Shown piece by piece: positions 1 through 64,000 of a stretch of DNA of 64,000 nucleotides. The position numbers were made by a program, and so were the translations under genes. The DNA is taken from the NCBI RefSeq assembly GCF_900564145.1, contig NZ_UOOB01000001.1, forward strand, positions 2,792,754 to 2,856,753, written 5' to 3'. This DNA comes from Comamonas sp. lk (GTDB taxonomy: Bacteria; Pseudomonadota; Gammaproteobacteria; Burkholderiales; Burkholderiaceae_C). Position 1 is the stretch's first letter. The number at the start of each line of letters is the position of its first letter. The notes below the pieces were generated by a model that saw only the letters and a program-made list of their open reading frames with translations, searched no databases and was not told the DNA's origin.

Positions 1-1
1 T

Positions 2-838
2 ACAGGCATCGCGGCCACATCTGCTAAAACTTGGACCTTGGGTGCGAATATTCGTCTTGTAGGTGGATCTCTGACCGGCATCAACTCCGTGTTGTTACGG
101 TGCACGATGAGAGATGTTGGTAACACGCAGCTGGGTGCGATCAGTTCCAGCAATTTGGCTGTTACCAATGTGCCATTGGCCTTACAGCGTTACTCTGCAG
201 CCCTGACCCCTACGGATGCAGCCACGGCATTTCTAGTTCCTTTCGTGGTTATCGGCTATTCAGTCGGGGCTGTGATTGATATCACGCTGCGCATCGGCCT
301 GCCTCAAATGGAGCTTGGGGCCTCGGCGTCTTCCGTCATTCGAACAAGCACCGCTGCAGTGACACGCGCTGCGGATGTGATCTATGTAGCCTATGAAAAC
401 TCTAAACCAGAGGGAACGCTGCTGATTGAAGCCGTTGCAAATAGTGCGGCGACAGCAGGCTTTGTTGCTCGATTGCAGGGCTCCGCAGAGTCGTATATTG
501 GCGCGGCATATGTGAATGCTATCGGCCCGCAATTGAGTTCATACGTGCGAGCTGCAGGTGATGCCAGCTATGCTGGAGCCGTATCTTCTGGCCCTAATTT
601 AAGTTTTGGAGCTCGCATTAAGTCAGGGGTCAGCTGGGGCGCTGGCGTTTTCCGTTGCTCAGTCAATGGAGGGATATCTGTCGATACGCCACCGGTATCC
701 GTATTCCCACAAACGTCCATGCTGCAGCTCTGCGCAACCCTTGGCGGCAACCCTGCTATTTCCGCAACGATTGCACGGGCGGTTATTTTTCCTGCAGCCC
801 TGACTCCTGCTCAATTGCAAAGGCTCACTACCCTATGA
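2..838 (+). CDS. Phage tail/structural protein, 5' end outside the window
   Basis: The reading frame is open from base 2, so the true start lies upstream and this is a C-terminal part of at least 279 residues. The segment near residues 100-120 (ELGASASSVIRTSTAAVTRAAD) is a linker I recognise from tail-fibre and head-decoration proteins of many prophages; it usually joins a carbohydrate-binding-like domain to a concanavalin/LamG-like lobe. The C-terminus (AVIFPAALTPAQLQRL) fits such a lobe. It is followed with an ATGA overlap by another small phage gene and then by the lysis cassette, which supports a late tail role. The exact structural function cannot be assigned. Confidence 0.7.
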   Translation, partial: TGIAATSAKTWTLGANIRLVGGSLTGINSVLLRCTMRDVGNTQLGAISSSNLAVTNVPLALQRYSAALTPTDAATAFLVPFVVIGYSVGAVIDITLRIGLPQMELGASASSVIRTSTAAVTRAADVIYVAYENSKPEGTLLIEAVANSAATAGFVARLQGSAESYIGAAYVNAIGPQLSSYVRAAGDASYAGAVSSGPNLSFGARIKSGVSWGAGVFRCSVNGGISVDTPPVSVFPQTSMLQLCATLGGNPAISATIARAVIFPAALTPAQLQRLTTL

Positions 839-1404
839 CAACCTATCTGCAATTCACAAACGAAGCCACCGGGCGTGCCGCACTGGCACCTTGGGCAGCA
901 GCAGGGCAGTTGCCTACTTACATCAATCGGGTTGCCGTCGATGTGGTCGGCATCGTTTACCGCCCCACCGGTGAGATGCAGAGCACCCCCGAGGGTGACG
1001 TCCCCGTCCTGGCGCCGGCGCCAGGCTGGCACATCAATCTGTCCGAGCGGGTGCCCGAGCTGCAGCCTTATGAAATCGAGCCGCCGGCCACGCCGGATCG
1101 CGTGTTTGCAGGCAGCGATGCCGTCCAGCCGCCGCGCATTCCGGCCGAGGTAGCCCGCTGGCAGGCCAAGCTGGCCCTGATGCAGAAGGTGAACGGGGAG
1201 GGCATCTCTCTCTGGGATCGCCTGCTGCAGCTGCGCGAATCCATCGCAGATGCCGAGCAGCAAGTGCTGCTGGATGCCGCCATGCTCGAAGTCTTGAACT
1301 GGAAGCGCGCCAGCCCCACGGTGCTCTGGGCCGCCGAGCAGCTCGAGCTGACCTCGGCCCAGGTGGATGAGCTCTTTATCTATGCGCACGCCCTGGAGCT
1401 ATAG
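835..1404 (+). CDS. Small phage protein downstream of tail gene, unknown function
   Basis: The start is placed at the ATG at 835 because it overlaps the stop of the upstream tail gene (ATGA), the usual coupling in phage late operons; this gives 189 residues. An in-frame extension upstream exists but would run deep inside the tail gene. The N-terminal half is Pro-rich, and the C-terminal half (about residues 100-189) is predicted helical (WQAKLALMQKV, LLQLRESIADAEQQ). No enzymatic motif is visible. Position after a tail-fibre gene suggests a tail-associated or assembly protein, but this is inference from context. Confidence 0.65.
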   Translation: MTTYLQFTNEATGRAALAPWAAAGQLPTYINRVAVDVVGIVYRPTGEMQSTPEGDVPVLAPAPGWHINLSERVPELQPYEIEPPATPDRVFAGSDAVQPPRIPAEVARWQAKLALMQKVNGEGISLWDRLLQLRESIADAEQQVLLDAAMLEVLNWKRASPTVLWAAEQLELTSAQVDELFIYAHALEL

Positions 1405-1433
1405 CCTAGGCATGCAGCTCCGCATTCCACAGC

Positions 1434-1455
1434 ACCCGCTTCGGCGGGTTTTTTT
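1434..1455 (+). terminator. Rho-independent terminator after the tail genes
   Basis: The stem ACCCGC/GCGGGT with a TTCG tetraloop is followed by seven T residues. It separates the tail genes from the lysis cassette, which has its own strong SD downstream. Confidence 0.85.
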
Positions 1456-1514
1456 ACGCCCGGGCCTCCATAGCATTTGTCTCAACGTCGATCTACAGAC
1501 CCAAGGAGGGGTGA

Positions 1515-1841
1515 ATGGACAACAACTGGATGGATCAAGTTTTACCCAAGATGCCGGGGATTCTCGGCAGCGCAGGAGCGCTTATGTGGATTCAAGGTAC
1601 TTGGCCGCGGAAGCTGGCCATGCTAGTTCTCGGTGTGGCCGCCAGCAACTACGGGACGCTGGACTTTGCAGCTGCCACCGGCTTGGCCGAAGGGCTGTCG
1701 GGTTTTCTGGTCGGCCTTTTCTCCATGACTGCGGCTGATTGGGCATTCCGCGCCTGGGACCAGTTCGCCCTAGGCCCACTGCTCAATGAGTGGGTGCGAA
1801 AGCGCCTGGGCCTGCCGCCGAAGGATGGGGGTGCTGTATGA
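1515..1841 (+). CDS. Putative phage holin
   Basis: A 108-residue protein with a strong Shine-Dalgarno (AAGGAGGGG, 1504-1512) just before the ATG. It has a hydrophobic stretch around residues 34-50 (LAMLVLGVAASNYG) and another around 56-76 (GLAEGLSGFLVGLFSMTAA), then a charged tail (WVRKRLGLPPKDG). Small size, membrane segments, charged C-terminus and an immediate overlap with the endolysin gene are typical of holins, which form the membrane lesions that time lysis. No family is recognised with certainty, so the call rests mainly on topology and neighbours. The start of the next gene overlaps its stop (ATGA), implying translational coupling. Confidence 0.7.
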   Translation: MDNNWMDQVLPKMPGILGSAGALMWIQGTWPRKLAMLVLGVAASNYGTLDFAAATGLAEGLSGFLVGLFSMTAADWAFRAWDQFALGPLLNEWVRKRLGLPPKDGGAV

Positions 1842-2323
1842 CGGCGATCACAGCAGGTCAAGCCGGCGGCAAAAATGTGCTGGCTTTCCTCGACATGCTG
1901 GCCTGGGGCGAGGGGACTGATAACGGACGTCAGCCGACCCGTGACCGAGGCTATGACGTGCTGGTGGGTGGAGGGCAATTCTCCGGCTACACGGATCATC
2001 CGCGTCAGCTCATTGACTTGCCACGCCTCAAGATCAAGAGCACAGCCGCCGGGCGCTATCAGCTGCTGAGCCGCTACTTCGATGCCTACAAGCGTCTGCT
2101 GGGGCTCAAGGACTTTTCGCCGCTTTCACAGGACCTGATTGCCATTCAGCAAATCCGAGAGCGTCGCGCACTACCGATGATCCAGGCGGGAAAGATCGAA
2201 GACGCCATCAAGCAGGTATCCAACATCTGGGCGAGCTTGCCCGGGGCGGGATATGGCCAACACGAGCAGCGGATGAGTAACCTGATTGCTGTGTACCTCA
2301 AGGCTGGAGGTCAAGCCGCATGA
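1838..2323 (+). CDS. Endolysin, lambda R-like lytic transglycosylase
   Basis: 161 residues from the ATG at 1838, which overlaps the holin stop; an in-frame extension to 1790 is discarded. The protein matches lambda R along its length: FLDMLAWGEGTDNG (about 17-30), DHPRQL, STAAGRYQLLSRY, GLKDFSPLSQD and NIWASLPGAGYGQ. Glu25 in the AWGEGT motif corresponds to the catalytic Glu of lambda R. The family cleaves the MurNAc-GlcNAc bond with formation of 1,6-anhydro ends. There is no signal peptide, so export should depend on the holin, as in lambda. Length is close to lambda R (158 aa). Confidence 0.95.
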   Translation: MTAITAGQAGGKNVLAFLDMLAWGEGTDNGRQPTRDRGYDVLVGGGQFSGYTDHPRQLIDLPRLKIKSTAAGRYQLLSRYFDAYKRLLGLKDFSPLSQDLIAIQQIRERRALPMIQAGKIEDAIKQVSNIWASLPGAGYGQHEQRMSNLIAVYLKAGGQAA

Positions 2324-2835
2324 CCGGTCGTGCCCACGCCTTGGCCGCCGGCCTGCTGCTGGCCGCTGCCTTCTCCGCTGGCTGGCTCGTCAACGGCTGG
2401 CGGTCTGATGCACGGATCGCACGTTCCGAGAGTACCCAATCAAAACAGGTTGTAGCGCAATCAAAACAAGCGCAGGCAGCTACAGAAAAGAAAGCAGATG
2501 CCGTGATCGCACACGGAGCTGCCCAACAGGGAAACACCCATGACTACACGCAAGAAATGGCTCGGCTTGAGGCTGGGCGCGCTGCTGATGCTGCCCGCAT
2601 TGCAGGCTTGCAGCACGATGTCCGCGCAGCCGCCACCCGCAACGCCCAGGCTGCAGGTGACGCAGCTGCCTGTCGAGATCTCGCAGATCAACACCAGCGA
2701 CTCGCAGCCCTTGCTGGCGAAGGCGCGGGCGTGGTTGGCGCGCTTGGAGGCCTGGTCAAACGGCGAGACGCCCAGGTAAATGCATTGGCCGGACAGGTTA
2801 AAGTGGATCGGGCACTCACTCATGAGCTGCGATGA
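2320..2835 (+). CDS. Rz-like i-spanin (inner-membrane spanin subunit)
   Basis: 171 residues, starting in an ATGA overlap with the endolysin stop. One N-terminal membrane segment (about 7-25, ALAAGLLLAAAFSAGWLV) is followed by a long Ala/Gln/Arg-rich region predicted to form a coiled coil in the periplasm. This is the Rz topology: a type II membrane protein that pairs with the outer-membrane lipoprotein Rz1 to fuse the two membranes in the last step of lysis. The Rz1 gene is embedded inside it in the +1 frame, which strongly supports the assignment even though spanin sequences are poorly conserved. Confidence 0.9.
   Translation: MTGRAHALAAGLLLAAAFSAGWLVNGWRSDARIARSESTQSKQVVAQSKQAQAATEKKADAVIAHGAAQQGNTHDYTQEMARLEAGRAADAARIAGLQHDVRAAATRNAQAAGDAAACRDLADQHQRLAALAGEGAGVVGALGGLVKRRDAQVNALAGQVKVDRALTHELR
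2540..2779 (+). CDS. Rz1-like o-spanin lipoprotein, nested inside Rz
   Basis: A 79-residue frame lying wholly inside the Rz gene, shifted by +1. Unlike most overlapping frames here it is a real gene. It has a basic N-terminus (MTTRKKW), a hydrophobic core, and a lipobox LQAC with Cys24 as the lipidation site. The mature N-terminus is Pro-rich (CSTMSAQPPPATP), a hallmark of Rz1 proteins. The mature lipoprotein would sit in the inner leaflet of the outer membrane and bind the Rz C-terminus. Nested Rz/Rz1 is the lambda arrangement. Confidence 0.9.
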   Translation: MTTRKKWLGLRLGALLMLPALQACSTMSAQPPPATPRLQVTQLPVEISQINTSDSQPLLAKARAWLARLEAWSNGETPR

Positions 2836-2887
2836 GTCAAGCGCTTCTCTATACTTCCGCCTTTGGCCGCTGCTTAGGCTAGAGAAA

Positions 2888-3697
2888 TCAGGCCAGATCG
2901 GCCTTTGCCAGTAATGGCTTCCAGGCATTGTTGGCAATTTTCTGAAACCCACTTTTACTGGGATGCAATTCGTTGGCCCAGTCGCTGTCAGCCAGCGTTC
3001 CTCGGCTGTCCACATAAACGATGTTGTTGGGCAGCGCTTTCTGCAGACGCTCCAAAATGTCCGACTGCATATCGATCAAGAGTCGTATGCAATCGCGCTG
3101 TAGCTCCGCAGGAACCTTTGCATCGTCTAATGCTGGCTTGAGCCATGGCTCTCCGCCAAGAGCTCCTTTGCCACTGGCCATGGCGTAGTCGTAGTTGTGC
3201 ACGAATATCTTGACGTCAGCCGGCATGCGGGCGAGAGCGCGGCTAATGAGCAATGAGTAGTTTTCGAAAGTCTTGTGCATGAGCCAGGTCACGGTGCCTT
3301 CGTCATCGATGGTGCCTGGCTTGAAGCACTCTAGAGCGGTTGATGCATTACCGCATTTGTCGTTTAACAGGCGCCGCAGGTCATTGAATCCTGCAAAGTC
3401 GTTGCCGCCGCCGCTGATCAGCAGTGCCTTTGCAGTAGAGCCATAAAGCTTGAACATACCCTTAACAACATTTTTGTACTTGCCGTCCACATAGTCGTAG
3501 GCTTCTGCGCCGTTGTTACCGACGGCCAGAATTTTGTAGCCCTTGGGTTTGACCAAATCTCCGATGTAATTGAGGAGAGAGCCGCCGGGCATGGGGTACC
3601 AGAACCAGGAGTCTCCGACGGCCAGTATCTGCGCATTGGATGGCACAGAATCTTGAAGCTCTGTCATCGACCAATAGACGACGTTGTTGTATGCCAT
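2888..3697 (-). CDS. SGNH/GDSL-type hydrolase family protein at the prophage edge
   Basis: 269 residues with the SGNH blocks in order: block I ILAVGDSW (Ser30 as candidate nucleophile), a GNNGA segment near residue 60 that may be block II, block III SGGGND (Asn99), and a C-terminal NELHP with His245. The residue three before His is Asn rather than the usual Asp, so the catalytic charge relay may differ or be family-specific. SGNH proteins are esterases, lipases or carbohydrate deacetylases; the substrate is unknown here. No signal peptide is seen. The gene is convergent with the lysis cassette and sits in the position typical of lysogenic-conversion cargo (morons). That role is inference. Confidence 0.75.
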   Translation of the reverse strand: MAYNNVVYWSMTELQDSVPSNAQILAVGDSWFWYPMPGGSLLNYIGDLVKPKGYKILAVGNNGAEAYDYVDGKYKNVVKGMFKLYGSTAKALLISGGGNDFAGFNDLRRLLNDKCGNASTALECFKPGTIDDEGTVTWLMHKTFENYSLLISRALARMPADVKIFVHNYDYAMASGKGALGGEPWLKPALDDAKVPAELQRDCIRLLIDMQSDILERLQKALPNNIVYVDSRGTLADSDWANELHPSKSGFQKIANNAWKPLLAKADLA

Positions 3698-4026
3698 GCT
3701 TGCTTCCTGTATTTGCCGCGGGGTTGGGCGTTGCCATTGTTTGCGTGGTTCCTACAGAAATTGGTTGGTGAAAGCATGGGGGTGGAGATTGCATCCGTCT
3801 GAGTAACCTTCAAGGTTGGTCGCGAAGTTCATTAATCAGTGCATTAACTAATTCTCTCTTATTTGGCAAGGGTCGCCTTGAAATACCGCTCAAGGTGGCA
3901 GAAGATCCTAGTAGTGACCTTCCCCGATCAAAAAGCTACACTTATTTTTACAAGAGTCGCCTGGCTTTGGGGCAATTGCTTCCACCTTGGCCGACTCGCA
4001 CCTGTCAACAACCTAAGGGGCATTCG

Positions 4027-5532
4027 GTGAACGAAGAGCACACTAGTGGGAATAATTGCGGTGCGAGTATGGCAGGGGTTGCCTCCGATGTTTCAGATGA
4101 AGCCCGGCAACAGTACCTAGCAGTCTCGGTACTACGCACAGGCGACATCATCTTTTCTACGACGAGCGATCTTGTCTCCAACGCAATAAAGAAGTTCACT
4201 GGTAGCCGCTTTTCACATGCGTCGATCTACATTCGCGAGGGTGTGATCGTTGAGTCCAATGACGATGGAGTTCTCCCACGACGAATCGAGTTAGCCGGTT
4301 TGGACGCTGATCAGCGCTTGTTGGGATTACCGTATCCAAACTGGCGAAATGTCGTAGTGCTTCGCACAACGCGCTATGAAGAAAGCGACTGGGCGGGAGA
4401 GATAGAACGTAGTCTGCGCGACCATGTCGGCATGGATTACCCGCCACCATCGCAGGTGACTAAGGCCGGCCCATTGCTCGCGCGGATTGCGACCTACTTT
4501 CCGCTGAAACTTTACGAAACTATTCAGTGGTTGCGCAACCGAGAAGCGATTGCATATGAAGCTTGGTGCAGCATGCTACTGGGCTACACCCTTGCTGCGC
4601 GATTCCGCCAAGAGCTAACTCCAAAGCAGCAAGCTGTACTTGGTAGTGCCAGTCCGCAACAACTCTATGACATCGCGCTTCAATTGGGCTTTGAACCAGT
4701 ATCCAATGCCCTTGCTCCTGTTGATACCGAGCAGGGCGGACTCTTCGAAGAAGCTCGTCTGCACTATCTCGCAGGGCAAGACCAGACATATTCTCACTGG
4801 GAACGATTAAAGGATCGACGCCGTGAGCAACTCCTTCAGCAAGCAGGGGTTCGCGCTACACGGTTAATCGCAAAACTTGTTGGGTTTGTGCTCATTTGCA
4901 TAGTAGTTGGCCTTGGCTTCTTCGGATATCGAAATTTAGTCCCACAACAACAGCCGTGGAAGGAGCCATCTAAATTGGCTCAGCTGGAGCTAAAGATGAG
5001 TCGTGAGCACATTCTGTCCATGTTCGGACCATCAAGTTACACGTCGCAGCCTGTCAACGGGTTGACCTATGAAAAATACGGTGGTGAAACGCGCGATGGC
5101 GGGGAAGTCCAGCTTCTGTATATCAAAGACAAGGTGGCGGGATATTTACTGCGGAACTTCGACCAAAAGGTGATAAGCCGAGACTTCAATTTTGGGCATG
5201 GAGGCTGGCGTTTCTCAAATGGAACGTTTGAGCAAGCAGGTAATAATCCTAGTGAAGCTATTGAATCTTACCAAGCAGGTAAGAGTGTGTGTCGAATTGA
5301 GAGACAGTATTTTGGAGGTCCCGGCAAGTACAACGACTACTATTTCTCCGCCTGGGTTACATCCGATGACTTCAATGATGAGCAGCCGAGGAAAAACGTT
5401 CCAAATGCGATTTTCGTTGCGAAGATGGATGAACTATGCAAACAAAATGCAGATGACGGCAAAGAATGCCTTGACGAATTATTGAATCTTGTATGCACCT
5501 ATGGTTCAGACTCGCTCTGGGAGAGCAATTGA
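4027..5532 (+). CDS. Membrane-anchored YiiX-like permuted papain-fold protein with extra C-terminal domain
   Basis: The GTG at 4027 is chosen because an AAGGGG ribosome site lies 6 bases upstream (4015-4020), giving 501 residues. The N-terminal domain has the features of permuted NlpC/P60 (YiiX/YaeF-type) proteins: LRTGDIIF (36-43), GSRFSHASIYI with His64, then a late Cys181 in EAWCSMLLGY. Family members are thiol hydrolases or acyl-transfer enzymes; the substrate here is unknown. A single membrane segment follows (about 281-300), then a roughly 200-residue C-terminal part with REHILSMFGPSSY and LTYEKYGG, reminiscent of small OmlA/SmpA-like folds (weak). The gene is AT-richer than core genes and overlaps the convergent thermonuclease by 27 bp, consistent with prophage cargo. 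Confidence 0.7.
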   Translation: MNEEHTSGNNCGASMAGVASDVSDEARQQYLAVSVLRTGDIIFSTTSDLVSNAIKKFTGSRFSHASIYIREGVIVESNDDGVLPRRIELAGLDADQRLLGLPYPNWRNVVVLRTTRYEESDWAGEIERSLRDHVGMDYPPPSQVTKAGPLLARIATYFPLKLYETIQWLRNREAIAYEAWCSMLLGYTLAARFRQELTPKQQAVLGSASPQQLYDIALQLGFEPVSNALAPVDTEQGGLFEEARLHYLAGQDQTYSHWERLKDRRREQLLQQAGVRATRLIAKLVGFVLICIVVGLGFFGYRNLVPQQQPWKEPSKLAQLELKMSREHILSMFGPSSYTSQPVNGLTYEKYGGETRDGGEVQLLYIKDKVAGYLLRNFDQKVISRDFNFGHGGWRFSNGTFEQAGNNPSEAIESYQAGKSVCRIERQYFGGPGKYNDYYFSAWVTSDDFNDEQPRKNVPNAIFVAKMDELCKQNADDGKECLDELLNLVCTYGSDSLWESN

Positions 5533-6003
5533 GTGTTTAGCTTTGCGCCAATCCCACGGCGCAATTGGCTCGGGATCACGCCACAGCCCAATTTTGCGAG
5601 CCTTGGCCTCTTGCTCAGCAAATTCATACTGCCCTCGTTCCTGGGAAGATTGTTCGCCGGCATAGGCGCGGTACCACCAGGCCATGCCTTGCGTAACCAT
5701 GGCCAGACCAGCATCAAGTGTGCGCGGCCCGCTGGGTGCTGACGCTGGTGCTACCCAGACAGAGCAGACCTGTCGCTTATATCGGTCTGTCTTGGTGCAG
5801 CGCAGCTCCGCTTCTTTCTGAAATGTCAGCTCGGCCAGGGCCTGCCAGGCGCGCTCTCCGAACGGCTGTTTGCGCTCCGGGGCATCGATGCCCTGCAGTC
5901 TCACCTTCACTTGTTCATATTGGCCGGCCTTACCACATCGGGCGGTCAGGGTGTCGCCGTCAGAGATGCCGACTATGAGGCAGAGGAGGGTGGTTGCGAG
6001 CAT
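5506..6003 (-). CDS. Secreted staphylococcal-nuclease-like thermonuclease
   Basis: The ATG at 6003 is preferred over the GTG at 6030. An AGAGG site precedes it, and the GTG lies inside the gloA terminator stem. The 165-residue product begins with a hydrophobic, signal-like stretch (MLATTLLCLIVGISDGD). It carries the nuclease signature: GDTL (16-19), VRLQGIDAPE with Arg35 and Glu43, DRYKRQVC with Arg77, and a late LARKIGLW-like segment (KARKIGLWRD). These are the three catalytic positions of Ca-dependent SNase-fold nucleases. Only the signal-like start suggests export. Small SNase genes are frequent next to prophages and plasmids. The 3' end overlaps the convergent YiiX-like gene. Confidence 0.85.
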   Translation of the reverse strand: MLATTLLCLIVGISDGDTLTARCGKAGQYEQVKVRLQGIDAPERKQPFGERAWQALAELTFQKEAELRCTKTDRYKRQVCSVWVAPASAPSGPRTLDAGLAMVTQGMAWWYRAYAGEQSSQERGQYEFAEQEAKARKIGLWRDPEPIAPWDWRKAKHSIALPERV

Positions 6004-6015
6004 CAGACCTCTACA

Positions 6016-6054
6016 AAGAAAAAGCCCCACCAGCTTAAAGCATGTGGGACTTTT
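6016..6054 (-). terminator. Terminator of gloA on the minus strand
   Basis: Minus-strand stem of 10 pairs (6044-6053 with 6021-6030, one G-T wobble) followed by a T-rich run (6016-6025). It lies directly after the gloA stop and abuts the start of the thermonuclease gene, which therefore needs its own promoter or read-through. Confidence 0.7.
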
Positions 6055-6059
6055 GAGAC

Positions 6060-6515
6060 TTATGCGTTGCGCAACGGGTCAAATTTTTCGCCGTCGGCGG
6101 TAGGCTGGCGGTCAGCCATATAAGCCCTTGAATTCTCTTGTATTAATTCGATCTTATAACCATCGGGATCCGTCACAAAAGCGATGACCGTGGAGCCGCC
6201 TTTGACGGGGCCGGCCTCGCGCGTCACATTGCCGCCTGCAGCCTTGATCTTGTCACACGCTGCATACGCGTCGGGTACGCCCAGGGCGATATGCCCATAA
6301 GCCGTGCCCATGTCATAGCTTTCTGTGCCCCAGTTATAGGTCAACTCAATTTCAGCCTGCGCCGGATTGCCGCCATCAAATCCCAAAAAGGCCAGCGAGT
6401 ATTGGTACTCTTGGTTTTCTGACTTGCGCAGCAACGTCATACCGAGTACCTGGGTGTAAAAATCAATGGAGCGCTGGAGATTGCCAACGCGCAGCATGGT
6501 GTGAAGAAATCTCAT
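6060..6515 (-). CDS. gloA: Lactoylglutathione lyase (glyoxalase I)
   Basis: 151 residues, matching bacterial Ni-type glyoxalase I along the whole length. It isomerises the methylglyoxal-glutathione hemithioacetal to S-lactoylglutathione in the cytosol. Metal ligands are all in place: His5 ([10 protein letters not shown]), Glu57 (IELTYNWG), His75 (AYGHIAL) and Glu123 (YKIELIQ). LGM and [12 protein letters not shown] are further family motifs. The protein is slightly longer than E. coli GloA because of a C-terminal tail. It is transcribed alone and ends at a hairpin terminator. Confidence 0.95.
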
Positions 6516-6708
6516 GCGTTGATTGTGCCAGCCTCCCCATATCGTTGCTGACGAGGCAGAAGTACATTGCTAGGTACCAAGCGGCTTGGCTGGATCTGAC
6601 CAGTGCAAGCATGGGGAAAGGCTTAGATTCAGTGCCGTTGGCATACGCTATACCAACTTTGACACTGGTGATCAGGCGCGCGTTTGACGGCTTGCAAGGA
6701 GATGTCTT

Positions 6709-7548
6709 ATGGCTGAGAGCGACAAAGTGTTTTCAGGTGCCATTCCAGAGTTTTACGACACCTTGATGGTCCCCTTGATCTTTGACGCCTATGCCGCCGA
6801 TATGGCGCAGCGGGTTGCGGCTTATTCGCCCGGTTCGGTACTTGAAACAGCTGCAGGCAGCGGTGCTGTCACGCGGGCCCTGGCCCCTCGCCTTGGCACC
6901 CACACACACTATGTGGCGACAGACCTCAATCAGCCCATGCTTGACTATGCAAGCACACGGCAGGGGGCCGATAGCCGTATTGAGTGGCAACGGGCGGACG
7001 CACTGGATCTGCCTTTTGAAGACGCCTCGTTCGACATCGTTTGCTGCCAGTTCGGTGCAATGTTCTTCCCGGATCGTGTTGCCGGTTATGCGCAGGCACA
7101 CCGAGTGCTCAAGCCAGGCGGGCACTTTGTTTTTAGCGTCTGGGATCGCATAGAAGAAAACGCTTTTGCCGACGATATAACCAACGCCATGGCTGAACTG
7201 TTCGTAGAGAACCCGCCGCGCTTTCTTGCCCGCACACCGCATGGCTATCACGATGTCAAACTCATCCGCGAAGACCTGAGCCACGCAGGATTTGCGGATA
7301 TCGAGATCAAGACGATTGCAACGGTAAGTCACTCAACCTCTGCAGCAGCGGTTGCTACAGCCTATTGTCTGGGGACTCCATTGCGCAACGAAATCGAATT
7401 TCGCGATCCAGGCTTGCTTCAGCTAGCAACGGAGCGTGCAACAGAGGCGATTGCCCGCCGCCATGGCCAAGGCCCTGTCGCCGGGAAAATTCAGGCGCAT
7501 ATGATCGTGGCGACGAAATCGGTTGCTACGGTCAGTACTCAATCTTGA
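6709..7548 (+). CDS. Class I SAM-dependent methyltransferase
   Basis: 279 residues with an AAGGAGAT ribosome site before the ATG. Motif I is VLETAAGSGAVTRAL (about 44-58). It is followed by an acidic ATDLN (motif II), ADALDLPFEDASFDIV (motif post-I/IV) and RVLKPGGHFVFSVWD, the typical ubiE/COQ5-like Methyltransf_11 layout. The substrate cannot be told from sequence; a small-molecule target is usual for this group. The gene stands alone and converges on a small HTH gene with a 17-bp overlap. Confidence 0.85.
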   Translation: MAESDKVFSGAIPEFYDTLMVPLIFDAYAADMAQRVAAYSPGSVLETAAGSGAVTRALAPRLGTHTHYVATDLNQPMLDYASTRQGADSRIEWQRADALDLPFEDASFDIVCCQFGAMFFPDRVAGYAQAHRVLKPGGHFVFSVWDRIEENAFADDITNAMAELFVENPPRFLARTPHGYHDVKLIREDLSHAGFADIEIKTIATVSHSTSAAAVATAYCLGTPLRNEIEFRDPGLLQLATERATEAIARRHGQGPVAGKIQAHMIVATKSVATVSTQS

Positions 7549-7813
7549 TCTCGCGTTTGTAGGCTGCTGCCCGCGCTGCATGGGCGGCGGCGTGATTGAA
7601 GGCCACCGCATCGGCGGTCATGCGCCCCCAGGTGGACTCCCAAAAAAGGGCAAACATCACTGCACGTGGCGCTTGCCCCTGGGCTTTGTACTTGCGAAGA
7701 GTTGCCGGTGCGATGCCCAAGTGTCTAGCCACTTGGTCAATGTTGCCGTGAACGTCGTTCAGGAGAGGGAGGAGATGGGGGAGGTTGGCTTGTGACGGTG
7801 CTCTGTACATCAC
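7532..7813 (-). CDS. Small HTH-containing protein, unknown role
   Basis: A 93-residue protein with a helix-turn-helix-like segment in the middle (GNIDQVARHLGIAPATLRKY, about 23-42), followed by a segment rich in aromatic residues (MFALFWESTWG) and an Ala-rich helix. The pattern 'VARHLGIAPATLRKYK' looks like the DNA-reading helix of small phage or plasmid regulators. The reading frame overlaps the 3' end of the convergent methyltransferase and the end of a further small frame upstream. It may regulate the neighbouring mobile genes; this is inference. Confidence 0.55.
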   Translation of the reverse strand: MMYRAPSQANLPHLLPLLNDVHGNIDQVARHLGIAPATLRKYKAQGQAPRAVMFALFWESTWGRMTADAVAFNHAAAHAARAAAYKREIKIEY

Positions 7814-7922
7814 ATTGGTTCGACAAGCCTAGATTGCCAAAGTCGCGGCTGAGCCAGTGCGCATCAATCGTCGCAGCATGCGATTTAACATAATATACAT
7901 CGTATTTAAAATTAGCATCCAT
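7737..7922 (-). CDS. Possible small protein overlapping the HTH gene
   Basis: The ATG at 7922 has an AGGAG seven bases upstream and opens a 61-codon frame (MDANFKYDVYYVKSHAATID...). The first 37 codons look protein-like, while the last part lies in the overlap with the HTH gene and is Pro-rich. Either two overlapping genes or one gene split by a frameshift would explain the arrangement. No homologue is recognised. Confidence 0.3.
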   Translation of the reverse strand: MDANFKYDVYYVKSHAATIDAHWLSRDFGNLGLSNQCDVQSTVTSQPPPSPPSPERRSRQH

Positions 7923-8030
7923 CGTCATACTCCTGATTTCAGCGTTTAGTTTCCTAGCGCGTTGATGTGGCGCACTAACGCTCTGGAGCAAAACGCATGC
8001 GAATAGAACTCTAGACGCATGCGCTATCTC

Positions 8031-9032
8031 TTATCTCAATGTGCGTACACGCGTCATAGAGCGGCGTGCGGTGGATAGCGTCGAGCGGCGTGCATTGGTA
8101 TTGCTAATAGCAGCAGTTGCATCACCTGTTGGACTGTTGCTTGCAACCAGGCGTTGCTGGGCATCCAGAAGGCTTTTCATGTCCGCTGCGCGCTCTTGGG
8201 CCAGTGCGGCAGCGTTTTGTGCAGCTTGCAGTTGCGCATGCACATTGAGCAGGTCTTGCTCGCTACGTTCATGGCGGGTTTGCAGTTCTTGATATCGACT
8301 TTCAGCTTTGCGCTCCTGCTCCTGAGCGGTTTTGCGCGCAGCCGCAACTTCCTGGCGCGCTCGATCTAGTTCGGCCAGCATATGCCGCTCGTTGCCGGCG
8401 TATTGCTCGGCCAGGCGTTGTCGCTCCACGCCAGCGGCCTGGATTTCTTCGCCGTGCTTTTGCTGTTGTGATTCACGTTGCTTGGCTGCATCGGCCAAGG
8501 CGTTACGCATTTCATCCAGGCGCACATCTCTGTCTTGCAGCTGCTGCTGGACCTCATCCAGTCGTCTGGCTAAATCCTGGGCCTGAGCCTGGGCTGCCTG
8601 CAAGGCTTGGTTGAGCGCTTCTTTTTGCGCCTGCATTGCTACTTCACGCTGTGCCAGCTGATCTTTTTGCTGCTGATGCTCAGCCAGGGAACTAGCCAGC
8701 AGCTCTTCGCGCTCACCCAGCACAGCGCTGGCAGCTGCGACGGCTTCTTCCTTGGCCACATTCCACAGATCTTGCGCCAGCCGCTGCACCGGGTCAGGCA
8801 CCGCCTGTGTAGCGCCAGCATCTTGGTCTCCCGCCACACCCAGGCGCTGCCCCAGCGTGGCAAACCAGGTTTCCAACATGGGACTGACGGTATTAGGCGA
8901 GCCACGCCCTATGTGCTGGCGGACGCGCTCGATGGTCGGGCGCAGACCTTGAGCAATCAATGCATCGGCGGCCGCCCAGACATCGGCCTCTTGCACGCCT
9001 CGTGACGTTGTTTTTGGAGTGTTTGTATTCAT
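8031..9032 (-). CDS. KfrA-like DNA-binding coiled-coil protein
   Basis: 333 residues. The N-terminal about 100 residues hold the KfrA_N-type domain (DVWAAADALIAQGLRPTIERVRQHIGRGSPNT), a winged-helix-like DNA-binding module known from plasmid replication/partition regions. Residues about 110-300 are a long Gln/Ala/Glu/Arg-rich coiled coil. The C-terminus is basic (RRSTLSTARRSMTRVRTLR). KfrA of IncP plasmids represses its own promoter and forms filament-like assemblies. Chromosomal relatives sit on genomic islands, often near integrases, as here. It is divergent from a tyrosine recombinase, and the shared AT-rich region holds several inverted repeats suited to autoregulation. Confidence 0.85.
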   Translation of the reverse strand: MNTNTPKTTSRGVQEADVWAAADALIAQGLRPTIERVRQHIGRGSPNTVSPMLETWFATLGQRLGVAGDQDAGATQAVPDPVQRLAQDLWNVAKEEAVAAASAVLGEREELLASSLAEHQQQKDQLAQREVAMQAQKEALNQALQAAQAQAQDLARRLDEVQQQLQDRDVRLDEMRNALADAAKQRESQQQKHGEEIQAAGVERQRLAEQYAGNERHMLAELDRARQEVAAARKTAQEQERKAESRYQELQTRHERSEQDLLNVHAQLQAAQNAAALAQERAADMKSLLDAQQRLVASNSPTGDATAAISNTNARRSTLSTARRSMTRVRTLR

Positions 9033-9047
9033 ATCTTGATATAACTG

Positions 9048-9137
9048 ACGATAAGTGATTGTTATCGTGATTTATTTAATAAGTACGTAATACATCATAC
9101 ATATCATGTATTTAATATTACATATGAAATTTTCATA
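9048..9137. promoter_or_regulatory. Cluster of inverted repeats between kfrA-like gene and integrase
   Basis: The kfrA-integrase intergenic region is strikingly AT-rich. Three inverted repeats are seen: ACGATAA/TTATCGT with a 7-base spacer (9048-9068), ATACAT/ATGTAT with a 3-base spacer (9097-9111), and TATGAAA/TTTCATA around one base (9123-9137). They are candidates for KfrA operators or recombinase arm sites. Promoters for both genes should lie here too, but I cannot fix them. Confidence 0.6.
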
Positions 9138-9377
9138 CAGAATTTTTTCTACAATACACTGGGTTGGGCACTGAAAGCGCGCCAACGGAGCCGTCAAATG
9201 GGCAAATTCAGCTTCAATCGACGAAAAAAGACCAATGCCTCAGAGCCGACTTGCTGGGGCATGACAGCGCGGTCTACCGGGGCGGCCGTATGAAGACGAT
9301 GCATCGCCTGATGCTTGGCCCAGGCTTCCTTCAACGAGTCGGCATCGGAGCCATCTGGCTGCGCAGACAATAAAGAT

Positions 9378-10517
9378 ATGTCTACAAATTCGCGCTACCA
9401 GGGCTCGCCCTCCTCTTTTCTGGCGGCCTTCACGCCAGAGGATCAACGCCTGTCAAGCGCTGAAAAGCCGGTGATGGAAGTCGGGCTGCAAGCTGCGACC
9501 CAGGAGGCCATTCGTGAGCTGATGCGCGAGGGCGAGTCCGGCAACACTCGCACCAGCTATCAAAGTGCCATGCGTTACTGGGCTGCATGGCATGTGTTGC
9601 GGCTGGGCCGCCCCATGCAGCTGCCGCTGGCAACGGCGGCCGTGCTGCAATTCATTGTTGACCATGCCCAGCGACAGACGGCCAACGGCCTGATGAGCGA
9701 AATGCCCGATGAAGTGGACGAGGCGCTGGTGCTCGCAGGCTACAAGGGCAAGAAAGGCCCGCCGTCACACAACACGCTGGTGCACAGAATTGCTGTGCTG
9801 TCGAAAGCGCACCAGGTACACGGGCTGGTCAACCCCTGCCAGGACGGCGCGGTGCGCGAGCTGATGTCGCGTACTCGCAAGGCCTATGCCCGCCGGGGCG
9901 AGCAGCCTCAGAAAAAAGAAGCGCTGACCCGTGATGTGCTGGAAGAACTGCTGGCCACCTGCGACGACAGCCTGCGTGGCTTGCGTGATCGTGCCTTGCT
10001 GCTGTTTGCCTGGGCCAGTGGCGGGCGGCGCAGGTCCGAGGTGGCGGGAGGCGACATGCGCTATTTGCGCTCCGTGGGGCCTGAGGACTTCATCTACACG
10101 CTGGTGCACAGCAAGACCAACCAGAGCGGTGCCGATGCCCCCGAGAATCACAAACCTGTGACAGGCCGCGCGGCTCAGGCTTTGCGCGACTGGCTGCAGG
10201 CCGCGCAGATCAGCGAAGGACCGATATTTCGCCGTATTCGCAAAGGCGGCCATGTGGCCGAGCCGCTGACCCCGGCCGCAGTGCGCAATATCGTCAAGGA
10301 GCGCTGTGCGCTGGCGGGCGTGGAAGGCGATTTTTCGGCCCACTCGCTGCGCTCAGGCTTTGTGACGGAAGCGGGCCGGCAGAACGTGCCCCTGCCAGAC
10401 ACCATGGCCTTGACCGGTCACCACAGCGTGAACACGGTGATGGGCTATTACCGTGCAGATACGGCTTTGCAAAACCGGGCCGCGCGCTTGCTCGATGAAC
10501 CTCAAAAGAAAAGCTGA
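9378..10517 (+). CDS. Tyrosine recombinase / site-specific integrase
   Basis: 379 residues from the ATG at 9378; a TTG at 9315 would add 21 residues of poor quality. The N-terminal core-binding domain (about 35-175) includes NTRTSYQSAMRYWAAW. The catalytic domain follows with Arg218 in SGGRRRSEV, a candidate Lys246 in VHSKTNQSG, His322-Arg325 in AHSLRSGF, His348 in TGHHS and Tyr357 in MGYY, so the full catalytic set is present. Such enzymes cut and join short core sites to insert or excise elements, or act on dimers. Its pairing with a divergent kfrA-like gene suggests an island module; no att core was identified. Confidence 0.9.
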   Translation: MSTNSRYQGSPSSFLAAFTPEDQRLSSAEKPVMEVGLQAATQEAIRELMREGESGNTRTSYQSAMRYWAAWHVLRLGRPMQLPLATAAVLQFIVDHAQRQTANGLMSEMPDEVDEALVLAGYKGKKGPPSHNTLVHRIAVLSKAHQVHGLVNPCQDGAVRELMSRTRKAYARRGEQPQKKEALTRDVLEELLATCDDSLRGLRDRALLLFAWASGGRRRSEVAGGDMRYLRSVGPEDFIYTLVHSKTNQSGADAPENHKPVTGRAAQALRDWLQAAQISEGPIFRRIRKGGHVAEPLTPAAVRNIVKERCALAGVEGDFSAHSLRSGFVTEAGRQNVPLPDTMALTGHHSVNTVMGYYRADTALQNRAARLLDEPQKKS

Positions 10518-10605
10518 GCACAAGCCGTAAAAAATACGGCAGAAATGCCGCAGTTGTGCGCTGCTTGCCACAGAGCACAACTGCCGTTTATCCGCTTTTG
10601 AGGCT

Positions 10606-11070
10606 TTAGCCCAGCGCCGCAATCACATCCGCCGGCGCCTGCACCAGCTCAATCAGCACACCTTCGCCGGCAATGGGAAATTCATCATTGCTCTTGGGGT
10701 GCAAAAACGTGATGTCGTAGCCGGCCGCGCCTTTGCGGATGCCGCCCGGTGCAAAGCGCACGCCGTTGGCCGTGAGCCATTCCACGGCCTTGGGCAGGTC
10801 ATCGATCCACAGACCGATGTGGTTGAGCGGCGTGGCGTGCACGGCGGGCTTTTTCTCGATGTCCATGGGCTGCATGATGTCCACTTCCACCTTCATCGCG
10901 CCCTTGCCCATGGCCAGAATGTCTTCGTCCACGTTCTCGCGCTCGCTCTGGAAGGTGCCGGTCTGCTCCAGACCCAGCATGTCCACCCACAGCTTTTTCA
11001 TGCGATTCTTGTCGGTGCCGCCGATGGCCACTTGCTGAATGCCCAGAACCTTGAAAGGACGGTTGCTCAT
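10606..11070 (-). CDS. VOC-fold protein, probable methylmalonyl-CoA epimerase
   Basis: 154 residues from the ATG at 11070, preceded by AAGGAG. The two-module VOC fold ends in TFLHPKS...GVLIELVQ, the signature of methylmalonyl-CoA epimerases (the Propionibacterium enzyme has FMHPKSGKGVLIEL). The enzyme would convert (S)- to (R)-methylmalonyl-CoA, linking propionyl-CoA carboxylase to the B12 mutase; both are encoded just upstream on the same strand. Candidate metal ligands are Glu62, His84 and Glu141. The first position, usually His, is Gln (GIQQVAI), so metal choice or activity may differ. Insertions around residues 128-136 are also unusual. A related VOC function cannot be excluded. Confidence 0.7.
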
Positions 11071-11090
11071 GAAATACTCCTTGATTTTGA

Positions 11091-11136
11091 TTGATAGCTG
11101 CCTGCGCAATCCAGTCAAGCGCTACAGCCTGTTTTT
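11091..11136 (+). repeat. Dispersed intergenic repeat, copy 1
   Basis: Starts TTGATAGCTGCCTGCGCAA and ends AGCCTGTTTTT; a member of the family described in the findings. It lies between the epimerase and ydcF genes. Confidence 0.6.
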
Positions 11137-11150
11137 GCATTGATATGTGA

Positions 11151-11966
11151 TCACACCTCGCCCAGCAGCCAGCTGCTGGCCATGGCGAAGTACTCGCGCA
11201 GCCAGGCATTGAAGCGGGTTGCCAGCGGCGTTGCCGCGGCCACGGGATAGATGGCGCTGAGGTTTTGCCGTTTGGCAATGCCCATGGCACGCATCAGATG
11301 AAAGTCGCTGCTGACCATGGCCGTGGCCGCATCGGGCCCCACGCCGCGCTCGGCCAGCAAGGGGCGGCTGAGCTGCAGGTTCAGCTCGGTGCTGGTGCTT
11401 TCCTGCTCCAACACCAGCCGCTGTGGCGCAATGCCATGGCGCTGCTGCAGATAGCGGGCCATCACGGCGGCCTCGGATTCCGTCTCGCCCCAATCCACGC
11501 CGCCGCACACGGCGATCAAGGCCTGGGGCTGCAGCCGGGCCAGCTCGGCCGCCGTATCCAGGCGGCTGGCCAGCACCGGGCGCGGATGACCGTTCAAGGT
11601 GCCGCTACCCAGCACCACAATGGCTTGCACCGGCGGAACTTGCGCCGGCTCCAGACCCAGGCCTGACAAGCGGCTCCAGAAGAGTCCAAGACTGATCAGC
11701 CACAGCGCAAATGCCATCCAGCCTATGCCCCAAAGCCGTTCATGCAGTGCCCTGGCCTTGCGCCAACGCTGAACCGCCTTCCATTTCCAGGCCAGCAACA
11801 CGGCGGCCAGACCCAGCACTGCCGGCACCAGCACACCCACATTGAAATGGCCCATCAGCATCAACACGAGGGCATCGACCAGCAGCACCACTCCCACCAG
11901 GCTTAGCAAGCTGCGCGGCAAGCCGCCGTTGCGGCTTGCCGATGATTCGTATGCATTCAAATTCAT
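11151..11966 (-). CDS. YdcF/DUF218 family membrane protein
   Basis: 271 residues from the ATG at 11966; an upstream in-frame start is rejected because it lies in the pccA terminator. Membrane segments lie near the N-terminus (about 20-60) and about 80-100. A DUF218 domain follows: VQAIVVLGSG, RLDTAAELARLQPQ, AVCGGVDWGETESEA and SSDFHLMRAM. Family members include SanA and YdcF, linked to envelope barrier function or binding of SAM-like ligands; the biochemical role is unsettled. It sits between pccA and the epimerase gene on the same strand but after a likely terminator, so it need not belong to the propionate operon. Confidence 0.85.
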   Translation of the reverse strand: MNLNAYESSASRNGGLPRSLLSLVGVVLLVDALVLMLMGHFNVGVLVPAVLGLAAVLLAWKWKAVQRWRKARALHERLWGIGWMAFALWLISLGLFWSRLSGLGLEPAQVPPVQAIVVLGSGTLNGHPRPVLASRLDTAAELARLQPQALIAVCGGVDWGETESEAAVMARYLQQRHGIAPQRLVLEQESTSTELNLQLSRPLLAERGVGPDAATAMVSSDFHLMRAMGIAKRQNLSAIYPVAAATPLATRFNAWLREYFAMASSWLLGEV

Positions 11967-12011
11967 AGCTGATGGTGCTTGTTCATCCAGGGCTAGAGCC
12001 GGTTGGCATTG

Positions 12012-12042
12012 AAAAACCCGCAAGGCTTTGCGGCCAGGCGGG
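12012..12042 (-). terminator. Likely terminator after pccA
   Basis: On the minus strand a GC-rich hairpin (outer stem CCCGC/GCGGG, 12017-12042) ends in five T residues (12012-12016), shortly after the pccA stop at 12091. Confidence 0.6.
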
Positions 12043-12090
12043 CTTGGGGGATATCAGGCAGAGCTTACGCAGCTGCCTGATTCCGGTACA

Positions 12091-14139
12091 TCACTCGAAT
12101 TCGAGAATGATGTCGTCCACAGCCAAGGAATCGCCCTTGCTGGCCGAGACCTTGCTCACCACGCCGTCCTGTGCTGCGAAGAGGATGTTTTCCATCTTCA
12201 TGGCTTCGATGACGGCCAGCTTTTCGCCGGCTTGCACCTTCTGACCGGGCTGCACGGCCACGTCGACCAAGAGGCCGGGCATGGGCGAGAGCAGGAACTT
12301 GGACAGATCGGGCGGAGCCTTGTAAGGCATGAGCCGGTGCAGCTCGGCACCCTTGGGCGAGAGCACCAGCACATCGGCTTGCGTGCCGTTGTGAATCACG
12401 CGCAGAGCCAGCGGATTCTTGGGCGTGCCGCGCTCGATCTGGCAGGTGAAAGGCTTGCCGTTGCAGCTGCCGCGTACGACCAGATCACGGATATCCGCAT
12501 TGCTGCGGAATTCGTAGGTCTTGCCGTTGACGACGACCTTGCAGACACGGGACAGCGCGTCGAAATCGGTGACCTCACCGCTCACATACTGGTTGTTGCC
12601 TTCGGCGCCCAGCACCGCAGCCGTGTAGCGCTCGCCCACCTGCACGTTGTGGCCCTGCATCTGGCCGGTGATGGTGGAAGCGCGCGCGCGGTAGCGGCGG
12701 TTGCGGAACAGTGCCAGGGCAACCAGAAAATCCGGATCGCTGTGAGGCACGTCCTCGGCATGGAAGCCGTGGCTGTAATGCTCGGCGATGAAGCCGGTAT
12801 TGAACTCGCCCGTCACAAACTTGGGGTGGGCCAGAAGCGCGGCCTGGAACGGGATGTTGGAGCTGATGCCGCGAATGGCAAAGCCGTTCAGGGCTTCACG
12901 CATCTTGGCAATGGCTTCGTTGCGATCCTTGCCGTGCACGATGAGCTTGGCGATCATCGAGTCATAGAACATGGGAATCTCGCCGCCGTCATACACGCCG
13001 GTATCCACGCGCACGCCTTGCAGGTGCTCGGTATCGGCCTGCCACATGGTCTGCTCGGGAGGCGAAAAGCGCACCAGACGGCCGGTCGATGGCAGGAAGT
13101 TGCGGAACGGGTCTTCGGCGTTGATACGGCACTCGATGGCCCAGCCGTCGCGCTTGACATCGGCCTGAGCGAAGGAAAGCTTTTCGCCAGCGGCCACGCG
13201 GATCATCTGCTCGACCAGATCCAGGCCGGTGATGCACTCGGTGACCGGGTGCTCCACCTGCAGACGGGTGTTCATTTCCAGGAAGTAGAAGTCCTGGTCC
13301 TTGCCGACCACGAACTCCACGGTGCCGGCGCTTTGGTACTTCACGGCCTTGGCCAGTTGCACGGCCTGCTCACCCATGGCTTTGCGGGTTTCCTCACTGA
13401 TGAAGGGGCTTGGCGCTTCCTCGATCACCTTCTGGTGGCGGCGCTGGATCGAGCACTCGCGCTCGTTCAGATACACCACATTGCCGTGGCTGTCGCCCAG
13501 AATCTGGATTTCGATGTGGCGCGGCTCCTGCACAAACTTCTCGATGAAGATGCGGTCATCGCCAAAGCTGTTGCGGGCTTCGTTCTGGCAGCTGGCAAAG
13601 CCTTCAAAGGCTTCCTTGTCGTTGAACGCGACGCGCAAGCCCTTGCCGCCGCCGCCGGCCGAAGCCTTGATCATCACGGGATAGCCAATACCCTTGGCGA
13701 TTTCCACGGCCTGCTCGGGGCCGGCGATGGCATCGTTGTAGCCAGGGATGGTATTGACCTGGGCCTCGTTGGCCAGCTTCTTGGAAGCGATCTTGTCGCC
13801 CATGGCGGCAATCGAATGCGCCTTGGGACCGATAAAGGCAATGCCTTCGTCTTCGCAGCGCTTGGCAAAAGCCTCGTTTTCGCTCAGAAATCCGTAGCCA
13901 GGGTGAATGGCTTGCGCGCCGGTCTGCTTGGCCGCTGCAATGATGCGCTCGGCCACCAGATAGGACTCGCGGCTGGGCGCTGCACCGATGTGCACGGCCT
14001 CGTCGGCCAGCTTCACATGGCGTGCATCCTTGTCCGCATCGGAATAGACCGCCACGGTCTGGATGCCCATTTTGCGGGCAGTAGCAATCACACGGCAGGC
14101 AATTTCTCCGCGGTTGGCAATCAGGATTTTGGTAAACAT
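12091..14139 (-). CDS. pccA: Propionyl-/acyl-CoA carboxylase alpha subunit (biotin carboxylase + BCCP)
   Basis: 682 residues. The N-terminal biotin-carboxylase part begins MFTKILIANRGEIACRVI and holds the ATP-grasp glycine loop KASAGGGGKGLR and the EMNTRLQVEHPVTE catalytic segment. The C-terminal biotinyl domain has the EAMKMEN motif with Lys648 as the biotinylated residue. Together with PccB it carboxylates propionyl-CoA to (S)-methylmalonyl-CoA. The genes for PccB, MeaB and the mutase lie upstream on the same strand, which favours propionyl-CoA over other acyl-CoAs. The start overlaps the end of the DUF389 gene by 19 bp, suggesting translational coupling. Confidence 0.93.
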   Translation of the reverse strand: MFTKILIANRGEIACRVIATARKMGIQTVAVYSDADKDARHVKLADEAVHIGAAPSRESYLVAERIIAAAKQTGAQAIHPGYGFLSENEAFAKRCEDEGIAFIGPKAHSIAAMGDKIASKKLANEAQVNTIPGYNDAIAGPEQAVEIAKGIGYPVMIKASAGGGGKGLRVAFNDKEAFEGFASCQNEARNSFGDDRIFIEKFVQEPRHIEIQILGDSHGNVVYLNERECSIQRRHQKVIEEAPSPFISEETRKAMGEQAVQLAKAVKYQSAGTVEFVVGKDQDFYFLEMNTRLQVEHPVTECITGLDLVEQMIRVAAGEKLSFAQADVKRDGWAIECRINAEDPFRNFLPSTGRLVRFSPPEQTMWQADTEHLQGVRVDTGVYDGGEIPMFYDSMIAKLIVHGKDRNEAIAKMREALNGFAIRGISSNIPFQAALLAHPKFVTGEFNTGFIAEHYSHGFHAEDVPHSDPDFLVALALFRNRRYRARASTITGQMQGHNVQVGERYTAAVLGAEGNNQYVSGEVTDFDALSRVCKVVVNGKTYEFRSNADIRDLVVRGSCNGKPFTCQIERGTPKNPLALRVIHNGTQADVLVLSPKGAELHRLMPYKAPPDLSKFLLSPMPGLLVDVAVQPGQKVQAGEKLAVIEAMKMENILFAAQDGVVSKVSASKGDSLAVDDIILEFE

Positions 14140-15527
14140 GTTGTCTGCTTCCTTCGGTTTTTATCTCGAGAATTGAGCGAGCGGGGATCCGGGCGCTCGA
14201 TCAACTGCACTTCAGATTTTTCTAATCGCACGCCAAGCCAACGGCTCAGGCCGTCCTTGTCGTGCGTGGATAAGGGTTGGGCCACATCCAGCACCACCAC
14301 ACTGGCCGGTTGAGCGCCATCGCCAGCGGAACGTTCGCCCTGTGCCAAGGTCAGCGCGCAGACCAGCGGTTGCTGGGCTTGCACTTCCTCAAGCAGTGCC
14401 CGGGCATCGACCGGCTTGACGGCCGGTACTTCAGCCACCGCCTTGGCTTGAGCCACATTCTGCTGCAGGCGCTTGAGCTGTGCATCCATGGACTTGACCT
14501 GTTCCACCAGCGTGCGGTTCACGCCGTCCTGCAGTTCCTGGCGCAGCTTTTCCACATTGAGCGAGTCGTCTCCGGCATCGCGCATCAGCACCGTCACATC
14601 GGCCTGCCCATTGCTTTGCATGCGGCGTCGCACCTGCTCGCGCAACTGGTCTTTGTCGACCCGGCCGGCCAGAACCAGGCGCAGCGTGCGTGAGCCGGCA
14701 TCCACCTCGTGCATCAGCACGTGGCTGTCGGGCTCCGTCTCCAGCTCCCGCGCCACACGCACTGCGGCACTGGCAAACACCTCTTGCTGCACCAGGCGAT
14801 AGGCCATCCACACGCTGGGCACCAGCACCACGGTCAGGCCCAGCACGATGATGATGCGGTGGCGCTTGCGCGTCGCTTCGTCGAGCTCGCCCTGTCTTGG
14901 CAGGCGCAGCAGCTTGGCCACCCCCAAGGTGGAGACACCGATGAACATGCCGTTGATGATGAACAGGTAGAAAGCTCCGCCAAACATGTCCCAGCGGCCA
15001 TGCGCAATGCCAAAGCCTGCGGTGCACAGCGGGGGCATGAGAGCCGTGGCAATGGCCACACCCGGCACGATATTGGAGAAGCTGCGGCGCGTCACCGCCA
15101 CCATGCCGGCCGCACCACCGAAAGCGGCGATGAGCACATCCCACAGCGTGGGAAAGGTGCGCGCCATCAGCTCGGACTGGGGCTGCTCCAAGGGGCTGAG
15201 CGTGAAGTACAGCACCGAGGTGAGCAGACTCAGGACGACGAAAATGGCCAGGTTCTTGCCCGCCATGCGGATCAAACCCAGGTCTTGCACCGCCGCACCG
15301 TAGCCAAGACCGACGATGGGCCCCATCAACGGGGAAATCAGCATGGCGCCAATGATCACGGCCGTGGAGTTCGTATTGAGCCCCACCGACGCGATCAGGA
15401 TGGCGAAGAACAGCACCCACAGGTTGGTACCGCCAAATTGCGCGCCCGAACGCACCGTCGCGTCAATGACGGACGGGTCCTGCTGATCCTGGCGCAGGTC
15501 AAACAGAAAAAGCAGGTTCGGGCGCAC
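14121..15527 (-). CDS. DUF389 multi-pass membrane protein inside the propionate operon
   Basis: 468 residues, with a GTG start 13 bases after the pccB stop. The DUF389 core (TIGR00341-type) spans about residues 20-220 with six or so membrane segments: GTNLWVLFFAILIASVGLN, AVIIGAMLISPLMGPIVGLG, NLAIFVVLSLLTSV, IVPGVAIATALMPPLCTAG and FYLFIINGMFIGV. A soluble C-terminal half follows, Gln/Arg/Asp-rich and possibly coiled. The conserved N-S-T-A and P-L-M-G-P motifs are typical. The family has no firm function. Its location between the two carboxylase subunits, with overlap into pccA, means it is co-expressed with propionate metabolism. Confidence 0.85.
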   Translation of the reverse strand: MRPNLLFLFDLRQDQQDPSVIDATVRSGAQFGGTNLWVLFFAILIASVGLNTNSTAVIIGAMLISPLMGPIVGLGYGAAVQDLGLIRMAGKNLAIFVVLSLLTSVLYFTLSPLEQPQSELMARTFPTLWDVLIAAFGGAAGMVAVTRRSFSNIVPGVAIATALMPPLCTAGFGIAHGRWDMFGGAFYLFIINGMFIGVSTLGVAKLLRLPRQGELDEATRKRHRIIIVLGLTVVLVPSVWMAYRLVQQEVFASAAVRVARELETEPDSHVLMHEVDAGSRTLRLVLAGRVDKDQLREQVRRRMQSNGQADVTVLMRDAGDDSLNVEKLRQELQDGVNRTLVEQVKSMDAQLKRLQQNVAQAKAVAEVPAVKPVDARALLEEVQAQQPLVCALTLAQGERSAGDGAQPASVVVLDVAQPLSTHDKDGLSRWLGVRLEKSEVQLIERPDPRSLNSRDKNRRKQTTCLPKS

Positions 15528-15540
15528 GATTACAGCGCTT

Positions 15541-17076
<1,536 letters not shown>

Positions 17077-17157
17077 GCTTGTCCTCTAACGTGATTTGGG
17101 TTGTTTGTCTCGCAATGTTTGCTAGTGCGATGCTATGGTTAAGTGAGCTTCTTACGC

Positions 17158-18162
17158 TTACTTCATTTGAGCTAGAAGCAGATTTCTTGCCGCTGTACTG
17201 GCAGCGATGCGACCCGCAGCCACATCGGCTTGCAATGCAGGCAGCATAGCCTTGACCTCGGTGTGCTGGCGAAACGCCTGCTTGAGGCCGAAGTCGATGC
17301 GCTCCCACATCCAGGCCAGCGACTGCTTTTCGCGGCGCAAGGCCAGGCGGCCATTGCTGGTCTGCATGTCCTTGAAGCTGGCAACCGCCGCCCAGAAAGC
17401 ATCCACCCCCTGGCCCAGCAAGGCACTGATCTGCAGCACGCGCGGCTGCCACAGGGCGCCGTGGGTTGCATGGTCAGGATTGCCGTGCATGCCCAGAAGG
17501 CGCAGGCTGGAGGTGATTTGCGCCTGGGCGCGTGTGGCGGCATGGGGATCGATATCGGCCTTGTTGATGACTACCAGGTCGGCCAGTTCCATCACGCCTT
17601 TTTTGATGGCCTGCAGATCATCGCCCGCATTGGGCAGCTGCAGCACGCAGAACATGTCCGTCATGCCGTGCACGGCAATCTCGCTCTGGCCCACCCCCAC
17701 GGTCTCGACGATGACCACGTCATAGCCGGCCGCTTCGCAGACCAGCATGGCTTCGCGGGTCTTCTCGGCCACGCCGCCCAGCGTGCCACTGCTGGGGCTG
17801 GGGCGGATATAGGCCTGCAGATTCATGGACAGGTGCTCCATGCGGGTCTTGTCGCCCAGAATGGAGCCGCCGGAGACGGTGGACGAGGGATCGATCGCCA
17901 GCACCGCCACCTGCAGGCCCTGAGCAATCAGGTACAGGCCCAGCGCCTCGATGAAGGTGGATTTGCCCACGCCCGGTACGCCGCTGATGCCCAGCCTGAA
18001 AGACTTGCCCGTATGCGGCAGCAGAGCCGTGAGCAAGCCGTCGGCCTGCTCGCGGTGGTCGGCACGCGAAGATTCCAGCAAGGTAATGGCCTTGGCCATG
18101 GCCCGGCGGCGCACGGCGGGTTCGCCGTGCAGGATGCCGTTTTGCATTTGCTCAGGAGTCAC
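17158..18162 (-). CDS. meaB: MeaB/ArgK-type G-protein chaperone of methylmalonyl-CoA mutase
   Basis: 334 residues. The GTG at 18162 is taken as start (AAGG nine bases upstream). The P-loop is GVPGVGKST (61-69); other G motifs are DVVIVETVGVGQSE and VVINKADID. The family (formerly annotated as ArgK, an arginine transport kinase) is a GTPase that gates cofactor loading and protects the B12 mutase from inactivation. The adjacent mutase gene, 36 bp upstream, fits exactly. Confidence 0.95.
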   Translation of the reverse strand: MTPEQMQNGILHGEPAVRRRAMAKAITLLESSRADHREQADGLLTALLPHTGKSFRLGISGVPGVGKSTFIEALGLYLIAQGLQVAVLAIDPSSTVSGGSILGDKTRMEHLSMNLQAYIRPSPSSGTLGGVAEKTREAMLVCEAAGYDVVIVETVGVGQSEIAVHGMTDMFCVLQLPNAGDDLQAIKKGVMELADLVVINKADIDPHAATRAQAQITSSLRLLGMHGNPDHATHGALWQPRVLQISALLGQGVDAFWAAVASFKDMQTSNGRLALRREKQSLAWMWERIDFGLKQAFRQHTEVKAMLPALQADVAAGRIAASTAARNLLLAQMK

Positions 18163-18198
18163 TTGGATCGCCTTTGCTCTGTATGCAACCGGGGCCGA

Positions 18199-20376
18199 TC
18201 AAAGACCGTTGGCCTTCTTGATCTGCTCGAGCACGTCCTTGGCGCTGGCAGGAATTGGCGTGCCGGGGCCGTAGACGCCCTTGACGCCGGCGTTGTACAG
18301 AAAATCATAGTCCTGCGCAGGAATCACGCCGCCCACGAAGACGATGATGTCGTCAGCGCCTTGTTTTTGCAGCTCGGCAATGATGGCGGGCACCAGAGTC
18401 TTGTGACCGGCAGCCAGGGTGGAGACACCCACGGCGTGCACATCGTTTTCAATCGCCTGGCGGGCGCATTCCTCGGGTGTCTGGAACAGCGGGCCCATGT
18501 CCACGTCAAAACCCAGATCGGCAAAGGCGGTAGCCACCACCTTGGCGCCACGGTCATGACCGTCCTGACCCAACTTGGCAATCATCACGCGAGGGCGACG
18601 ACCCAGGGCTTCGGAGGCGGTGTTGATTTCTTCCTTCAGCTTGTCCCAGCCTTCGGCGGAGTCGTAAGCGGCAGCGTACACACCGGTCACCTTTTGCGTA
18701 TCGGCGCGGTGGCGGCCGTAGACTTTTTCCAGCGCGTCGGAAACTTCACCCACGGTGGCGCGCAGGCGCACGGCCTTGATAGCCAGATCCAGCAGATTGC
18801 CTTGGCCCGATTCTGCTGCCGAAGTGAGAGCAGCCAGCGCTTGTTCCACCTGGGTTGTATCGCGTTTTGCCTTGATATCCTTCAGACGATTGATCTGGCC
18901 GTCGCGCACCTTGACGTTGTCGATTTCCAGAATGTCGACCGGATCTTCCTTGGCCAACTTGTATTTATTGACGCCGACGATGACTTCCTTGCCGGAGTCG
19001 ATGCGGGCCTGCTTTTCGGCGGCGGCGGCTTCGATCTTGAGCTTGGCCCAGCCCGAATCCACGGCCGCGGTCATGCCGCCCATGGCATCCACTTCCTCGA
19101 TGATGGCCCAGGCCTTGTCGGCCATTTCCTGGGTCAGCTTTTCCATCATGTAGGAACCGGCCCAGGGGTCGATCACATTGGTGATGTGGGTTTCTTCCTG
19201 AATGATCAGCTGGGTATTGCGGGCAATACGGGCGGAGAACTCGGTAGGCAGGGCAATGGCTTCATCCAGCGCATTGGTGTGCAGCGACTGGGTGCCGCCA
19301 AAGACGGCTGCCATGGCCTCGATGGTGGTGCGTACCACATTGTTGTAAGGATCCTGCTCGGTCAGCGACCAACCGGAAGTCTGGCAGTGGGTGCGCAGCA
19401 TCAGGCTCTTGGGGTTCTTGGCACCGGTCTTTTGCATGATGCGACACCACAGCAGGCGGGCAGCGCGCATCTTGGCCACTTCCAGATAGAAGTTCATGCC
19501 AATCGCCCAGAAGAAGGACAGGCGGCCCGCAAAAGCGTCAACGTCCATGCCTTTTTCCACGGCGGTCTTCACGTATTCCTTGCCGTCGGCCAGGGTGAAG
19601 GCCAACTCCAGCGCCTGGTTGGCGCCGGCTTCCTGCATGTGATAGCCGGAGATCGAGATCGAGTTGAACTTGGGCATGTTCGCGCTCGTGTACTCGATGA
19701 TGTCGCCGATGATCTTCATCGACGGCTTGGGCGGGTAGATATAAGTGTTGCGCACCATGAACTCTTTCAGAATGTCGTTCTGAATCGTTCCGGAGAGCTG
19801 GTCCTGCGACACACCTTGTTCTTCGGCCGCCACCACATAGCCGGCCAGCACGGGCAGGACGGCGCCGTTCATGGTCATGGAGACTGAGACCTTATCCAGC
19901 GGGATCTGGTTGAAGAGCACCTTCATGTCTTCCACCGAATCGATCGCTACGCCGGCCTTGCCCACGTCGCCCGTCACGCGGGGATGGTCGGAGTCATAGC
20001 CGCGGTGCGTGGCCAGATCGAAGGCCACGGAAACGCCTTGACCGCCGGCAGCCAGGGCCTTGCGATAGAAGGCATTGGATTCCTCGGCGGTGGAAAAACC
20101 GGCGTACTGGCGAATCGTCCAGGGACGGCCCGCGTACATGGTGGCCTGAGGACCGCGAATATAGGGAGCAAAACCCGGCAGCGTGTCGGTGTAGGCCAGA
20201 TCGGCAGTGTCTTGCGCCGTGTACAGAGGCTTGACGGTGATGCCGTCCGGCGTGACCCAGTTCAGATTGTTGATGTCTCCACCGGGGGCCGCCTTGTTGG
20301 CAGCCTTGTTCCAGGCTTGCAGATCAGCAGCGGGAAATTCGGTCTGGCCCTGGGCTGTCGGGTTCTCTTGGCTCAT
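18199..20376 (-). CDS. scpA: Methylmalonyl-CoA mutase (single-chain, B12-dependent)
   Basis: 725 residues. The N-terminal TIM-barrel substrate domain has [20 protein letters not shown] and [16 protein letters not shown]. The C-terminal cobalamin-binding domain has DGHDRG at 605-610 with His607 as the lower axial ligand, followed by [14 protein letters not shown] and VFVGGVIP. It converts (R)-methylmalonyl-CoA to succinyl-CoA, feeding the TCA cycle. Fused alpha-type length agrees with E. coli Sbm (714 aa). It is the first gene of the operon, facing a divergent GntR-type regulator across 132 bp. Confidence 0.96.
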
Positions 20377-20461
20377 GGTGTCTCTCTTGTCCTGTGCGCG
20401 AAACGCGACGAAGTTTTGAGTGGAATTGCGGTGAAGTACCTAGATGTCGCAAGTGTACATT

Positions 20462-20477
20462 ATTCATAATTATGAAT
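20462..20477. promoter_or_regulatory. Perfect 16-bp palindrome between mutase and GntR regulator
   Basis: ATTCATAATTATGAAT is a perfect palindrome, 32 bp before the regulator start and 85 bp before the mutase start. It is the probable operator through which the GntR protein controls both promoters. Confidence 0.65.
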
Positions 20478-20508
20478 TCAAAATATTCAGCATCTACAAT
20501 CGGGCGAC

Positions 20509-21144
20509 ATGACAAGAAAAACTTTGACCCCCAGCGCACTGTATGAACAAGTGGCGGAGCAGTTGCGCCAGCGCATCTTTCAGCATGAGCTGGAGCCGGG
20601 CGCCTGGATTGACGAACTCAAGCTTGCCGAGGAATACGGCATCAGCCGCACGCCTTTGCGCGAGGCGCTGAAAGTGCTGGCTGCCGAAGGCCTGGTCACC
20701 ATGAAGGTGCGCCGCGGCGCCTATGTGACCGAAGTCTCGCCCAAGGATATTGCCGACGTCTACCACCTGCTGAGCTTGCTGGAAGCAGATGCTGCCAAGG
20801 TCGTGGCCGATACGGCCAGCGACGAGCAACTGGCCGCTTTGCATGAAACCCACCAACAGTTGGTGGACAACACCGAGGACGCGGATCGTTTCTTTGAGCT
20901 CAATGAGAGCTTTCACATGCAAATCCTGGACTACGCAGACAACCGCTGGCGCGATCAGCTGGTGGCCGATTTGCGCAAGGTCATGAAGCTCAATCGCCAC
21001 AAGTCGCTGTTCAAGCAAGGCCGTATCAAGGATTCGCTGGCTGAGCACGAGGCCATCATGTCCGCTTTGCTGCAGCGCAATGGAGACATGGCGGCGACGG
21101 CAGTACGCGAGCATTTCAGCAATGGGCTGGTAGCCGCCACCTAG
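20509..21144 (+). CDS. GntR-family (FadR/FCD subgroup) transcriptional regulator
   Basis: 211 residues. The winged HTH (about 5-70) contains LYEQVAEQLRQRIF, LAEEYGISRTPLREALKVL and GLVTMKVRRGAYVTEV. The C-terminal all-helical FCD ligand domain includes LLEADAAKVVAD, FFELNESFHM and LAEHEAIMSALLQRN; Asp/His residues there fit a metal-dependent effector pocket. Members usually repress catabolic operons and are released by a carboxylate or CoA-linked metabolite. Divergence from the mutase gene and the palindrome between them suggest it governs the propionyl-CoA operon; the effector is unknown. Confidence 0.88.
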   Translation: MTRKTLTPSALYEQVAEQLRQRIFQHELEPGAWIDELKLAEEYGISRTPLREALKVLAAEGLVTMKVRRGAYVTEVSPKDIADVYHLLSLLEADAAKVVADTASDEQLAALHETHQQLVDNTEDADRFFELNESFHMQILDYADNRWRDQLVADLRKVMKLNRHKSLFKQGRIKDSLAEHEAIMSALLQRNGDMAATAVREHFSNGLVAAT

Positions 21145-21380
21145 CCGCAGCAACACGGCTTGCGCGCAGCGTCACCTCGCCCACGCTTTAAGTGGCGTGT
21201 ACGCCCAGCCCAGATCCCGCCGCAAATGCCGCGCATGGCTTGGTAAGACGATTCTGATCGCGCGTCAGTTTTATCCTGCAGACACAAACACCTACATATT
21301 TCACTAGCTGAAATTACCCATTTTGTGGGAAGCTATAGATGTAACTGAATGCTCGATACATTCCTACAGGATTTCTCGTA

Positions 21381-22937
21381 ATGCTGGCCCACTTTTTCTG
21401 GAGCGGTCCCTCAGATATGCCCCCAACCATGGGCGAGCATGATCTATGGCTGGTTCTGCTCTCGTTTCTGGTCAGCGTGATTGCTTCCAGCCAGGCCTTG
21501 CGCCTGGCTGCATTGGCGCAAAAAGCCGTTACACCACAGTTGCGCATGCTGGCCATTGGCAGCGGCAGTCTCAGCCTGGGCGCCGGTATCTGGGCCATGC
21601 ACTTCATTGCCATGCTGGGATACACCCTGCATGCCGATGTGAAATATGACCTGCCGCTGACCATACTCTCCATCTTCCCTGGCATTGCTGCTTCGGCCGT
21701 GGTGCTGGCGCTGCTGGCCAGGCCACAGCTGCAGCGCTTGCCGCTGATTCTGGGAGGAATTTTGGTGGGCCTGGGTATCGCCGCCATGCATTACAGCGGC
21801 ATGGCTGCCATGCAAACGCATTCGCCACACCAATACTCCGCCCCCTGGTTTACGCTGTCGCTGCTGGTGGGTATTGCACTGGCCATGTTGGCACTCTGGG
21901 TACGCTTCGGTCTGGCGAGCGCTGATCTATCGCATTCGCTGGCCCGCAAGATGGGGGCATCCATCATCATGGGCGGCGCCATAGCCGGCATGCACTACAC
22001 CGCCATGCTGGCCTTGCGCGTAAGCGATGGGTATGAGAGTGCGCTATATGAGCAGATGCCTGGCGACGACTCTCAGGTTCTGGCCCTGACGATTGCCCTG
22101 GTCGCACTGGGCGTAGGCAGCCTGATCGTTCAGGCCAATGCCTTGCTGCATTACCGCTCACGCTGGATGATTGAAGACATGAATGCCGCCCATCTGCGTG
22201 CCCTGGTGCAAATGGCCGCAGACGGCATTATCTGCATAGACACCTGCGGCATCGTGCTCGATTACAACCCTGCCGCACAGCGCATCTTTGGCTGGAGCGC
22301 GCAGGAGGTCATAGGCCGGAGCGTGAAAATGCTCATGCCCGCTGCCCTGGCCGATCAGCACGACCACTATGTCTTGCAGCACGAGAAAATTCAGCAAGAC
22401 GGCGGTCCTCCGCTCAAGGACAAGGTCTCGGAAGTGCTGGCCCAGCACAAGGACGGCACGCTGATTCCACTGCGCCTGGCGCTCAGCCAGGCCGACGCCC
22501 GCGGGCAACGCATGTATGTGGGCATCTTGACGGATCTGAGCGAGCAGAAGAAGACCGCACGCGATCTGCGTATTGCCGTCACCGTGTTTGAGCACAGCTA
22601 CGAAGGTGTGGTGGTGCTGGATGCCAACCGCCGCGTGGTGGACATCAATCCGGCCTACGAGCGCATGAGCGGCCTGTCGCGCAAAACCGCGCGCAACAAG
22701 GAATTTTCGGCCCTGTACATCGATATCGCCGATGATGCCGGCGCCACAGCGAGTGTTTCCAGCATCTGGACCGAAGTGCTGCGTACCGGCCACTGGCAAG
22801 GCGACTGGAAGCTGTTGCATACCGGCAACCCGCACCACCTGTCCATCACCGCCGTGCGCGATGAACATGACCGGGTACACCACTACATCGGCGTTTGCTA
22901 TGAAGGTATCAGGCAGCAGCAATCCGTCGCTCATTGA
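21381..22937 (+). CDS. MHYT-PAS-PAS membrane sensor without output domain
   Basis: 518 residues. Seven membrane segments in the first about 245 residues carry three MHYT-type motifs (MHFIAML at 73, then MHYSGMA and MHYTAML), a membrane sensor module proposed to bind a metal and sense a gas. Two PAS domains follow: one from about 260 (LVQMAADGIICIDTCGIVLDY, IFGWSAQEVIG) and one from about 395 (HSYEGVVVLDANRRVVDINP). The chain stops after the second PAS, with no GGDEF, EAL or kinase domain, although most MHYT-PAS proteins have one. It may signal through a partner or be a truncated relic; the frame is intact. No neighbour on either side suggests a partner. Confidence 0.85.
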   Translation: MLAHFFWSGPSDMPPTMGEHDLWLVLLSFLVSVIASSQALRLAALAQKAVTPQLRMLAIGSGSLSLGAGIWAMHFIAMLGYTLHADVKYDLPLTILSIFPGIAASAVVLALLARPQLQRLPLILGGILVGLGIAAMHYSGMAAMQTHSPHQYSAPWFTLSLLVGIALAMLALWVRFGLASADLSHSLARKMGASIIMGGAIAGMHYTAMLALRVSDGYESALYEQMPGDDSQVLALTIALVALGVGSLIVQANALLHYRSRWMIEDMNAAHLRALVQMAADGIICIDTCGIVLDYNPAAQRIFGWSAQEVIGRSVKMLMPAALADQHDHYVLQHEKIQQDGGPPLKDKVSEVLAQHKDGTLIPLRLALSQADARGQRMYVGILTDLSEQKKTARDLRIAVTVFEHSYEGVVVLDANRRVVDINPAYERMSGLSRKTARNKEFSALYIDIADDAGATASVSSIWTEVLRTGHWQGDWKLLHTGNPHHLSITAVRDEHDRVHHYIGVCYEGIRQQQSVAH

Positions 22938-23185
22938 TGACAGGTTGCGATTGCCGGATATTGCTATTAAATAAGTAGCTATATTCGGATATATCTATTG
23001 GTCTTGCAGGCTATTTTCTCTATATTTTCAGCGCAGCAGGTCGTGGATGGCCCGGGCAGGTCGCGGCGTCTGCCGGCCTTAGCGCACAAGCAGCTATTAT
23101 TCCGGGAGCTGCAGGATTAGCTGCAACGGCATGTCGCCCGGCAGCTGGCTCGCTCCAAGTTCGCCCATCTCCCAGGATTCGACCC

Positions 23186-25144
23186 ATGACAAATTCCACT
23201 GCCACCGCCGTGCTGGAAATGGCCAATCTGCCGGCCTCCATCACCCAGGCACAGACTTTGCCGCAATTGCTGGCGCTGCGCGTGAGCGAAACACCCGAGG
23301 GCGAGGCTTACCGTAGTTTTGACGAAAGCCGCCAGCAATGGAGCAGCTTGAGCTGGAAGCAGACGGAGGAACGTGTGCTGCAATGGTGCAAGGCACTGGC
23401 CGCCCAGCAGCTGCCTGCTGGCGCGCGCGTAGCCATTTTGCTGCCCAACGGCCTGGATGCCATGACCATGGACCAGGCCAGTCTGCGCTGCGCCCTGGTA
23501 CCGGTGCCGCTGCACGCCATCGATAACGCCGGCAGTGTGGCCTATATCCTGGCCGATTCCGGTGCCTCCTTGCTGCTGGTGGCCGACGCCAAAGCCTGGC
23601 AAAAAATATGCGCCACGGGCCAGAGCCTGCCCGAGCTCAAGGCCGTCATCCTAGCCCCTCAGGGCAAGGCGGCAGAAGAGGGCTACGACGCTCGGCGGCT
23701 GGTCGATGAAAACGCGTCGCCAGAAATACAGGCATTGCAGCAAATACCGCTGCTTCCTCTATCTCAGTGGCTAGCCAAGGGCCGGGAACAAAACAGGCCC
23801 TTGCCTGCGCCGCCGGCCGAAGAGGACCTGGCAGGCATCGTCTACACCTCGGGTACCACAGGCAAGCCCAAAGGCGTGATGCTGACCCACCGCAATGTGG
23901 TCAGCGACCTGCATGCCGTCATGCAACGGGTACAGGCTTTTCCCAGCGATGTGTTTCTCTCGTTTCTGCCGCTGTCGCATACCTTTGAACGCACCACGGG
24001 CTACTACCTGGCGGTGGCCTGCGGCTCCTGCGTGGCCTATGCCCGATCGGTGGCTCAGATTGCCGAGGACATGAAGACCGTCAAGCCTACGGTGCTCATC
24101 TCCGTACCGCGCATCTATGAACGCGTGAATGCCAAGATTGTCGAGGCGCTGGCCAAATCGCCATTCAAGCACCGGCTTTTCAACGCTGCCGTGGCTGTAG
24201 GGTGGAAGCGTTTTTGCCAAGCCCAGGGCATCAAACCCGAAGCGGCTGCTGCCGAAGCTGATACGGACACCGGTGGCTGGATGCAGCATCTTCCCTGGTG
24301 GCTGCTGCAAATACTGGTTGCCAAGCCGCTGCTGGCCCAGTTTGGCGGGCGCTTGCGCGCCGCCGTCAGTGGTGGCGCACCGCTGTCGGCCGCCAACGCC
24401 CGCGTATTTCTGGGCCTGGGTCTGCCCTTGATACAGGGCTATGGCATGACGGAAACAGCGCCTGTCGTGGCGGCCAATGCGCTGGACGACAACCATCCGG
24501 CCACCGTAGGCCGGGCCTTGCCCACCGCCGAGTTGCGCATCGGCGAAGACCGCGAGCTGCAGATTCGCGGCCCCATGGTGATGCGCGGCTACTGGAACCG
24601 CCCCGAAGACACGGCCAAGACCTTTACCGCAGACGGCTGGCTCAAGACCGGCGATCAAGCCGTCATGGAAGACGGACGAGTTCGGATTCAAGGGCGCATC
24701 AAAGAGATCATCGTCACCTCTACTGGCGAGAAAGTGCCGCCCAACGATGTGGAGCAAGCCATCATGGCCGATCCGCTGTTCGAGCAAGTCCTGATACTGG
24801 GCGAAGACCGGCCCTTCATCGCCTGCATCGCCGTGGTCAACACCACAGAATGGCAGGCCATGGCCCAGGCGCAGGGCCTGGACGCCTCAGACCCTGCCAG
24901 CCTCAACCACTCGGCGGCAGAACGCGAAGCCTTGGCCCGTATCGAAAAGCAGACCCGCAGCTTTGCCCGCTATGCCGTGCCGCGCGCAGTGCATCTGGTT
25001 CAGGAGCCCTGGACGATTGACAACAGTCTCATGACCCCTACCCTCAAGCTCAAACGCAAGAACCTGATGGCCTATTACGAGCAGGACATCGAGACCATGT
25101 ACGGGAAACCAGTCGATCGCTGGAAAAACAGCGTGGTTGTTTGA
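23186..25144 (+). CDS. Long-chain-fatty-acid-CoA ligase family (AMP-forming)
   Basis: 652 residues, matching the long-chain acyl-CoA synthetase (FAA1/FadD15-like) branch of ANL enzymes. The P-loop-like A3 motif IVYTSGTTGKPKGVMLTH lies near residues 217-236, followed by FLSFLPLSHTFERTTGYY, QGYGMTETAPVV (A5) and GWLKTGDQAVMEDGRVRIQGR with a final KEIIVTSTGEKV. It activates fatty acids with ATP to acyl-AMP and then acyl-CoA. No signal or membrane anchor is seen. It stands alone and ends in a hairpin terminator; chain-length preference cannot be inferred. Confidence 0.9.
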   Translation: MTNSTATAVLEMANLPASITQAQTLPQLLALRVSETPEGEAYRSFDESRQQWSSLSWKQTEERVLQWCKALAAQQLPAGARVAILLPNGLDAMTMDQASLRCALVPVPLHAIDNAGSVAYILADSGASLLLVADAKAWQKICATGQSLPELKAVILAPQGKAAEEGYDARRLVDENASPEIQALQQIPLLPLSQWLAKGREQNRPLPAPPAEEDLAGIVYTSGTTGKPKGVMLTHRNVVSDLHAVMQRVQAFPSDVFLSFLPLSHTFERTTGYYLAVACGSCVAYARSVAQIAEDMKTVKPTVLISVPRIYERVNAKIVEALAKSPFKHRLFNAAVAVGWKRFCQAQGIKPEAAAAEADTDTGGWMQHLPWWLLQILVAKPLLAQFGGRLRAAVSGGAPLSAANARVFLGLGLPLIQGYGMTETAPVVAANALDDNHPATVGRALPTAELRIGEDRELQIRGPMVMRGYWNRPEDTAKTFTADGWLKTGDQAVMEDGRVRIQGRIKEIIVTSTGEKVPPNDVEQAIMADPLFEQVLILGEDRPFIACIAVVNTTEWQAMAQAQGLDASDPASLNHSAAEREALARIEKQTRSFARYAVPRAVHLVQEPWTIDNSLMTPTLKLKRKNLMAYYEQDIETMYGKPVDRWKNSVVV

Positions 25145-25148
25145 CATT

Positions 25149-25177
25149 AGGCCCGCTTTAGCGGGCCTCTAGTTTTT
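25149..25177 (+). terminator. Terminator after the acyl-CoA ligase
   Basis: Eight-base stem AGGCCCGC/GCGGGCCT around a TTTA loop (25149-25168), then TCTAGTTTTT. Confidence 0.75.
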
Positions 25178-25555
25178 AGGTCGAGTTGTGCCTTTTCATT
25201 TTTTAGGTCTGCCAATCACCTACATGTAAGTTACATTAAATATTAAAATACGCTGACGAAATTGGCGTTGCCTCGAAACTCCAGGTCCAAGATGCGTTGA
25301 GCTCCCAGAGCGTGACGCTGCAAACACAGGTCTTGCTACTTGGTTGCTTTGCAGGCACACCTCGCATTGCGGTATTTCTGTACTAACCTGGCTTTGTCCA
25401 GCGCGGTCTGCCACCTCGACTCAATCACCAATCGCCGATGGACCAAGTCGTGTGCGCCACTCTGTGCCCTGTCGTGCTGCCACCAACAGATCGCGGGATC
25501 TATGCCAGCAATACTCGAAAACTCTCAGACCCGACAACGGCCTGGGGCCCCTCCG
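25178..25555. other. Intergenic stretch without recognisable genes
   Basis: Between a terminator and the 3' end of a convergent VOC gene. Short frames exist but none has a ribosome site or protein-like composition. Nothing further was recognised. Confidence 0.5.
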
Positions 25556-25954
25556 CTAGCCCTCTCCGCCGGCCGGCGCCAAATCTTGGTGTATGCAGAG
25601 ATAGTTGCCCTCGGTATCTTTGAACCAGGCAGCTTTCTCGGACCCCAGCACGCAAACATGGTTGAGGGTCTTGAAGTCCGGAAAGTCGTAGTCCTCGAAC
25701 ACCACTCCCCTGCCCTTGAGCTCTTCGACGCTTGCGGCAATGTCCGAGACCTGGAAACTGATGGCCGTATGTTCCGCTTTGGTGCCACCGGGCTTGGGAA
25801 ACAATGCCAGTGCACTGCCGCCGACCATATAGACAAACTTGCCGTCGGGGCGTAACACCCCACGCGTCAAGCCCAGACAGCCTTCATAGAAGGCCCGGGC
25901 GCGATCCATATCCATCACCGGCAGCATCGTCGTCACAGCACAATGGGTCAGCAT
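25556..25954 (-). CDS. VOC-family (glyoxalase/bleomycin-resistance fold) protein
   Basis: 132 residues with AAAGGAG before the ATG. Single two-module VOC domain: TTMLPVMDMDRARAFYEG CLGL at the start, LALFPKPGGTKAEHTAISF in the middle, and WFKDTEGNYLCIHQ at the end. His62 (EHTAISF) is a candidate ligand, whereas the first and last ligand positions are not classical (the C-terminal motif has H rather than E). The family covers isomerases, dioxygenases and antibiotic-binding proteins, so the substrate is open. It is isolated, convergent with the acyl-CoA ligase. Confidence 0.75.
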   Translation of the reverse strand: MLTHCAVTTMLPVMDMDRARAFYEGCLGLTRGVLRPDGKFVYMVGGSALALFPKPGGTKAEHTAISFQVSDIAASVEELKGRGVVFEDYDFPDFKTLNHVCVLGSEKAAWFKDTEGNYLCIHQDLAPAGGEG

Positions 25955-26158
25955 AAGAGCTCCTTTCGCCCGAAGCTGCCATAGCGCAGCCGGTAAGCCG
26001 AGCAGCCCAAGCTTAGTCCTCGCTTTGCCATTGCACTAGCCACCGCCACCGCAAATGAACTGGACGACATAGACTTTACGACTGGCCACATGCCTACCCG
26101 CTGCAGATAGGGAGAGCGCAGAAGCACGCAGCATCTGCCCCCTCCCCTCAAGCCTCGA

Positions 26159-27895
26159 TCAGCGAGCGGCCTGATAGACCGACTGGCCTTCGACGATGGT
26201 CTCGAGCACCTTGATGTCCTTGATGGCCATGGGATCGACCTTGGCGAGGTTATCGGACAGAACCACCATGTCCGCGTACTTGCCGACTTCGATGGAGCCC
26301 CGCTCTTTTTCCTCAAAGTTCTGGTAGGCGGCGTTGATCGTCGTCGCGCGTAAGGCATCGGCGACTGGAATACGCTGCTCCGCGCCCAGGACCACGCCGC
26401 TGGTGGTCGCGCGGTTCACGGCAGACCAGATCAGGCGCATGGGCTCCATGGGCACGATGGGCGTGTCCGTGTGGATGGTGTAGACCAGACCCCGCTCCTT
26501 GGCCGAGCGCGCCGGGCTGATGCGTGATGCCCGATCCGGGCCGATGAAGATGTCGCGGTGACGGTCACCCCAGTAATAGGTGTGCAGCACAAAAAAGGAG
26601 GGGATGGCAGCCAGACGCTTGACCTCGTCCAGCTGATCCTCTCGCATCATCTGCGAGTGGATCAGGACTTGCCTGGCATCTTTGCGCGGCGATGCCTCCT
26701 GCGCCTTGCGGTAGGCATACAGCACATCGTCGATGGCCGCATCGCCATTGGCGTGGATCATGATCTGGCGGCCGGATTCGTGCACTTTCAGCACTCTTGC
26801 CGCCAGATCTTCGCGGGTAAAGCGCGGAAATCCACGGTAATGCGTGTCGCCGTGAAAAGGCGTGTGGTAATGCTCGCCCAGATAGCCGGTATAGCCCTGG
26901 ATCGAGCCGTCCGAGAACTCCTTGACCCCGCCAACCTTGATCTTGCCGCTGCTCAGCTTCACCTTGTCCACGGCGTCCATGGTGTCGAAGCCGCTCCAGG
27001 TCACCACACGGATAGGCAGTTTTCCGGCCAACGCCGTCTCATCAAGCATCTTCAACAGGGCGGGCGTGGTCGCTGCACCGTGGTTGGCCGTCGTGACACC
27101 GTGCGATGCGTACCATTGCCCGGCCAGGCGAATGCCTTCGCGCTGCTGGGCGTCGGTCAACGCCGGCCGGATTTTGGCAACCAGGTACAAGGCCGTCTCC
27201 TCCAGCACACCATCGGGCTCGCCCTTGGCATTCTTGCGAATGACTCCTCCCTCAGGGTTGGGAGTGCTGGCCGTGATGCCCGCCAGGGCCAGCGCGGCGC
27301 TGTTGGCGACGGCGAGGTGGCCCGAGACATGGGTCAGGAAAATCGGCTGTGTCGCCGAAATCTGGTCGAGATCGGCGCGCGTGGGATGGCGCTTTTCGGC
27401 CAGCAAAGTGTCGTCGTAGCCCGAGCCGCTGACCCACTCCTTGGCACCAACCTTGGCCTGCTGGGCCTTGAGCAGCGTCACAATGTCGCCGATGTTGCGC
27501 ACCGTGCCTATGGGCGGACTGTTCAGATCGGCCACAAAAGTGCCCGTCAATTTGGCGACGGCAAAGTGGCTGTGCGCGTCATAGATGCCGGGGATCATGG
27601 TCTTGCCCTGCAGGTCCACCACCTTGGTGTTGGCTCCTATAAATCCGGCAATGTCTTTGGCTGCGCCCACGGCCAGAATTTTTCCGTCACGTATGGCCAC
27701 GGCCTCGGCCTGCGCATTGCTCTGGTCTACCGTCAAAATATTGGCGTTGGTGTAGACAAGCTGGGCTTCTGGCTTGGCGGCTTCTTTGCCCGCGCAGGCG
27801 GTCAGCGCAATGCTGGCAATAAGAGCCAGTCCCAGGTAGTTACGGCTGCGCTCGCTCGGCCTCGATGGTTGAAGCAAGCTGGTATCTGGATGCAT
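26159..27895 (-). CDS. YtcJ-like amidohydrolase, predicted lipoprotein
   Basis: 578 residues. A lipobox with Cys34 (SIALTAC) predicts export and lipid anchoring. The amidohydrolase_3 domain follows: LVYTNANILTVDQ, MIPGIYDAHSHF with metal ligands His108 and His110, QIMIHANGDAAIDDVLYA, YTIHTDTPIVPMEPM, and a C-terminal sheet ending GSIEVGKYADMVVLSDNL. The family hydrolyses amides, often N-formyl or N-substituted small molecules. The natural substrate is unknown. An outer-membrane or periplasmic location is less common than the cytosolic form and suggests scavenging. It is transcribed alone. Confidence 0.85.
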   Translation of the reverse strand: MHPDTSLLQPSRPSERSRNYLGLALIASIALTACAGKEAAKPEAQLVYTNANILTVDQSNAQAEAVAIRDGKILAVGAAKDIAGFIGANTKVVDLQGKTMIPGIYDAHSHFAVAKLTGTFVADLNSPPIGTVRNIGDIVTLLKAQQAKVGAKEWVSGSGYDDTLLAEKRHPTRADLDQISATQPIFLTHVSGHLAVANSAALALAGITASTPNPEGGVIRKNAKGEPDGVLEETALYLVAKIRPALTDAQQREGIRLAGQWYASHGVTTANHGAATTPALLKMLDETALAGKLPIRVVTWSGFDTMDAVDKVKLSSGKIKVGGVKEFSDGSIQGYTGYLGEHYHTPFHGDTHYRGFPRFTREDLAARVLKVHESGRQIMIHANGDAAIDDVLYAYRKAQEASPRKDARQVLIHSQMMREDQLDEVKRLAAIPSFFVLHTYYWGDRHRDIFIGPDRASRISPARSAKERGLVYTIHTDTPIVPMEPMRLIWSAVNRATTSGVVLGAEQRIPVADALRATTINAAYQNFEEKERGSIEVGKYADMVVLSDNLAKVDPMAIKDIKVLETIVEGQSVYQAAR

Positions 27896-28565
27896 ATGAA
27901 GTCTCTGATCGATTCAATTCCAATGGCCGCCAGCTGCCAGCTGGCCATTGCGCGTTTGACACACAGGCGCAGCTATGCGCTGAGCCTGGTCAATGGATAA
28001 AGAGGAAAGGCGCCTGCCAATGCTGGCCGTTCGTTGGCCTGCTCGGCAGGGCCGGTGTGCTGTCGCGGATGGCGTAGCGGTCCGTGGGCTTGACCGGCAG
28101 ATGTGCCGATGCACCATCGCTTGTGTATGAGCGGATGCAAGTCCAGTGTGTCAAGGCTATGGCAAGCGCTCGTAATTGCTTTGCGGGAATACCCGAGATT
28201 CCGCTGCTTTGCAGAAGCTTTTCAGCCCATTCAGCCTTGACGCCCCAAGCCAACACCTCGCCAAGCTCAGCCTTCTCCAATTGGCTAGCGGGCATTCTGT
28301 GGGCAAGCCTCTTGCGTTTTAGCTTGCCCTGGCCAAAGCCTTGCGAGTGAAAGTTTGCGCCTCTGTGTGCACAATACTACCCTTATCCTTTAGACGGATC
28401 CGGGCTGCACATGCGCTCTGGCCGTCCGCTCTCTTCCTGGCTGTAGTCGTCCCCTGCTGCCAGTGCTACATGCTGTTTTCGTAGCACTGCCTGTAGCACT
28501 CAGGGACATGAATCGGGGTTTTGGGGCGTTTTTCAGGGTGCTGAATCAGTGCTGCAAGCCCTCGA
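27896..28565. other. 670-bp intergenic region, no gene recognised
   Basis: Lies between two divergent genes. A 101-codon minus-strand frame (27990-28295) has a helical first half, but no ribosome site and no recognised family, and reads more like degraded coding DNA. No tRNA cloverleaf was found. Confidence 0.45.
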
Positions 28566-29600
28566 ATGTCATCGATGAACGATATAAACATCAAAGAAAA
28601 TCAACCACTTCACAACATGTGGCGCATGTCGGTTGCCCCCATGATGGATTGGACAGATAGGCACTGCCGTTATCTGCACCGCCTGCTCAGCCAGCACACC
28701 TTGCTCTACACCGAGATGGTGACCACCGGTGCCCTGATCCATGGCGATGTTCCGCGCCATCTGCGTTTCGATCCTAGCGAGCACCCTGTTGCCCTGCAAC
28801 TGGGCGGCAGCGAGCCTGCCGATCTGGCGCAAAGCGCCCGTCTGGGTGCGCAATGGGGCTATGACGAGATCAACCTCAACTGCGGCTGCCCCAGCGAACG
28901 CGTGCAGCGCGGCTCGTTTGGCGCCTGTTTGATGAACGAGGCCAGTCTGGTGGCCGATTGCGTCAAGGCCATGGTGGATGTGGTGGACGTGCCAGTCACC
29001 GTCAAGCACCGCATCGGCATCGACAAGATCGAGAGCTATGACTTTGTGTGCGATTTCGTAGGCACAGTGGCCGATGCCGGCTGTGAGGTGTTTATCGTCC
29101 ACGCCCGCAACGCCTGGCTCAAAGGCCTGTCGCCCAAGGAGAACCGCGAGATTCCGCCGCTGCGCTATGAGATGGTGAGTCAGCTCAAAAAAGACTTTCC
29201 CCAGCTCACGATTGCCGTCAATGGCGGCATCAAGACCGATGACACCGTGCTGGAGCAGTTGCAACAGGTCGACGGCGTGATGGTGGGCCGTGAGGCCTAC
29301 CACAACCCCTGGTGGCTGGCCTCCTGGGATGCGCTGTTCTATGGCGACGACAGCAAGGAGCGCACGCGCGAAAGCGTGGAAGAGCAGATGGTGCTCTATA
29401 TGGAGCGCGAAGCCCGCGAGCATGGCACGCACTGGTACTCCATTGCCCGCCACATGCTGGGCCTGCGCAACGGCCTGCCCGGTGCCCGCCGCTGGCGACA
29501 GACCTGGAGCGATCACCGCCTCAAGACCCTGCCCCCGCACGAGGTGATGAAACTGGCGCGCACCAAGCCTGCCGACTTGCCGGAAGCCGCTACTATTTAA
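28566..29600 (+). CDS. dusA: tRNA-dihydrouridine(20/20a) synthase DusA
   Basis: 344 residues. TIM-barrel FMN enzyme with MSVAPMMDWTDRHCR, LQLGGSEPADLAQ, INLNCGCPSERVQ (catalytic Cys108), VTVKHRIGID, FIVHARNAWLKGLSPKENR and VMVGREAYHNPW, all DusA hallmarks. It reduces uridines 20 and 20a in the D-loop of tRNA using NADPH. The start may be at 28566 or at the ATG nine bases later; no clear ribosome site separates them. The following hairpin terminator is shared with the convergent rpiA. Confidence 0.95.
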   Translation: MSSMNDINIKENQPLHNMWRMSVAPMMDWTDRHCRYLHRLLSQHTLLYTEMVTTGALIHGDVPRHLRFDPSEHPVALQLGGSEPADLAQSARLGAQWGYDEINLNCGCPSERVQRGSFGACLMNEASLVADCVKAMVDVVDVPVTVKHRIGIDKIESYDFVCDFVGTVADAGCEVFIVHARNAWLKGLSPKENREIPPLRYEMVSQLKKDFPQLTIAVNGGIKTDDTVLEQLQQVDGVMVGREAYHNPWWLASWDALFYGDDSKERTRESVEEQMVLYMEREAREHGTHWYSIARHMLGLRNGLPGARRWRQTWSDHRLKTLPPHEVMKLARTKPADLPEAATI

Positions 29601-29643
29601 ATAGCTACTTACGCTTATAGATAATAGGCTATAGCCTATTTTT
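29597..29643 (+). repeat. Dispersed intergenic repeat, divergent copy
   Basis: Overlaps the dusA stop; contains AATAGCTACTTACGCTTATA and ends in CTATTTTT. Weaker match to the family. Confidence 0.4.
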
Positions 29644-29660
29644 AATTAAAAAAGGCTGCA

Positions 29661-29699
29661 AAAAGGCCCTGCCGGTGAATTCCACTGGCAGGGCCTTTT
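29661..29699. terminator. Bidirectional terminator between dusA and rpiA
   Basis: Thirteen-base perfect stem AAAAGGCCCTGCC/GGCAGGGCCTTTT with a 13-base loop; the A and T ends allow it to work in both directions. Confidence 0.9.
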
Positions 29700-29745
29700 C
29701 AATCCAGCCGCTCAAGCCGCAACAGCGGCCGCGAACCAGCCGTTT

Positions 29746-30444
29746 TTAGTATTCCAGCGTCTGCACGCCTTGTGCCGTTCCCAGCAGACACACGGCAGCC
29801 TTCTGGTGGGCAAAGACACCCACAGTCACCACGCCTGGCCATTGGTTGACGTCGGACTCAAACGCCAGCGGATCGGCAATCTTCAGATTGCGCACATCCA
29901 GAATATGCTGGCCGTTGTCGGTTACCACGGGCGTGCCGTCCTTCATGCGGATTTGTGCCGTCACGTCAGCGCCCATGGCTTCGAAGCGGCGGGCAATCTG
30001 AGCGGCAGCCATGGGAATCACTTCCACGGGCAGAGGAAAGTTGCCCAGCACATCCACACGCTTGGACTCATCGGCAATGCAGACAAAGCGCTCAGCCAGA
30101 GCCGCCACAATCTTCTCGCGAGTCAAAGCAGCGCCGCCGCCCTTGACCATATAGCCCTTGCCGTCAATCTCGTCAGCACCGTCGATGTAGACGGCCAGGC
30201 TGTCCACTTCGTTGGCATCGAACACCTTGATGCCCAGGGCCTTCAGGCGCTCGGTGCTGGCCACGGAGCTGGAGACAGCGCCCAGAATCTGATCCTTGAT
30301 GGTGGCAAGTGCATCGATGAACTTGTTGACCGTGGAGCCCGTGCCCACGCCCACAATAGCGCCGGCCACCACGTATTTCAGCGCGGCTTGTCCGACCAAA
30401 GTTTTCAGTTCATCTTGAGAAAGGGAAGCAACAGGTGTCGTCAT
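29746..30444 (-). CDS. rpiA: Ribose-5-phosphate isomerase A
   Basis: 232 residues from the ATG at 30444 ([13 protein letters not shown]); an earlier in-frame start would run into the pyrD promoter. Family motifs: [56 protein letters not shown] and DNGQHILDV. It interconverts ribose-5-P and ribulose-5-P in the pentose phosphate pathway. The start codon lies only 34 bp from that of divergent pyrD, so the two promoters must overlap each other or the genes. Confidence 0.95.
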
Positions 30445-30478
30445 GAGGGAAAATCCAGATAATCCTGCGATTATCCTC

Positions 30479-31525
30479 ATGTCTCTTATTCCTTACTCCC
30501 TGACCCGTCCTATTCTTTTCGGCATGGACCCCGAAGCCGCTCACGACTTCACCATGAATTTCATGGCCAAGGGTCAGAACACCTTGCTGCAAAAAGCCTG
30601 GGAGCGCCCGCTGATCAGCGACCCCATCGAGCTGGCGGGTCTGAAGTTTCCCAACCGTGTGGGCATGGCCGCAGGCCTGGACAAGAACGCCCGCTGCATC
30701 GACGCGCTGGCCGCCATGGGTTTCGGCTTTGTGGAAGTAGGCACCGTCACGCCCCGCCCCCAGCCTGGCAACCCCAAGCCACGCATGTTCCGCATCCCTG
30801 AAAAAAAGGCCTTGATCAACCGCCTGGGCTTCAACAACGAAGGTCTGGATGCCTTCCTGGCCAATGTGCGCCGCTCGCAAGTGCGCGCCAATGGTGCGCC
30901 CATGCTGCTCGGTCTGAACATCGGCAAGAACGCCACCACGCCGATTGAAGAAGCGACCAGCGACTATCTGAAGGCCCTGGACGGCGTCTACCCTCACGCC
31001 GACTACGTGACCGTGAACATCAGCTCGCCCAACACCAAGAATTTGCGCGCTTTGCAAAGCGATGAAGCGCTGGACGCGCTGCTGGGCGCCGTTGCCGAGC
31101 GCCGCGAGCAACTGGCCACCCAACACGGCAAGCGCACACCGGTGTTTGTGAAGATTGCTCCTGATCTGGACGAAGAGCAGGTCGGCGTCATCGCCGCCAC
31201 CTTGCAGCGCCATGGCATGGATGGCGTCATCGCTACCAACACCACCATCAGCCGCAAGGCCGTCAAGGGCTTGCAGCATGCCGAAGAAACCGGCGGGCTC
31301 TCGGGCGCTCCGGTGCTGGAAGCCAGCAACCAGGTCATCCGCCAGCTGCGCTCGGCTTTGGGCAGCCGCTTCCCCATCATTGGCGTGGGCGGCATCATGA
31401 GCGGCGCAGATGCCGTCAGCAAAATCCGCGCCGGCGCCGATGTGGTGCAGATCTACAGCGGCCTGATCTATCGCGGCCCCGAACTGGTGAGTGAATCTGC
31501 GCAGGCCATTGCGAACATGCGCTGA
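30479..31525 (+). CDS. pyrD: Dihydroorotate dehydrogenase (quinone), class 2
   Basis: 348 residues from the ATG at 30479 ([13 protein letters not shown]). The N-terminal helical extension is typical of membrane-associated class 2 enzymes. Then [53 protein letters not shown] (Ser as catalytic base), [12 protein letters not shown] and [12 protein letters not shown] for FMN phosphate binding. It oxidises dihydroorotate to orotate with ubiquinone in pyrimidine synthesis. It is monocistronic, ending in a strong hairpin. Confidence 0.96.
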
Positions 31526-31546
31526 TCGACTTTCAAAGCCCACAGA

Positions 31547-31583
31547 AAAACAGCCCGTCAACGCAAGTTGCACGGGCTGTTTT
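31547..31583. terminator. Terminator after pyrD
   Basis: Twelve-base stem AAAACAGCCCGT/ACGGGCTGTTTT; also lies at the 3' end of the convergent yqjK-like gene. Confidence 0.85.
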
Positions 31584-31612
31584 GTGGAGGTTAGCGCTGT
31601 ATCAGCGCTGCT

Positions 31613-31993
31613 TTATGGCTCGCGCCGTTTTTGCTGCAGCCGTATGACCCAGGGCAGAATCACGCCGCCCAGGCGAAACAGCTTGCGCGGCCCTACGGCC
31701 AAAGCTGCAGCAGCGGCAACCGCCACGGCCACAGGATGCAAACGGGCAAAAGTCATCAAGCGTTCGGTCAACGGCGCATCGGCGCGCACGTGATCGCCCG
31801 ACTGCGAATCGCGCAGCGCCAGGGCTTGCGCCCGGGCCGATGCACGCGCACGCAGCCGTCCGCGCTGTACCGCAATGCGGCGCAGCACTTTTTGCTGATC
31901 AACGGTAGCTTGCTCCCACAGGGCGAGATTCACGCCCGCAGGCGGCCCGGCTGGAGCGGGCTGCATGGAGGATGTTGGCACGGCATCTGTCAT
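31613..31993 (-). CDS. YqjK-like small protein
   Basis: 126 residues, Arg/Ala-rich, with one hydrophobic segment (about 88-100, VAVAVAAAAALAVG) near the C-terminus and LFRLGGVILPWVIRLQQKRR after it. Residues 33-65 (QQKVLRRIAVQRGRLRARA) look like the basic helix of YqjK-like proteins. It starts one base after the stop of the YqjE-like gene, the same order as yqjD-yqjE-yqjK in enterobacteria. The biochemical role is unknown. Confidence 0.6.
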   Translation of the reverse strand: MTDAVPTSSMQPAPAGPPAGVNLALWEQATVDQQKVLRRIAVQRGRLRARASARAQALALRDSQSGDHVRADAPLTERLMTFARLHPVAVAVAAAAALAVGPRKLFRLGGVILPWVIRLQQKRREP

Positions 31994-31994
31994 G

Positions 31995-32390
31995 CTAGAG
32001 CTTCACTTTGAGAGCTTGCCAGTCGGTCTTGAGCTCATTGCGGGTCAAGGCAAAAGGCTTGGACAGCTGACGCACCACAGCCAGTAAACGCCACAGGGCC
32101 AGGGCCCAGATCAGCGTCCAGCCACCGCCCAGGCACCAGGCCACGGTGGCGCGATGGGGGGTATCCCAAAACTGCACCACCAGAGCCAGAGACAGGATCA
32201 CCAGCGCCACCACCGTCAAGCCGCCCAGTGCCACCACCAGGATCAGCAAGGTCTGCAAGCTGCGCTTGTGCTCTCGCCACTCCAGCCGCGCCAGATCGAC
32301 GCGGTCTTCGGCGGCAATAGCCGTTTCGATGGCCACTGCGCGCCAACGCGCCGTCAAGGCATCCAGACCTAACAGTGAATTCCAGTTCAC
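31995..32390 (-). CDS. YqjE-like phage-holin-superfamily membrane protein
   Basis: About 131 residues if the GTG at 32390 is used; a TTG at 32396 is possible, and a longer start would run into the DUF883 gene. Two adjacent membrane segments (TLLILVVALGGLTVVALVILSLALVVQFW, then AWCLGGGWTLIWALALW) are separated by a short loop, as in YqjE/holin superfamily III proteins. A helical soluble N-terminus precedes them. No lytic role is implied. It is the middle gene of a three-gene set with DUF883 and YqjK-like proteins, a conserved stress-linked membrane cluster. Confidence 0.7.
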   Translation of the reverse strand: MNWNSLLGLDALTARWRAVAIETAIAAEDRVDLARLEWREHKRSLQTLLILVVALGGLTVVALVILSLALVVQFWDTPHRATVAWCLGGGWTLIWALALWRLLAVVRQLSKPFALTRNELKTDWQALKVKL

Positions 32391-32416
32391 AGGCAATTTG
32401 TGTGCTGAGCGGTCAA

Positions 32417-32728
32417 TTAACGGCGGCCCAGCATAAAGCCGACCAGAGCACCGACAGCCAGAGCCGCGCCGGCAACGCGCCAAGGTTCGTCATGGGCGTA
32501 GCGGTCTGCAGCGTCGGCAGCATCGCGGGCCTGGCGAGCGGCTTCCTGCGCAGCGCGCACGGCCGATTCACGGGCATGAGACATGCCATCGTCCAGACGC
32601 TGACGCAGCACGCTGATTTCAGGAATCTTGTCCAGGTCTCGCGAAGACAGCAGACCGCGCAGATCGCTGACCAGCTTTTCCAGATCGTCTTGAGCGGAGG
32701 AAACGGTGTCGGTAAGAGTACGGGACAT
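32417..32728 (-). CDS. DUF883 / ElaB-YqjD-type membrane-anchored protein
   Basis: 103 residues: an amphipathic helical N-terminus (DDLEKLVSDLRGLLSS), an Ala-rich helix (SAVRAAQEAARQARDAADAADR), the conserved DEPWRVAGAALAVGALVGFMLGRR with one C-terminal membrane segment ending in GRR. In E. coli, YqjD and ElaB are tail-anchored and bind ribosomes in stationary phase; a similar role here is inference. It is the first gene of the operon. Confidence 0.88.
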   Translation of the reverse strand: MSRTLTDTVSSAQDDLEKLVSDLRGLLSSRDLDKIPEISVLRQRLDDGMSHARESAVRAAQEAARQARDAADAADRYAHDEPWRVAGAALAVGALVGFMLGRR

Positions 32729-33325
32729 ATGCGACCTTTCTTGGTGAATTGTGGAGTGCCGCCACAGGGACGTGCGCTGATGGGCGCTACTGGAAGTTCA
32801 AAACCAGAGCAGGCTCAGTGACACGAATTGCGTAGCAAAAGTGCAAGCGCTTATCGGACTGCCTGCGTACATCTTAACCACAGCAGCCACTGCATAGACG
32901 CATCTGCCGCCCGCTCGGCCATCAGACTGCTGCTGTATTGCCTGCTATCAAAGCAGTGAAAGCTAAATAATCAAAGGCTCGCAGCAGGTTTGTGGCTTGA
33001 AGAGCGGCGGATAAGGCCGCAAGCGCGATCTCCAACCGCCACCCTGCCGCTGGGCGTCAAAGCGGGCCTCAGAGACAAATCTCCCCCTGTACAAGCCGCT
33101 CGCAGCCGCCGAAATACAGCCGCGTTTCAAGCCTCAAAGCCAGGCTAGGGCTTACCCTTGGTGTCGCGATATGTCAATCATTGTTCATGATGCGTCAAGC
33201 CCGTGGCGTATCCGCAACCTACATTGACCTCGAACCTGCAGGCAATGCTTGGCAAGCGCTTCACGGCTGTACGCCAACGAGTGGCTCGCCGCCCAGGTTC
33301 TGGCGATGAATGGCGGAAATACGAT
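32729..33325. other. 597-bp stretch without an intact gene
   Basis: Lies upstream of the DUF883 operon and ahead of a dehydrogenase remnant. The only repeat-like motif is a weak match to the dispersed repeat near 32950. It probably holds degraded DNA and the DUF883 promoter. Confidence 0.5.
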
Positions 33326-33481
33326 ATGAATTTGGAACTGGAAGACAAACGCGCATTGGCCAGCGGTGGCAGTCGCGGTAGAGGCACGATCATCGCCAGC
33401 CCATTGGCGCAGCCTGGGGCAGCCGTCAAGAACGACACCATGGCGACAAGAGGCCGAGGGCCCGAAACCCTTCCCTGCTAG
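33326..33481 (+). pseudogene. Remnant of a short-chain dehydrogenase N-terminus
   Basis: The translation MNLELEDKRALASGGSRGRG closely follows the start of SDR-family enzymes (typically ...GKRALVTGGSRGIGRAIA), including the glycine-rich NAD-binding turn. The motif is damaged (T to S, I to R), and similarity is lost after about 35 codons before a stop. The rest of the gene is missing, so this is a decayed 5' fragment. Confidence 0.65.
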
Positions 33482-33617
33482 CGCCCCACTCTACCCAGCC
33501 CATCAGCCCAGGCTTTCAAGCCCTGGCATGCCGACCGGGACTGCCAAGACAGGCGTCGACAGACGATCAGGACTGTCTCGAGTTGAACCACATACAACAA
33601 CATGAGCTAAGACTGCG

Positions 33618-34988
33618 ATGAACCCAAGCGCAACAATCACCCAGGGCATCACGCCCAGGCAAGCCAATGCGGATGTCGATGCAGACAATGCGCTGTATTC
33701 GAAGATCAGCTGGCGCATCCTGCCCCTGCTGCTGCTTTGCTACATGGTCGCCTACCTCGACCGTATCAACATCGGCTATGCGCAGATCCAGATGAAGCAG
33801 ACGCTGGATTTTGGCGTTGCCGCTTACGGCTTTGGCGCCGGTCTGTTCTTTATCGGCTACTTTCTGTTTGAAGTGCCCAGCAACCTGCTGCTAGAGAAAA
33901 TCGGCACCCGCAAGACCCTCATGCGCATCATGGTCATCTGGGGCATCGTCGCCACAGCCATGGCCTGGGTCTCCACGCCCATGCAGTTCTACGTGGCGCG
34001 CTTTTTGCTCGGCGCCTTTGAAGCCGGCTTCTTCCCCGGCGTCATCCTCTACTTCACCTACTGGTACCCCTCGGCCCGCCGCGGCCGCGTGATCTCCATC
34101 TTCCTGTCCGCCGTCATGGGCATGGCCGTCATCGCCGGCCCGCTGTGCGGCGCCATCCTCAAGTACATGAACGGCATCGACGGCCTGCACGGCTGGCAAT
34201 GGCTGTTCCTGATTCAAGGCCCTCCCGCCTGCGTCCTGGGCCTGATCCTGTACTTCTACCTGCAAGACAAGCCTGCCGACGCTAAATGGCTAAGCGATGC
34301 CGAAAAAGCCCGCCTGCAGCACAACATCGACAACGATGCCGGTCTTGGCGGCGGCGGCCACCATGGCCACAAGAGCGGTCACGGCAACAAAACCCCTCTG
34401 AGCCTGCTGCTGCGCGACCCCAAGGTCTACGCCCTGTCGCTCGCCTATTTCATGATGCACGGCGCCACCTACCTGTTCGTCTTCTGGATGCCCACCGTCA
34501 TCCAGGGCCTGGGCGTACAGGACGTGCTGCACGTAGGCATCTACTCCGCCCTGCCCTTTATCGCGGGCCTGTTCGGCATGATCATCTTCGGCGCCAGCTC
34601 GGACAAATTCCGCGAACGTCGCTGGCATTTCTTCATCGCCACCGGCATGGCCATTGTCGGTCTCGTCATCACGCTGCAGATGCACGGACACCTGGAAGGC
34701 TCGCTGATCGCACTGGCCTTCACCCTCATCGGCCTGGCCGCCTTGCCACCACTGTTCTTTGCCCTGGTCAGCGACTACCTGTCGCCCGCCGTAGCCGCAG
34801 GCGGCATCGCCCTCATCAGCAGCCTGGGCAACCTCGGCTCTGCCGCCAGCCCTATGCTCTCCGGCATCCTGACCCAGTACACCGGCAACAAGCACTACAG
34901 CATCTACCTGGTGCTGGGCATGCTGATCCTCTCCGTCATCGTGCTGATGCTGGCCACCATCCGCAAGGCCAAAGCCCAGCGAGCTTGA
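33618..34988 (+). CDS. MFS transporter, anion:cation symporter (ACS) family
   Basis: 456 residues with 12 predicted membrane segments. Typical ACS features: LLLLCYMVAYLDRINIGYA in TM1, an FGAGLFFIGYFLFEVPSN segment, GTRKTLMRIMVIWG after TM2, and RFLLGAFEAGFFPGVILYFTYWYP. A His/Gly-rich patch (GGGGHHGHKSGHGNK, around residues 237-251) in the central cytosolic loop is unusual. The family moves organic acids such as tartrate, phthalate, glucarate or 4-hydroxyphenylacetate with H+ or Na+. No catabolic genes lie beside it, so the substrate is open; a dehydrogenase remnant upstream hints that a pathway was lost. Confidence 0.9.
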   Translation: MNPSATITQGITPRQANADVDADNALYSKISWRILPLLLLCYMVAYLDRINIGYAQIQMKQTLDFGVAAYGFGAGLFFIGYFLFEVPSNLLLEKIGTRKTLMRIMVIWGIVATAMAWVSTPMQFYVARFLLGAFEAGFFPGVILYFTYWYPSARRGRVISIFLSAVMGMAVIAGPLCGAILKYMNGIDGLHGWQWLFLIQGPPACVLGLILYFYLQDKPADAKWLSDAEKARLQHNIDNDAGLGGGGHHGHKSGHGNKTPLSLLLRDPKVYALSLAYFMMHGATYLFVFWMPTVIQGLGVQDVLHVGIYSALPFIAGLFGMIIFGASSDKFRERRWHFFIATGMAIVGLVITLQMHGHLEGSLIALAFTLIGLAALPPLFFALVSDYLSPAVAAGGIALISSLGNLGSAASPMLSGILTQYTGNKHYSIYLVLGMLILSVIVLMLATIRKAKAQRA

Positions 34989-35038
34989 GAAGACTCAGAG
35001 CGCTAGAGAGCGCCTGACAGCAAGAGCTGATCCATAAG

Positions 35039-35085
35039 AAAAGACCAACGCCAGGTGCAGACAATGCACTTGCCGTTGGTCTTTT
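35039..35085. terminator. Terminator after the MFS gene
   Basis: Perfect 12-base stem AAAAGACCAACG/CGTTGGTCTTTT with a 23-base loop that itself contains AAGTGCA/TGCACTT-like pairing. Confidence 0.8.
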
Positions 35086-35101
35086 GACGTTAAAAACCTA
35101 T

Positions 35102-35149
35102 AAAAACAGCCTCTAGTGCTGATGCATCAAGCGCTGAAAGCTATCAAAA
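35102..35149 (-). repeat. Dispersed intergenic repeat, copy 2
   Basis: Read on the minus strand: TTTTGATAGCTTTCAGCGC, then GCTTGATGCAT, ending GGCTGTTTTT. One of the best-preserved copies, just downstream of the MFS terminator. Confidence 0.7.
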
Positions 35150-35195
35150 TCATGATTCACTGAGCGCGATCGGCAGCTAACCTGATCCAGCGCCA

Positions 35196-35333
35196 ATGCC
35201 CTGCTCGAGCGAGCTGGTCATCAAGGGCTACATGACCGCATCGGCCAAGATCACACGCTTTCGCCTGGTCGCGCCGCTGCAGGCCGAAGGCATCAGCCGC
35301 GACGACTACCGCGCGGAATTCGAGTACGAATAG
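35196..35333 (+). pseudogene. 45-codon frame, possible C-terminal gene remnant
   Basis: MPCSSELVIKGYMTASAKIT... through RDDYRAEFEYE has convincing protein composition but no ribosome site and no recognised family. It sits between two copies of the dispersed repeat. Most likely the tail of a deleted gene. Confidence 0.3.
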
Positions 35334-35341
35334 TTTTAACC

Positions 35342-35389
35342 AAAACAGCCGCTATCGCTCGCCTATCAGACGCGAGCAGCTATCAAAAT
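35342..35389 (-). repeat. Dispersed intergenic repeat, copy 3
   Basis: Minus strand: TTTTGATAGCTGCTCGCG, ending GGCTGTTTTG. Second copy within 250 bp. Confidence 0.65.
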
Positions 35390-35581
35390 TGCAAGCAGAT
35401 AACCAGAGCGGCTTTTGAACTGTCTGGCCAAGCCACACGGCACATGACGCGACCTCTGTGCCGCGTGACTGCCGCTGAAGGTGCGCGCGCGGTGCATGCA
35501 ATCCGCACCCCGCCAGGCCACTACTGCCTAGGCGGTAACCTTAGCCCCTTCTCTTCAGAGCATTTGAACGAAAGCGAATCC

Positions 35582-35935
35582 TTGAGCCATTCCACCCTGC
35601 CCTCTTGCCCCCAATGCGGCCTGGACAACACCTACCCCGATGGCGACCAGCTGGTCTGCCCCGACTGCGCCCACGAATGGTCGGCCAGCGCGCCCACCGA
35701 TGACGAAGACAGCGGCCCGCGCATCATCAAAGACGCCAACGGCACACCGCTGGCCGACGGCGACAGCGTGCTGCTGGTCAAGGACTTGAAGGTCAAAGGC
35801 TCGTCCACCGTCATCAAAAAGGGCACCAAGATCAAAGGCATTCGCCTGGTCTATGACAACGGCGACCACGACGTGGATTGCAAGACCGACCAAGGCCCCT
35901 TCATCCTGAAGTCAGAGTTCTTGAAAAAGGCCTGA
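35582..35935 (+). CDS. yjdM: YjdM/PhnA-family zinc-ribbon protein
   Basis: 117 residues from the TTG at 35582 (LSHSTLPSCPQCG); this gives the family's usual length of about 111-117, while the longer frame adds non-conserved residues. A zinc ribbon at the N-terminus (CPQCG...CPDC) is followed by the YjdM/PhnA core: GTPLADGDSVLLVKDLKVKG, VIKKGTKIKGIRLV and DCKTDQGPFILKSEFLKK. The name 'alkylphosphonate utilization protein' is historical; E. coli PhnA is not required for phosphonate use, and the real role is unknown. Confidence 0.9.
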   Translation: MSHSTLPSCPQCGLDNTYPDGDQLVCPDCAHEWSASAPTDDEDSGPRIIKDANGTPLADGDSVLLVKDLKVKGSSTVIKKGTKIKGIRLVYDNGDHDVDCKTDQGPFILKSEFLKKA

Positions 35936-35979
35936 GCCTTCTTGGCTTGACACCCGCTGCTGCGGGTTGATGCCCTCAA

Positions 35980-36019
35980 TGAGAACATTCCGCCATGGAG
36001 CAAGGCCGGAATGTTCTCA
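35980..36019. repeat. 13-bp-arm inverted repeat downstream of yjdM
   Basis: TGAGAACATTCCG (35980-35992) and its exact complement CGGAATGTTCTCA (36007-36019) with a 14-base loop. There is no T run after it, so it is not a classical terminator. A smaller hairpin ACCCGC/GCGGGT lies just before (35952-35967). Confidence 0.7.
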
Positions 36020-36122
36020 GTAGGCCCTTCATTCGAGACACCACAACGCTCAAGCTTGGCTGGCGGCGGCACGCCAACAGCGGCCGCCCGCATCCCACAA
36101 GAATCAATAAAAAGGAAATTCC

Positions 36123-36362
36123 ATGAGCTGCGATCACCAAAAAGTGCTGGACCTGGCCCAGGCCGGCCACTGGGAAGAGGCCCACGCCATTGCGCAAAAG
36201 CACGGCGATGAACTGTCTTGCCAAATCCATGGCTATCTGCACCGGGTCGAGGGAGATCTGAGCAACGCCCGCTATTGGTACGGACGCGGCAACAGCCAAC
36301 TGCCTGCCAACACCCTGGCAGAAGAATGGGCTCGTTTGCAAGCCTCCATTCAAACCTCGTGA
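36123..36362 (+). CDS. Small conserved helical protein, unknown function
   Basis: 79 residues with an AAAAAGGAAATTCC ribosome site ahead of the ATG. The sequence (KVLDLAQAGHWEEAHAIAQKH, then SCQIHGYLHRVEGDLSNARYWYGR) resembles two TPR-like helical hairpins, and the pattern HxYLHRxEGDLxNAxYWY occurs in a family of short proteobacterial proteins of unknown role. No signal peptide. It stands alone before the hipBA island. Confidence 0.7.
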   Translation: MSCDHQKVLDLAQAGHWEEAHAIAQKHGDELSCQIHGYLHRVEGDLSNARYWYGRGNSQLPANTLAEEWARLQASIQTS

Positions 36363-36617
36363 TGCGCATGTGATGCGCGGCGCAGCCGTTGAGCCTGCCC
36401 GCTGCGGCCAAGCCTTCATTGTTCTCGCAGAAGAGCCGCCCCAATCGCCCAGCAAAAAGGCAGCCTGAGCTGCCTTTCTTTGACTCCGCGCCTAAGCTTG
36501 CTGTCTACCGCAGAGGCTGACGCTTCCTCTTAGGTTTGCCGAGGGTGTGAACTGAAAACGAGGTAGTCAGTACATGGCGAACGTTATCTACGCTGCAAAA
36601 TATGCAACAAATACGAC

Positions 36618-36655
36618 TCCAGCCTTTACCCATCAAGCACTGACAGCTATCAAAA
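36618..36655 (-). repeat. Dispersed intergenic repeat, copy 4
   Basis: Minus strand: TTTTGATAGCTGTCAGTGC, GCTTGATGGGTAAAGGCTGG. It lies about 30 bp before the palindromes next to hipA. Confidence 0.65.
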
Positions 36656-36687
36656 CAGTTTCTGCAGTTGAGTTGAATGGTTGCGCA

Positions 36688-36711
36688 AAAAATTACCGAT
36701 CGGTAATTTTT
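36688..36711. promoter_or_regulatory. Perfect 24-bp palindrome downstream of hipA
   Basis: AAAAATTACCGA and its exact complement TCGGTAATTTTT meet without spacer. The core TTACCGATCGGTAA is one step away from the hipB upstream sites. It could be a further operator, a bidirectional terminator (A/T flanks), or both. Confidence 0.6.
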
Positions 36712-36741
36712 ATTCATCAATCCACTTAAAGTGCAAATTAT

Positions 36742-36755
36742 TTCCCGAACGGGAA
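36742..36755. promoter_or_regulatory. HipB-operator-like palindrome downstream of hipA
   Basis: TTCCCGAACGGGAA, the same consensus (TTCCCG, two bases, CGGGAA) as the site in the hipB promoter, here about 70 bp past the hipA stop and followed by six T residues. Confidence 0.6.
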
Positions 36756-36824
36756 TTTTTTATGTGCCCGCGATCCGTGCAGCACTACGGCCTTGGCCGA
36801 CACCCCCTCGCCTGCAGACAGCAA

Positions 36825-38117
36825 TCACGCAGAAGCCAAGCGCTTGAGCGTCAGGGAGCAGCGCTGTTCGATCAGCTGCACGATCTGCTCCACCACCGCA
36901 TTGCCTGCAAAGCCATGTTGCGGCGCAGCCTGCAGCTGGCGCGCGGCCGCTGGCAGCTCGGTGGCCAGCACCTGCAATCGCTTTTTACTGGCGGCTTTGG
37001 CCAAACCAGCACTCTCGGCAAACTGCTCCCAGTGCCGCACCTCCAGCTCGCTAAACTTGTACTTGCTGCCAATTTTCATGGCCATCTTGGGCGTCAGCTG
37101 GGGATAGATCGCTGTCGCGAGCAGATCGTAAAACGGTGCCAGCGCAGGTGACTTGCCGGCATAGAGCAGCGAAAAGTTCTTGCCATGGGCATCGTGGTTG
37201 CCGATCAAGGCATTAAAGGTCACCCCATCCAGCAGCCGCAGAATCTGCGGAGCGCTAGGTTTTGTCACAGCGCGCAGCAGGCCAAAACACTGCGCCAAGC
37301 CAGGCCCGCCCTCGTTTTGGTACTTCATCTCGGGCACCACGCCTAGTGCCTGGCAAAAATCCTCCTGGTGCAAGCGCTCGCGCTGACCTGCAGCATTGAG
37401 CACGCGGTCATAGCGCTCCACCAATAAAAAAGAACGGCCCAGCACCTGGTGAATACGCGCCGGTGCCGGGCGCAGCCCCATCACCTCAGCCAGCAGCATG
37501 CAAAAGCCTTCGTTGGCCACGCTGTCATCCACCGCATGAATGGCGGGCTTCAAGATATGCGAGCTGGGCGCGCCATTGCGCGGTAGGCCGATCCGCACTG
37601 AACCCGGATTGCTCTCATCCACCACCACGGGCAGCTTGTCCTGCGCCCCGGCCAGCGACAACCGCAAGCCGTCATCGCCCGCCAGCATGGGACGGCGCGG
37701 CAGCTCGTCCAGAATTGCGATCAGCTTTTCATCGCTGAGCCACTCCACATCACCCTCTGCACCGGTCGCCCCAGCCCCGTTAGTCTGTGGCAAGGCCTGT
37801 CCAGGCTCCAGAAAAGTCACCGCCCCCGCGCACTCGCCGCCAATATGGTCCAGCATAGCGAAATCGTTCTGCCCCGACACCTGAAACTGCTGCGCAATCA
37901 GGCGGCGCATCTGCCCCTCGGGCAGCAGACCGGCGAAGAAAGGCCGGGTCTGGTGATCGTCAAACGGCTCGGCCTGCAGCGGCAGCGACTGCGATAAGGC
38001 TGTGGCCTGCGGCTGCGTCAACCAGTCAGGCGCATAGGCAAAGCTCAGCCGCCCATGCACCAGCGACAGGCTGCCCACGCGCCGGTCAAACAGCCAGACG
38101 TCAAGTTCATGCGCCAT
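36825..38117 (-). CDS. hipA: HipA-type Ser/Thr kinase toxin
   Basis: 430 residues. The N-terminal HipA_N barrel (VWLFDRRVGSLSL...FAGLLPEG) is followed by the kinase fold: LSLAGAQDKLP with Ser154 at the place of the autophosphorylated Ser150 of E. coli HipA, the catalytic loop GNHDAHGKNFSLL with Asp309, and FYDLL with Asp331 for Mg. All key residues are present, so it should be active. E. coli HipA phosphorylates GltX and induces persistence; targets in other HipA clades differ. It overlaps the hipB end by 11 bp, forming a canonical hipBA operon. Confidence 0.92.
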   Translation of the reverse strand: MAHELDVWLFDRRVGSLSLVHGRLSFAYAPDWLTQPQATALSQSLPLQAEPFDDHQTRPFFAGLLPEGQMRRLIAQQFQVSGQNDFAMLDHIGGECAGAVTFLEPGQALPQTNGAGATGAEGDVEWLSDEKLIAILDELPRRPMLAGDDGLRLSLAGAQDKLPVVVDESNPGSVRIGLPRNGAPSSHILKPAIHAVDDSVANEGFCMLLAEVMGLRPAPARIHQVLGRSFLLVERYDRVLNAAGQRERLHQEDFCQALGVVPEMKYQNEGGPGLAQCFGLLRAVTKPSAPQILRLLDGVTFNALIGNHDAHGKNFSLLYAGKSPALAPFYDLLATAIYPQLTPKMAMKIGSKYKFSELEVRHWEQFAESAGLAKAASKKRLQVLATELPAAARQLQAAPQHGFAGNAVVEQIVQLIEQRCSLTLKRLASA

Positions 38118-38385
38118 GGCGTGCGCCCTGCACTACTGCTGCCCGGTCAGCAGCGTCTTCAGGTGCAGCGTCCGGCAAGCCACTCAACTGCAATTCGCCG
38201 CCCAGCGCATCAATCACCCGCAGCACATGCTCCAGCCGCACCGTGGGCTTACCCGACTCCAGATCCACAATAAAACGCGTGCCCACGCCTGCGGCCAAAG
38301 CCAGCTGTGGCTGAGTCAGCCCCAGTTGTTTGCGGGCGGTGCGCAAGGCCGCGCCCAGTTGGTCGGTGGTGTGAATGGTTGACAT
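38107..38385 (-). CDS. hipB: HipB-type HTH antitoxin
   Basis: 92 residues from the ATG at 38385; an earlier start would run through the operator sites. XRE-type HTH: LGAALRTARKQLGLTQPQLA then VGTRFIVDLESGKPTVRL, followed by LRVIDALGGELQL. It should bind the inverted repeats just upstream, repress the operon and neutralise HipA by complex formation. The C-terminal tail (about 70-92) is Asp/Ala-rich and may be the flexible, protease-sensitive end. Confidence 0.9.
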   Translation of the reverse strand: MSTIHTTDQLGAALRTARKQLGLTQPQLALAAGVGTRFIVDLESGKPTVRLEHVLRVIDALGGELQLSGLPDAAPEDAADRAAVVQGARHGA

Positions 38386-38405
38386 AAGGTGGCCTAGCCT
38401 GAAAA

Positions 38406-38470
38406 TTCCCGTTCGGGAAATTATGAAGCCAAACCTCAGCCTGCGGTGAAATATTTCCCGATTGGGAAAT
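38406..38470. promoter_or_regulatory. Twin operator palindromes upstream of hipB
   Basis: TTCCCGTTCGGGAA (38406-38419) and ATTTCCCGATTGGGAAAT (38453-38470) are centred about 49 bp apart, roughly five helical turns, so two HipB dimers would sit on the same face. The promoter should lie between or over them. Confidence 0.75.
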
Positions 38471-38520
38471 TTGCCACACGACCGAAGCCAACGCCTCCAC
38501 ACAAGGTATTAGTCAGAATT

Positions 38521-38562
38521 TGCTCTAACGCTTATCTATCAAGCGCAAGCAGCTATCAAAAA
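38521..38562 (-). repeat. Dispersed intergenic repeat, copy 5
   Basis: Minus strand: TTTTTGATAGCTGCTTGCGC, GCGCTTGATAGATAAGCG; it begins one base after the stop of the frameshifted remnant. Confidence 0.7.
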
Positions 38563-38902
38563 CTACAAGCCCTTCACCGGGCGCCACGCCATCAACTCGC
38601 TGGGCCGCAAGCCATAGCGCGCCAGCACGCCTTCGTGCAGGCGGCGCAGCTCGTCCAGAATCAGCGCCTTGACTTCGGCTTGCTGCGCGGCGGCGCACGA
38701 TAGCCTGCACGGCTTGTTCTACCAATGCCACCGCATCGCCACCCAGTTGCTGTACCACGGTGCGCACCGTGCCTTTGATCAGGTTAAGCCAACTCAACCG
38801 CAGCGGGTCTGGCTCGGCCAGAGTTTGACGGATAGCCGTGTATTTCTGTGTGCTGAGCTTATAGGCCAAGAGAGACAACCGAGGGTTTACGTAAGTGAGC
38901 AA
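38563..38902 (-). pseudogene. Frameshifted gene remnant divergent from the STAND gene
   Basis: Minus-strand translation starts MLTYVNPRLSLLAYKLST and reads well to GDAVALVEQAVQAI, near 38700. The sensible continuation (AAAQQAEVKALILDELRRLH, then EGVLARYGLRPSELMAW, stop at 38563) lies in another frame, so one frameshift splits a protein of about 113 residues. The 3' part is repeated at 43489-43550. The family is not recognised. A sequencing error is the alternative. Confidence 0.6.
38604..38665. repeat. 62-bp direct repeat, left copy
   Basis: Matches 43489-43550 in the same orientation, 59 of 62 bases by hand count, 4,885 bp apart. It lies inside the 3' part of the frameshifted remnant. Confidence 0.85.
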
Positions 38903-38952
38903 TTAACTGACTTTAAGCGGTTAACATCGCGTGCAACAACGCCTTCTCGCTT

Positions 38953-41900
38953 ATGAATAAACAAAACACTTTGATTGCAGTTGCGACTGCATGGGGACCA
39001 AAATATGGCGGCATAAATGCATTTAACTACGACCTTCTCATTGCGATAGCTGCTGCACACTGGTCATGGTTGCGGGTAGTCTGCGTTGTCGCCGAATGTG
39101 CTGACGACGAAATACGACTAGTCTGGGATCAATACCAAATAGAACTCATTAGTCTTGAATTGACCGGGGGATCAATCGGGAAGGAGCATGCAACGCTGGT
39201 ACGGTCAAAACTTCAATCAAAAGGTCTGGGTGAGAAATCTGACGAAATAGTCTTCTTAGGGCATGACCGAATTACAGGTGCAGCAGCCATCGAATTGGCA
39301 AGAACTCACGGTGGGCGATCAGCACTCATCCATCACATGAGTTATGCGCACTATGAAAGTTTTGCTGAGGACAGTGCAACCTCAAAAAGCAAGGAAAGCG
39401 AGCAAAGGCAATTATTTACTGATTCCAACATTTGTTTGGCAGTCGGGCCACTTTTACAAAGCGCTGCGGCGAATATGTTGGACCGTCGAAGTACCGACAT
39501 CCCCATGCTGATACCAGGTCTTGCCGAGATTTCACCGCGGAGGCATCACAACACCTTCGTTGCATTTGTCAGTGGCAGACTTGATGCAGGTGCCCAGAAG
39601 ATCAAACAGGCACATCTGGGCGTAGCGGGGTTTGCCTATGCAGTCCACCAATGTGATTCAAACTCCGGCCTACCGGATGCCCTCCGTGGCGAGAACGAGC
39701 CCCGCATCATACTGCGCGGTATTGAGCTAGAAGAGACTCCCAATACAGATTCGACCGGGGCCGAAGTCGAATTGAAAGAACTGGCTCAGCAACATGCGGG
39801 GCGCGTCATCAGCCTACAGGCATTGCCATTTACCCAAAACCGTACCGAGCTATTTGACGAGTTAAAGGCAGCCAGTGTGTGTCTCATGCCTTCGTGGCAT
39901 GAAGGGTTCGGCCTAGTGGCATGGGAAGCCATCGCAGCAGGTGTACCCCTCATCTTGAGCCAGAAGAGCGGCGCCTATCATTTCTTAAAAATGCTAAGAA
40001 AAGAGAACTTGGTTCACGCCATCGACGTTAAAGGACAAAACGGATCTCCTTTCTTCGCTAAAGCAGACAAAGAGGCCGTTGCAAACCTGTTAATCGAGAT
40101 TGCGAAGAATTATTCATCCGTGCGAGCGGATGCATTACGGCTCAGAGAAGAATTACAAAATGACTACCACTGGCGAGCATGTGCGGACACTTTTATAGCC
40201 GCACTTGATTGGCATACCCCCACAGCGTCGGCTATTGCGCCGCCGCCACAAGTATCGCCCGCAACCACCACTCCACCAATTGCAACCAATCTGGCCCAAT
40301 GGTTAGCCTTACCTGCGCCGCTTTGGAACCAGCACAGCGGCTTGAGCCCCAGTCAACTTCTAAAGGCCGAAGAAGCATTGATTCCTTTCGCGCAAGAACG
40401 CTTTCAATTTTTGCAAACGCAGCTTAATTGGGCTAAGACATCGGCCTACCCTGCTTGCGTCCGACTACTGACCGGAGAGGGTGGCTCTGGAAAAACCAGG
40501 CTTGCGCTTGAGATGTGCAAATGCCTATTGAAAGAGGGCTGGGCGGCTGGATTTCTTAAGGGTGACTTTCAGACACAATCCGCACAAAGTTTGGCAAAAG
40601 CGCTCTCAAAAAGCCAACAACCGGTTTTATTGGTAATCGATTACGCAGAGACGCGCACAACTGAACTGCTTGGAATTTTGGCAGCTGTTTTGTCGCAAAA
40701 CGCTGCTTCGCCAATACGGTTTCTATTACTGGCTCGCAGTAGCGGTGAATGGTGGAGGCAACTCCCCATGTACGAAACGCGATGCGAAGCCCTGCTGGAT
40801 GGTTTTGCCACTACAGGCCCTTACAGCTTACCTGGGTTATATGAGCAAGTCAGTGAGCGCAATAAGGCGTTCAACCAAGCATTAACCGCTTTTGCAAAAG
40901 CTCTTAATGTTACGTCACCAAATATTCAACCTGACTTAAGTGCCGAGCAATACCACAGCCCCTTGTTTCTGCAAATGGCTGCCTTGTTGACTTTGTTGGG
41001 GGAGCGCACAGCCAATGCGGAAGCACTCCCACAGTCATTGGTGCGGCATGAACAACGCTACTGGTACAAGGTCGCAGCCAACTCAAGCTGTGAGAGTGAA
41101 GCCAATCTAATGATGAGTTTGGTGACTTTGATTGGCTATGCCTCCACAGCAAAGGCAATCGAACCACTATGGGTTGCCGCTGATGGACAGCAGCCTAATC
41201 TCAAACCACTTTTCACAGGCTTGACACCACTTTACCCAGGCCGCCAGGGGCTCGGTGCACTGCAACCCGACCTATTGGGTGAAGCACTCATTGGTCACCA
41301 AGTCTTGGGCTCAGAAGGAGGAGCGCTACTTGACGCAGTGCTGGGGGAAAAGGCCAGTGTGACGCAACGCACTCATGCACTGACCATATTGGCTCGCCTG
41401 CTTCGTTACCGTTCCGCTGTATCTACCCCACTTGAAATTGCATTAAGCAAGAACTTTGCACGCTGCGCACAGCCGCTATTTCAAGTGTGTATCCAAACAC
41501 CTAGCCCTCTGTTCTTAGTTGCGGAACGAAGTTTCAAGAGATTAAGTCCTACTGTCGCACTACAAGTGGCTGGACTTCTTGAACAAAACTTCAAATACGA
41601 AGTCCTCCCATTAGCAGGCCTGGAATTGCTAATTCGCGAAACAATTAATACGCAAGCAGAGCGCCGTTGCCAAAAGGTCAAAGCTTCAATCGGCGACTGG
41701 AACATTTTTAGCAAAACGCTTTTAAACCTCAGCATTGCAAATAGACAACTTGGCAAAACAGCTCAAGCTCTTAATTTTTCCAAGCAGTCTTTAGATATTC
41801 GTCAATGGCTTGCCAAAAATAATCCCGAGCGTTTTGAACCAGGCTTGGCTTCATCCTTGAGCAATTACGCAAGCCACTTGTCTGACGTCGAAGACATCAC

Positions 41901-43230
41901 GCAGGCCCTAGTCTTTGCCAAGCAGGCTTTGGATATTCATCAACGGCTTGCCAAAAATAATCCAGGGCATTTCGAACCAAACTTGGCTTCGTCCTTGGGA
42001 AATTACGCAAATCACTTATCGGATGCCGGAGACTCCATGCAGGCTCTTGAATTTTCCAAGCAAGCTTTGGATATTCATCAACGGCTTGCCAAAGATACGC
42101 CCGAACGCTTTGAACCAGACTTTGCCTCGTCCTTGAGCAATTACGCAAGCCACTTGTCTGACGTCGGAGAAACCACTCAGGCGCTGGACTTTTCCAAGCA
42201 GGCTTTGGATATTCGTCAACGGCTTGCCAAAGATATGCCCGAGCGTTTTGAACCAAACTTGGCTTCGTCCTTGAGCAATTACGCAAGCCACTTGTCCGAA
42301 GTCGAAGACACCACGCAGGCCCTGGACTTTGCCAAGCAGGCTTTGGATATTCATCAACGGCTTGCCAAAGATAAACCCGAGCGTTTTGAACCAAACTTGG
42401 CTTCGTCCTTGTTAAATTACGCAAATCACTTGTCGGATTTCGGAGACGCCATACAGGCCATAGAATTTTCCAGGCAGGCTTTGGATATTCATCAACGGCT
42501 TACCAAAGATAATCCAGAGCGTTTTGAAGCAGCCTTGGCTTCATCCTTTGGCAATTACGCAAATCATTTGTCGTACGTCGGAGAAACCACCCAGGCTCTG
42601 GACTTTTCCAAGCTCGCTTTTGATATTCGTAAACGGCTTGCCAAAGATAATCCAGAACGTTTTGAACCAGATTTAGCAAAATCCTTGAACAATTACGCAA
42701 ATCACTTATCGGACATCGGAGACATCACGCAGGCGCTGGACTTTTCCAAGCAGGCTTTGCTTATTTACGAGCGGCTTGCCAACGTACACCGCGCCAAGTT
42801 CGCAGCTGACGCGCTTAATTCTCAGCTCACTGTCACATTATTAACATGGCTAGTTGACGGAAGAAATTTGCTTGCGCCATCCAGCGAGCCATGCAACGCT
42901 GAAGAGCCCTACCTTATGCGACCTGCTCGCTTTTACCAATTTATGCTACTAGCACTCGGAAGACAGGAACCCTCTGAGATCGCCAGTTCAATGGACGCTG
43001 TGTGGGACAGTTGGAATGCGATGTCTAAATCCCAGCAAACACACTGCGATTCACAATACCTCGTCATTTGCGCATATGCACAAGCCAATGCTTGCCTTGA
43101 CTCAAGGTTTAGCAACTGGCCGCAGCAATTGGAAGCGTTCGATCGGCGGCGAAACGACAAGCGTCCACAGTGGATGGCACAAGTGGCGAAACGCAAATCC
43201 TTTGCTATCGGTGTCGAGCATACAAATTAA
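38953..43230 (+). CDS. GT-B glycosyltransferase-like / STAND NTPase / TPR fusion, candidate defence protein
   Basis: 1,425 residues, three parts. (1) About 1-415: a GT4-like GT-B fold with the N-terminal TAWGPKYGGINAFNYDLL, then ASVCLMPSWHEGFGLVAWEA holding the E-x7-E pair Glu317/Glu325 that binds the donor sugar nucleotide in GT4 enzymes. (2) About 440-930: a P-loop NTPase of the STAND class with Walker A GEGGSGKTR (508-516), Walker B VLLVIDYAE (Asp563), FLLLARSSGEWW as sensor-like strand, and a winged-helix segment ending LGALQPDLLGEALI. (3) About 938-1305: seven full and one partial 46-residue TPR-like repeats, then a roughly 120-residue tail. STAND proteins with an N-terminal effector and C-terminal repeats include phage sensors of the Avs type; a glycosyltransferase as effector is rare. 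The gene is visibly AT-richer than its core neighbours, has no strong ribosome site, and is flanked by hipBA, a remnant and direct repeats. Function is inference. Confidence 0.85.
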   Translation: MNKQNTLIAVATAWGPKYGGINAFNYDLLIAIAAAHWSWLRVVCVVAECADDEIRLVWDQYQIELISLELTGGSIGKEHATLVRSKLQSKGLGEKSDEIVFLGHDRITGAAAIELARTHGGRSALIHHMSYAHYESFAEDSATSKSKESEQRQLFTDSNICLAVGPLLQSAAANMLDRRSTDIPMLIPGLAEISPRRHHNTFVAFVSGRLDAGAQKIKQAHLGVAGFAYAVHQCDSNSGLPDALRGENEPRIILRGIELEETPNTDSTGAEVELKELAQQHAGRVISLQALPFTQNRTELFDELKAASVCLMPSWHEGFGLVAWEAIAAGVPLILSQKSGAYHFLKMLRKENLVHAIDVKGQNGSPFFAKADKEAVANLLIEIAKNYSSVRADALRLREELQNDYHWRACADTFIAALDWHTPTASAIAPPPQVSPATTTPPIATNLAQWLALPAPLWNQHSGLSPSQLLKAEEALIPFAQERFQFLQTQLNWAKTSAYPACVRLLTGEGGSGKTRLALEMCKCLLKEGWAAGFLKGDFQTQSAQSLAKALSKSQQPVLLVIDYAETRTTELLGILAAVLSQNAASPIRFLLLARSSGEWWRQLPMYETRCEALLDGFATTGPYSLPGLYEQVSERNKAFNQALTAFAKALNVTSPNIQPDLSAEQYHSPLFLQMAALLTLLGERTANAEALPQSLVRHEQRYWYKVAANSSCESEANLMMSLVTLIGYASTAKAIEPLWVAADGQQPNLKPLFTGLTPLYPGRQGLGALQPDLLGEALIGHQVLGSEGGALLDAVLGEKASVTQRTHALTILARLLRYRSAVSTPLEIALSKNFARCAQPLFQVCIQTPSPLFLVAERSFKRLSPTVALQVAGLLEQNFKYEVLPLAGLELLIRETINTQAERRCQKVKASIGDWNIFSKTLLNLSIANRQLGKTAQALNFSKQSLDIRQWLAKNNPERFEPGLASSLSNYASHLSDVEDITQALVFAKQALDIHQRLAKNNPGHFEPNLASSLGNYANHLSDAGDSMQALEFSKQALDIHQRLAKDTPERFEPDFASSLSNYASHLSDVGETTQALDFSKQALDIRQRLAKDMPERFEPNLASSLSNYASHLSEVEDTTQALDFAKQALDIHQRLAKDKPERFEPNLASSLLNYANHLSDFGDAIQAIEFSRQALDIHQRLTKDNPERFEAALASSFGNYANHLSYVGETTQALDFSKLAFDIRKRLAKDNPERFEPDLAKSLNNYANHLSDIGDITQALDFSKQALLIYERLANVHRAKFAADALNSQLTVTLLTWLVDGRNLLAPSSEPCNAEEPYLMRPARFYQFMLLALGRQEPSEIASSMDAVWDSWNAMSKSQQTHCDSQYLVICAYAQANACLDSRFSNWPQQLEAFDRRRNDKRPQWMAQVAKRKSFAIGVEHTN
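41764..42867 (+). repeat. 138-bp tandem repeats encoding the TPR-like array
   Basis: Units begin at 41764, 41902, 42040, 42178, 42316, 42454, 42592 and 42730 (the last is partial). Each encodes 46 residues of the type QALDFSKQALDIHQRLAK, then ERFEPNLASSLSNYANHLSD. Several units are almost identical at the DNA level, which points to recent expansion or gene conversion and allows length change by recombination. Confidence 0.9.
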
Positions 43231-43312
43231 AAAAGCCGCGCAGTCCTTCCAGAATCTGCACAACCCGCTACTGAATCAGTAGCATTCTCAGGTGATTGAC
43301 CTACTTACTTGC

Positions 43313-43453
43313 GTGCAGGAACCGTGCGCCACTTCCGCCGCCATGCCGATGGTCTTGCCAAGGGTTGGGTGGGGGTGGATGGTCTTGCCGATGTCCACGG
43401 TGTCAGCGCCCATTTCGATGGCCAGCATGATTTCACCCATCATGTCGTCACCG
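43313..43453 (-). pseudogene. Broken second copy of an lpdA 3' end
   Basis: This stretch aligns with 43676-43816, the last codons of lpdA, at about 90 % identity by hand count, in the same orientation and 363 bp away. It encodes [20 protein letters not shown] and onward to [10 protein letters not shown] with only a few changes, then loses similarity. It is either a partial duplication or the tail of a paralogous lpd gene brought in with the island. Confidence 0.85.
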
Positions 43454-43488
43454 CTGCTGCACACCCTTCCCAGCCCGCCACTCCCTAT

Positions 43489-43550
43489 GCCGCAAGCCAT
43501 AGCGCGCCAGCACGCCTTCGAGCAGGCAGCGCAGCTCGTCCAGAAACAGC
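43489..43550. repeat. 62-bp direct repeat, right copy
   Basis: Second copy of the 38604-38665 sequence. Together the copies bracket the STAND gene and the lpdA fragment. Confidence 0.85.
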
Positions 43551-43575
43551 ATCAAAACCATCACCTCCAACGAAA

Positions 43576-43605
43576 AAGGCAGCCCGTAGGCTGCCTTTGT
43601 TTGAA
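43576..43605. terminator. Terminator of lpdA
   Basis: Stem AAAGGCAGCC/GGCTGCCTTT with a CGTA loop, A-rich on one side and T-rich on the other; on the minus strand it follows the lpdA stop by about 50 bp. Confidence 0.8.
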
Positions 43606-43650
43606 GCAAGCCCGAACAAACGTTCAGGCCTGATCGCTACACTTACTTAC

Positions 43651-45486
43651 TTACTTGCGCTGTGGTGGCACGTCCGTGCAAGAACCGTGAGCCACTTCCG
43701 CCGCCATGCCGATGGACTCGCCAAGGGTTGGGTGGGGGTGGATAGTCTTGCCGATGTCCACGGTGTCAGCCCCCATTTCGATGGCCAGAGCCACTTCGCC
43801 GATCATGTCGCCAGCGTGTGTGCCGACCATGCCGCCGCCCAGAATACGGCCGTGGCCGTGGGCTTCAGGGGAGTCGTCAAACAGCAGCTTGGTCACGCCT
43901 TCATCGCGGCCGTTGGCAATGGCGCGGCCGGAGGCAGCCCATGGGAACAGGCCCTTCTTGACCTTGATGCCTTGTGCCTTGGCCTGGTCTTCGGTCAGAC
44001 CCACCCATGCCACTTCGGGGTCGGTGTAAGCCACGGACGGGATCACGCGGGCGTTGAAGGCGGCGGCTGCCAGTTCCTTGTTTCCTTGCAGTTCACCGGC
44101 GATGACTTCAGCGGCCACATGGGCTTCGTGCACGGCCTTGTGTGCCAGCATGGGCTGACCCACGATGTCGCCGATGGCGAAGATGTTGGGCACGTTGGTG
44201 CGCATCTGGATATCGACGTCGATAAAGCCGCGGTCGGTCACGGCCACGCCGGCCTTTTCGGCGCTGATCTTCTTGCCATTGGGCGTGCGGCCCACGGCTT
44301 GCAGAACCAGGTCGTAGGTCTGGGGTTCTGGCACGGTGATGCCGTCCTTGGCAGGAGCGAACGAGACCTTGATGCCTTCGGGCGTAGCTTCGGCACCCAC
44401 GGTCTTGGTGTTGACCATGATGTTGTCGAAACGCGGCGCGTTCATCTTTTGCCAGATCTTGACCAGATCGCGGTCAGCGCCTTGCATCAGGCCGTCCATC
44501 ATTTCCACCACGTCCAGGCGTGCGCCCAGCGTGGAGTAGACGGTGCCCATTTCCAGGCCGATGATGCCGCCGCCCAAGATCAGCATGCGCTTGGGCACTT
44601 CCTTCAGATCCAGCGCACCGGTGGAATCGACCACGCGGGGGTCCTTGGGCATGAAGGGCAGGTGCACGGCTTGCGAGCCGGCAGCAATGATGGCGTTCTT
44701 GAACTGAACGATCTTCTTGCTGCCGGTCTTTTCCTGTGCGTCGCCCGTGGTTTCATCCACTTCGATGTGGTTGGCAGACACGAAGTTGCCGTAGCCGCGC
44801 ACGATGGTGACCTTGCGCATCTTGGCCATCTGGCCCAGACCGCCGGTCAGCTTGCCGATGACCTTTTCTTTGTGGCCGCGCAGCTGGTCGATGTTCACTT
44901 CGGGAGCGGCAAACTTCACGCCGGCCACTTCCAGGTGCTTGACTTCGTCCATCACGGCTGCCACGTGCAGCAACGCCTTGGATGGGATGCAACCCACGTT
45001 CAGGCACACGCCGCCCAGCGTCTTGTAACGCTCGACCAGCACGACCTTCAGACCCAGGTCGGCCGCACGGAAGGCTGCGGAGTAACCGCCAGGGCCGCCG
45101 CCGATGACCACCACGTCACAGTCGAAATCGACCGTGCCGCTGAAGTTGCTGGCCACGGGAGCGGGAGCTGCGGCAACAGGGGCTGCCACGGGTGCGGGAG
45201 CTTGCGCTGCGGGTGCAGGGGCAGCTGCTGCAGGAGCGGCAGCACCGGCTGCGGCTTCCAGCGAGATGATGACCGAGCCTTCGGCAACCTTGTCGCCGAC
45301 CTTGACCAGGATGGCCTTGACCACACCAGCGTGGCTGGAGGGGATCTCCATGGAGGCCTTGTCGGACTCCACGGTCAACAGCGATTGGTCCACAGCCACG
45401 GTGTCACCGGGCTGAACCAGCAGTTCGATCACGCCCACTTCGGCGAAGTCGCCAATGTTGGGTACCTTGATATCGATGAGGCTCAT
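43651..45486 (-). CDS. lpdA: Dihydrolipoamide dehydrogenase with N-terminal lipoyl domain (PDH E3)
   Basis: 611 residues, longer than a standard E3 (about 475) because a lipoyl domain precedes it ([26 protein letters not shown] with the lipoyl Lys). An Ala/Pro linker follows, then the flavoprotein: [20 protein letters not shown] for [16 protein letters not shown] redox disulfide, [13 protein letters not shown] for NAD, and [20 protein letters not shown] with the catalytic His. It reoxidises dihydrolipoyl groups of E2 and makes NADH. An AGGAG precedes the ATG. A lipoyl-E3 fusion in PDH is known from Cupriavidus and Neisseria. It lies 348 bp downstream of aceF, possibly with its own promoter. 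Confidence 0.96.
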
Positions 45487-45834
45487 ATGCGCTCCTATCT
45501 TGGTTTTTGTCTCTGTGCGGCCTGAAGCATTCAGGCTGCTGCAAATGATTTTTTCGGTCCAGGCTTGAGCAGCGCATTGCCCTGTTCCTTCGCGCCCCGC
45601 TCACCGGCAACGGCCTCTTTGGGCTTGCAGAAGAGTGATGGGGTGAAGCGGCTCGGCTCCAGCGCTCATCCAGCGAGGCCACGCGCATGCATCAATGGCT
45701 GCTGCCCAGGCTTTTATCTCGATCACAAGGCTGATACGCAAGCGCGCAAGCAGTTTAAAAACAGGAGCTGCTTGCGCTTGATGGATATGCGCTACAGGCC
45801 GATTTCTTTCGAAACCGGCCTGCCCGGCTGCTAC
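45487..45834. other. 348-bp gap between aceF and lpdA with a dispersed repeat and hairpin
   Basis: It holds a member of the dispersed repeat family at about 45765-45805 (GAGCTGCTTGCGCTTGATGG, then GCGCTACAGGCC) and a 10-bp perfect inverted repeat GCGCAAGCAG/CTGCTTGCGC (45744-45777) that includes part of it. A smaller hairpin GCCTGA/TCAGGC lies near 45518-45535. No gene is seen. The hairpins may attenuate or separate lpdA from aceF expression. Confidence 0.6.
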
Positions 45835-47523
45835 TTAGAGCAGGATGCGGCGGTAGTCGGCCAGCACAGCGCCCAGATAGGCGTTGAAGCGGGCGGCCAG
45901 CGCGCCGTCGATGACGCGGTGGTCGTACGACAGGCTCAGAGGCAGCATCAGGCGGGGCACAAATTGCTTGCCATCCCACACCGGGGTCATCTGGCCCTTG
46001 GACAGGCCCAGAATTGCCACTTCAGGCGCGTTCACGATAGGCGTGAAGTTGGTGCCACCAATGCCTCCCAGCGACGAGATGGACATGCAACCGCCTTGCA
46101 TATCGGCAGCGCCCAGCTTGCCGTCGCGGGCCTTCTTGGCCAGCTCGCCCATTTCCTGGCTGATCTGCATGATGCCCTTCTTGTCGGCATCCTTGAGCAC
46201 GGGCACAACGAGACCGTTGGGCGTGTCAGCGGCAAAACCGATGTTGAAGTACTGCTTGTAGACCAGGGTGTCGCCGTCCAGCGAAGCGTTGAACTCAGGG
46301 AACTTCTTGAGTGCAGCCACCAGTGCCTTGATGACGAAGGCCAGCATGGTGACCTTGACATCGCTCTTGGCCTTTGCGCTTTCGGCATTGGTCGAGACGC
46401 GGAAGGCTTCCAGATCAGTGATGTCGGCCAGGTCATTGTTGGTGACGTGGGGGATCATCACCCAGTTGCGGTGCAGGTTGGCGCCCGAGATCTTCTTGAT
46501 GCGCGACAGATCCTTGCGTTCCACCGGGCCGAACTTGGCGAAGTCGATCTTGGGCCAGGCCAGCACTTCCAGGCCGCCGACGTTGCCGCCGGACGAAGCC
46601 TTGGGAGCCGCTGCCTGTTGCGCCAGGGTCTGCACAGCACCGGCCATCACCGACTTGGTGAAGGCTTGCACGTCGTCAGCCGTGATGCGACCCTTCTGAC
46701 CCGAACCCTTGACTTCAGCCAGAGGCACACCCAGTTCGCGAGCGAACTTGCGCACCGAAGGCGAGGCGTGTGGCAGTTGGCCCGAAGGCGCCACCGTGGG
46801 GTTGTGGGCGGGTGCAGCAGCAGCCACTGCAGGAGCAGCCACGGGAGCGGCAGCCTGGGCGGGAGCCGCCACAGGGGCGGCAACCGGAGCTGCTGCCTGG
46901 GCAGGAGTGGAGACGGGAGCCGCTGCAGCCGCAGCGCCTTGCACCGTGATCTGGCCCACGACATCACCGATGTTGACGGTGTCGCCCACCTTGATGGTCA
47001 GCGCCGTGATGGTGCCAGCCGTTGGCGATGGGATTTCCATCGAGGCCTTGTCGGACTCCACGGTGAACAGCGATTGCTCCACGGTCACGGTGTCACCCAC
47101 CTTGACCAGCATTTCAATCACAGCCACGTCCTTGAAGTCACCGATGTCGGGGATCTTCAGGTCCACAGTGGACGATGCAGCAGGCGCAGCAGCGACCGGT
47201 GCAGCAGCTACAGGAGCGGCGGCCACGGGTGCAGGTGCAGCAGCCACGGGGGCCGCAGCGGCTGGAGCGGGTGCGGGAGCCGCTTCCGCGGTTTCCAGCA
47301 CCACGATCACGGAGCCTTCCTTGACCTTGTCGCCCAAAGCAACCTTGATCTCCTTGACCACGCCAGCGTGGCTGGAAGGGATTTCCATGGAAGCCTTGTC
47401 GGATTCCACGGTCAGCAGCGACTGCTCGACCTTGATGGTGTCACCCACCTTGACCAGCACTTCGATCACGCCGACTTCGGAGAAGTCGCCGATATCGGGG
47501 ACTTTGATTTCTGTCAATGCCAT
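45835..47523 (-). CDS. aceF: Dihydrolipoyllysine acetyltransferase, PDH E2
   Basis: 562 residues with a GGGAG ribosome site. Two N-terminal lipoyl domains (each with [11 protein letters not shown]) are separated by Ala/Pro-rich linkers. A peripheral-subunit-binding domain follows (HASPSVRKFARELGVPLAEV) and then the catalytic core, ending with PLSLSYDHRVIDGALAARF, where His and Asp are catalytic. It transfers acetyl groups from lipoate to CoA and forms the complex core. It follows aceE by 18 bp. Confidence 0.97.
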   Translation of the reverse strand: MALTEIKVPDIGDFSEVGVIEVLVKVGDTIKVEQSLLTVESDKASMEIPSSHAGVVKEIKVALGDKVKEGSVIVVLETAEAAPAPAPAAAAPVAAAPAPVAAAPVAAAPVAAAPAASSTVDLKIPDIGDFKDVAVIEMLVKVGDTVTVEQSLFTVESDKASMEIPSPTAGTITALTIKVGDTVNIGDVVGQITVQGAAAAAAPVSTPAQAAAPVAAPVAAPAQAAAPVAAPAVAAAAPAHNPTVAPSGQLPHASPSVRKFARELGVPLAEVKGSGQKGRITADDVQAFTKSVMAGAVQTLAQQAAAPKASSGGNVGGLEVLAWPKIDFAKFGPVERKDLSRIKKISGANLHRNWVMIPHVTNNDLADITDLEAFRVSTNAESAKAKSDVKVTMLAFVIKALVAALKKFPEFNASLDGDTLVYKQYFNIGFAADTPNGLVVPVLKDADKKGIMQISQEMGELAKKARDGKLGAADMQGGCMSISSLGGIGGTNFTPIVNAPEVAILGLSKGQMTPVWDGKQFVPRLMLPLSLSYDHRVIDGALAARFNAYLGAVLADYRRILL

Positions 47524-47541
47524 GTTGAGTGTCTCCCGTTT

Positions 47542-50256
47542 TTAGGCGTGCAGCGGGTTGATCTTGTCGGTGTTGATACCGTACTTCTTGATCGCTTCGG
47601 CCACGGTGGTGGCGTTGATCTTGCCTTCATCGGCCAGGCCGCGCAGTGCAGCGATGACGATGTAGTGGCGGTTGATTTCGAAGTGCTCGCGCAGCTTGGC
47701 ACGGAAGTCCGAACGACCGAAACCATCGGTACCCAGCACCTTGTAGGTGCGGCCCTTGGGCATGTAAGGACGGATCTGCTCGGCGTAGGCCTTCATGTAA
47801 TCGGTCGAAGCAACGACTGGACCGGGGTGGGCCGCCAGTTGCTGTGCCACGAATGGAACCTTGGCGGCTTCCAGTGGGTGCAGCATGTTGAAGCGATCGG
47901 CTTCCTGGCCTTCGCGGGTCAGTTCGTTGAACGATGGGCAGCTCCACACGTCGGCGGCAACACCCCAGTCCTTTTCCAGCAGCTCTTGTGCAAAGAAGGA
48001 TTCGCGCAGGATGGTGCCCGAGCCCAGCAGTTGCACGCGCAGTCCGCTCTCCGGCACCTTCTGGCCAGGCTTGACCATGTACATGCCCTTGAGGATCTGC
48101 TCTTCCGTGCCTTCGGCGAGGCCGGGCATGGGGTAGTTTTCGTTCAGCAGCGTGATGTAGTAGAAGATGTTTTCCTGGTTCTGCACCATGCGGCGCAGAC
48201 CGTCCTGCATGATCACGGCCACTTCGTGAGCGAAGGTGGGGTCGTAAGTCACACAGTTAGGAATGGTGTTGGCCAGGATGTGGCTGTGACCGTCTTCGTG
48301 CTGCAGGCCTTCGCCGTTCAGCGTGGTGCGACCCGAAGTGCCGCCCAGCAGGAAGCCGCGTGCTTGCAGATCGCCTGCAGCCCAGGCCAGATCGCCGATG
48401 CGCTGGAAGCCGAACATCGAGTAGTACACATAGAACGGGATCATGACCCGGTTGCTATGGCTGTAGCTGGTGGCCGCAGCGATCCAGCTGGACATGCCGC
48501 CGGCTTCGTTGATGCCTTCCTGCAGGATCTGGCCGGCCTTGTCCTCGCGGTAGTACATCACCTGGTCCTTGTCGACCGGGGTGTATTGCTGACCGTGGGG
48601 GTTGTAGATACCGACTTGGCGGAACAGGCCTTCCATACCGAAGGTACGGGCTTCGTCCACCAGGATGGGCACCACGCGGGGGCCGATGTTCTTGTCGCGC
48701 AGCAGCTGCGTCAGGAAACGCACATAGGCCTGGGTCGTGGAGATCTCACGGCCTTCAGGTGTGGGCTCCAGAATGGCCTTGAAGGTATCCAGCGTAGGCG
48801 CGGTGAACTGCTCGTCGGCCTGTTGGCGACGGTGAGGCAGGTAACCACCCAGGGCCTTGCGGCGCTCGTGCAGATACTTCATTTCCGGCGTGTCGTCGGC
48901 CGGCTTGTAGAAGGGGATGTCCGCGATCTGGCTGTCGGGGATTGGAATGTTGAAACGGTCGCGGAAGGCCTTGATGTCCTCGTCGCTCAGCTTCTTGGTC
49001 TGGTGAACGTTGTTCTTGCCTTCGCCGACCTTGCCCATGCCAAAGCCCTTGACGGTCTTGACCAGCAGCACGGTGGGTTGACCCTTGTGGGTATTGGCAG
49101 CCGCAAAGGCAGCGTAGACCTTTTGCGAATCGTGGCCGCCGCGGCGCAGATTCCAGATCTCGTCGTCGCTCATGTGCTCGACCATCTTCAGCGCACGAGG
49201 ATCGCGGCCGAAGAAGTTCTTGCGAACGTAAGCACCATCGTTGGCCTTCATCGCCTGATAGTCACCGTCGTTGCACTCCATCATGATCTTCTTGAGCACG
49301 CCGTCTTTGTCCTTGGCCAGCAGCTCGTCCCAGCCCTTGCCCCACAGCAGCTTGATGACGTTCCAGCCAGCGCCGCGGAATTCGCCTTCCAGCTCCTGGA
49401 TGATCTTGCCGTTGCCGCGCACCGGGCCGTCCAGACGCTGCAGATTGCAGTTGATCACGAAGACCAGGTTGTCCAGGTTTTCGCGTGCGGCCAGGCCGAT
49501 GGCGCCCAGGGATTCGACTTCGTCCATTTCACCGTCGCCGCAGAACACCCAGACCTTGCGGTTTTCGGTGTTGGCAATGCCACGGGCGTGCAGGTACTTC
49601 AGGAAACGTGCCTGGTAGATGGCCATCAGCGGGCCCAGGCCCATGGACACCGTAGGGAACTGCCAGAAGTCGGGCATCAGCTTGGGGTGGGGGTAGCTCG
49701 ACAGACCCTTGCCGTCCACTTCCTGGCGGAAGTTCAGCAGCTGCTCTTCGGAGATACGACCTTCCAGGTAAGCGCGGGCGTAAATGCCGGGCGATACGTG
49801 ACCCTGGATGTACAGGCAGTCACCACCGTGGTTTTCGTTCTCGGCGTGCCAGAAGTGGTTGAAGCCGGCGGCAAACATATTGGCCAGCGAAGCGAAGGAG
49901 CCGATGTGGCCGCCCAGATCACCACCTTCGGGGGGGTGCACGCGGTTGGCCTTGACCACCATGGCCATGGCGTTCCAGCGCATGTAGGCGCGCAGACGGC
50001 CTTCGATTTCGAGGTTGCCTGGGCACTTGGCCTCGTGGTCGGTCTCGATGGTGTTCACATAGCCGGTGTTGGCCGAGAAAGGCATGTCCACGCTGTTTTG
50101 GCGTGCATGCTCAAGCAGATCTTCGATCAGCTTGTGTGCGTAGTCGGCACCTTCACGGTCGATCACGGCCGAGAGGGCATCCATCCACTCTCGCGATTCT
50201 TGTTGGTCCAGGCCAGCGGGCATGCCAGCGCCTTGTGGGTCAGTCTGAGCTGTCAT
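47542..50256 (-). CDS. aceE: Pyruvate dehydrogenase E1, homodimeric type
   Basis: 904 residues with GGAG before the ATG. Full AceE: GGHIGSFASLANMFAAGFNHFW near the N-terminus, the ThDP motif VFCGDGEMDEVESLGAI running to NLDNLVFVINCNLQRLDGPVRG, KTVKGFGMG, and EHDGHS-type HEDGHSHILANTIPNC in the C-terminal half. It decarboxylates pyruvate and acetylates the E2 lipoate. First gene of aceE-aceF, with a 364-bp divergent promoter region shared with a sensor kinase. Confidence 0.97.
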   Translation of the reverse strand: MTAQTDPQGAGMPAGLDQQESREWMDALSAVIDREGADYAHKLIEDLLEHARQNSVDMPFSANTGYVNTIETDHEAKCPGNLEIEGRLRAYMRWNAMAMVVKANRVHPPEGGDLGGHIGSFASLANMFAAGFNHFWHAENENHGGDCLYIQGHVSPGIYARAYLEGRISEEQLLNFRQEVDGKGLSSYPHPKLMPDFWQFPTVSMGLGPLMAIYQARFLKYLHARGIANTENRKVWVFCGDGEMDEVESLGAIGLAARENLDNLVFVINCNLQRLDGPVRGNGKIIQELEGEFRGAGWNVIKLLWGKGWDELLAKDKDGVLKKIMMECNDGDYQAMKANDGAYVRKNFFGRDPRALKMVEHMSDDEIWNLRRGGHDSQKVYAAFAAANTHKGQPTVLLVKTVKGFGMGKVGEGKNNVHQTKKLSDEDIKAFRDRFNIPIPDSQIADIPFYKPADDTPEMKYLHERRKALGGYLPHRRQQADEQFTAPTLDTFKAILEPTPEGREISTTQAYVRFLTQLLRDKNIGPRVVPILVDEARTFGMEGLFRQVGIYNPHGQQYTPVDKDQVMYYREDKAGQILQEGINEAGGMSSWIAAATSYSHSNRVMIPFYVYYSMFGFQRIGDLAWAAGDLQARGFLLGGTSGRTTLNGEGLQHEDGHSHILANTIPNCVTYDPTFAHEVAVIMQDGLRRMVQNQENIFYYITLLNENYPMPGLAEGTEEQILKGMYMVKPGQKVPESGLRVQLLGSGTILRESFFAQELLEKDWGVAADVWSCPSFNELTREGQEADRFNMLHPLEAAKVPFVAQQLAAHPGPVVASTDYMKAYAEQIRPYMPKGRTYKVLGTDGFGRSDFRAKLREHFEINRHYIVIAALRGLADEGKINATTVAEAIKKYGINTDKINPLHA

Positions 50257-50620
50257 TGAGTGTCTCCTTCGAGAGGGGGTAGCTTTCAGAGCCAGCGACA
50301 GTGTTCACGCCAGGCGTGGCCACTATCTGCAAGCTCTCGATCCGAATCCATGAATGCGGTGGCGGTGCGCCGTAATGAGAAGTTTGAAAGCTCGCTACGC
50401 GCAAACTTTGTACCACTCCAGCTCTTCCACACTAAATCGCTATCACTTTTTCGATGCGGGCAGAGTTTCGCACATTTTTTTCAAATTTCAAATAGCGCAT
50501 TCTGATTTTATAATATGAAATTATGCTGCAAATGCACATACAGGAAGAAGGGCTTCAAACGACATTTGGGCGACAAAAATAGTCGCCTAAATCGCACGGT
50601 CTCTCACCTACACTTCGGGG
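50257..50620. promoter_or_regulatory. Divergent promoter region of aceE and the sensor kinase gene
   Basis: 364 bp without a gene. The half nearest the kinase (about 50450-50530) is AT-rich and contains ATTTCA and TGAAAT arms about 25 bp apart around TTTTATAATATG, a likely promoter zone. No operator can be assigned. Confidence 0.5.
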
Positions 50621-53173
50621 ATGCAATCAAGCCCTAACGCGCCTGAAAAACAGGCACAGATCCGCGACGACACCATCGCCGCACCGGTGCGCTGGTGGCG
50701 CAGCTGGTGGCGCAGCCTCTCCCCGACTCGCCAGGACCGCTTTGCCGCTCTGGCCCCGCTGGCCGCAGTGCTGATGTTCATGGCAGCCATCACGGCCTCC
50801 TTCTGGTACCTGCGCACAGAAGAAGTGGAGCGTGAACAGGACGCCTTGCGCCGCGATGTGGAATATGCACAGCAGCGGGTGCGCCTGCGTCTGCTCGAGC
50901 GCCAGGAACAGCTGATGCGCATGGCCCGCGACATGGGCACGCGCGATCTGAAGAAAGCCGACTTCTCGGCCCGCGCCGAAGCGCTGATCAGCCAGTACCC
51001 GGAGCTGCAATCTGTCACCCTGGTGGACGACAGGCGAAAAGTGCTGGAAAGCCAGTCCGCGCCCACGGTCAGCACGGATCAGCAGCATGTGCTAGGAGAA
51101 ACCCTAGGAAGCGGCGAAACCGGTGCGGCCATCCAGCAGGCCCGCGAGATGCTGCAGCCCATTTATGTTCAGCAACCCGCCAGCAAGGGGGAGATGGCAC
51201 CGCTGCTGCAGCTGCATGTACCGATTTTGAGCAACAACCGCTATGTGGGCGAGCTGCTGGGCGAGTTCTCGGTAGACAGTCTGCTGCGCTACGGCACGCC
51301 CACCGAGATCATGGCGCGCTACGCAGTGACCATGCTTGACAGCCAGGGGCAGGTGCTGGCCGGCACGCCACTGATGCCGCGCAAAACGCCCACCGAGCTG
51401 CTGCGCTGGCGCGGCGTGGCCAACGAGGAAAAGCTGGCCGTCGCCCCCGTGGGCAACAGCCTGATGCTGCGCGCCCAGGCTTACCGCACCTCGCTGGGTG
51501 TGGTGGGCTCTGGCCTGTTCTGGCTGGTGGGTACGCTGAGCGCCATGACGGCCTGGATGCTGCTGGCCACCTGGCGCCACACCCGGCGCCGCCAGCGCGC
51601 GCAGGAAGCCCTGGTAGCCGAAACCAATTTCCGCCGCGCCATGGAAAACTCCGTGCTCACCGGCATGCGCGCCCTCGATCTGCAAGGCCGCATCACCTAT
51701 GTGAACGCCGCGTTTTGCCAGATGACGGGCTGGAGCGAGCAGGACCTGGTGGGCCAGGTGCCGCCCTACCCTTACTGGCCGGACAACGACTACGACAATC
51801 TGCATTCACAGCTGCGCGAAGAGCTCTCGGGCAAGACCATCGTGGGCGGCTTTCAGGTACGCGTGCAGCGCAAGAACGGCACACAGTTCGATGCGCGCCT
51901 GTATGTCTCGCCGCTGATCGATGCCCACGGCCAGCACACGGGCTGGATGTCGTCCATGACGGACATTACCGAGCCCAACCGCATTCGCGCCCAGCTTTCA
52001 GCCTCTTATGAGCGTTTCACCATTGTGCTGGAAGCGCTTGATGCTTCTGTTTCTGTAGCACCACTGGGCAGCGCCGAGCTGCTGTTTGCCAACAAGCTTT
52101 ACCGCCAGTGGTTCGGCTCGCAGACCGACGGCCATCTGCAACTGGTGGCCCAGGCGGGCAAATTGCCGATACGCCACCAGCCGGAGATGGAAGACGAAGA
52201 CGGCCTGATGGGCCTGCCAACCGCCACATTGACCGCCGCCCGCGCCAACAACGCCGAGATTTTCCTGCCCGATCTTGGCAAGTGGCTGGAAGTGCGCTCA
52301 CGCTACCTGAGCTGGGTGGACGGGCGTCTGGCCCAGATGGTGATTGCCACCGACATCACCCAGCGCCGCCTGGCCGAAGATCAGGCCGCCGCACAGGCCG
52401 AAAAAGCCCAGTCCGCCAGCCGTCTGATCACCATGGGCGAGATGGCCTCCAGCGTGGCCCATGAGCTCAACCAGCCGCTGACCGCCATCAACAACTACAG
52501 CTCGGGCATGCTCACTCGCCTGGAAAAAGGCACGCTGACCCCCGAGCAGATGAAGTTCGCTCTGGAGAAAACCGCCCACCAGGCCCAGCGCGCCGGCCAG
52601 ATCATTCAGCGCATCCGCTCCTTCGTGAAGAAAAGCGAGCCCAACCGCACACTGGCCCAGGTGTCGGACATGGTCAACGAAGCCATAGAGCTGGCCGGCA
52701 TCGAGCTGCGCCGGCGCAATGTGCAGCTCTCGGCCCATGTGGCCGAGCGTCTTCCCCGCGTGATGGCAGACACCATCCTGATCGAGCAGGTTCTCATCAA
52801 TTTGATGAAAAACAGTGCCGAGTCCATTGACTATTCCGATCGACCCACAGGCCAGCGGCGCGTGGAACTGCGGGTGCGTCCCCAGTTATTCGAGGGCCAG
52901 AACGGCGTGGAATTCAGTGTGGAAGACACGGGCAAGGGCATGCCGCCCGAAGTGCTGGAGCACTTGTTTGAAGCCTTCTTCTCCACCAAAAGCGAAGGCA
53001 TGGGGATTGGCCTGAACCTGTGCCGCTCGATTGTCGAGTCGCATCACGGTCGAATGCGCGCCGAGAACCTCTACAATGGCTCAGAGGTCACTGGTTGCCG
53101 GTTTTCATTCTGGCTGCCTTTGGCAACGGGAGTGGAGACAACAACACCCACCGAGACAAGCGAACCTACCTAG
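50621..53173 (+). CDS. PAS-containing membrane sensor histidine kinase
   Basis: 850 residues. TM1 at about 42-62 (ALAPLAAVLMFMAAITASFWY), a roughly 230-residue periplasmic sensor region, and TM2 at about 290-315 (GVVGSGLFWLVGTLSAMTAWMLLATW). Then two PAS domains (RAMENSVLTGMRALDLQGR with GWSEQDLVG; and a second from about 470 with RFTIVLEALDASVSV). HisKA follows with His614 in SSVAHELNQPLTAINNYSSG, and HATPase with LINLMKNSAESID, VEDTGKGMPPE and EGMGIGLNLCRSIV. The FixL/DctS-like dimerisation sequence matches the FixJ-type regulator encoded 11 bp downstream. Divergence from aceE suggests, but does not show, a link to pyruvate or central carbon status. Confidence 0.92.
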   Translation: MQSSPNAPEKQAQIRDDTIAAPVRWWRSWWRSLSPTRQDRFAALAPLAAVLMFMAAITASFWYLRTEEVEREQDALRRDVEYAQQRVRLRLLERQEQLMRMARDMGTRDLKKADFSARAEALISQYPELQSVTLVDDRRKVLESQSAPTVSTDQQHVLGETLGSGETGAAIQQAREMLQPIYVQQPASKGEMAPLLQLHVPILSNNRYVGELLGEFSVDSLLRYGTPTEIMARYAVTMLDSQGQVLAGTPLMPRKTPTELLRWRGVANEEKLAVAPVGNSLMLRAQAYRTSLGVVGSGLFWLVGTLSAMTAWMLLATWRHTRRRQRAQEALVAETNFRRAMENSVLTGMRALDLQGRITYVNAAFCQMTGWSEQDLVGQVPPYPYWPDNDYDNLHSQLREELSGKTIVGGFQVRVQRKNGTQFDARLYVSPLIDAHGQHTGWMSSMTDITEPNRIRAQLSASYERFTIVLEALDASVSVAPLGSAELLFANKLYRQWFGSQTDGHLQLVAQAGKLPIRHQPEMEDEDGLMGLPTATLTAARANNAEIFLPDLGKWLEVRSRYLSWVDGRLAQMVIATDITQRRLAEDQAAAQAEKAQSASRLITMGEMASSVAHELNQPLTAINNYSSGMLTRLEKGTLTPEQMKFALEKTAHQAQRAGQIIQRIRSFVKKSEPNRTLAQVSDMVNEAIELAGIELRRRNVQLSAHVAERLPRVMADTILIEQVLINLMKNSAESIDYSDRPTGQRRVELRVRPQLFEGQNGVEFSVEDTGKGMPPEVLEHLFEAFFSTKSEGMGIGLNLCRSIVESHHGRMRAENLYNGSEVTGCRFSFWLPLATGVETTTPTETSEPT

Positions 53174-53184
53174 AGGACGATTGC

Positions 53185-53835
53185 ATGAGTTTGATTCCCA
53201 AAAAAGGCACTGTGTACGTAGTTGATGACGATGAAGCGGTTCGCGATTCGTTGCAATGGTTGCTAGAAGGCAAAGACTACCGGGTACGCTGCTTTGACTC
53301 GGCCGAGACCTTCCTCTCCCGCTACGACCCCCGCGAGGTGGCCTGCCTGATCGTTGACATCCGCATGGGCGGCATGACGGGTCTGGAGCTGCAAGATCGC
53401 CTGATCGAGCGCAAGTCCCCCCTGCCTATCGTCTTCATTACCGGTCACGGCGACGTGCCCATGGCCGTAAACACCATGAAAAAAGGCGCGCTGGATTTCA
53501 TCCAGAAGCCTTTCGACGAAGAAGAACTGGTGGGTCTGGTCGAGCGCATGCTCGAACACGCTCGCGAAGCTTTTGCCGGTCACCAGCAAGCGGCCAGCCG
53601 CGACGCGCTGCTGGCCAAGCTCACCGGCCGTGAAGCCCAGGTGCTGGAACGCATCGTGGCCGGCCGTCTGAACAAGCAGATTGCCGACGATCTGGGCATT
53701 TCCATCAAGACCGTGGAAGCCCATCGCGCCAACATCATGGAAAAGCTCAACGCCAACACCGTGGCCGATCTGCTCAAGATTGCCCTGGGTCAAGGCCAGA
53801 CCAGCGCCGCCGCCAAGGCCGCAGCAGTCAACTAA
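53185..53835 (+). CDS. FixJ/NarL-type response regulator
   Basis: 216 residues from the ATG at 53185 (GAGGA eight bases upstream). Receiver domain with VYVVDDDEAVRDSL, phosphoacceptor Asp58 (LIVDIRMGGMTG), Thr86 in FITGHGD and Lys108 (DFIQKPFDEEEL). A LuxR-type HTH (about 145-205) has KLTGREAQVLERIVAGRLNK and GISIKTVEAHRANIMEKL. It is cotranscribed with and presumably phosphorylated by the preceding kinase. The receiver is of the FixJ type that dimerises via the alpha4-beta5 face on phosphorylation (family knowledge). Confidence 0.93.
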   Translation: MSLIPKKGTVYVVDDDEAVRDSLQWLLEGKDYRVRCFDSAETFLSRYDPREVACLIVDIRMGGMTGLELQDRLIERKSPLPIVFITGHGDVPMAVNTMKKGALDFIQKPFDEEELVGLVERMLEHAREAFAGHQQAASRDALLAKLTGREAQVLERIVAGRLNKQIADDLGISIKTVEAHRANIMEKLNANTVADLLKIALGQGQTSAAAKAAAVN

Positions 53836-53934
53836 GACCGGATGATTTGCGGTCGGGCCCAAACCCCATCGCAAAATAACGCGAGATAATTGACGGAGCA
53901 CCCGCAAAGCAGCCGCTTTTGCTCACTCCCATTC

Positions 53935-53980
53935 TGATAGCTGCTAGTGCTTGTAAATCAAGGGCTAGCAGCATTTTTTA
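53935..53980 (+). repeat. Dispersed intergenic repeat, copy 6
   Basis: TGATAGCTGCTAGTGCTTG, later GGCTAGCAGCATTTTTT, ending 15 bp before folD. Confidence 0.65.
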
Positions 53981-53995
53981 TTGGTAAATCCAGCC

Positions 53996-54850
53996 ATGAC
54001 AGCTCAAATCATCGACGGCAAAGTCCTCTCCGAACAACTGCGCAAGGAAGTCGCCACCCGCGCGGCCGCTCTCAAGACCCGGGGCATCACGCCCGGTCTG
54101 GCCGTGGTCCTGGTCGGCGACAACCAGGCCTCCCAGGTCTATGTGCGCAACAAGGTCAAGGCTTGCGAAGATGTGGGCTTTCATTCCGTGCTGGAAAAGT
54201 ACGACGCCAGCATGACCGAGGCCGAACTTCTGGCCCGCGTGGAAGCGCTGAACAACGACCCCAGCATCCATGGCATCCTGGTGCAGCTGCCCCTGCCCAA
54301 GCACATCGACGACCACAAGGTCATCGAAACCATCTCGCCCGCCAAGGACGTGGACGGTTTCCACGTGGCCAGCGCCGGCGCGCTGATGGTGGGTGAAGTC
54401 GGCTTCAAGGCCTGCACGCCTTACGGCTGCATGAAGATGCTGGAATCCATCGGCATGAAGGATTTGCGCGGCAAGCACGCCGTGGTGATCGGCCGCTCCA
54501 ACATCGTTGGTAAGCCCATGGCCATGATGCTGCTGGCTGCCAATGCCACTGTCACCGTCACCCACAGCGGCACGGCCGACCTGGCCGCCATGACGCGCCA
54601 GGCCGACGTGATCGTGGCCGCCGTAGGCAAGGTCGATGTGCTGACGGCCGACATGGTCAAGCCCGGCGCCGTGGTGATCGACGTGGGCATGAACCGCAAT
54701 GCCGAAGGCAAGCTCTGCGGCGACGTGGACTTCAACGGTGTCAAGGAAGTAGCCGGCTACATCACCCCTGTGCCCGGTGGTGTCGGCCCCATGACGATTA
54801 CCATGCTGCTGGTCAACACCATGGAATCGGCCGAGCGCTCGGCCGCTTGA
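53996..54850 (+). CDS. folD: Bifunctional methylenetetrahydrofolate dehydrogenase/cyclohydrolase
   Basis: 284 residues from the ATG at 53996 ([15 protein letters not shown]). Family motifs: [20 protein letters not shown] with YxxxK catalytic Tyr/Lys, [47 protein letters not shown] for NADP and [17 protein letters not shown] [15 protein letters not shown]. It interconverts methylene-, methenyl- and formyl-THF. Single gene upstream of an oligopeptidase, with 168 bp between. Confidence 0.97.
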
Positions 54851-55018
54851 TGGCAGCGGCCGGAGCCGCCCAGGCCTTGTCGCCAGGGTTCGCCGGACCG
54901 CTACCAGGAAAAATCGCTTCAAGCGCTTGACTGACAGGCGACTGACGCTATCACCGCCATAGCAATATTTGCGATGGCGGTTCTTGATTTACCCGTCTTT
55001 GCCGGCACCTAATACAGC

Positions 55019-57070
55019 ATGAGCAATCCACTTCTCGAATCCTCTGCCCTGCCCTTGTTTGATCGCATTCAGCCCGCCGATGTGGGCCCTGCCATCGATA
55101 TCTTGCTGACCCGCGCCAGCGAGGCTTTGGAGACCGTCGTCGCACCCGACTTTCCCGCCCAATGGGAAGCTATCTCGGCCGTGCTCGATGTGGCTACCGA
55201 GAAGCTGGGTACCGCCTGGGGTGCCGTCAATCACCTCAACAGCGTGGCCGACACCCCCGAGCTGCGCGCCGCCTACAACGAGGCTCTGCCAAAAGTTACC
55301 GAATTCTGGACCAATCTGGGCGCCGACGAGCGCCTGTATGCCAAGTACAAGGCCATTGATCCCGCCAGCCTCAACCAGGAGCAGCGCGCCGCCTGGGATC
55401 ACGCCATGCGCGGCTTTGTGCTCTCGGGTGCCGAGCTGCAAGGCGCGGCCAAGGAGCGCTTTGCACAAATCCAGGCTCGTTCGGCCGAGCTGGCACAGAA
55501 GTTCAGCGAGAACGCGCTGGACGCCACCGATGCCTTTGCCTACTACGCCACTGCCGACGAGCTGGACGGCGTGCCCGCCGATGTGATTGCCGCCGCCAAG
55601 GCGGCTGCCGAGGCAGATGGCAAGGAAGGCTACAAGCTCACGCTCAAGATGCCTAGCTATCTGCCCGTGATGCAGTTTGCCAGGAGCAGCGCCCTGCGTG
55701 AGAAGCTCTACCAGGCCTATGTGACCCGCGCCTCCGATCAGGCCGAAGGCGATGCCAAGCGCTTTGACAACACCGCCGTGATGAAGGAAATCCTGGCTTT
55801 GCGCCTGGAAGAATCTCAGCTGCTGGGCTACAAAAACTTCGGCGAAGTCTCCGTCGTGCCCAAGATGGCCGACTCGCCCAAGGAAGTGATCGACTTCCTG
55901 CGCGATCTGGGTCAGCGCGCCCGCCCCTATGCCGAAAAAGACGTGGCCGATCTGCGCGCCTTTGCCAAGGCCGAGCTGGGCATTGCCGATCCTCAGCCCT
56001 GGGACTGGGCCTTCATCGGCGAAAAGCTCAAGGAAGCTCGCTACTCCTTCAGCGAGCAGGAGCTCAAGCAATACTTCCCGGCACCCAAGGTGCTGGCCGG
56101 CCTTTTCAAGATCGTGGAGACGCTGTTTGAAGTCTCCATCCGTCGCGATGAAGCTCCCGTGTGGCACCCCTGCGTGGAGTTCTACCGCATTGAGCGCAAC
56201 ACGCCACAAGGCCCGCAACTGGTAGGCCAGTTCTATCTGGACCCCCAGGCCCGCAAGGGCAAGCGCGGCGGCGCCTGGATGGACGATGTGCGTACCCGCT
56301 GGCTGCGCCCCGACACCCACCAGCTGCAAACCCCGGTCGCCCATCTGGTGTGCAACTTTGCCGCCGGCGTGGATGGCAAGCCCGCGCTGCTGACGCATGA
56401 CGATGTGATCACCTTGTTCCACGAAACCGGCCATGGCCTGCACCACATGCTCACCCAGGTCAGCGAGCGTGATGTGGCCGGCATCTCCGGGGTGGAATGG
56501 GACGCGGTGGAGCTGCCCAGCCAGTTCATGGAAAACTTCTGCTGGGAATGGGATGTGCTCAAGCACATGACGGCCCATGTCGATACCGGCGAGGCTCTGC
56601 CGCGCGCGCTGTACGACAAGATGATTGCGGCCAAGAACTTCCAGTCCGGCATGCAGACGCTGCGCCAGATCGAGTTCGCCCTGTTCGACATGCTGCTGCA
56701 CACCGAGCACAACCCTGCAGACGACTTCATGCCGCTGCTGGCCAAGGTGCGCTCCGAGGTGGCGGTGCTACCCACCACGGCTTACAACCGCATGTCCCAT
56801 ACCTTCAGCCATATCTTTGCTGGCGGCTATGCGGCAGGCTACTACAGCTACAAATGGGCCGAGGTGCTGAGCGCCGATGCCTACGCGGCCTTTGAAGAAA
56901 CCGCTTTGCCCGATGGTTCGCCCAATCCGGAAACCGGCCGCAAATACCGCCAGGCCATTCTGGAAGTCGGCGGCAGCCGCCCGGCCATGGAGTCCTTCAA
57001 GGCCTTCCGCGGCCGCGAGCCCCAGCTAGACGCCTTGCTGCGCCACCAAGGCATGGCACAGGCCGCCTGA
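55019..57070 (+). CDS. prlC: Oligopeptidase A (M3 family zinc metallopeptidase)
   Basis: 683 residues, the usual size for OpdA/PrlC. The zinc site is LFHETGHGLHHML with His468, Glu469 and His472; further C-terminal features are PSQFMENFCWEWDVL and SHTFSHIFAGGYAAGYYSYKW, which close the active-site channel. The N-terminal helical domain (FDRIQPADVGPAID) is typical. It cleaves short peptides in the cytosol, including released signal peptides. It ends in a strong terminator. Confidence 0.96.
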   Translation: MSNPLLESSALPLFDRIQPADVGPAIDILLTRASEALETVVAPDFPAQWEAISAVLDVATEKLGTAWGAVNHLNSVADTPELRAAYNEALPKVTEFWTNLGADERLYAKYKAIDPASLNQEQRAAWDHAMRGFVLSGAELQGAAKERFAQIQARSAELAQKFSENALDATDAFAYYATADELDGVPADVIAAAKAAAEADGKEGYKLTLKMPSYLPVMQFARSSALREKLYQAYVTRASDQAEGDAKRFDNTAVMKEILALRLEESQLLGYKNFGEVSVVPKMADSPKEVIDFLRDLGQRARPYAEKDVADLRAFAKAELGIADPQPWDWAFIGEKLKEARYSFSEQELKQYFPAPKVLAGLFKIVETLFEVSIRRDEAPVWHPCVEFYRIERNTPQGPQLVGQFYLDPQARKGKRGGAWMDDVRTRWLRPDTHQLQTPVAHLVCNFAAGVDGKPALLTHDDVITLFHETGHGLHHMLTQVSERDVAGISGVEWDAVELPSQFMENFCWEWDVLKHMTAHVDTGEALPRALYDKMIAAKNFQSGMQTLRQIEFALFDMLLHTEHNPADDFMPLLAKVRSEVAVLPTTAYNRMSHTFSHIFAGGYAAGYYSYKWAEVLSADAYAAFEETALPDGSPNPETGRKYRQAILEVGGSRPAMESFKAFRGREPQLDALLRHQGMAQAA

Positions 57071-57093
57071 CCGCACCGCACACCACCACTATC

Positions 57094-57119
57094 AAAAGCG
57101 CCCGCCAGGGCGCTTTTTT
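57094..57119 (+). terminator. Terminator after prlC
   Basis: Ten-base stem AAAAGCGCCC/GGGCGCTTTT with GCCA loop and a run of six T residues. Confidence 0.9.
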
Positions 57120-57222
57120 CATGCAGGCAGGTCAAGCCCAGGCACATCAGGTTTTCATCGAAGGGCCAAGCGCGCAGTGCGGCGTTATGCTCAAGCCATT
57201 TCCACGACCCTTAGCGCCCACA

Positions 57223-57960
57223 ATGCACCGACAGAGCCCTGACAACAGCCCGCACCGCCCACTCGCCGGCCATTGGCGACCAAAGACCGCAGAGAAGACC
57301 GCAAGCTTGATGGTGCTGGCCTGCGTGGCCTTGGCTAGCGCGCTGCCGCTGTCCGTGCAGGCTCAGGGGGTTTACCGAATCGTAGGCCCCGATGGGCGCG
57401 TGAGCTTCTCGGATCGCCCTCCCGTGGATGGCACGAAAAAAAGCAGCGAGCTCAAGTCGGCCGAAGCCGACTCAGGCAGCGCCAGCAACAGCAGCAATGC
57501 GCAACTGCCGTATCAGCTGCGTGAAGCCACCAAACGCTACCCCGTCACGCTGTACGCCGCCAAAGACTGCAGCCCCTGCGACGAAGCCCGCAGCCATCTG
57601 CAAAACCGTGGCATTCCGTTTGCCGAGCGCAGCATAGAAACCGCAAGCGATGCCGACGCCCTCAAAAAGCTCAGCGGCCAGGACAGCCTGCCGTTTGCCA
57701 CCGTCGGCAGCCAGCATCTGAAAGGCTTTAACGCCGACAGCTGGAACCAGTACCTGAGTGCTGCCGGCTATCCGGCACAGCCCCAGTTGCCGGCACAGTA
57801 CAAAGCCCCAGCCCCCAGACCGCTGACAACGCCGGTCGCCGAACCCAAGGCAGCCAAGCCCGAGGCAGCCAGCAGCCGGACCACACGCCCCGCTGCAGCG
57901 CCCAGCGCCACGCCGCCGGGTACGCCTACGGCGGACAATCCCGCAGGCCTGCGCTTTTAA
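57223..57960 (+). CDS. Exported DUF4124-glutaredoxin domain protein
   Basis: 245 residues with the ATG at 57223; starts at 57187 or 57310 are also possible, all giving a signal peptide around LMVLACVALASALPLSVQAQG. After cleavage comes a DUF4124 motif (VYRIVGPDGRVSFSDRPP), then a linker and a glutaredoxin-like domain (VTLYAAKDCSPCDEARSHL, with C-S-P-C; LPFATVGSQHLKGF). A Pro/Ala-rich tail of about 60 residues follows. The layout suggests a periplasmic thiol-disulfide protein; its partner is unknown. It is transcribed alone. Confidence 0.8.
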   Translation: MHRQSPDNSPHRPLAGHWRPKTAEKTASLMVLACVALASALPLSVQAQGVYRIVGPDGRVSFSDRPPVDGTKKSSELKSAEADSGSASNSSNAQLPYQLREATKRYPVTLYAAKDCSPCDEARSHLQNRGIPFAERSIETASDADALKKLSGQDSLPFATVGSQHLKGFNADSWNQYLSAAGYPAQPQLPAQYKAPAPRPLTTPVAEPKAAKPEAASSRTTRPAAAPSATPPGTPTADNPAGLRF

Positions 57961-58211
57961 GCCACTGGCCTGATCAACGCCAGCACCGCAAGTCCCTCAG
58001 CCAAGCTGTTGACCTATTGATGCGTTGTTGGGCTTTGTGCACAGGCAGTCAATATTTTTGACAATCGGTTTTTGGGGTGCTGGCCGCCGGCTGCATGGCC
58101 GTACCACTGGAGGCATGCTCTGAGCCATAGCAAACAGCCCATACACCAAGCAAGGCAATAGAAAATACCAAAGGGCTTCCACTACTTCGCAAGTCAAATA
58201 CAGCTGTTATA

Positions 58212-58222
58212 TTGCACTGCAA
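58212..58222. promoter_or_regulatory. PhaR-like palindrome upstream of phaZ
   Basis: TTGCACTGCAA, an exact palindrome around C, lies 23 bp before the phaZ start. It resembles the TGC...GCA sites bound by PHB-responsive repressors (PhaR) at phasin promoters. The match is short. Confidence 0.45.
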
Positions 58223-58245
58223 CATAACCCTGAAACCCTTGCCCC

Positions 58246-59850
58246 ATGCTCTATCAGTTCTATGAAATGCAACGCGCAATGGTCGAGCCTTTTGCTGACT
58301 TTGCCCAGGCTGCCTCCAAGCTCTACAGCACGCCTCATTCGCCACTGAGCAAGATTCCAATGGCCCAACGCCTGGCCGCTGGCTTCAATCTGGTGTACAG
58401 ACTGGGCAAAGATTACGAAAAGCCCGAGTTCAATCTGCTGAGCGTGGATGTGAACGGGGTGGATGTCACCATTCGCGAGCGCGTGGAAGTGGACAAGCCG
58501 TTTTGCGAGCTGCGTCGCTTCAAGCGCTTCTCCGATGACCCGGAGACGCTGGACGCCATGCTCAGCCAGCCCGTGGTGCTGATTGTGGCCCCGCTGTCCG
58601 GCCACTATGCCACCTTGCTGCGCGACACCGTGCAAAGCATGCTCAGCGATCACAAGGTCTACATCACCGACTGGAAGAATGCCCGCACCGTGCCTTTGTC
58701 CGAAGGTGAATTCCACCTCGACGACTATGTGAACTATGTGCAGGAGTTCATCCGGTATCTGCAAGGCCGTTATGGTCAGTGCCACGTGGTCAGCGTCTGC
58801 CAACCCACGGTGCCGGTGCTGGCTGCCGTCTCGCTGATGGCCAGCCGCGGCGAAACCACGCCGCTGTCCATGACCATGATGGGCGGCCCCATCGATGCCC
58901 GTCGCTCGCCCACGGCCGTGAACAATCTGGCCCAGACCCGCAGCTACGACTGGTTTGAAAACAATGTGATCTACGAAGTGCCCGACAACTACCCGGGCGC
59001 CGGCCGCCGCGTGTATCCGGGCTTTTTGCAGTATTCGGGCTTTGTGGCCATGAACCCCGATCGCCACGCCAACAGCCACTACGACTACTTCAAGGACTTG
59101 ATCAAGGGTGACGATGCCAGCGCCGAGCATCACCGCAAGTTCTACGACGAGTACAACGCCGTGCTGGACATGGACGCCGACTACTATCTGGAGACCATTG
59201 CCACGGTGTTCCAGGAGTTCAAGCTGGTCAAGGGCACCTGGGATGTCCGCTCACCCGAAGGCCAGCTCGAGCGTGTGCGCCCTCAGGATATCCAGAACAC
59301 GGCTCTGCTGACCGTGGAAGGCCAGCTGGACGACATCTCGGGCTCAGGCCAGACCCGTGCCGCCCATGATTTGTGTACCGGCATTGATGCCAATGCACAA
59401 AAGCACATCGAAGTCGCAGGCGCGGGCCACTACGGCATTTTCAGCGGCAGCCGCTGGCGCAAAGTGGTGTATCCCCAGGTCTGCGAGTTCATTCTGGCTC
59501 ACCAGCCTGCCAGCGCCACCAGCGCCAGCGCCGCCGGTCATGCACCCAGTGTCAGCGACGATGCACCGTTTCCCGATGACAGCGAGGACTCCGACAGCGT
59601 CAGCGCCGGGGCCACGGTGATCACCCCGGAAAATACTCCGGTGGAATCCGCTCCCGAGCCTGAAACCACGATCCAAACCGATAATCCTGAAGAGAGCGAT
59701 TTTTCTGCAGGCGGCGACATCGCGGTGGCCACAGCGGAAAATACTTCGGTGATTTCGGCTGCCAAGCCTGAAACCAAGGTCCAAACAGGTAAAAATGGCG
59801 CTGCGCCCGAGAACGCACGCAATTCGCAGCGTTCCAAGCGCAGAGGCTAG
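58246..59850 (+). CDS. phaZ: Intracellular poly(3-hydroxybutyrate) depolymerase
   Basis: 534 residues. The first about 420 match PhaZ1-type depolymerases: MLYQFYEMQRAMVEP, VVLIVAPLSGHYATLLRDTV, HVVSVCQPTVPVLAAV with nucleophile Cys185, SMTMMGGPIDARRSPTAVN and VAGAGHYGIFSGSRWR with the catalytic His. It acts on native granules inside the cell. The remaining about 110 residues are an acidic, Pro/Thr-rich tail in which a segment of some 30 residues (ENTPVESAPEPETTIQT and ENTSVISAAKPETKVQT) occurs twice; the usual enzymes end near 410-420. The tail may bind granule proteins. It runs into rsxB after 3 bp. Confidence 0.93.
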   Translation: MLYQFYEMQRAMVEPFADFAQAASKLYSTPHSPLSKIPMAQRLAAGFNLVYRLGKDYEKPEFNLLSVDVNGVDVTIRERVEVDKPFCELRRFKRFSDDPETLDAMLSQPVVLIVAPLSGHYATLLRDTVQSMLSDHKVYITDWKNARTVPLSEGEFHLDDYVNYVQEFIRYLQGRYGQCHVVSVCQPTVPVLAAVSLMASRGETTPLSMTMMGGPIDARRSPTAVNNLAQTRSYDWFENNVIYEVPDNYPGAGRRVYPGFLQYSGFVAMNPDRHANSHYDYFKDLIKGDDASAEHHRKFYDEYNAVLDMDADYYLETIATVFQEFKLVKGTWDVRSPEGQLERVRPQDIQNTALLTVEGQLDDISGSGQTRAAHDLCTGIDANAQKHIEVAGAGHYGIFSGSRWRKVVYPQVCEFILAHQPASATSASAAGHAPSVSDDAPFPDDSEDSDSVSAGATVITPENTPVESAPEPETTIQTDNPEESDFSAGGDIAVATAENTSVISAAKPETKVQTGKNGAAPENARNSQRSKRRG

Positions 59851-59853
59851 ACC

Positions 59854-60606
59854 ATGAATCCATCAATGTCCGCAGCCTCCTCGCTTCAAGCACTGGCTGC
59901 GAACATTGATGCAGTCTTGCCCCAGACCCAATGCACGCGCTGCGGCTACCCTGATTGCGCCGCTTATGCGGATGCCATTGCCCGCGAGGAAGCTCCCATC
60001 AATCAGTGCCCGCCCGGCGGAGCCGAGGGCGTGGCACGCCTGGCGGCCATCACCGGCCGGCCCATCCTGCCTTTGAGCGCCGAGCACGGCTTGGAAGCTC
60101 CGCGCACCGTGGCGGTCATCGACGAAGCCTGGTGCATAGGCTGCACGCTATGCATCAAGGCCTGCCCCACCGATGCCATTCTGGGCGCCAACAAACGCAT
60201 GCACGTCGTGATAGCCACGCACTGCACCGGCTGCGAGTTGTGCCTACCCGTGTGCCCGGTGGACTGCATAGAGCTGATTAATGTATGCGGCCAGGCCACG
60301 GGCTGGGATGCATGGAGCCCCAGCCAGGCCGAGCACGCACGCACGCGCTATGCCCGCCGCCAGCAACGCTTGGCGGCAGACAAACCGGCAGCCAAGCTGG
60401 CAACGGCTCCCAGCCAGACGGCGCAAGCATCCACCACCTCCGCGCCAGTTGCCACTTCCGCAGAAGCTGAGGCACCCAAGGTGCCAGCCCATGTCCCGGC
60501 ACCCGAGACAGCAGCGCCAGACACCGACGCCAGCGCCAGCAAAAAAGCCACGATTGCCGCCATCCTGGCCAAGGCCCGTGCCCAGCGCCCTCCCAGCGCA
60601 AGCTGA
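59854..60606 (+). CDS. rsxB: RsxB/RnfB-like ferredoxin, orphan and soluble
   Basis: 250 residues. The N-terminal 4Fe-4S motif is [16 protein letters not shown] with a fourth Cys in NQCPPGG. Then come two ferredoxin clusters ([16 protein letters not shown] and [18 protein letters not shown]). The N-terminal membrane helix of canonical RnfB is absent, and no other rnf genes lie here. A variable Ala/Pro tail follows. In Rnf complexes RnfB passes electrons between NADH/ferredoxin; the orphan form common in betaproteobacteria has no settled role. It is probably cotranscribed with phaZ (3-bp gap). Confidence 0.88.
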
Positions 60607-60630
60607 AACACAGCCATTTCTTGCGAAATA

Positions 60631-60671
60631 AGCCGATAGCCCAGTAAGCACATGGGCTATCAGCTATCAAT
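60631..60671 (-). repeat. Dispersed intergenic repeat, divergent copy
   Basis: Minus strand: TTGATAGCTGATAGCCCATG, then GCTTACTGGGCTATCGGCTT; weaker match, with internal inverted GATAGCCCA/TGGGCTATC arms. It lies between convergent rsxB and the chemoreceptor. Confidence 0.5.
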
Positions 60672-60694
60672 TCAGGATTTCTCAAGACGCCTGA

Positions 60695-62290
60695 TCAGGC
60701 TGCGGTCAGGCTTTTGTACACGCCACAACCCCAATACAGATCGCGGTGCTTGCATACGTAGGACATCTTGGTCTGCACCTGCTGGGTGCTGGGGTTGATG
60801 TAGTCATACTCCACCCAGCCCGGGCAGGACTCGGCCTGGGCAATGATGTCGGCAATCAGCTGCTCACCCCGGATGCCGGGTACGTCCTGCACCCGTACCC
60901 CCACCTTGGACGGATTGCCGCCAAACGCCAGGTACTCGCCCTGAGCAGACAGCGCAAACACATACATATCTCGGTCGTAGTAAGCCTGCTGAGGGTCGCT
61001 CACGGCCGTCAGCAAAGCCCGCGTGCTGGGCAGTCTTTGGGCCAGTTGCAAGGCGGCGTCCACCAGGGCAACTGCCTCTTCTGCCGTACCTTGCTGCAAG
61101 CGAAAGCGCGATACCGTCCCTGACAACACCTGGGCGCGCTGCTGCAGCGCCTGGGCCTGATCAAGGGCATGGCCGACCATTTGCGCGTTGTGCTGGGTGA
61201 TCTGGTCTATGGCCCGCACGGCATTGCTGATCTCGACCAGGCCCTGGCTCTGACTGCTGGCCGATTCGGACAACTGGCCCATATGCGCCACCACCTCATG
61301 TATGCCTTGCGTCACGCCCTCAATCTCGCTGCCCGCCTGGCGCAGCAGCTTGGTGCTTTGCGTCACCTGCTGCACGGTCTCCCCAATCAATTGGCGGATT
61401 TCCTTGGCCGCCTCAGCGCTGCGCTGAGCCAGCGTGCGCACTTCGCTGGCCACCACGGCAAAGCCACGACCTTGTTCACCGGCGCGCGCCGCCTCCACGG
61501 CAGCATTCAGCGCCAGGATATTGGTTTGAAAAGCGATGGAATCGATCACGCCAATGATCTCGCGCATGCGGCCTGCGTTTTGCTCTATGGCCTCCACCGA
61601 TTGCACGGCATGTGCCATGGCAGCCACCCCCCCATCCGCAGCAGCGCTCACGCCATTGGCCTGGGCATGGGCGGCGCGAGCCACCTCCACATTGTTTTGC
61701 ACGGTGCTGCTCAGTTGCTCCACACTGACCACGGTCTGCGCCAGATTACCGGCCTGGGTCTGGGTGCGGGACTCCAGGGCCTCATGTTCATTGACCATCT
61801 GCCGCCCCGCCTGTGCCACCAGAGCGGCATTGCTGCGCACATCGGCCACCATGCCCGACAGCGATCTGACCATTTCCGTCATCAGCTGCTCGGAGCCTGA
61901 ATTCGTGGCCGACGCTCGCTGCGCCAGCCGCAAATCCCCATGGGCCACATTGCGCATCGCATCCTGCACCGCCAACCACTGCGTCTTGCGCTGACCGCTC
62001 CACAGATATCCCCAAGCGGTCATGCCCGCAAGCCACAGCGGCAACCATACCCAGTACATGCCCGGCACACGATCAGCCACATCAATGCCGGGCAGCAGCG
62101 GACCGGCCAGCAACCAAAGGCCGCCTACCAGCAGCAGGGCCGCGTGCTTGCCTGCAGCGCTTTTGCTCCCTGCGATTCGCGCCGCCTTGACGGTACCCGT
62201 ATCGGGAATGCGGCTCGCGGCTGCGGCGTTGTCCACCCCTGCCGCTTCCACAGCCTTCATACCTGACCCCATATCCCGCAGTTGCCCCAT
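60695..62290 (-). CDS. Methyl-accepting chemotaxis protein with C-terminal Cache domain
   Basis: 531 residues from the ATG at 62290, chosen for its AAGGGAG site; starts at 62308/62311 lack one. Two closely spaced membrane segments (about 50-70, [17 protein letters not shown], and 80-97, [18 protein letters not shown]), a HAMP-like linker, then the signalling domain with the hairpin tip [20 protein letters not shown], running on to [20 protein letters not shown]. After it, about 400-531, is a single-Cache-type sensor domain ([38 protein letters not shown]). No periplasmic sensor lies between the membrane segments, so ligand sensing appears to be cytosolic. No CheR-docking pentapeptide is seen. 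Confidence 0.9.
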
Positions 62291-62311
62291 CGCCAATCTC
62301 CCTTGCATCAC

Positions 62312-62615
62312 CTGTTATTTCGTCAGTTCTGACTGAAAAACTGCAAGCTGGCCTGCATCTGCCACGGCTTGCGGCACACTGCGGCATGCCGCAAGTTACT
62401 GCCCACATTTCTCGCCACGAGCGCCAGGGCGAACATGGCAGGAATGGGTCACCGCCAACCATTCCCCGCCATTGATACGCCTTTGAGCCAGCATGGCCCA
62501 GTCACTTTCCAGGCCGCAAGCTTACGTAACAAATTGAAATATTTCGAGCGCGGATTACCCGCAATTTCGCGCTCCTCTCTCATGCTGAAATGGCATCAGC
62601 CCATAATAGACACCC
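62312..62615. other. Divergent promoter region of the chemoreceptor and dapC
   Basis: 304 bp without a gene. It contains a perfect 9-bp inverted repeat CTTGCGGCA/TGCCGCAAG (62368-62376 and 62387-62395, 10-bp spacer), a possible regulator site nearer the chemoreceptor gene. Confidence 0.5.
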
Positions 62616-63821
62616 ATGAATCCCTTGCTCTCGCGCCTTCAGCCTTATCCATTCGAACGCCTTCGCCAACTGTTCGCCTCGGTTCAGCCGCCCGCAGACA
62701 TTCGACCCATCAGCCTGGGCATTGGCGAGCCGCGCCACGCCACGCCGGCCTTCATTGAAAAAGCCCTGAGTGCCGACCTCAAGGGCCTGTCCGTCTACCC
62801 GGCCACCGCAGGTACGCCCGCTTTGCGCGAGGCCTGCGCCGCCTGGGCCAATCAGCGCTACGGCATTGCGCTGGATGCCGCCACCCAGGTGCTGCCCGTC
62901 AACGGCTCGCGCGAAGCCTTGTTCTCCTTTACCCAGGTGGTGGTGGACAGCAGCCAGGCCGGCGCCCGTGTCATCTGCCCCAACCCCTTCTATCAAATCT
63001 ACGAAGGCGCAACCCTGCTGGCCGGGGCCACGCCCTATTACGCCGCCAGCGACGCCAGCCGCAACTTTGCGGTGAACTGGGATGCCGTGCCCGATGACGT
63101 GTGGCAGAACACGCAGATGATCTTTGTCTGCTCGCCCGGCAACCCCACGGGCGCAGTAATGCCGCTGAGCGAGTGGGAAAAGCTGTTTGCACTGTCGGAC
63201 CGCTATGGTTTCGTCATCGTCAGCGACGAGTGCTACAGCGAGATCTATTTCGGCGACCAGCCTCCGCTGGGCGGCCTGGAAGCGGCGCTGAAGCTGGGCC
63301 GCAGCGATTTCAAGAACCTGGTGATGTTCACCAGCCTGTCCAAGCGCAGCAATGTGCCCGGTTTGCGCAGCGGCTTTGTGGCCGGTGATGCCAAGCTGCT
63401 CAAGGCCTTTCTGCTCTATCGAACCTACCACGGCGGCGCCATGAGCCCCGTGGTGCAGAGCGCCTCGGTGGCCGCCTGGGGCGATGAAGCCCATGTGGTG
63501 GAAAACCGCCGTCTGTACAAGGAAAAGTTCGAGCAAGTCACGCCCGTGCTGTCCAAGGTCATGGATGTGAAGCTGCCCGATGCCAGCTTTTATCTGTGGG
63601 CCGGCATTCCCGATAGCCTGGGCATGGATGACGCCGAATTTGCCAAACAGCTGTATGCTTGCACAGGTGTCACCGTTTTGCCCGGCAGCTATCTGGCACG
63701 CGAGGCCCAGGGCTTCAACCCCGGCGCCAAGCGCATACGCATGGCTCTGGTGGCTGAAACGGCAGAATGCCTGGAAGCCGCACAGCGCATTGCCGCCTTC
63801 ATCGAAGCCCGCACGCGCTGA
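62616..63821 (+). CDS. dapC: Succinyldiaminopimelate transaminase
   Basis: 401 residues. Class I/II aminotransferase: PISLGIGEPRHATPAFIE, the PLP-binding FTSLSKRSNVPGLRSGF with the Schiff-base Lys, CSPGNPTGAVM, SDECYSEIYFG and a C-terminal RIRMALV with the carboxylate-binding Arg. These match the DapC group. It makes N-succinyl-LL-2,6-diaminopimelate from the keto acid in lysine and peptidoglycan synthesis. dapD starts 140 bp downstream, supporting the assignment. Confidence 0.95.
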   Translation: MNPLLSRLQPYPFERLRQLFASVQPPADIRPISLGIGEPRHATPAFIEKALSADLKGLSVYPATAGTPALREACAAWANQRYGIALDAATQVLPVNGSREALFSFTQVVVDSSQAGARVICPNPFYQIYEGATLLAGATPYYAASDASRNFAVNWDAVPDDVWQNTQMIFVCSPGNPTGAVMPLSEWEKLFALSDRYGFVIVSDECYSEIYFGDQPPLGGLEAALKLGRSDFKNLVMFTSLSKRSNVPGLRSGFVAGDAKLLKAFLLYRTYHGGAMSPVVQSASVAAWGDEAHVVENRRLYKEKFEQVTPVLSKVMDVKLPDASFYLWAGIPDSLGMDDAEFAKQLYACTGVTVLPGSYLAREAQGFNPGAKRIRMALVAETAECLEAAQRIAAFIEARTR

Positions 63822-63961
63822 TATTCAGGCGTTGATGCCCAGGTGCTAGCCCAGGCATTAGCACCGATGTGAGTAGCCTATAAAAACCAGCACGGTCTGC
63901 CGCCGCAGACCTTTGCACTTCACCGATTCACCTCAACTTTCGATCTTTGACCGAAAACATC

Positions 63962-64000
63962 ATGACGCAACAACTGCAATCCATCATCGACACCGCCTGG
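63962..64000 (+). CDS. dapD: Start of tetrahydrodipicolinate N-succinyltransferase, cut by window end
   Basis: Thirteen codons (MTQQLQSIIDTAW) of a frame that runs off the window. They match the DapD N-terminus, and dapC-dapD is a common betaproteobacterial order. DapD makes the substrate chain that DapC transaminates. Confidence 0.8.
   Translation, partial: MTQQLQSIIDTAW

Follow-up and report, generated by a model that had tools for sequence, protein, structure and literature searches.

A glycosyltransferase-STAND-TPR protein of Comamonas sp. lk as a candidate phage-defence protein

We identified in Comamonas sp. lk a gene whose product makes a good candidate for defence against phages and would act by attaching a sugar to a target. 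The gene lies at 38953..43230 on the forward strand of the window, that is, the whole 64,000-nucleotide stretch of DNA that was analysed, and its product joins an N-terminal family 4 glycosyltransferase (GT4) domain to a STAND NTPase and a TPR array. We regard it as a candidate since its build resembles that of immune receptors, and since a sugar-transferring enzyme occupies the place where relatives carry other effector-type domains. In our preferred reading, to which we assign a probability of about two in three, this one gene encodes an NLR-like conflict receptor with phages as its most likely opponents, whose GT4 domain, once triggered by the sensor, would glycosylate a host or phage target. 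Of this reading, the analysis shows the predicted fold, the conserved and intact active sites, the domain order, the swapping of the front domain among relatives, the fast-turning repeats and the patchy distribution; sensing, oligomerisation, activation, the sugar donor, the target and phage as the enemy are inferred.

Domain architecture and conserved residues

The gene (P0001) is a single uninterrupted open reading frame of 1425 residues, as an earlier sequence-only reading had stated. Residues 8-413 (38974..40191, +) match the Pfam family GT4-conflict (PF20706), described there as 'Family 4 Glycosyltransferase in conflict systems', with 245.8 bits (about 250) against a cut-off of 26, the alignment spanning profile positions 1-384 of 385. 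The cut-off itself is not specific, being exceeded in every one of 14 control genomes; the genome of the window holds two further matches, with scores of 27 and 33 bits. An AlphaFold model of residues 1-430 (pLDDT 90.7, pTM 0.90) predicts a GT-B fold and PDB matches agree, in line with the fold that had been named beforehand as a structure test. Conservation was counted in 120 aligned proteins, namely, the window's own and 119 homologues. Within the pair E317-x7-E325 (39901..39927, +), E317 is found in 120/120 proteins and E325 in 119/120, the remaining one having Asp; R209 and K218 are each present in 119 of the 120 (one gap, no other letter), and G19/G20 show no other letter and 1-2 gaps. 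We take E317/E325 and R209 and K218 to play the roles of the E-x7-E pair and of the phosphate-binding Arg/Lys residues, respectively, in GT4 retaining glycosyltransferases.

Residues about 460-930 (40330..41742, +) are predicted to form a STAND-type NTPase (AlphaFold model of residues 431-1000; pLDDT 93.2, pTM 0.88), in which a nucleotide-binding domain would be followed by helical and winged-helix parts, the order of STAND and NLR-like proteins. Structure matches agree with this assignment, which the sequence-only reading had opened to refutation by structure prediction. The Pfam family nSTAND_NTPase5 (PF25199) matches residues 503-602 only just over its threshold (34.5 vs 34 bits). Walker A comprises G508-R516 with K514 (40474..40500, +) and Walker B has Asp563 (40639..40641, +); K514, T515, D563 and E566 are each found in 120/120 proteins, own protein included, and the residue positions given previously for the glutamate pair and both Walker motifs proved correct. 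Foldseek ranks EfAvs5 first among its matches to the NTPase part. One list of structure matches for the NTPase consists mostly of TPR proteins and ring ATPases, and another has many ring ATPases near the top. The genome yielded only one copy of this NTPase, and a second was rejected.

The C-terminal repeats required for an NLR-like architecture are present as seven head-to-tail TPR units of exactly 138 bp (46 residues) each (41764..42729, +, the first at 41764), a putative sensor. TPR_12 and TPR_10 score well above their Pfam cut-offs, upholding the TPR-like array noted before. The repeats are fast-turning and their internal identity is high; among relatives the arrays have 4-9 detected units and diverge faster than the remaining protein, detection having relied on a single seed with a threshold on the score, so that diverged units are missed. 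The C-terminal tail, residues 1311-1425 (42883..43227, +), shows the lowest conservation among seven regions compared in the alignment of homologues.

The order of N-terminal enzyme, STAND NTPase and C-terminal repeat sensor is shared with Avs5, a SIR2-STAND protein (PDB 9jap, 9nc9; accessible part of PMC12931631). However, the effector is SIR2 in Avs5 and a glycosyltransferase here, and the NTPase falls, narrowly, in Pfam nSTAND5, unlike the Avs family. A PADLOC-named system, Avs1-Avs5 included, was rejected, as the PADLOC models gave 0 families matching the protein at E <= 1.

Relatives and genomic setting

Related NTPases bear TIR, trypsin-like or calcineurin-like front domains in place of GT4, and one such swap is nested among GT4 proteins in a tree made by a quick method from 60 rows hand-picked out of 215 with an NTPase match, in which the trypsin row sits at the end of a very long branch and is not securely placed. 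The trypsin-like relative has no TPR match in Pfam. Across the three TIR-nSTAND5 proteins compared, identity in the NTPase is 32-36%. One TIR-nSTAND5 protein, P0121 of Aquincola sp. S2 (the same sequence as L009), resembles the present protein in having a related NTPase and a repeat-like C-terminal region, but carries TIR at the effector place, and its own TPR and nSTAND5 matches are weak.

A relative is present in 2 of the 53 genomes of the genus, own genome included, and a match in 7 of the 399 genomes of the family. In 23 of 28 loci, the G+C content is lower than that of the flanks. Within a P2-family prophage, one relative directly follows portal gene Q, a position that we take to be a known spot for defence cargo, and one relative has RT/MzaA as its neighbour. 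The domain swapping, the patchiness and the P2-prophage cargo position fit a conflict system. In a viral collection of 2.9 million contigs, the patterns used picked out one contig with a GT4-STAND relative, two scans returning the identical contig; no relative was found in the named phage records searched.

The proteins encoded around the relatives match 76 PADLOC families (142 proteins) and random genes 110 (132 proteins), where families rather than matching proteins are counted and the control is a rough yardstick, since its 20 stretches belong to the genus, family and order of the window instead of the relatives' own genomes. Of the 144 proteins chosen at 32 of 34 considered loci, 142 make up the neighbour set, proteins of 1954 and 1125 residues being left out for size (the former, scanned separately, had no PADLOC match), and the control holds 132 of 134, proteins of 1373 and 1988 residues being left out. 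The random-gene control contains strong matches to methylase, DndA and SspA models. Some neighbours may be spurious since the relatives' genes came from a greedy ORF caller, and the loci are not all independent since L005/L044, L006/L015, L007/L052, L008/L059, L013/L032 and L064/L135, judged by coordinates or identical scores, are likely duplicates. Among the best 25 of 210 neighbour families, ordered by members and then E, no glycan-synthesis family is matched by at least 2 of the 142 neighbours with a best E below about 5e-8, although single cases are possible. A regular polysaccharide-locus setting was rejected on this ground, and the homologues are thus not confined to polysaccharide or LPS loci, the pattern that would have told against the sequence-only reading.

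In the window, the gene has a G+C content of 49.3%, compared with 59.9% elsewhere, and is flanked by two copies of a 78-nt direct repeat (38588..38665 and 43473..43550) that are 88% alike. A decayed 3' part of a resident gene (38545..38877, -) is, by eye, like the Fic protein in relative L099, and a partial copy of the lpdA 3' end (43307..43470, -) is 85% identical to lpdA (43651..45486, -), which we named by eye as the dihydrolipoamide dehydrogenase gene of the pdh operon. Upstream lie hipA-like (36825..38117, -) and hipB-like (38107..38502, -) genes with matches to the HipA and HipB families. The AT-rich gene, the remnants, the direct repeats and the nearby hipBA were therefore all described correctly. 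The data give no clear support for the 'defence island' attributed to this setting: the nearest named genes, partly by eye, are hipBA, a toxin-like gene in decay, an MFS transporter, YjdM and the pdh operon, and PADLOC families are no richer around the relatives than around random genes.

Proposed action and alternative explanations

The earlier proposal of a glycosyltransferase effector agrees with the predicted GT-B fold and the conserved GT4 pair, but 'undescribed' is too strong, since PF20706 is named for conflict systems and Kaur et al. 2021 (PMC8195603), in the part accessible, predicted GT4 effectors fused to STAND NTPases. Those fusions unite the same domains, with GT4 as a proposed counter-invader effector, and have AP-ATPase, NACHT and SWACOS partners or take the form of a two-gene nSTAND2 operon; GT4 is often C-terminal in them, whereas in the single gene described here it stands at the N terminus, followed by an nSTAND_NTPase5-type NTPase and TPRs. 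The figure or source data of that paper may list this exact arrangement. The literature searched yielded no experiment on a GT4-STAND fusion and, among the bacterial NLR-like receptors tested, none whose effector transfers a sugar, the prediction being already in print. New here are the swaps, the TPR turnover, the genus distribution, the locus G+C and the P2-prophage position.

In the preferred reading, the TPR array and the variable C-terminal tail would sense a foreign molecule, and the STAND NTPase would exchange its closed ADP form for an open ATP form, then oligomerise. Oligomerisation would gather the N-terminal GT4 domains and turn them on, and the active domains would move a sugar from a nucleotide sugar, perhaps a UDP-sugar (a weak best guess from the nearest structures), onto a phage target or an essential one in the host. 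Phage, the presumed enemy, would be halted in growth, probably at the infected cell's expense. We counted against this reading the missing PADLOC match and the PADLOC tallies not above the random-gene control, the relatives beside metabolic genes, the trypsin-like relative lacking a Pfam TPR match, and the yield of one viral contig from 2.9 million and of no named phage record.

The receptor may instead be directed against plasmids, rival bacteria or non-self kin, with the TPR array as an allorecognition sensor as in fungal STAND proteins, which we consider rather unlikely. Fast turnover of near-alike repeats would suit such a sensor, some relatives are on plasmids (with integrases in 2 of 4 regions viewed), a Robbsia plasmid has a lone GT4-conflict gene close to T6SS genes, and PMC10907252, in its accessible part, draws a parallel between related bacterial systems and heterokaryon incompatibility in fungi. 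However, the P2-family cargo spot and the RT/MzaA neighbour point to phage, and no cognate locus was seen.

It is improbable that the protein is a regulated housekeeping glycosyltransferase, whose STAND-TPR sensor would adjust how much of a storage metabolite or cell-envelope sugar is made. The closest solved folds to the GT4 domain are metabolic GT4 enzymes, e.g. MshA (18% identity), BshA and sucrose-phosphate synthase; MshA and BshA are single-domain enzymes with known small-molecule acceptors. Moreover, several homologues are named 'glycosyltransferase involved in cell wall biosynthesis' by one source, and several relatives adjoin plain metabolic genes. Against this stand the neighbours, with no glycan-synthesis family recurrent among the best 25, the patchy distribution, and the replacement of GT4 by TIR, trypsin-like or calcineurin-like fronts on related NTPases.

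We hold it very improbable that GT4 is a non-enzymatic sensor of a sugar or nucleotide sugar, killing proceeding by a different route. The abstract of Kaur et al. 2021 places the GT4 family beside invader-sensing domains, and the frequent C-terminal place of GT4 in the STAND fusions of that paper's accessible part is a sensor position; but GT4 is N-terminal here, where sister proteins hold the alternative fronts, and its catalytic set (G19/G20, R209, K218, E317 and, in 119/120, E325) is conserved. A non-functional relic, suggested by the surrounding remnants and by relatives L040, L048 and L112 being split into two frames, is scarcely credible for an uninterrupted frame of 1425 codons that keeps every motif.

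We give even odds to a broader proposal, that glycosylation serves as a bacterial immune effector: in an NLR-like family with members in Proteobacteria, Desulfobacterota, Nitrospirota and Acidobacteriota, a GT4 domain would be armed by the TPR sensor against an essential target, and would be interchangeable with other warheads (TIR, trypsin-like and calcineurin-like phosphoesterase domains) on an nSTAND5 chassis, usually with TPRs. The shared NTPase chassis with its differing fronts is a ready comparison set, so trigger and effector are separately testable. If our reading is right, the effector chemistries so far tested in bacterial NLR-like proteins would gain glycosylation, and since Kaur et al. 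2021 (PMC8195603, accessible part) report relatives of these GT4 domains from immune-type proteins of invertebrates, this chemistry may extend beyond bacteria.

Architecture, conservation and distribution of the GT4-STAND-TPR protein

The GT4-STAND-TPR gene (38953-43230, + strand) is a single uninterrupted frame of 1425 residues, in which Pfam detects a GT4-conflict domain (PF20706, residues 8-413, 245.8 bits), an nSTAND_NTPase5 domain (PF25199, residues 503-602, 34.5 bits where the cut-off is 34) and numerous TPR matches. No NCBIfam model scored over its own cut-off for this protein, and no PADLOC defence-system model matched it, even at an E-value of 1. Since the PF20706 cut-off was exceeded in all 14 control genomes, passing it is in itself little proof; the two other PF20706 matches in the Comamonas sp. 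lk genome reached only 27 and 33 bits. Our search at an E-value of 1e-3 returned 302 proteins including the window's own, and we aligned the best 120 of them (the window's own and 119 others), all of which carry PF20706 according to precomputed domains. In this alignment, E317 of the GT4 E-x7-E pair, K514 (Walker A), D563 (Walker B) and E566 are invariant, E325 is replaced by D in one protein, and the GT4 residues R209 and K218 show no alternative letter and one gap; of the seven regions compared, conservation is lowest in the C-terminal tail. The uninterrupted frame, the three kinds of domain match and the conserved E317, E325, K514 and D563 thus bear out the sequence-only reading of a glycosyltransferase-STAND-TPR fusion.

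Relatives are sparsely distributed: they were found in 2 of 53 genomes of the genus at an E-value of 1e-20 (the window's own included), and 7 of 399 genomes of the family gave any match, two over the whole query (own included), two to GT4 only and three to the NTPase only. The NTPase alone was matched in 3 of 369 genomes of a class sample, own included. In named genomes we found 49 loci. Of the 28 loci where the flanks span at least 8 kb, 23 have a gene that is lower in G+C than these flanks.

The window's TPR array consists of seven units of 138 bp, and the 12 closest proteins have 4 to 9 detected units at an exact 46-residue spacing, the four-unit case (P0012) coming from a 4761-bp contig where it may be cut. 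Between the window protein and its homolog P0002, units of the same index are 0.64 alike versus 0.62 for any index, and the units are less alike than residues 1-940 (81%), as was true in 11 of 11 comparisons. Since the index hardly matters and the units diverge beyond residues 1-940, the array looks as if it turns over by unequal exchange, as a fast-changing sensor might; such turnover would be expected of, without proving, a sensing role.

Exchange of front domains

The same NTPase occurs behind TIR domains at three loci (L009-L011; TIR judged by eye in the family survey), and Pfam confirmed the TIR domain of the L009 protein (P0121, Aquincola sp. S2) at 4-91. When the NTPase of P0121 was used as the query, 91 proteins were recovered, its own record included; by hand count, they carry TIR_2 (59), GT4-conflict (11), a calcineurin-like phosphoesterase (2) or none of these (19). 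Pfam placed Metallophos at 9-265 in two proteins, and a trypsin-like domain at 3-153 in the product of a Streptomyces plasmid gene (L111, 5353-8070), in which it found no TPR; this gene is preceded by a trypco2 gene. In the four proteins so scanned, the TIR, Metallophos and trypsin-like domains all precede the nSTAND5 match, which is below the curated cut-off in three of the four. A profile of the GT4-type NTPase recovers all of these proteins, and in an NTPase tree of 60 rows, which requires 8 label changes overall, two Metallophos rows and one other are nested with five GT4 rows in a starred clade of eight. Judged by these comparisons, other front domains are borne by the same NTPase chassis as GT4. 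The reverse swap is seen in Rhodoferax (L050), where a GT4 domain sits on an NTPase unmatched by the GT4-type profile; the Pfam cut-off is passed for AAA and narrowly missed for NACHT.

At thirteen further GT4-conflict loci (L051-L063), the match to the window protein stops at the end of the GT4 domain. Their proteins have 1280-1446 aa in 11 of the 13 cases, and the single one scanned ends in B12-binding and radical-SAM domains, an unusual combination. They form a second class of GT4-conflict proteins (genes at L052 9977-14206 and L114 7980-11921), one member of which, annotated as a cobalamin-dependent protein, is encoded amid integrases on a conjugative Rhizobium plasmid. On Robbsia andropogonis plasmid p2, a GT4-conflict gene of 634 aa stands by itself (L113, 7998-9902), with T6SS genes for VgrG, DUF4123 and effectors some 2 kb away.

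Genomic setting of the window gene and its relatives

The window gene sits between hipBA and the pdh operon, flanked by a 78-nt direct repeat (38588-38665 and 43473-43550) and by an incomplete duplicate of the 3' end of lpdA (43307-43470), which hints at a past site-specific integration at lpdA. The stretch holding the repeat is found near lpdA, within longer sequence, in 3 of 16 relatives (L099, L106 and L108); in L099, it presumably encodes the end of a Fic-like protein, as read by eye. Because of the repeat, the lpdA copy and this longer sequence, the locus resembles a variable site that holds decayed toxin-like genes. Mutually similar palindromes of the form TTTCCCGxxxGGGAAA, perhaps HipB operators, lie past the hipA end (36737-36759) and at the hipB start (38402-38424 and 38449-38472).

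The setting cannot be called a defence island, as had been proposed, since the PADLOC tally for 142 neighbor proteins from 32 loci was not above that for 132 random genes, and metabolic genes adjoin several relatives. Nor are homologs confined to polysaccharide or LPS loci, the finding that the proposal had named as speaking against it: no glycan-synthesis family recurs among the 142 neighbors (25 of 210 families listed). SLFN_AlbA_2 occurs in 5 and HATPase_c_4 in 6 of these proteins. In Geobacter, Pelobacter and Trichlorobacter (L022, L025, L028 and L034), the last 4 bp of the GT4-STAND-TPR gene are shared with a 469-aa gene, which belongs to one family at all four loci; the single one scanned has Schlafen-AlbA_2/HATPase_c_4, and the gene is a possible partner. 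At L018, the genes directly upstream encode an MzaA-like protein and a reverse transcriptase that matches a DRT model, and at L026 a neighbor protein has PDC-M37B and DolB matches.

The best single piece of context, though one case, is a 32.9-kb viral contig (L064), where the small terminase, scaffold, large terminase and portal genes of a P2-family phage are followed, 2 kb beyond the portal gene, by a GT4-STAND-TPR gene (9533-13675) whose product is extended at the N terminus by about 150 residues. The terminase matches 336 phage records, including Burkholderia phages Milagro and KS14. According to the available text of Rousset et al. 2022 (PMC9122126), the cos-proximal gpQ-gpA interval is where anti-phage systems cluster in E. 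coli; the L064 contig stops with the GT4 gene and does not reach gpA. A DNA-methyltransferase-like fragment precedes the gene.

A glycosyltransferase in the effector place

The protein had been put forward as a candidate undescribed defence protein without a known studied counterpart. The first part goes too far, as GT4 domains, including fusions to STAND NTPases, were predicted as counter-invader effectors by Kaur et al. 2021 (PMC8195603), in the available text of which GT4 is often C-terminal, whereas it is N-terminal in the window protein; glycosyltransferase families in counter-invader systems are also mentioned in the available text of Kaur et al. 2020 (PMC7159879). The second part stands to the extent that no experiments on a GT4-STAND protein turned up in the literature searched, which omits most subscription papers and preprints and so leaves the absence unproven. 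Well preserved itself, the window protein belongs to a sizeable NLR-like family whose effector position is occupied by a glycosyltransferase. Its catalytic effect, target and trigger are inferred; a conflict role is likely, with phages as the likeliest enemy.
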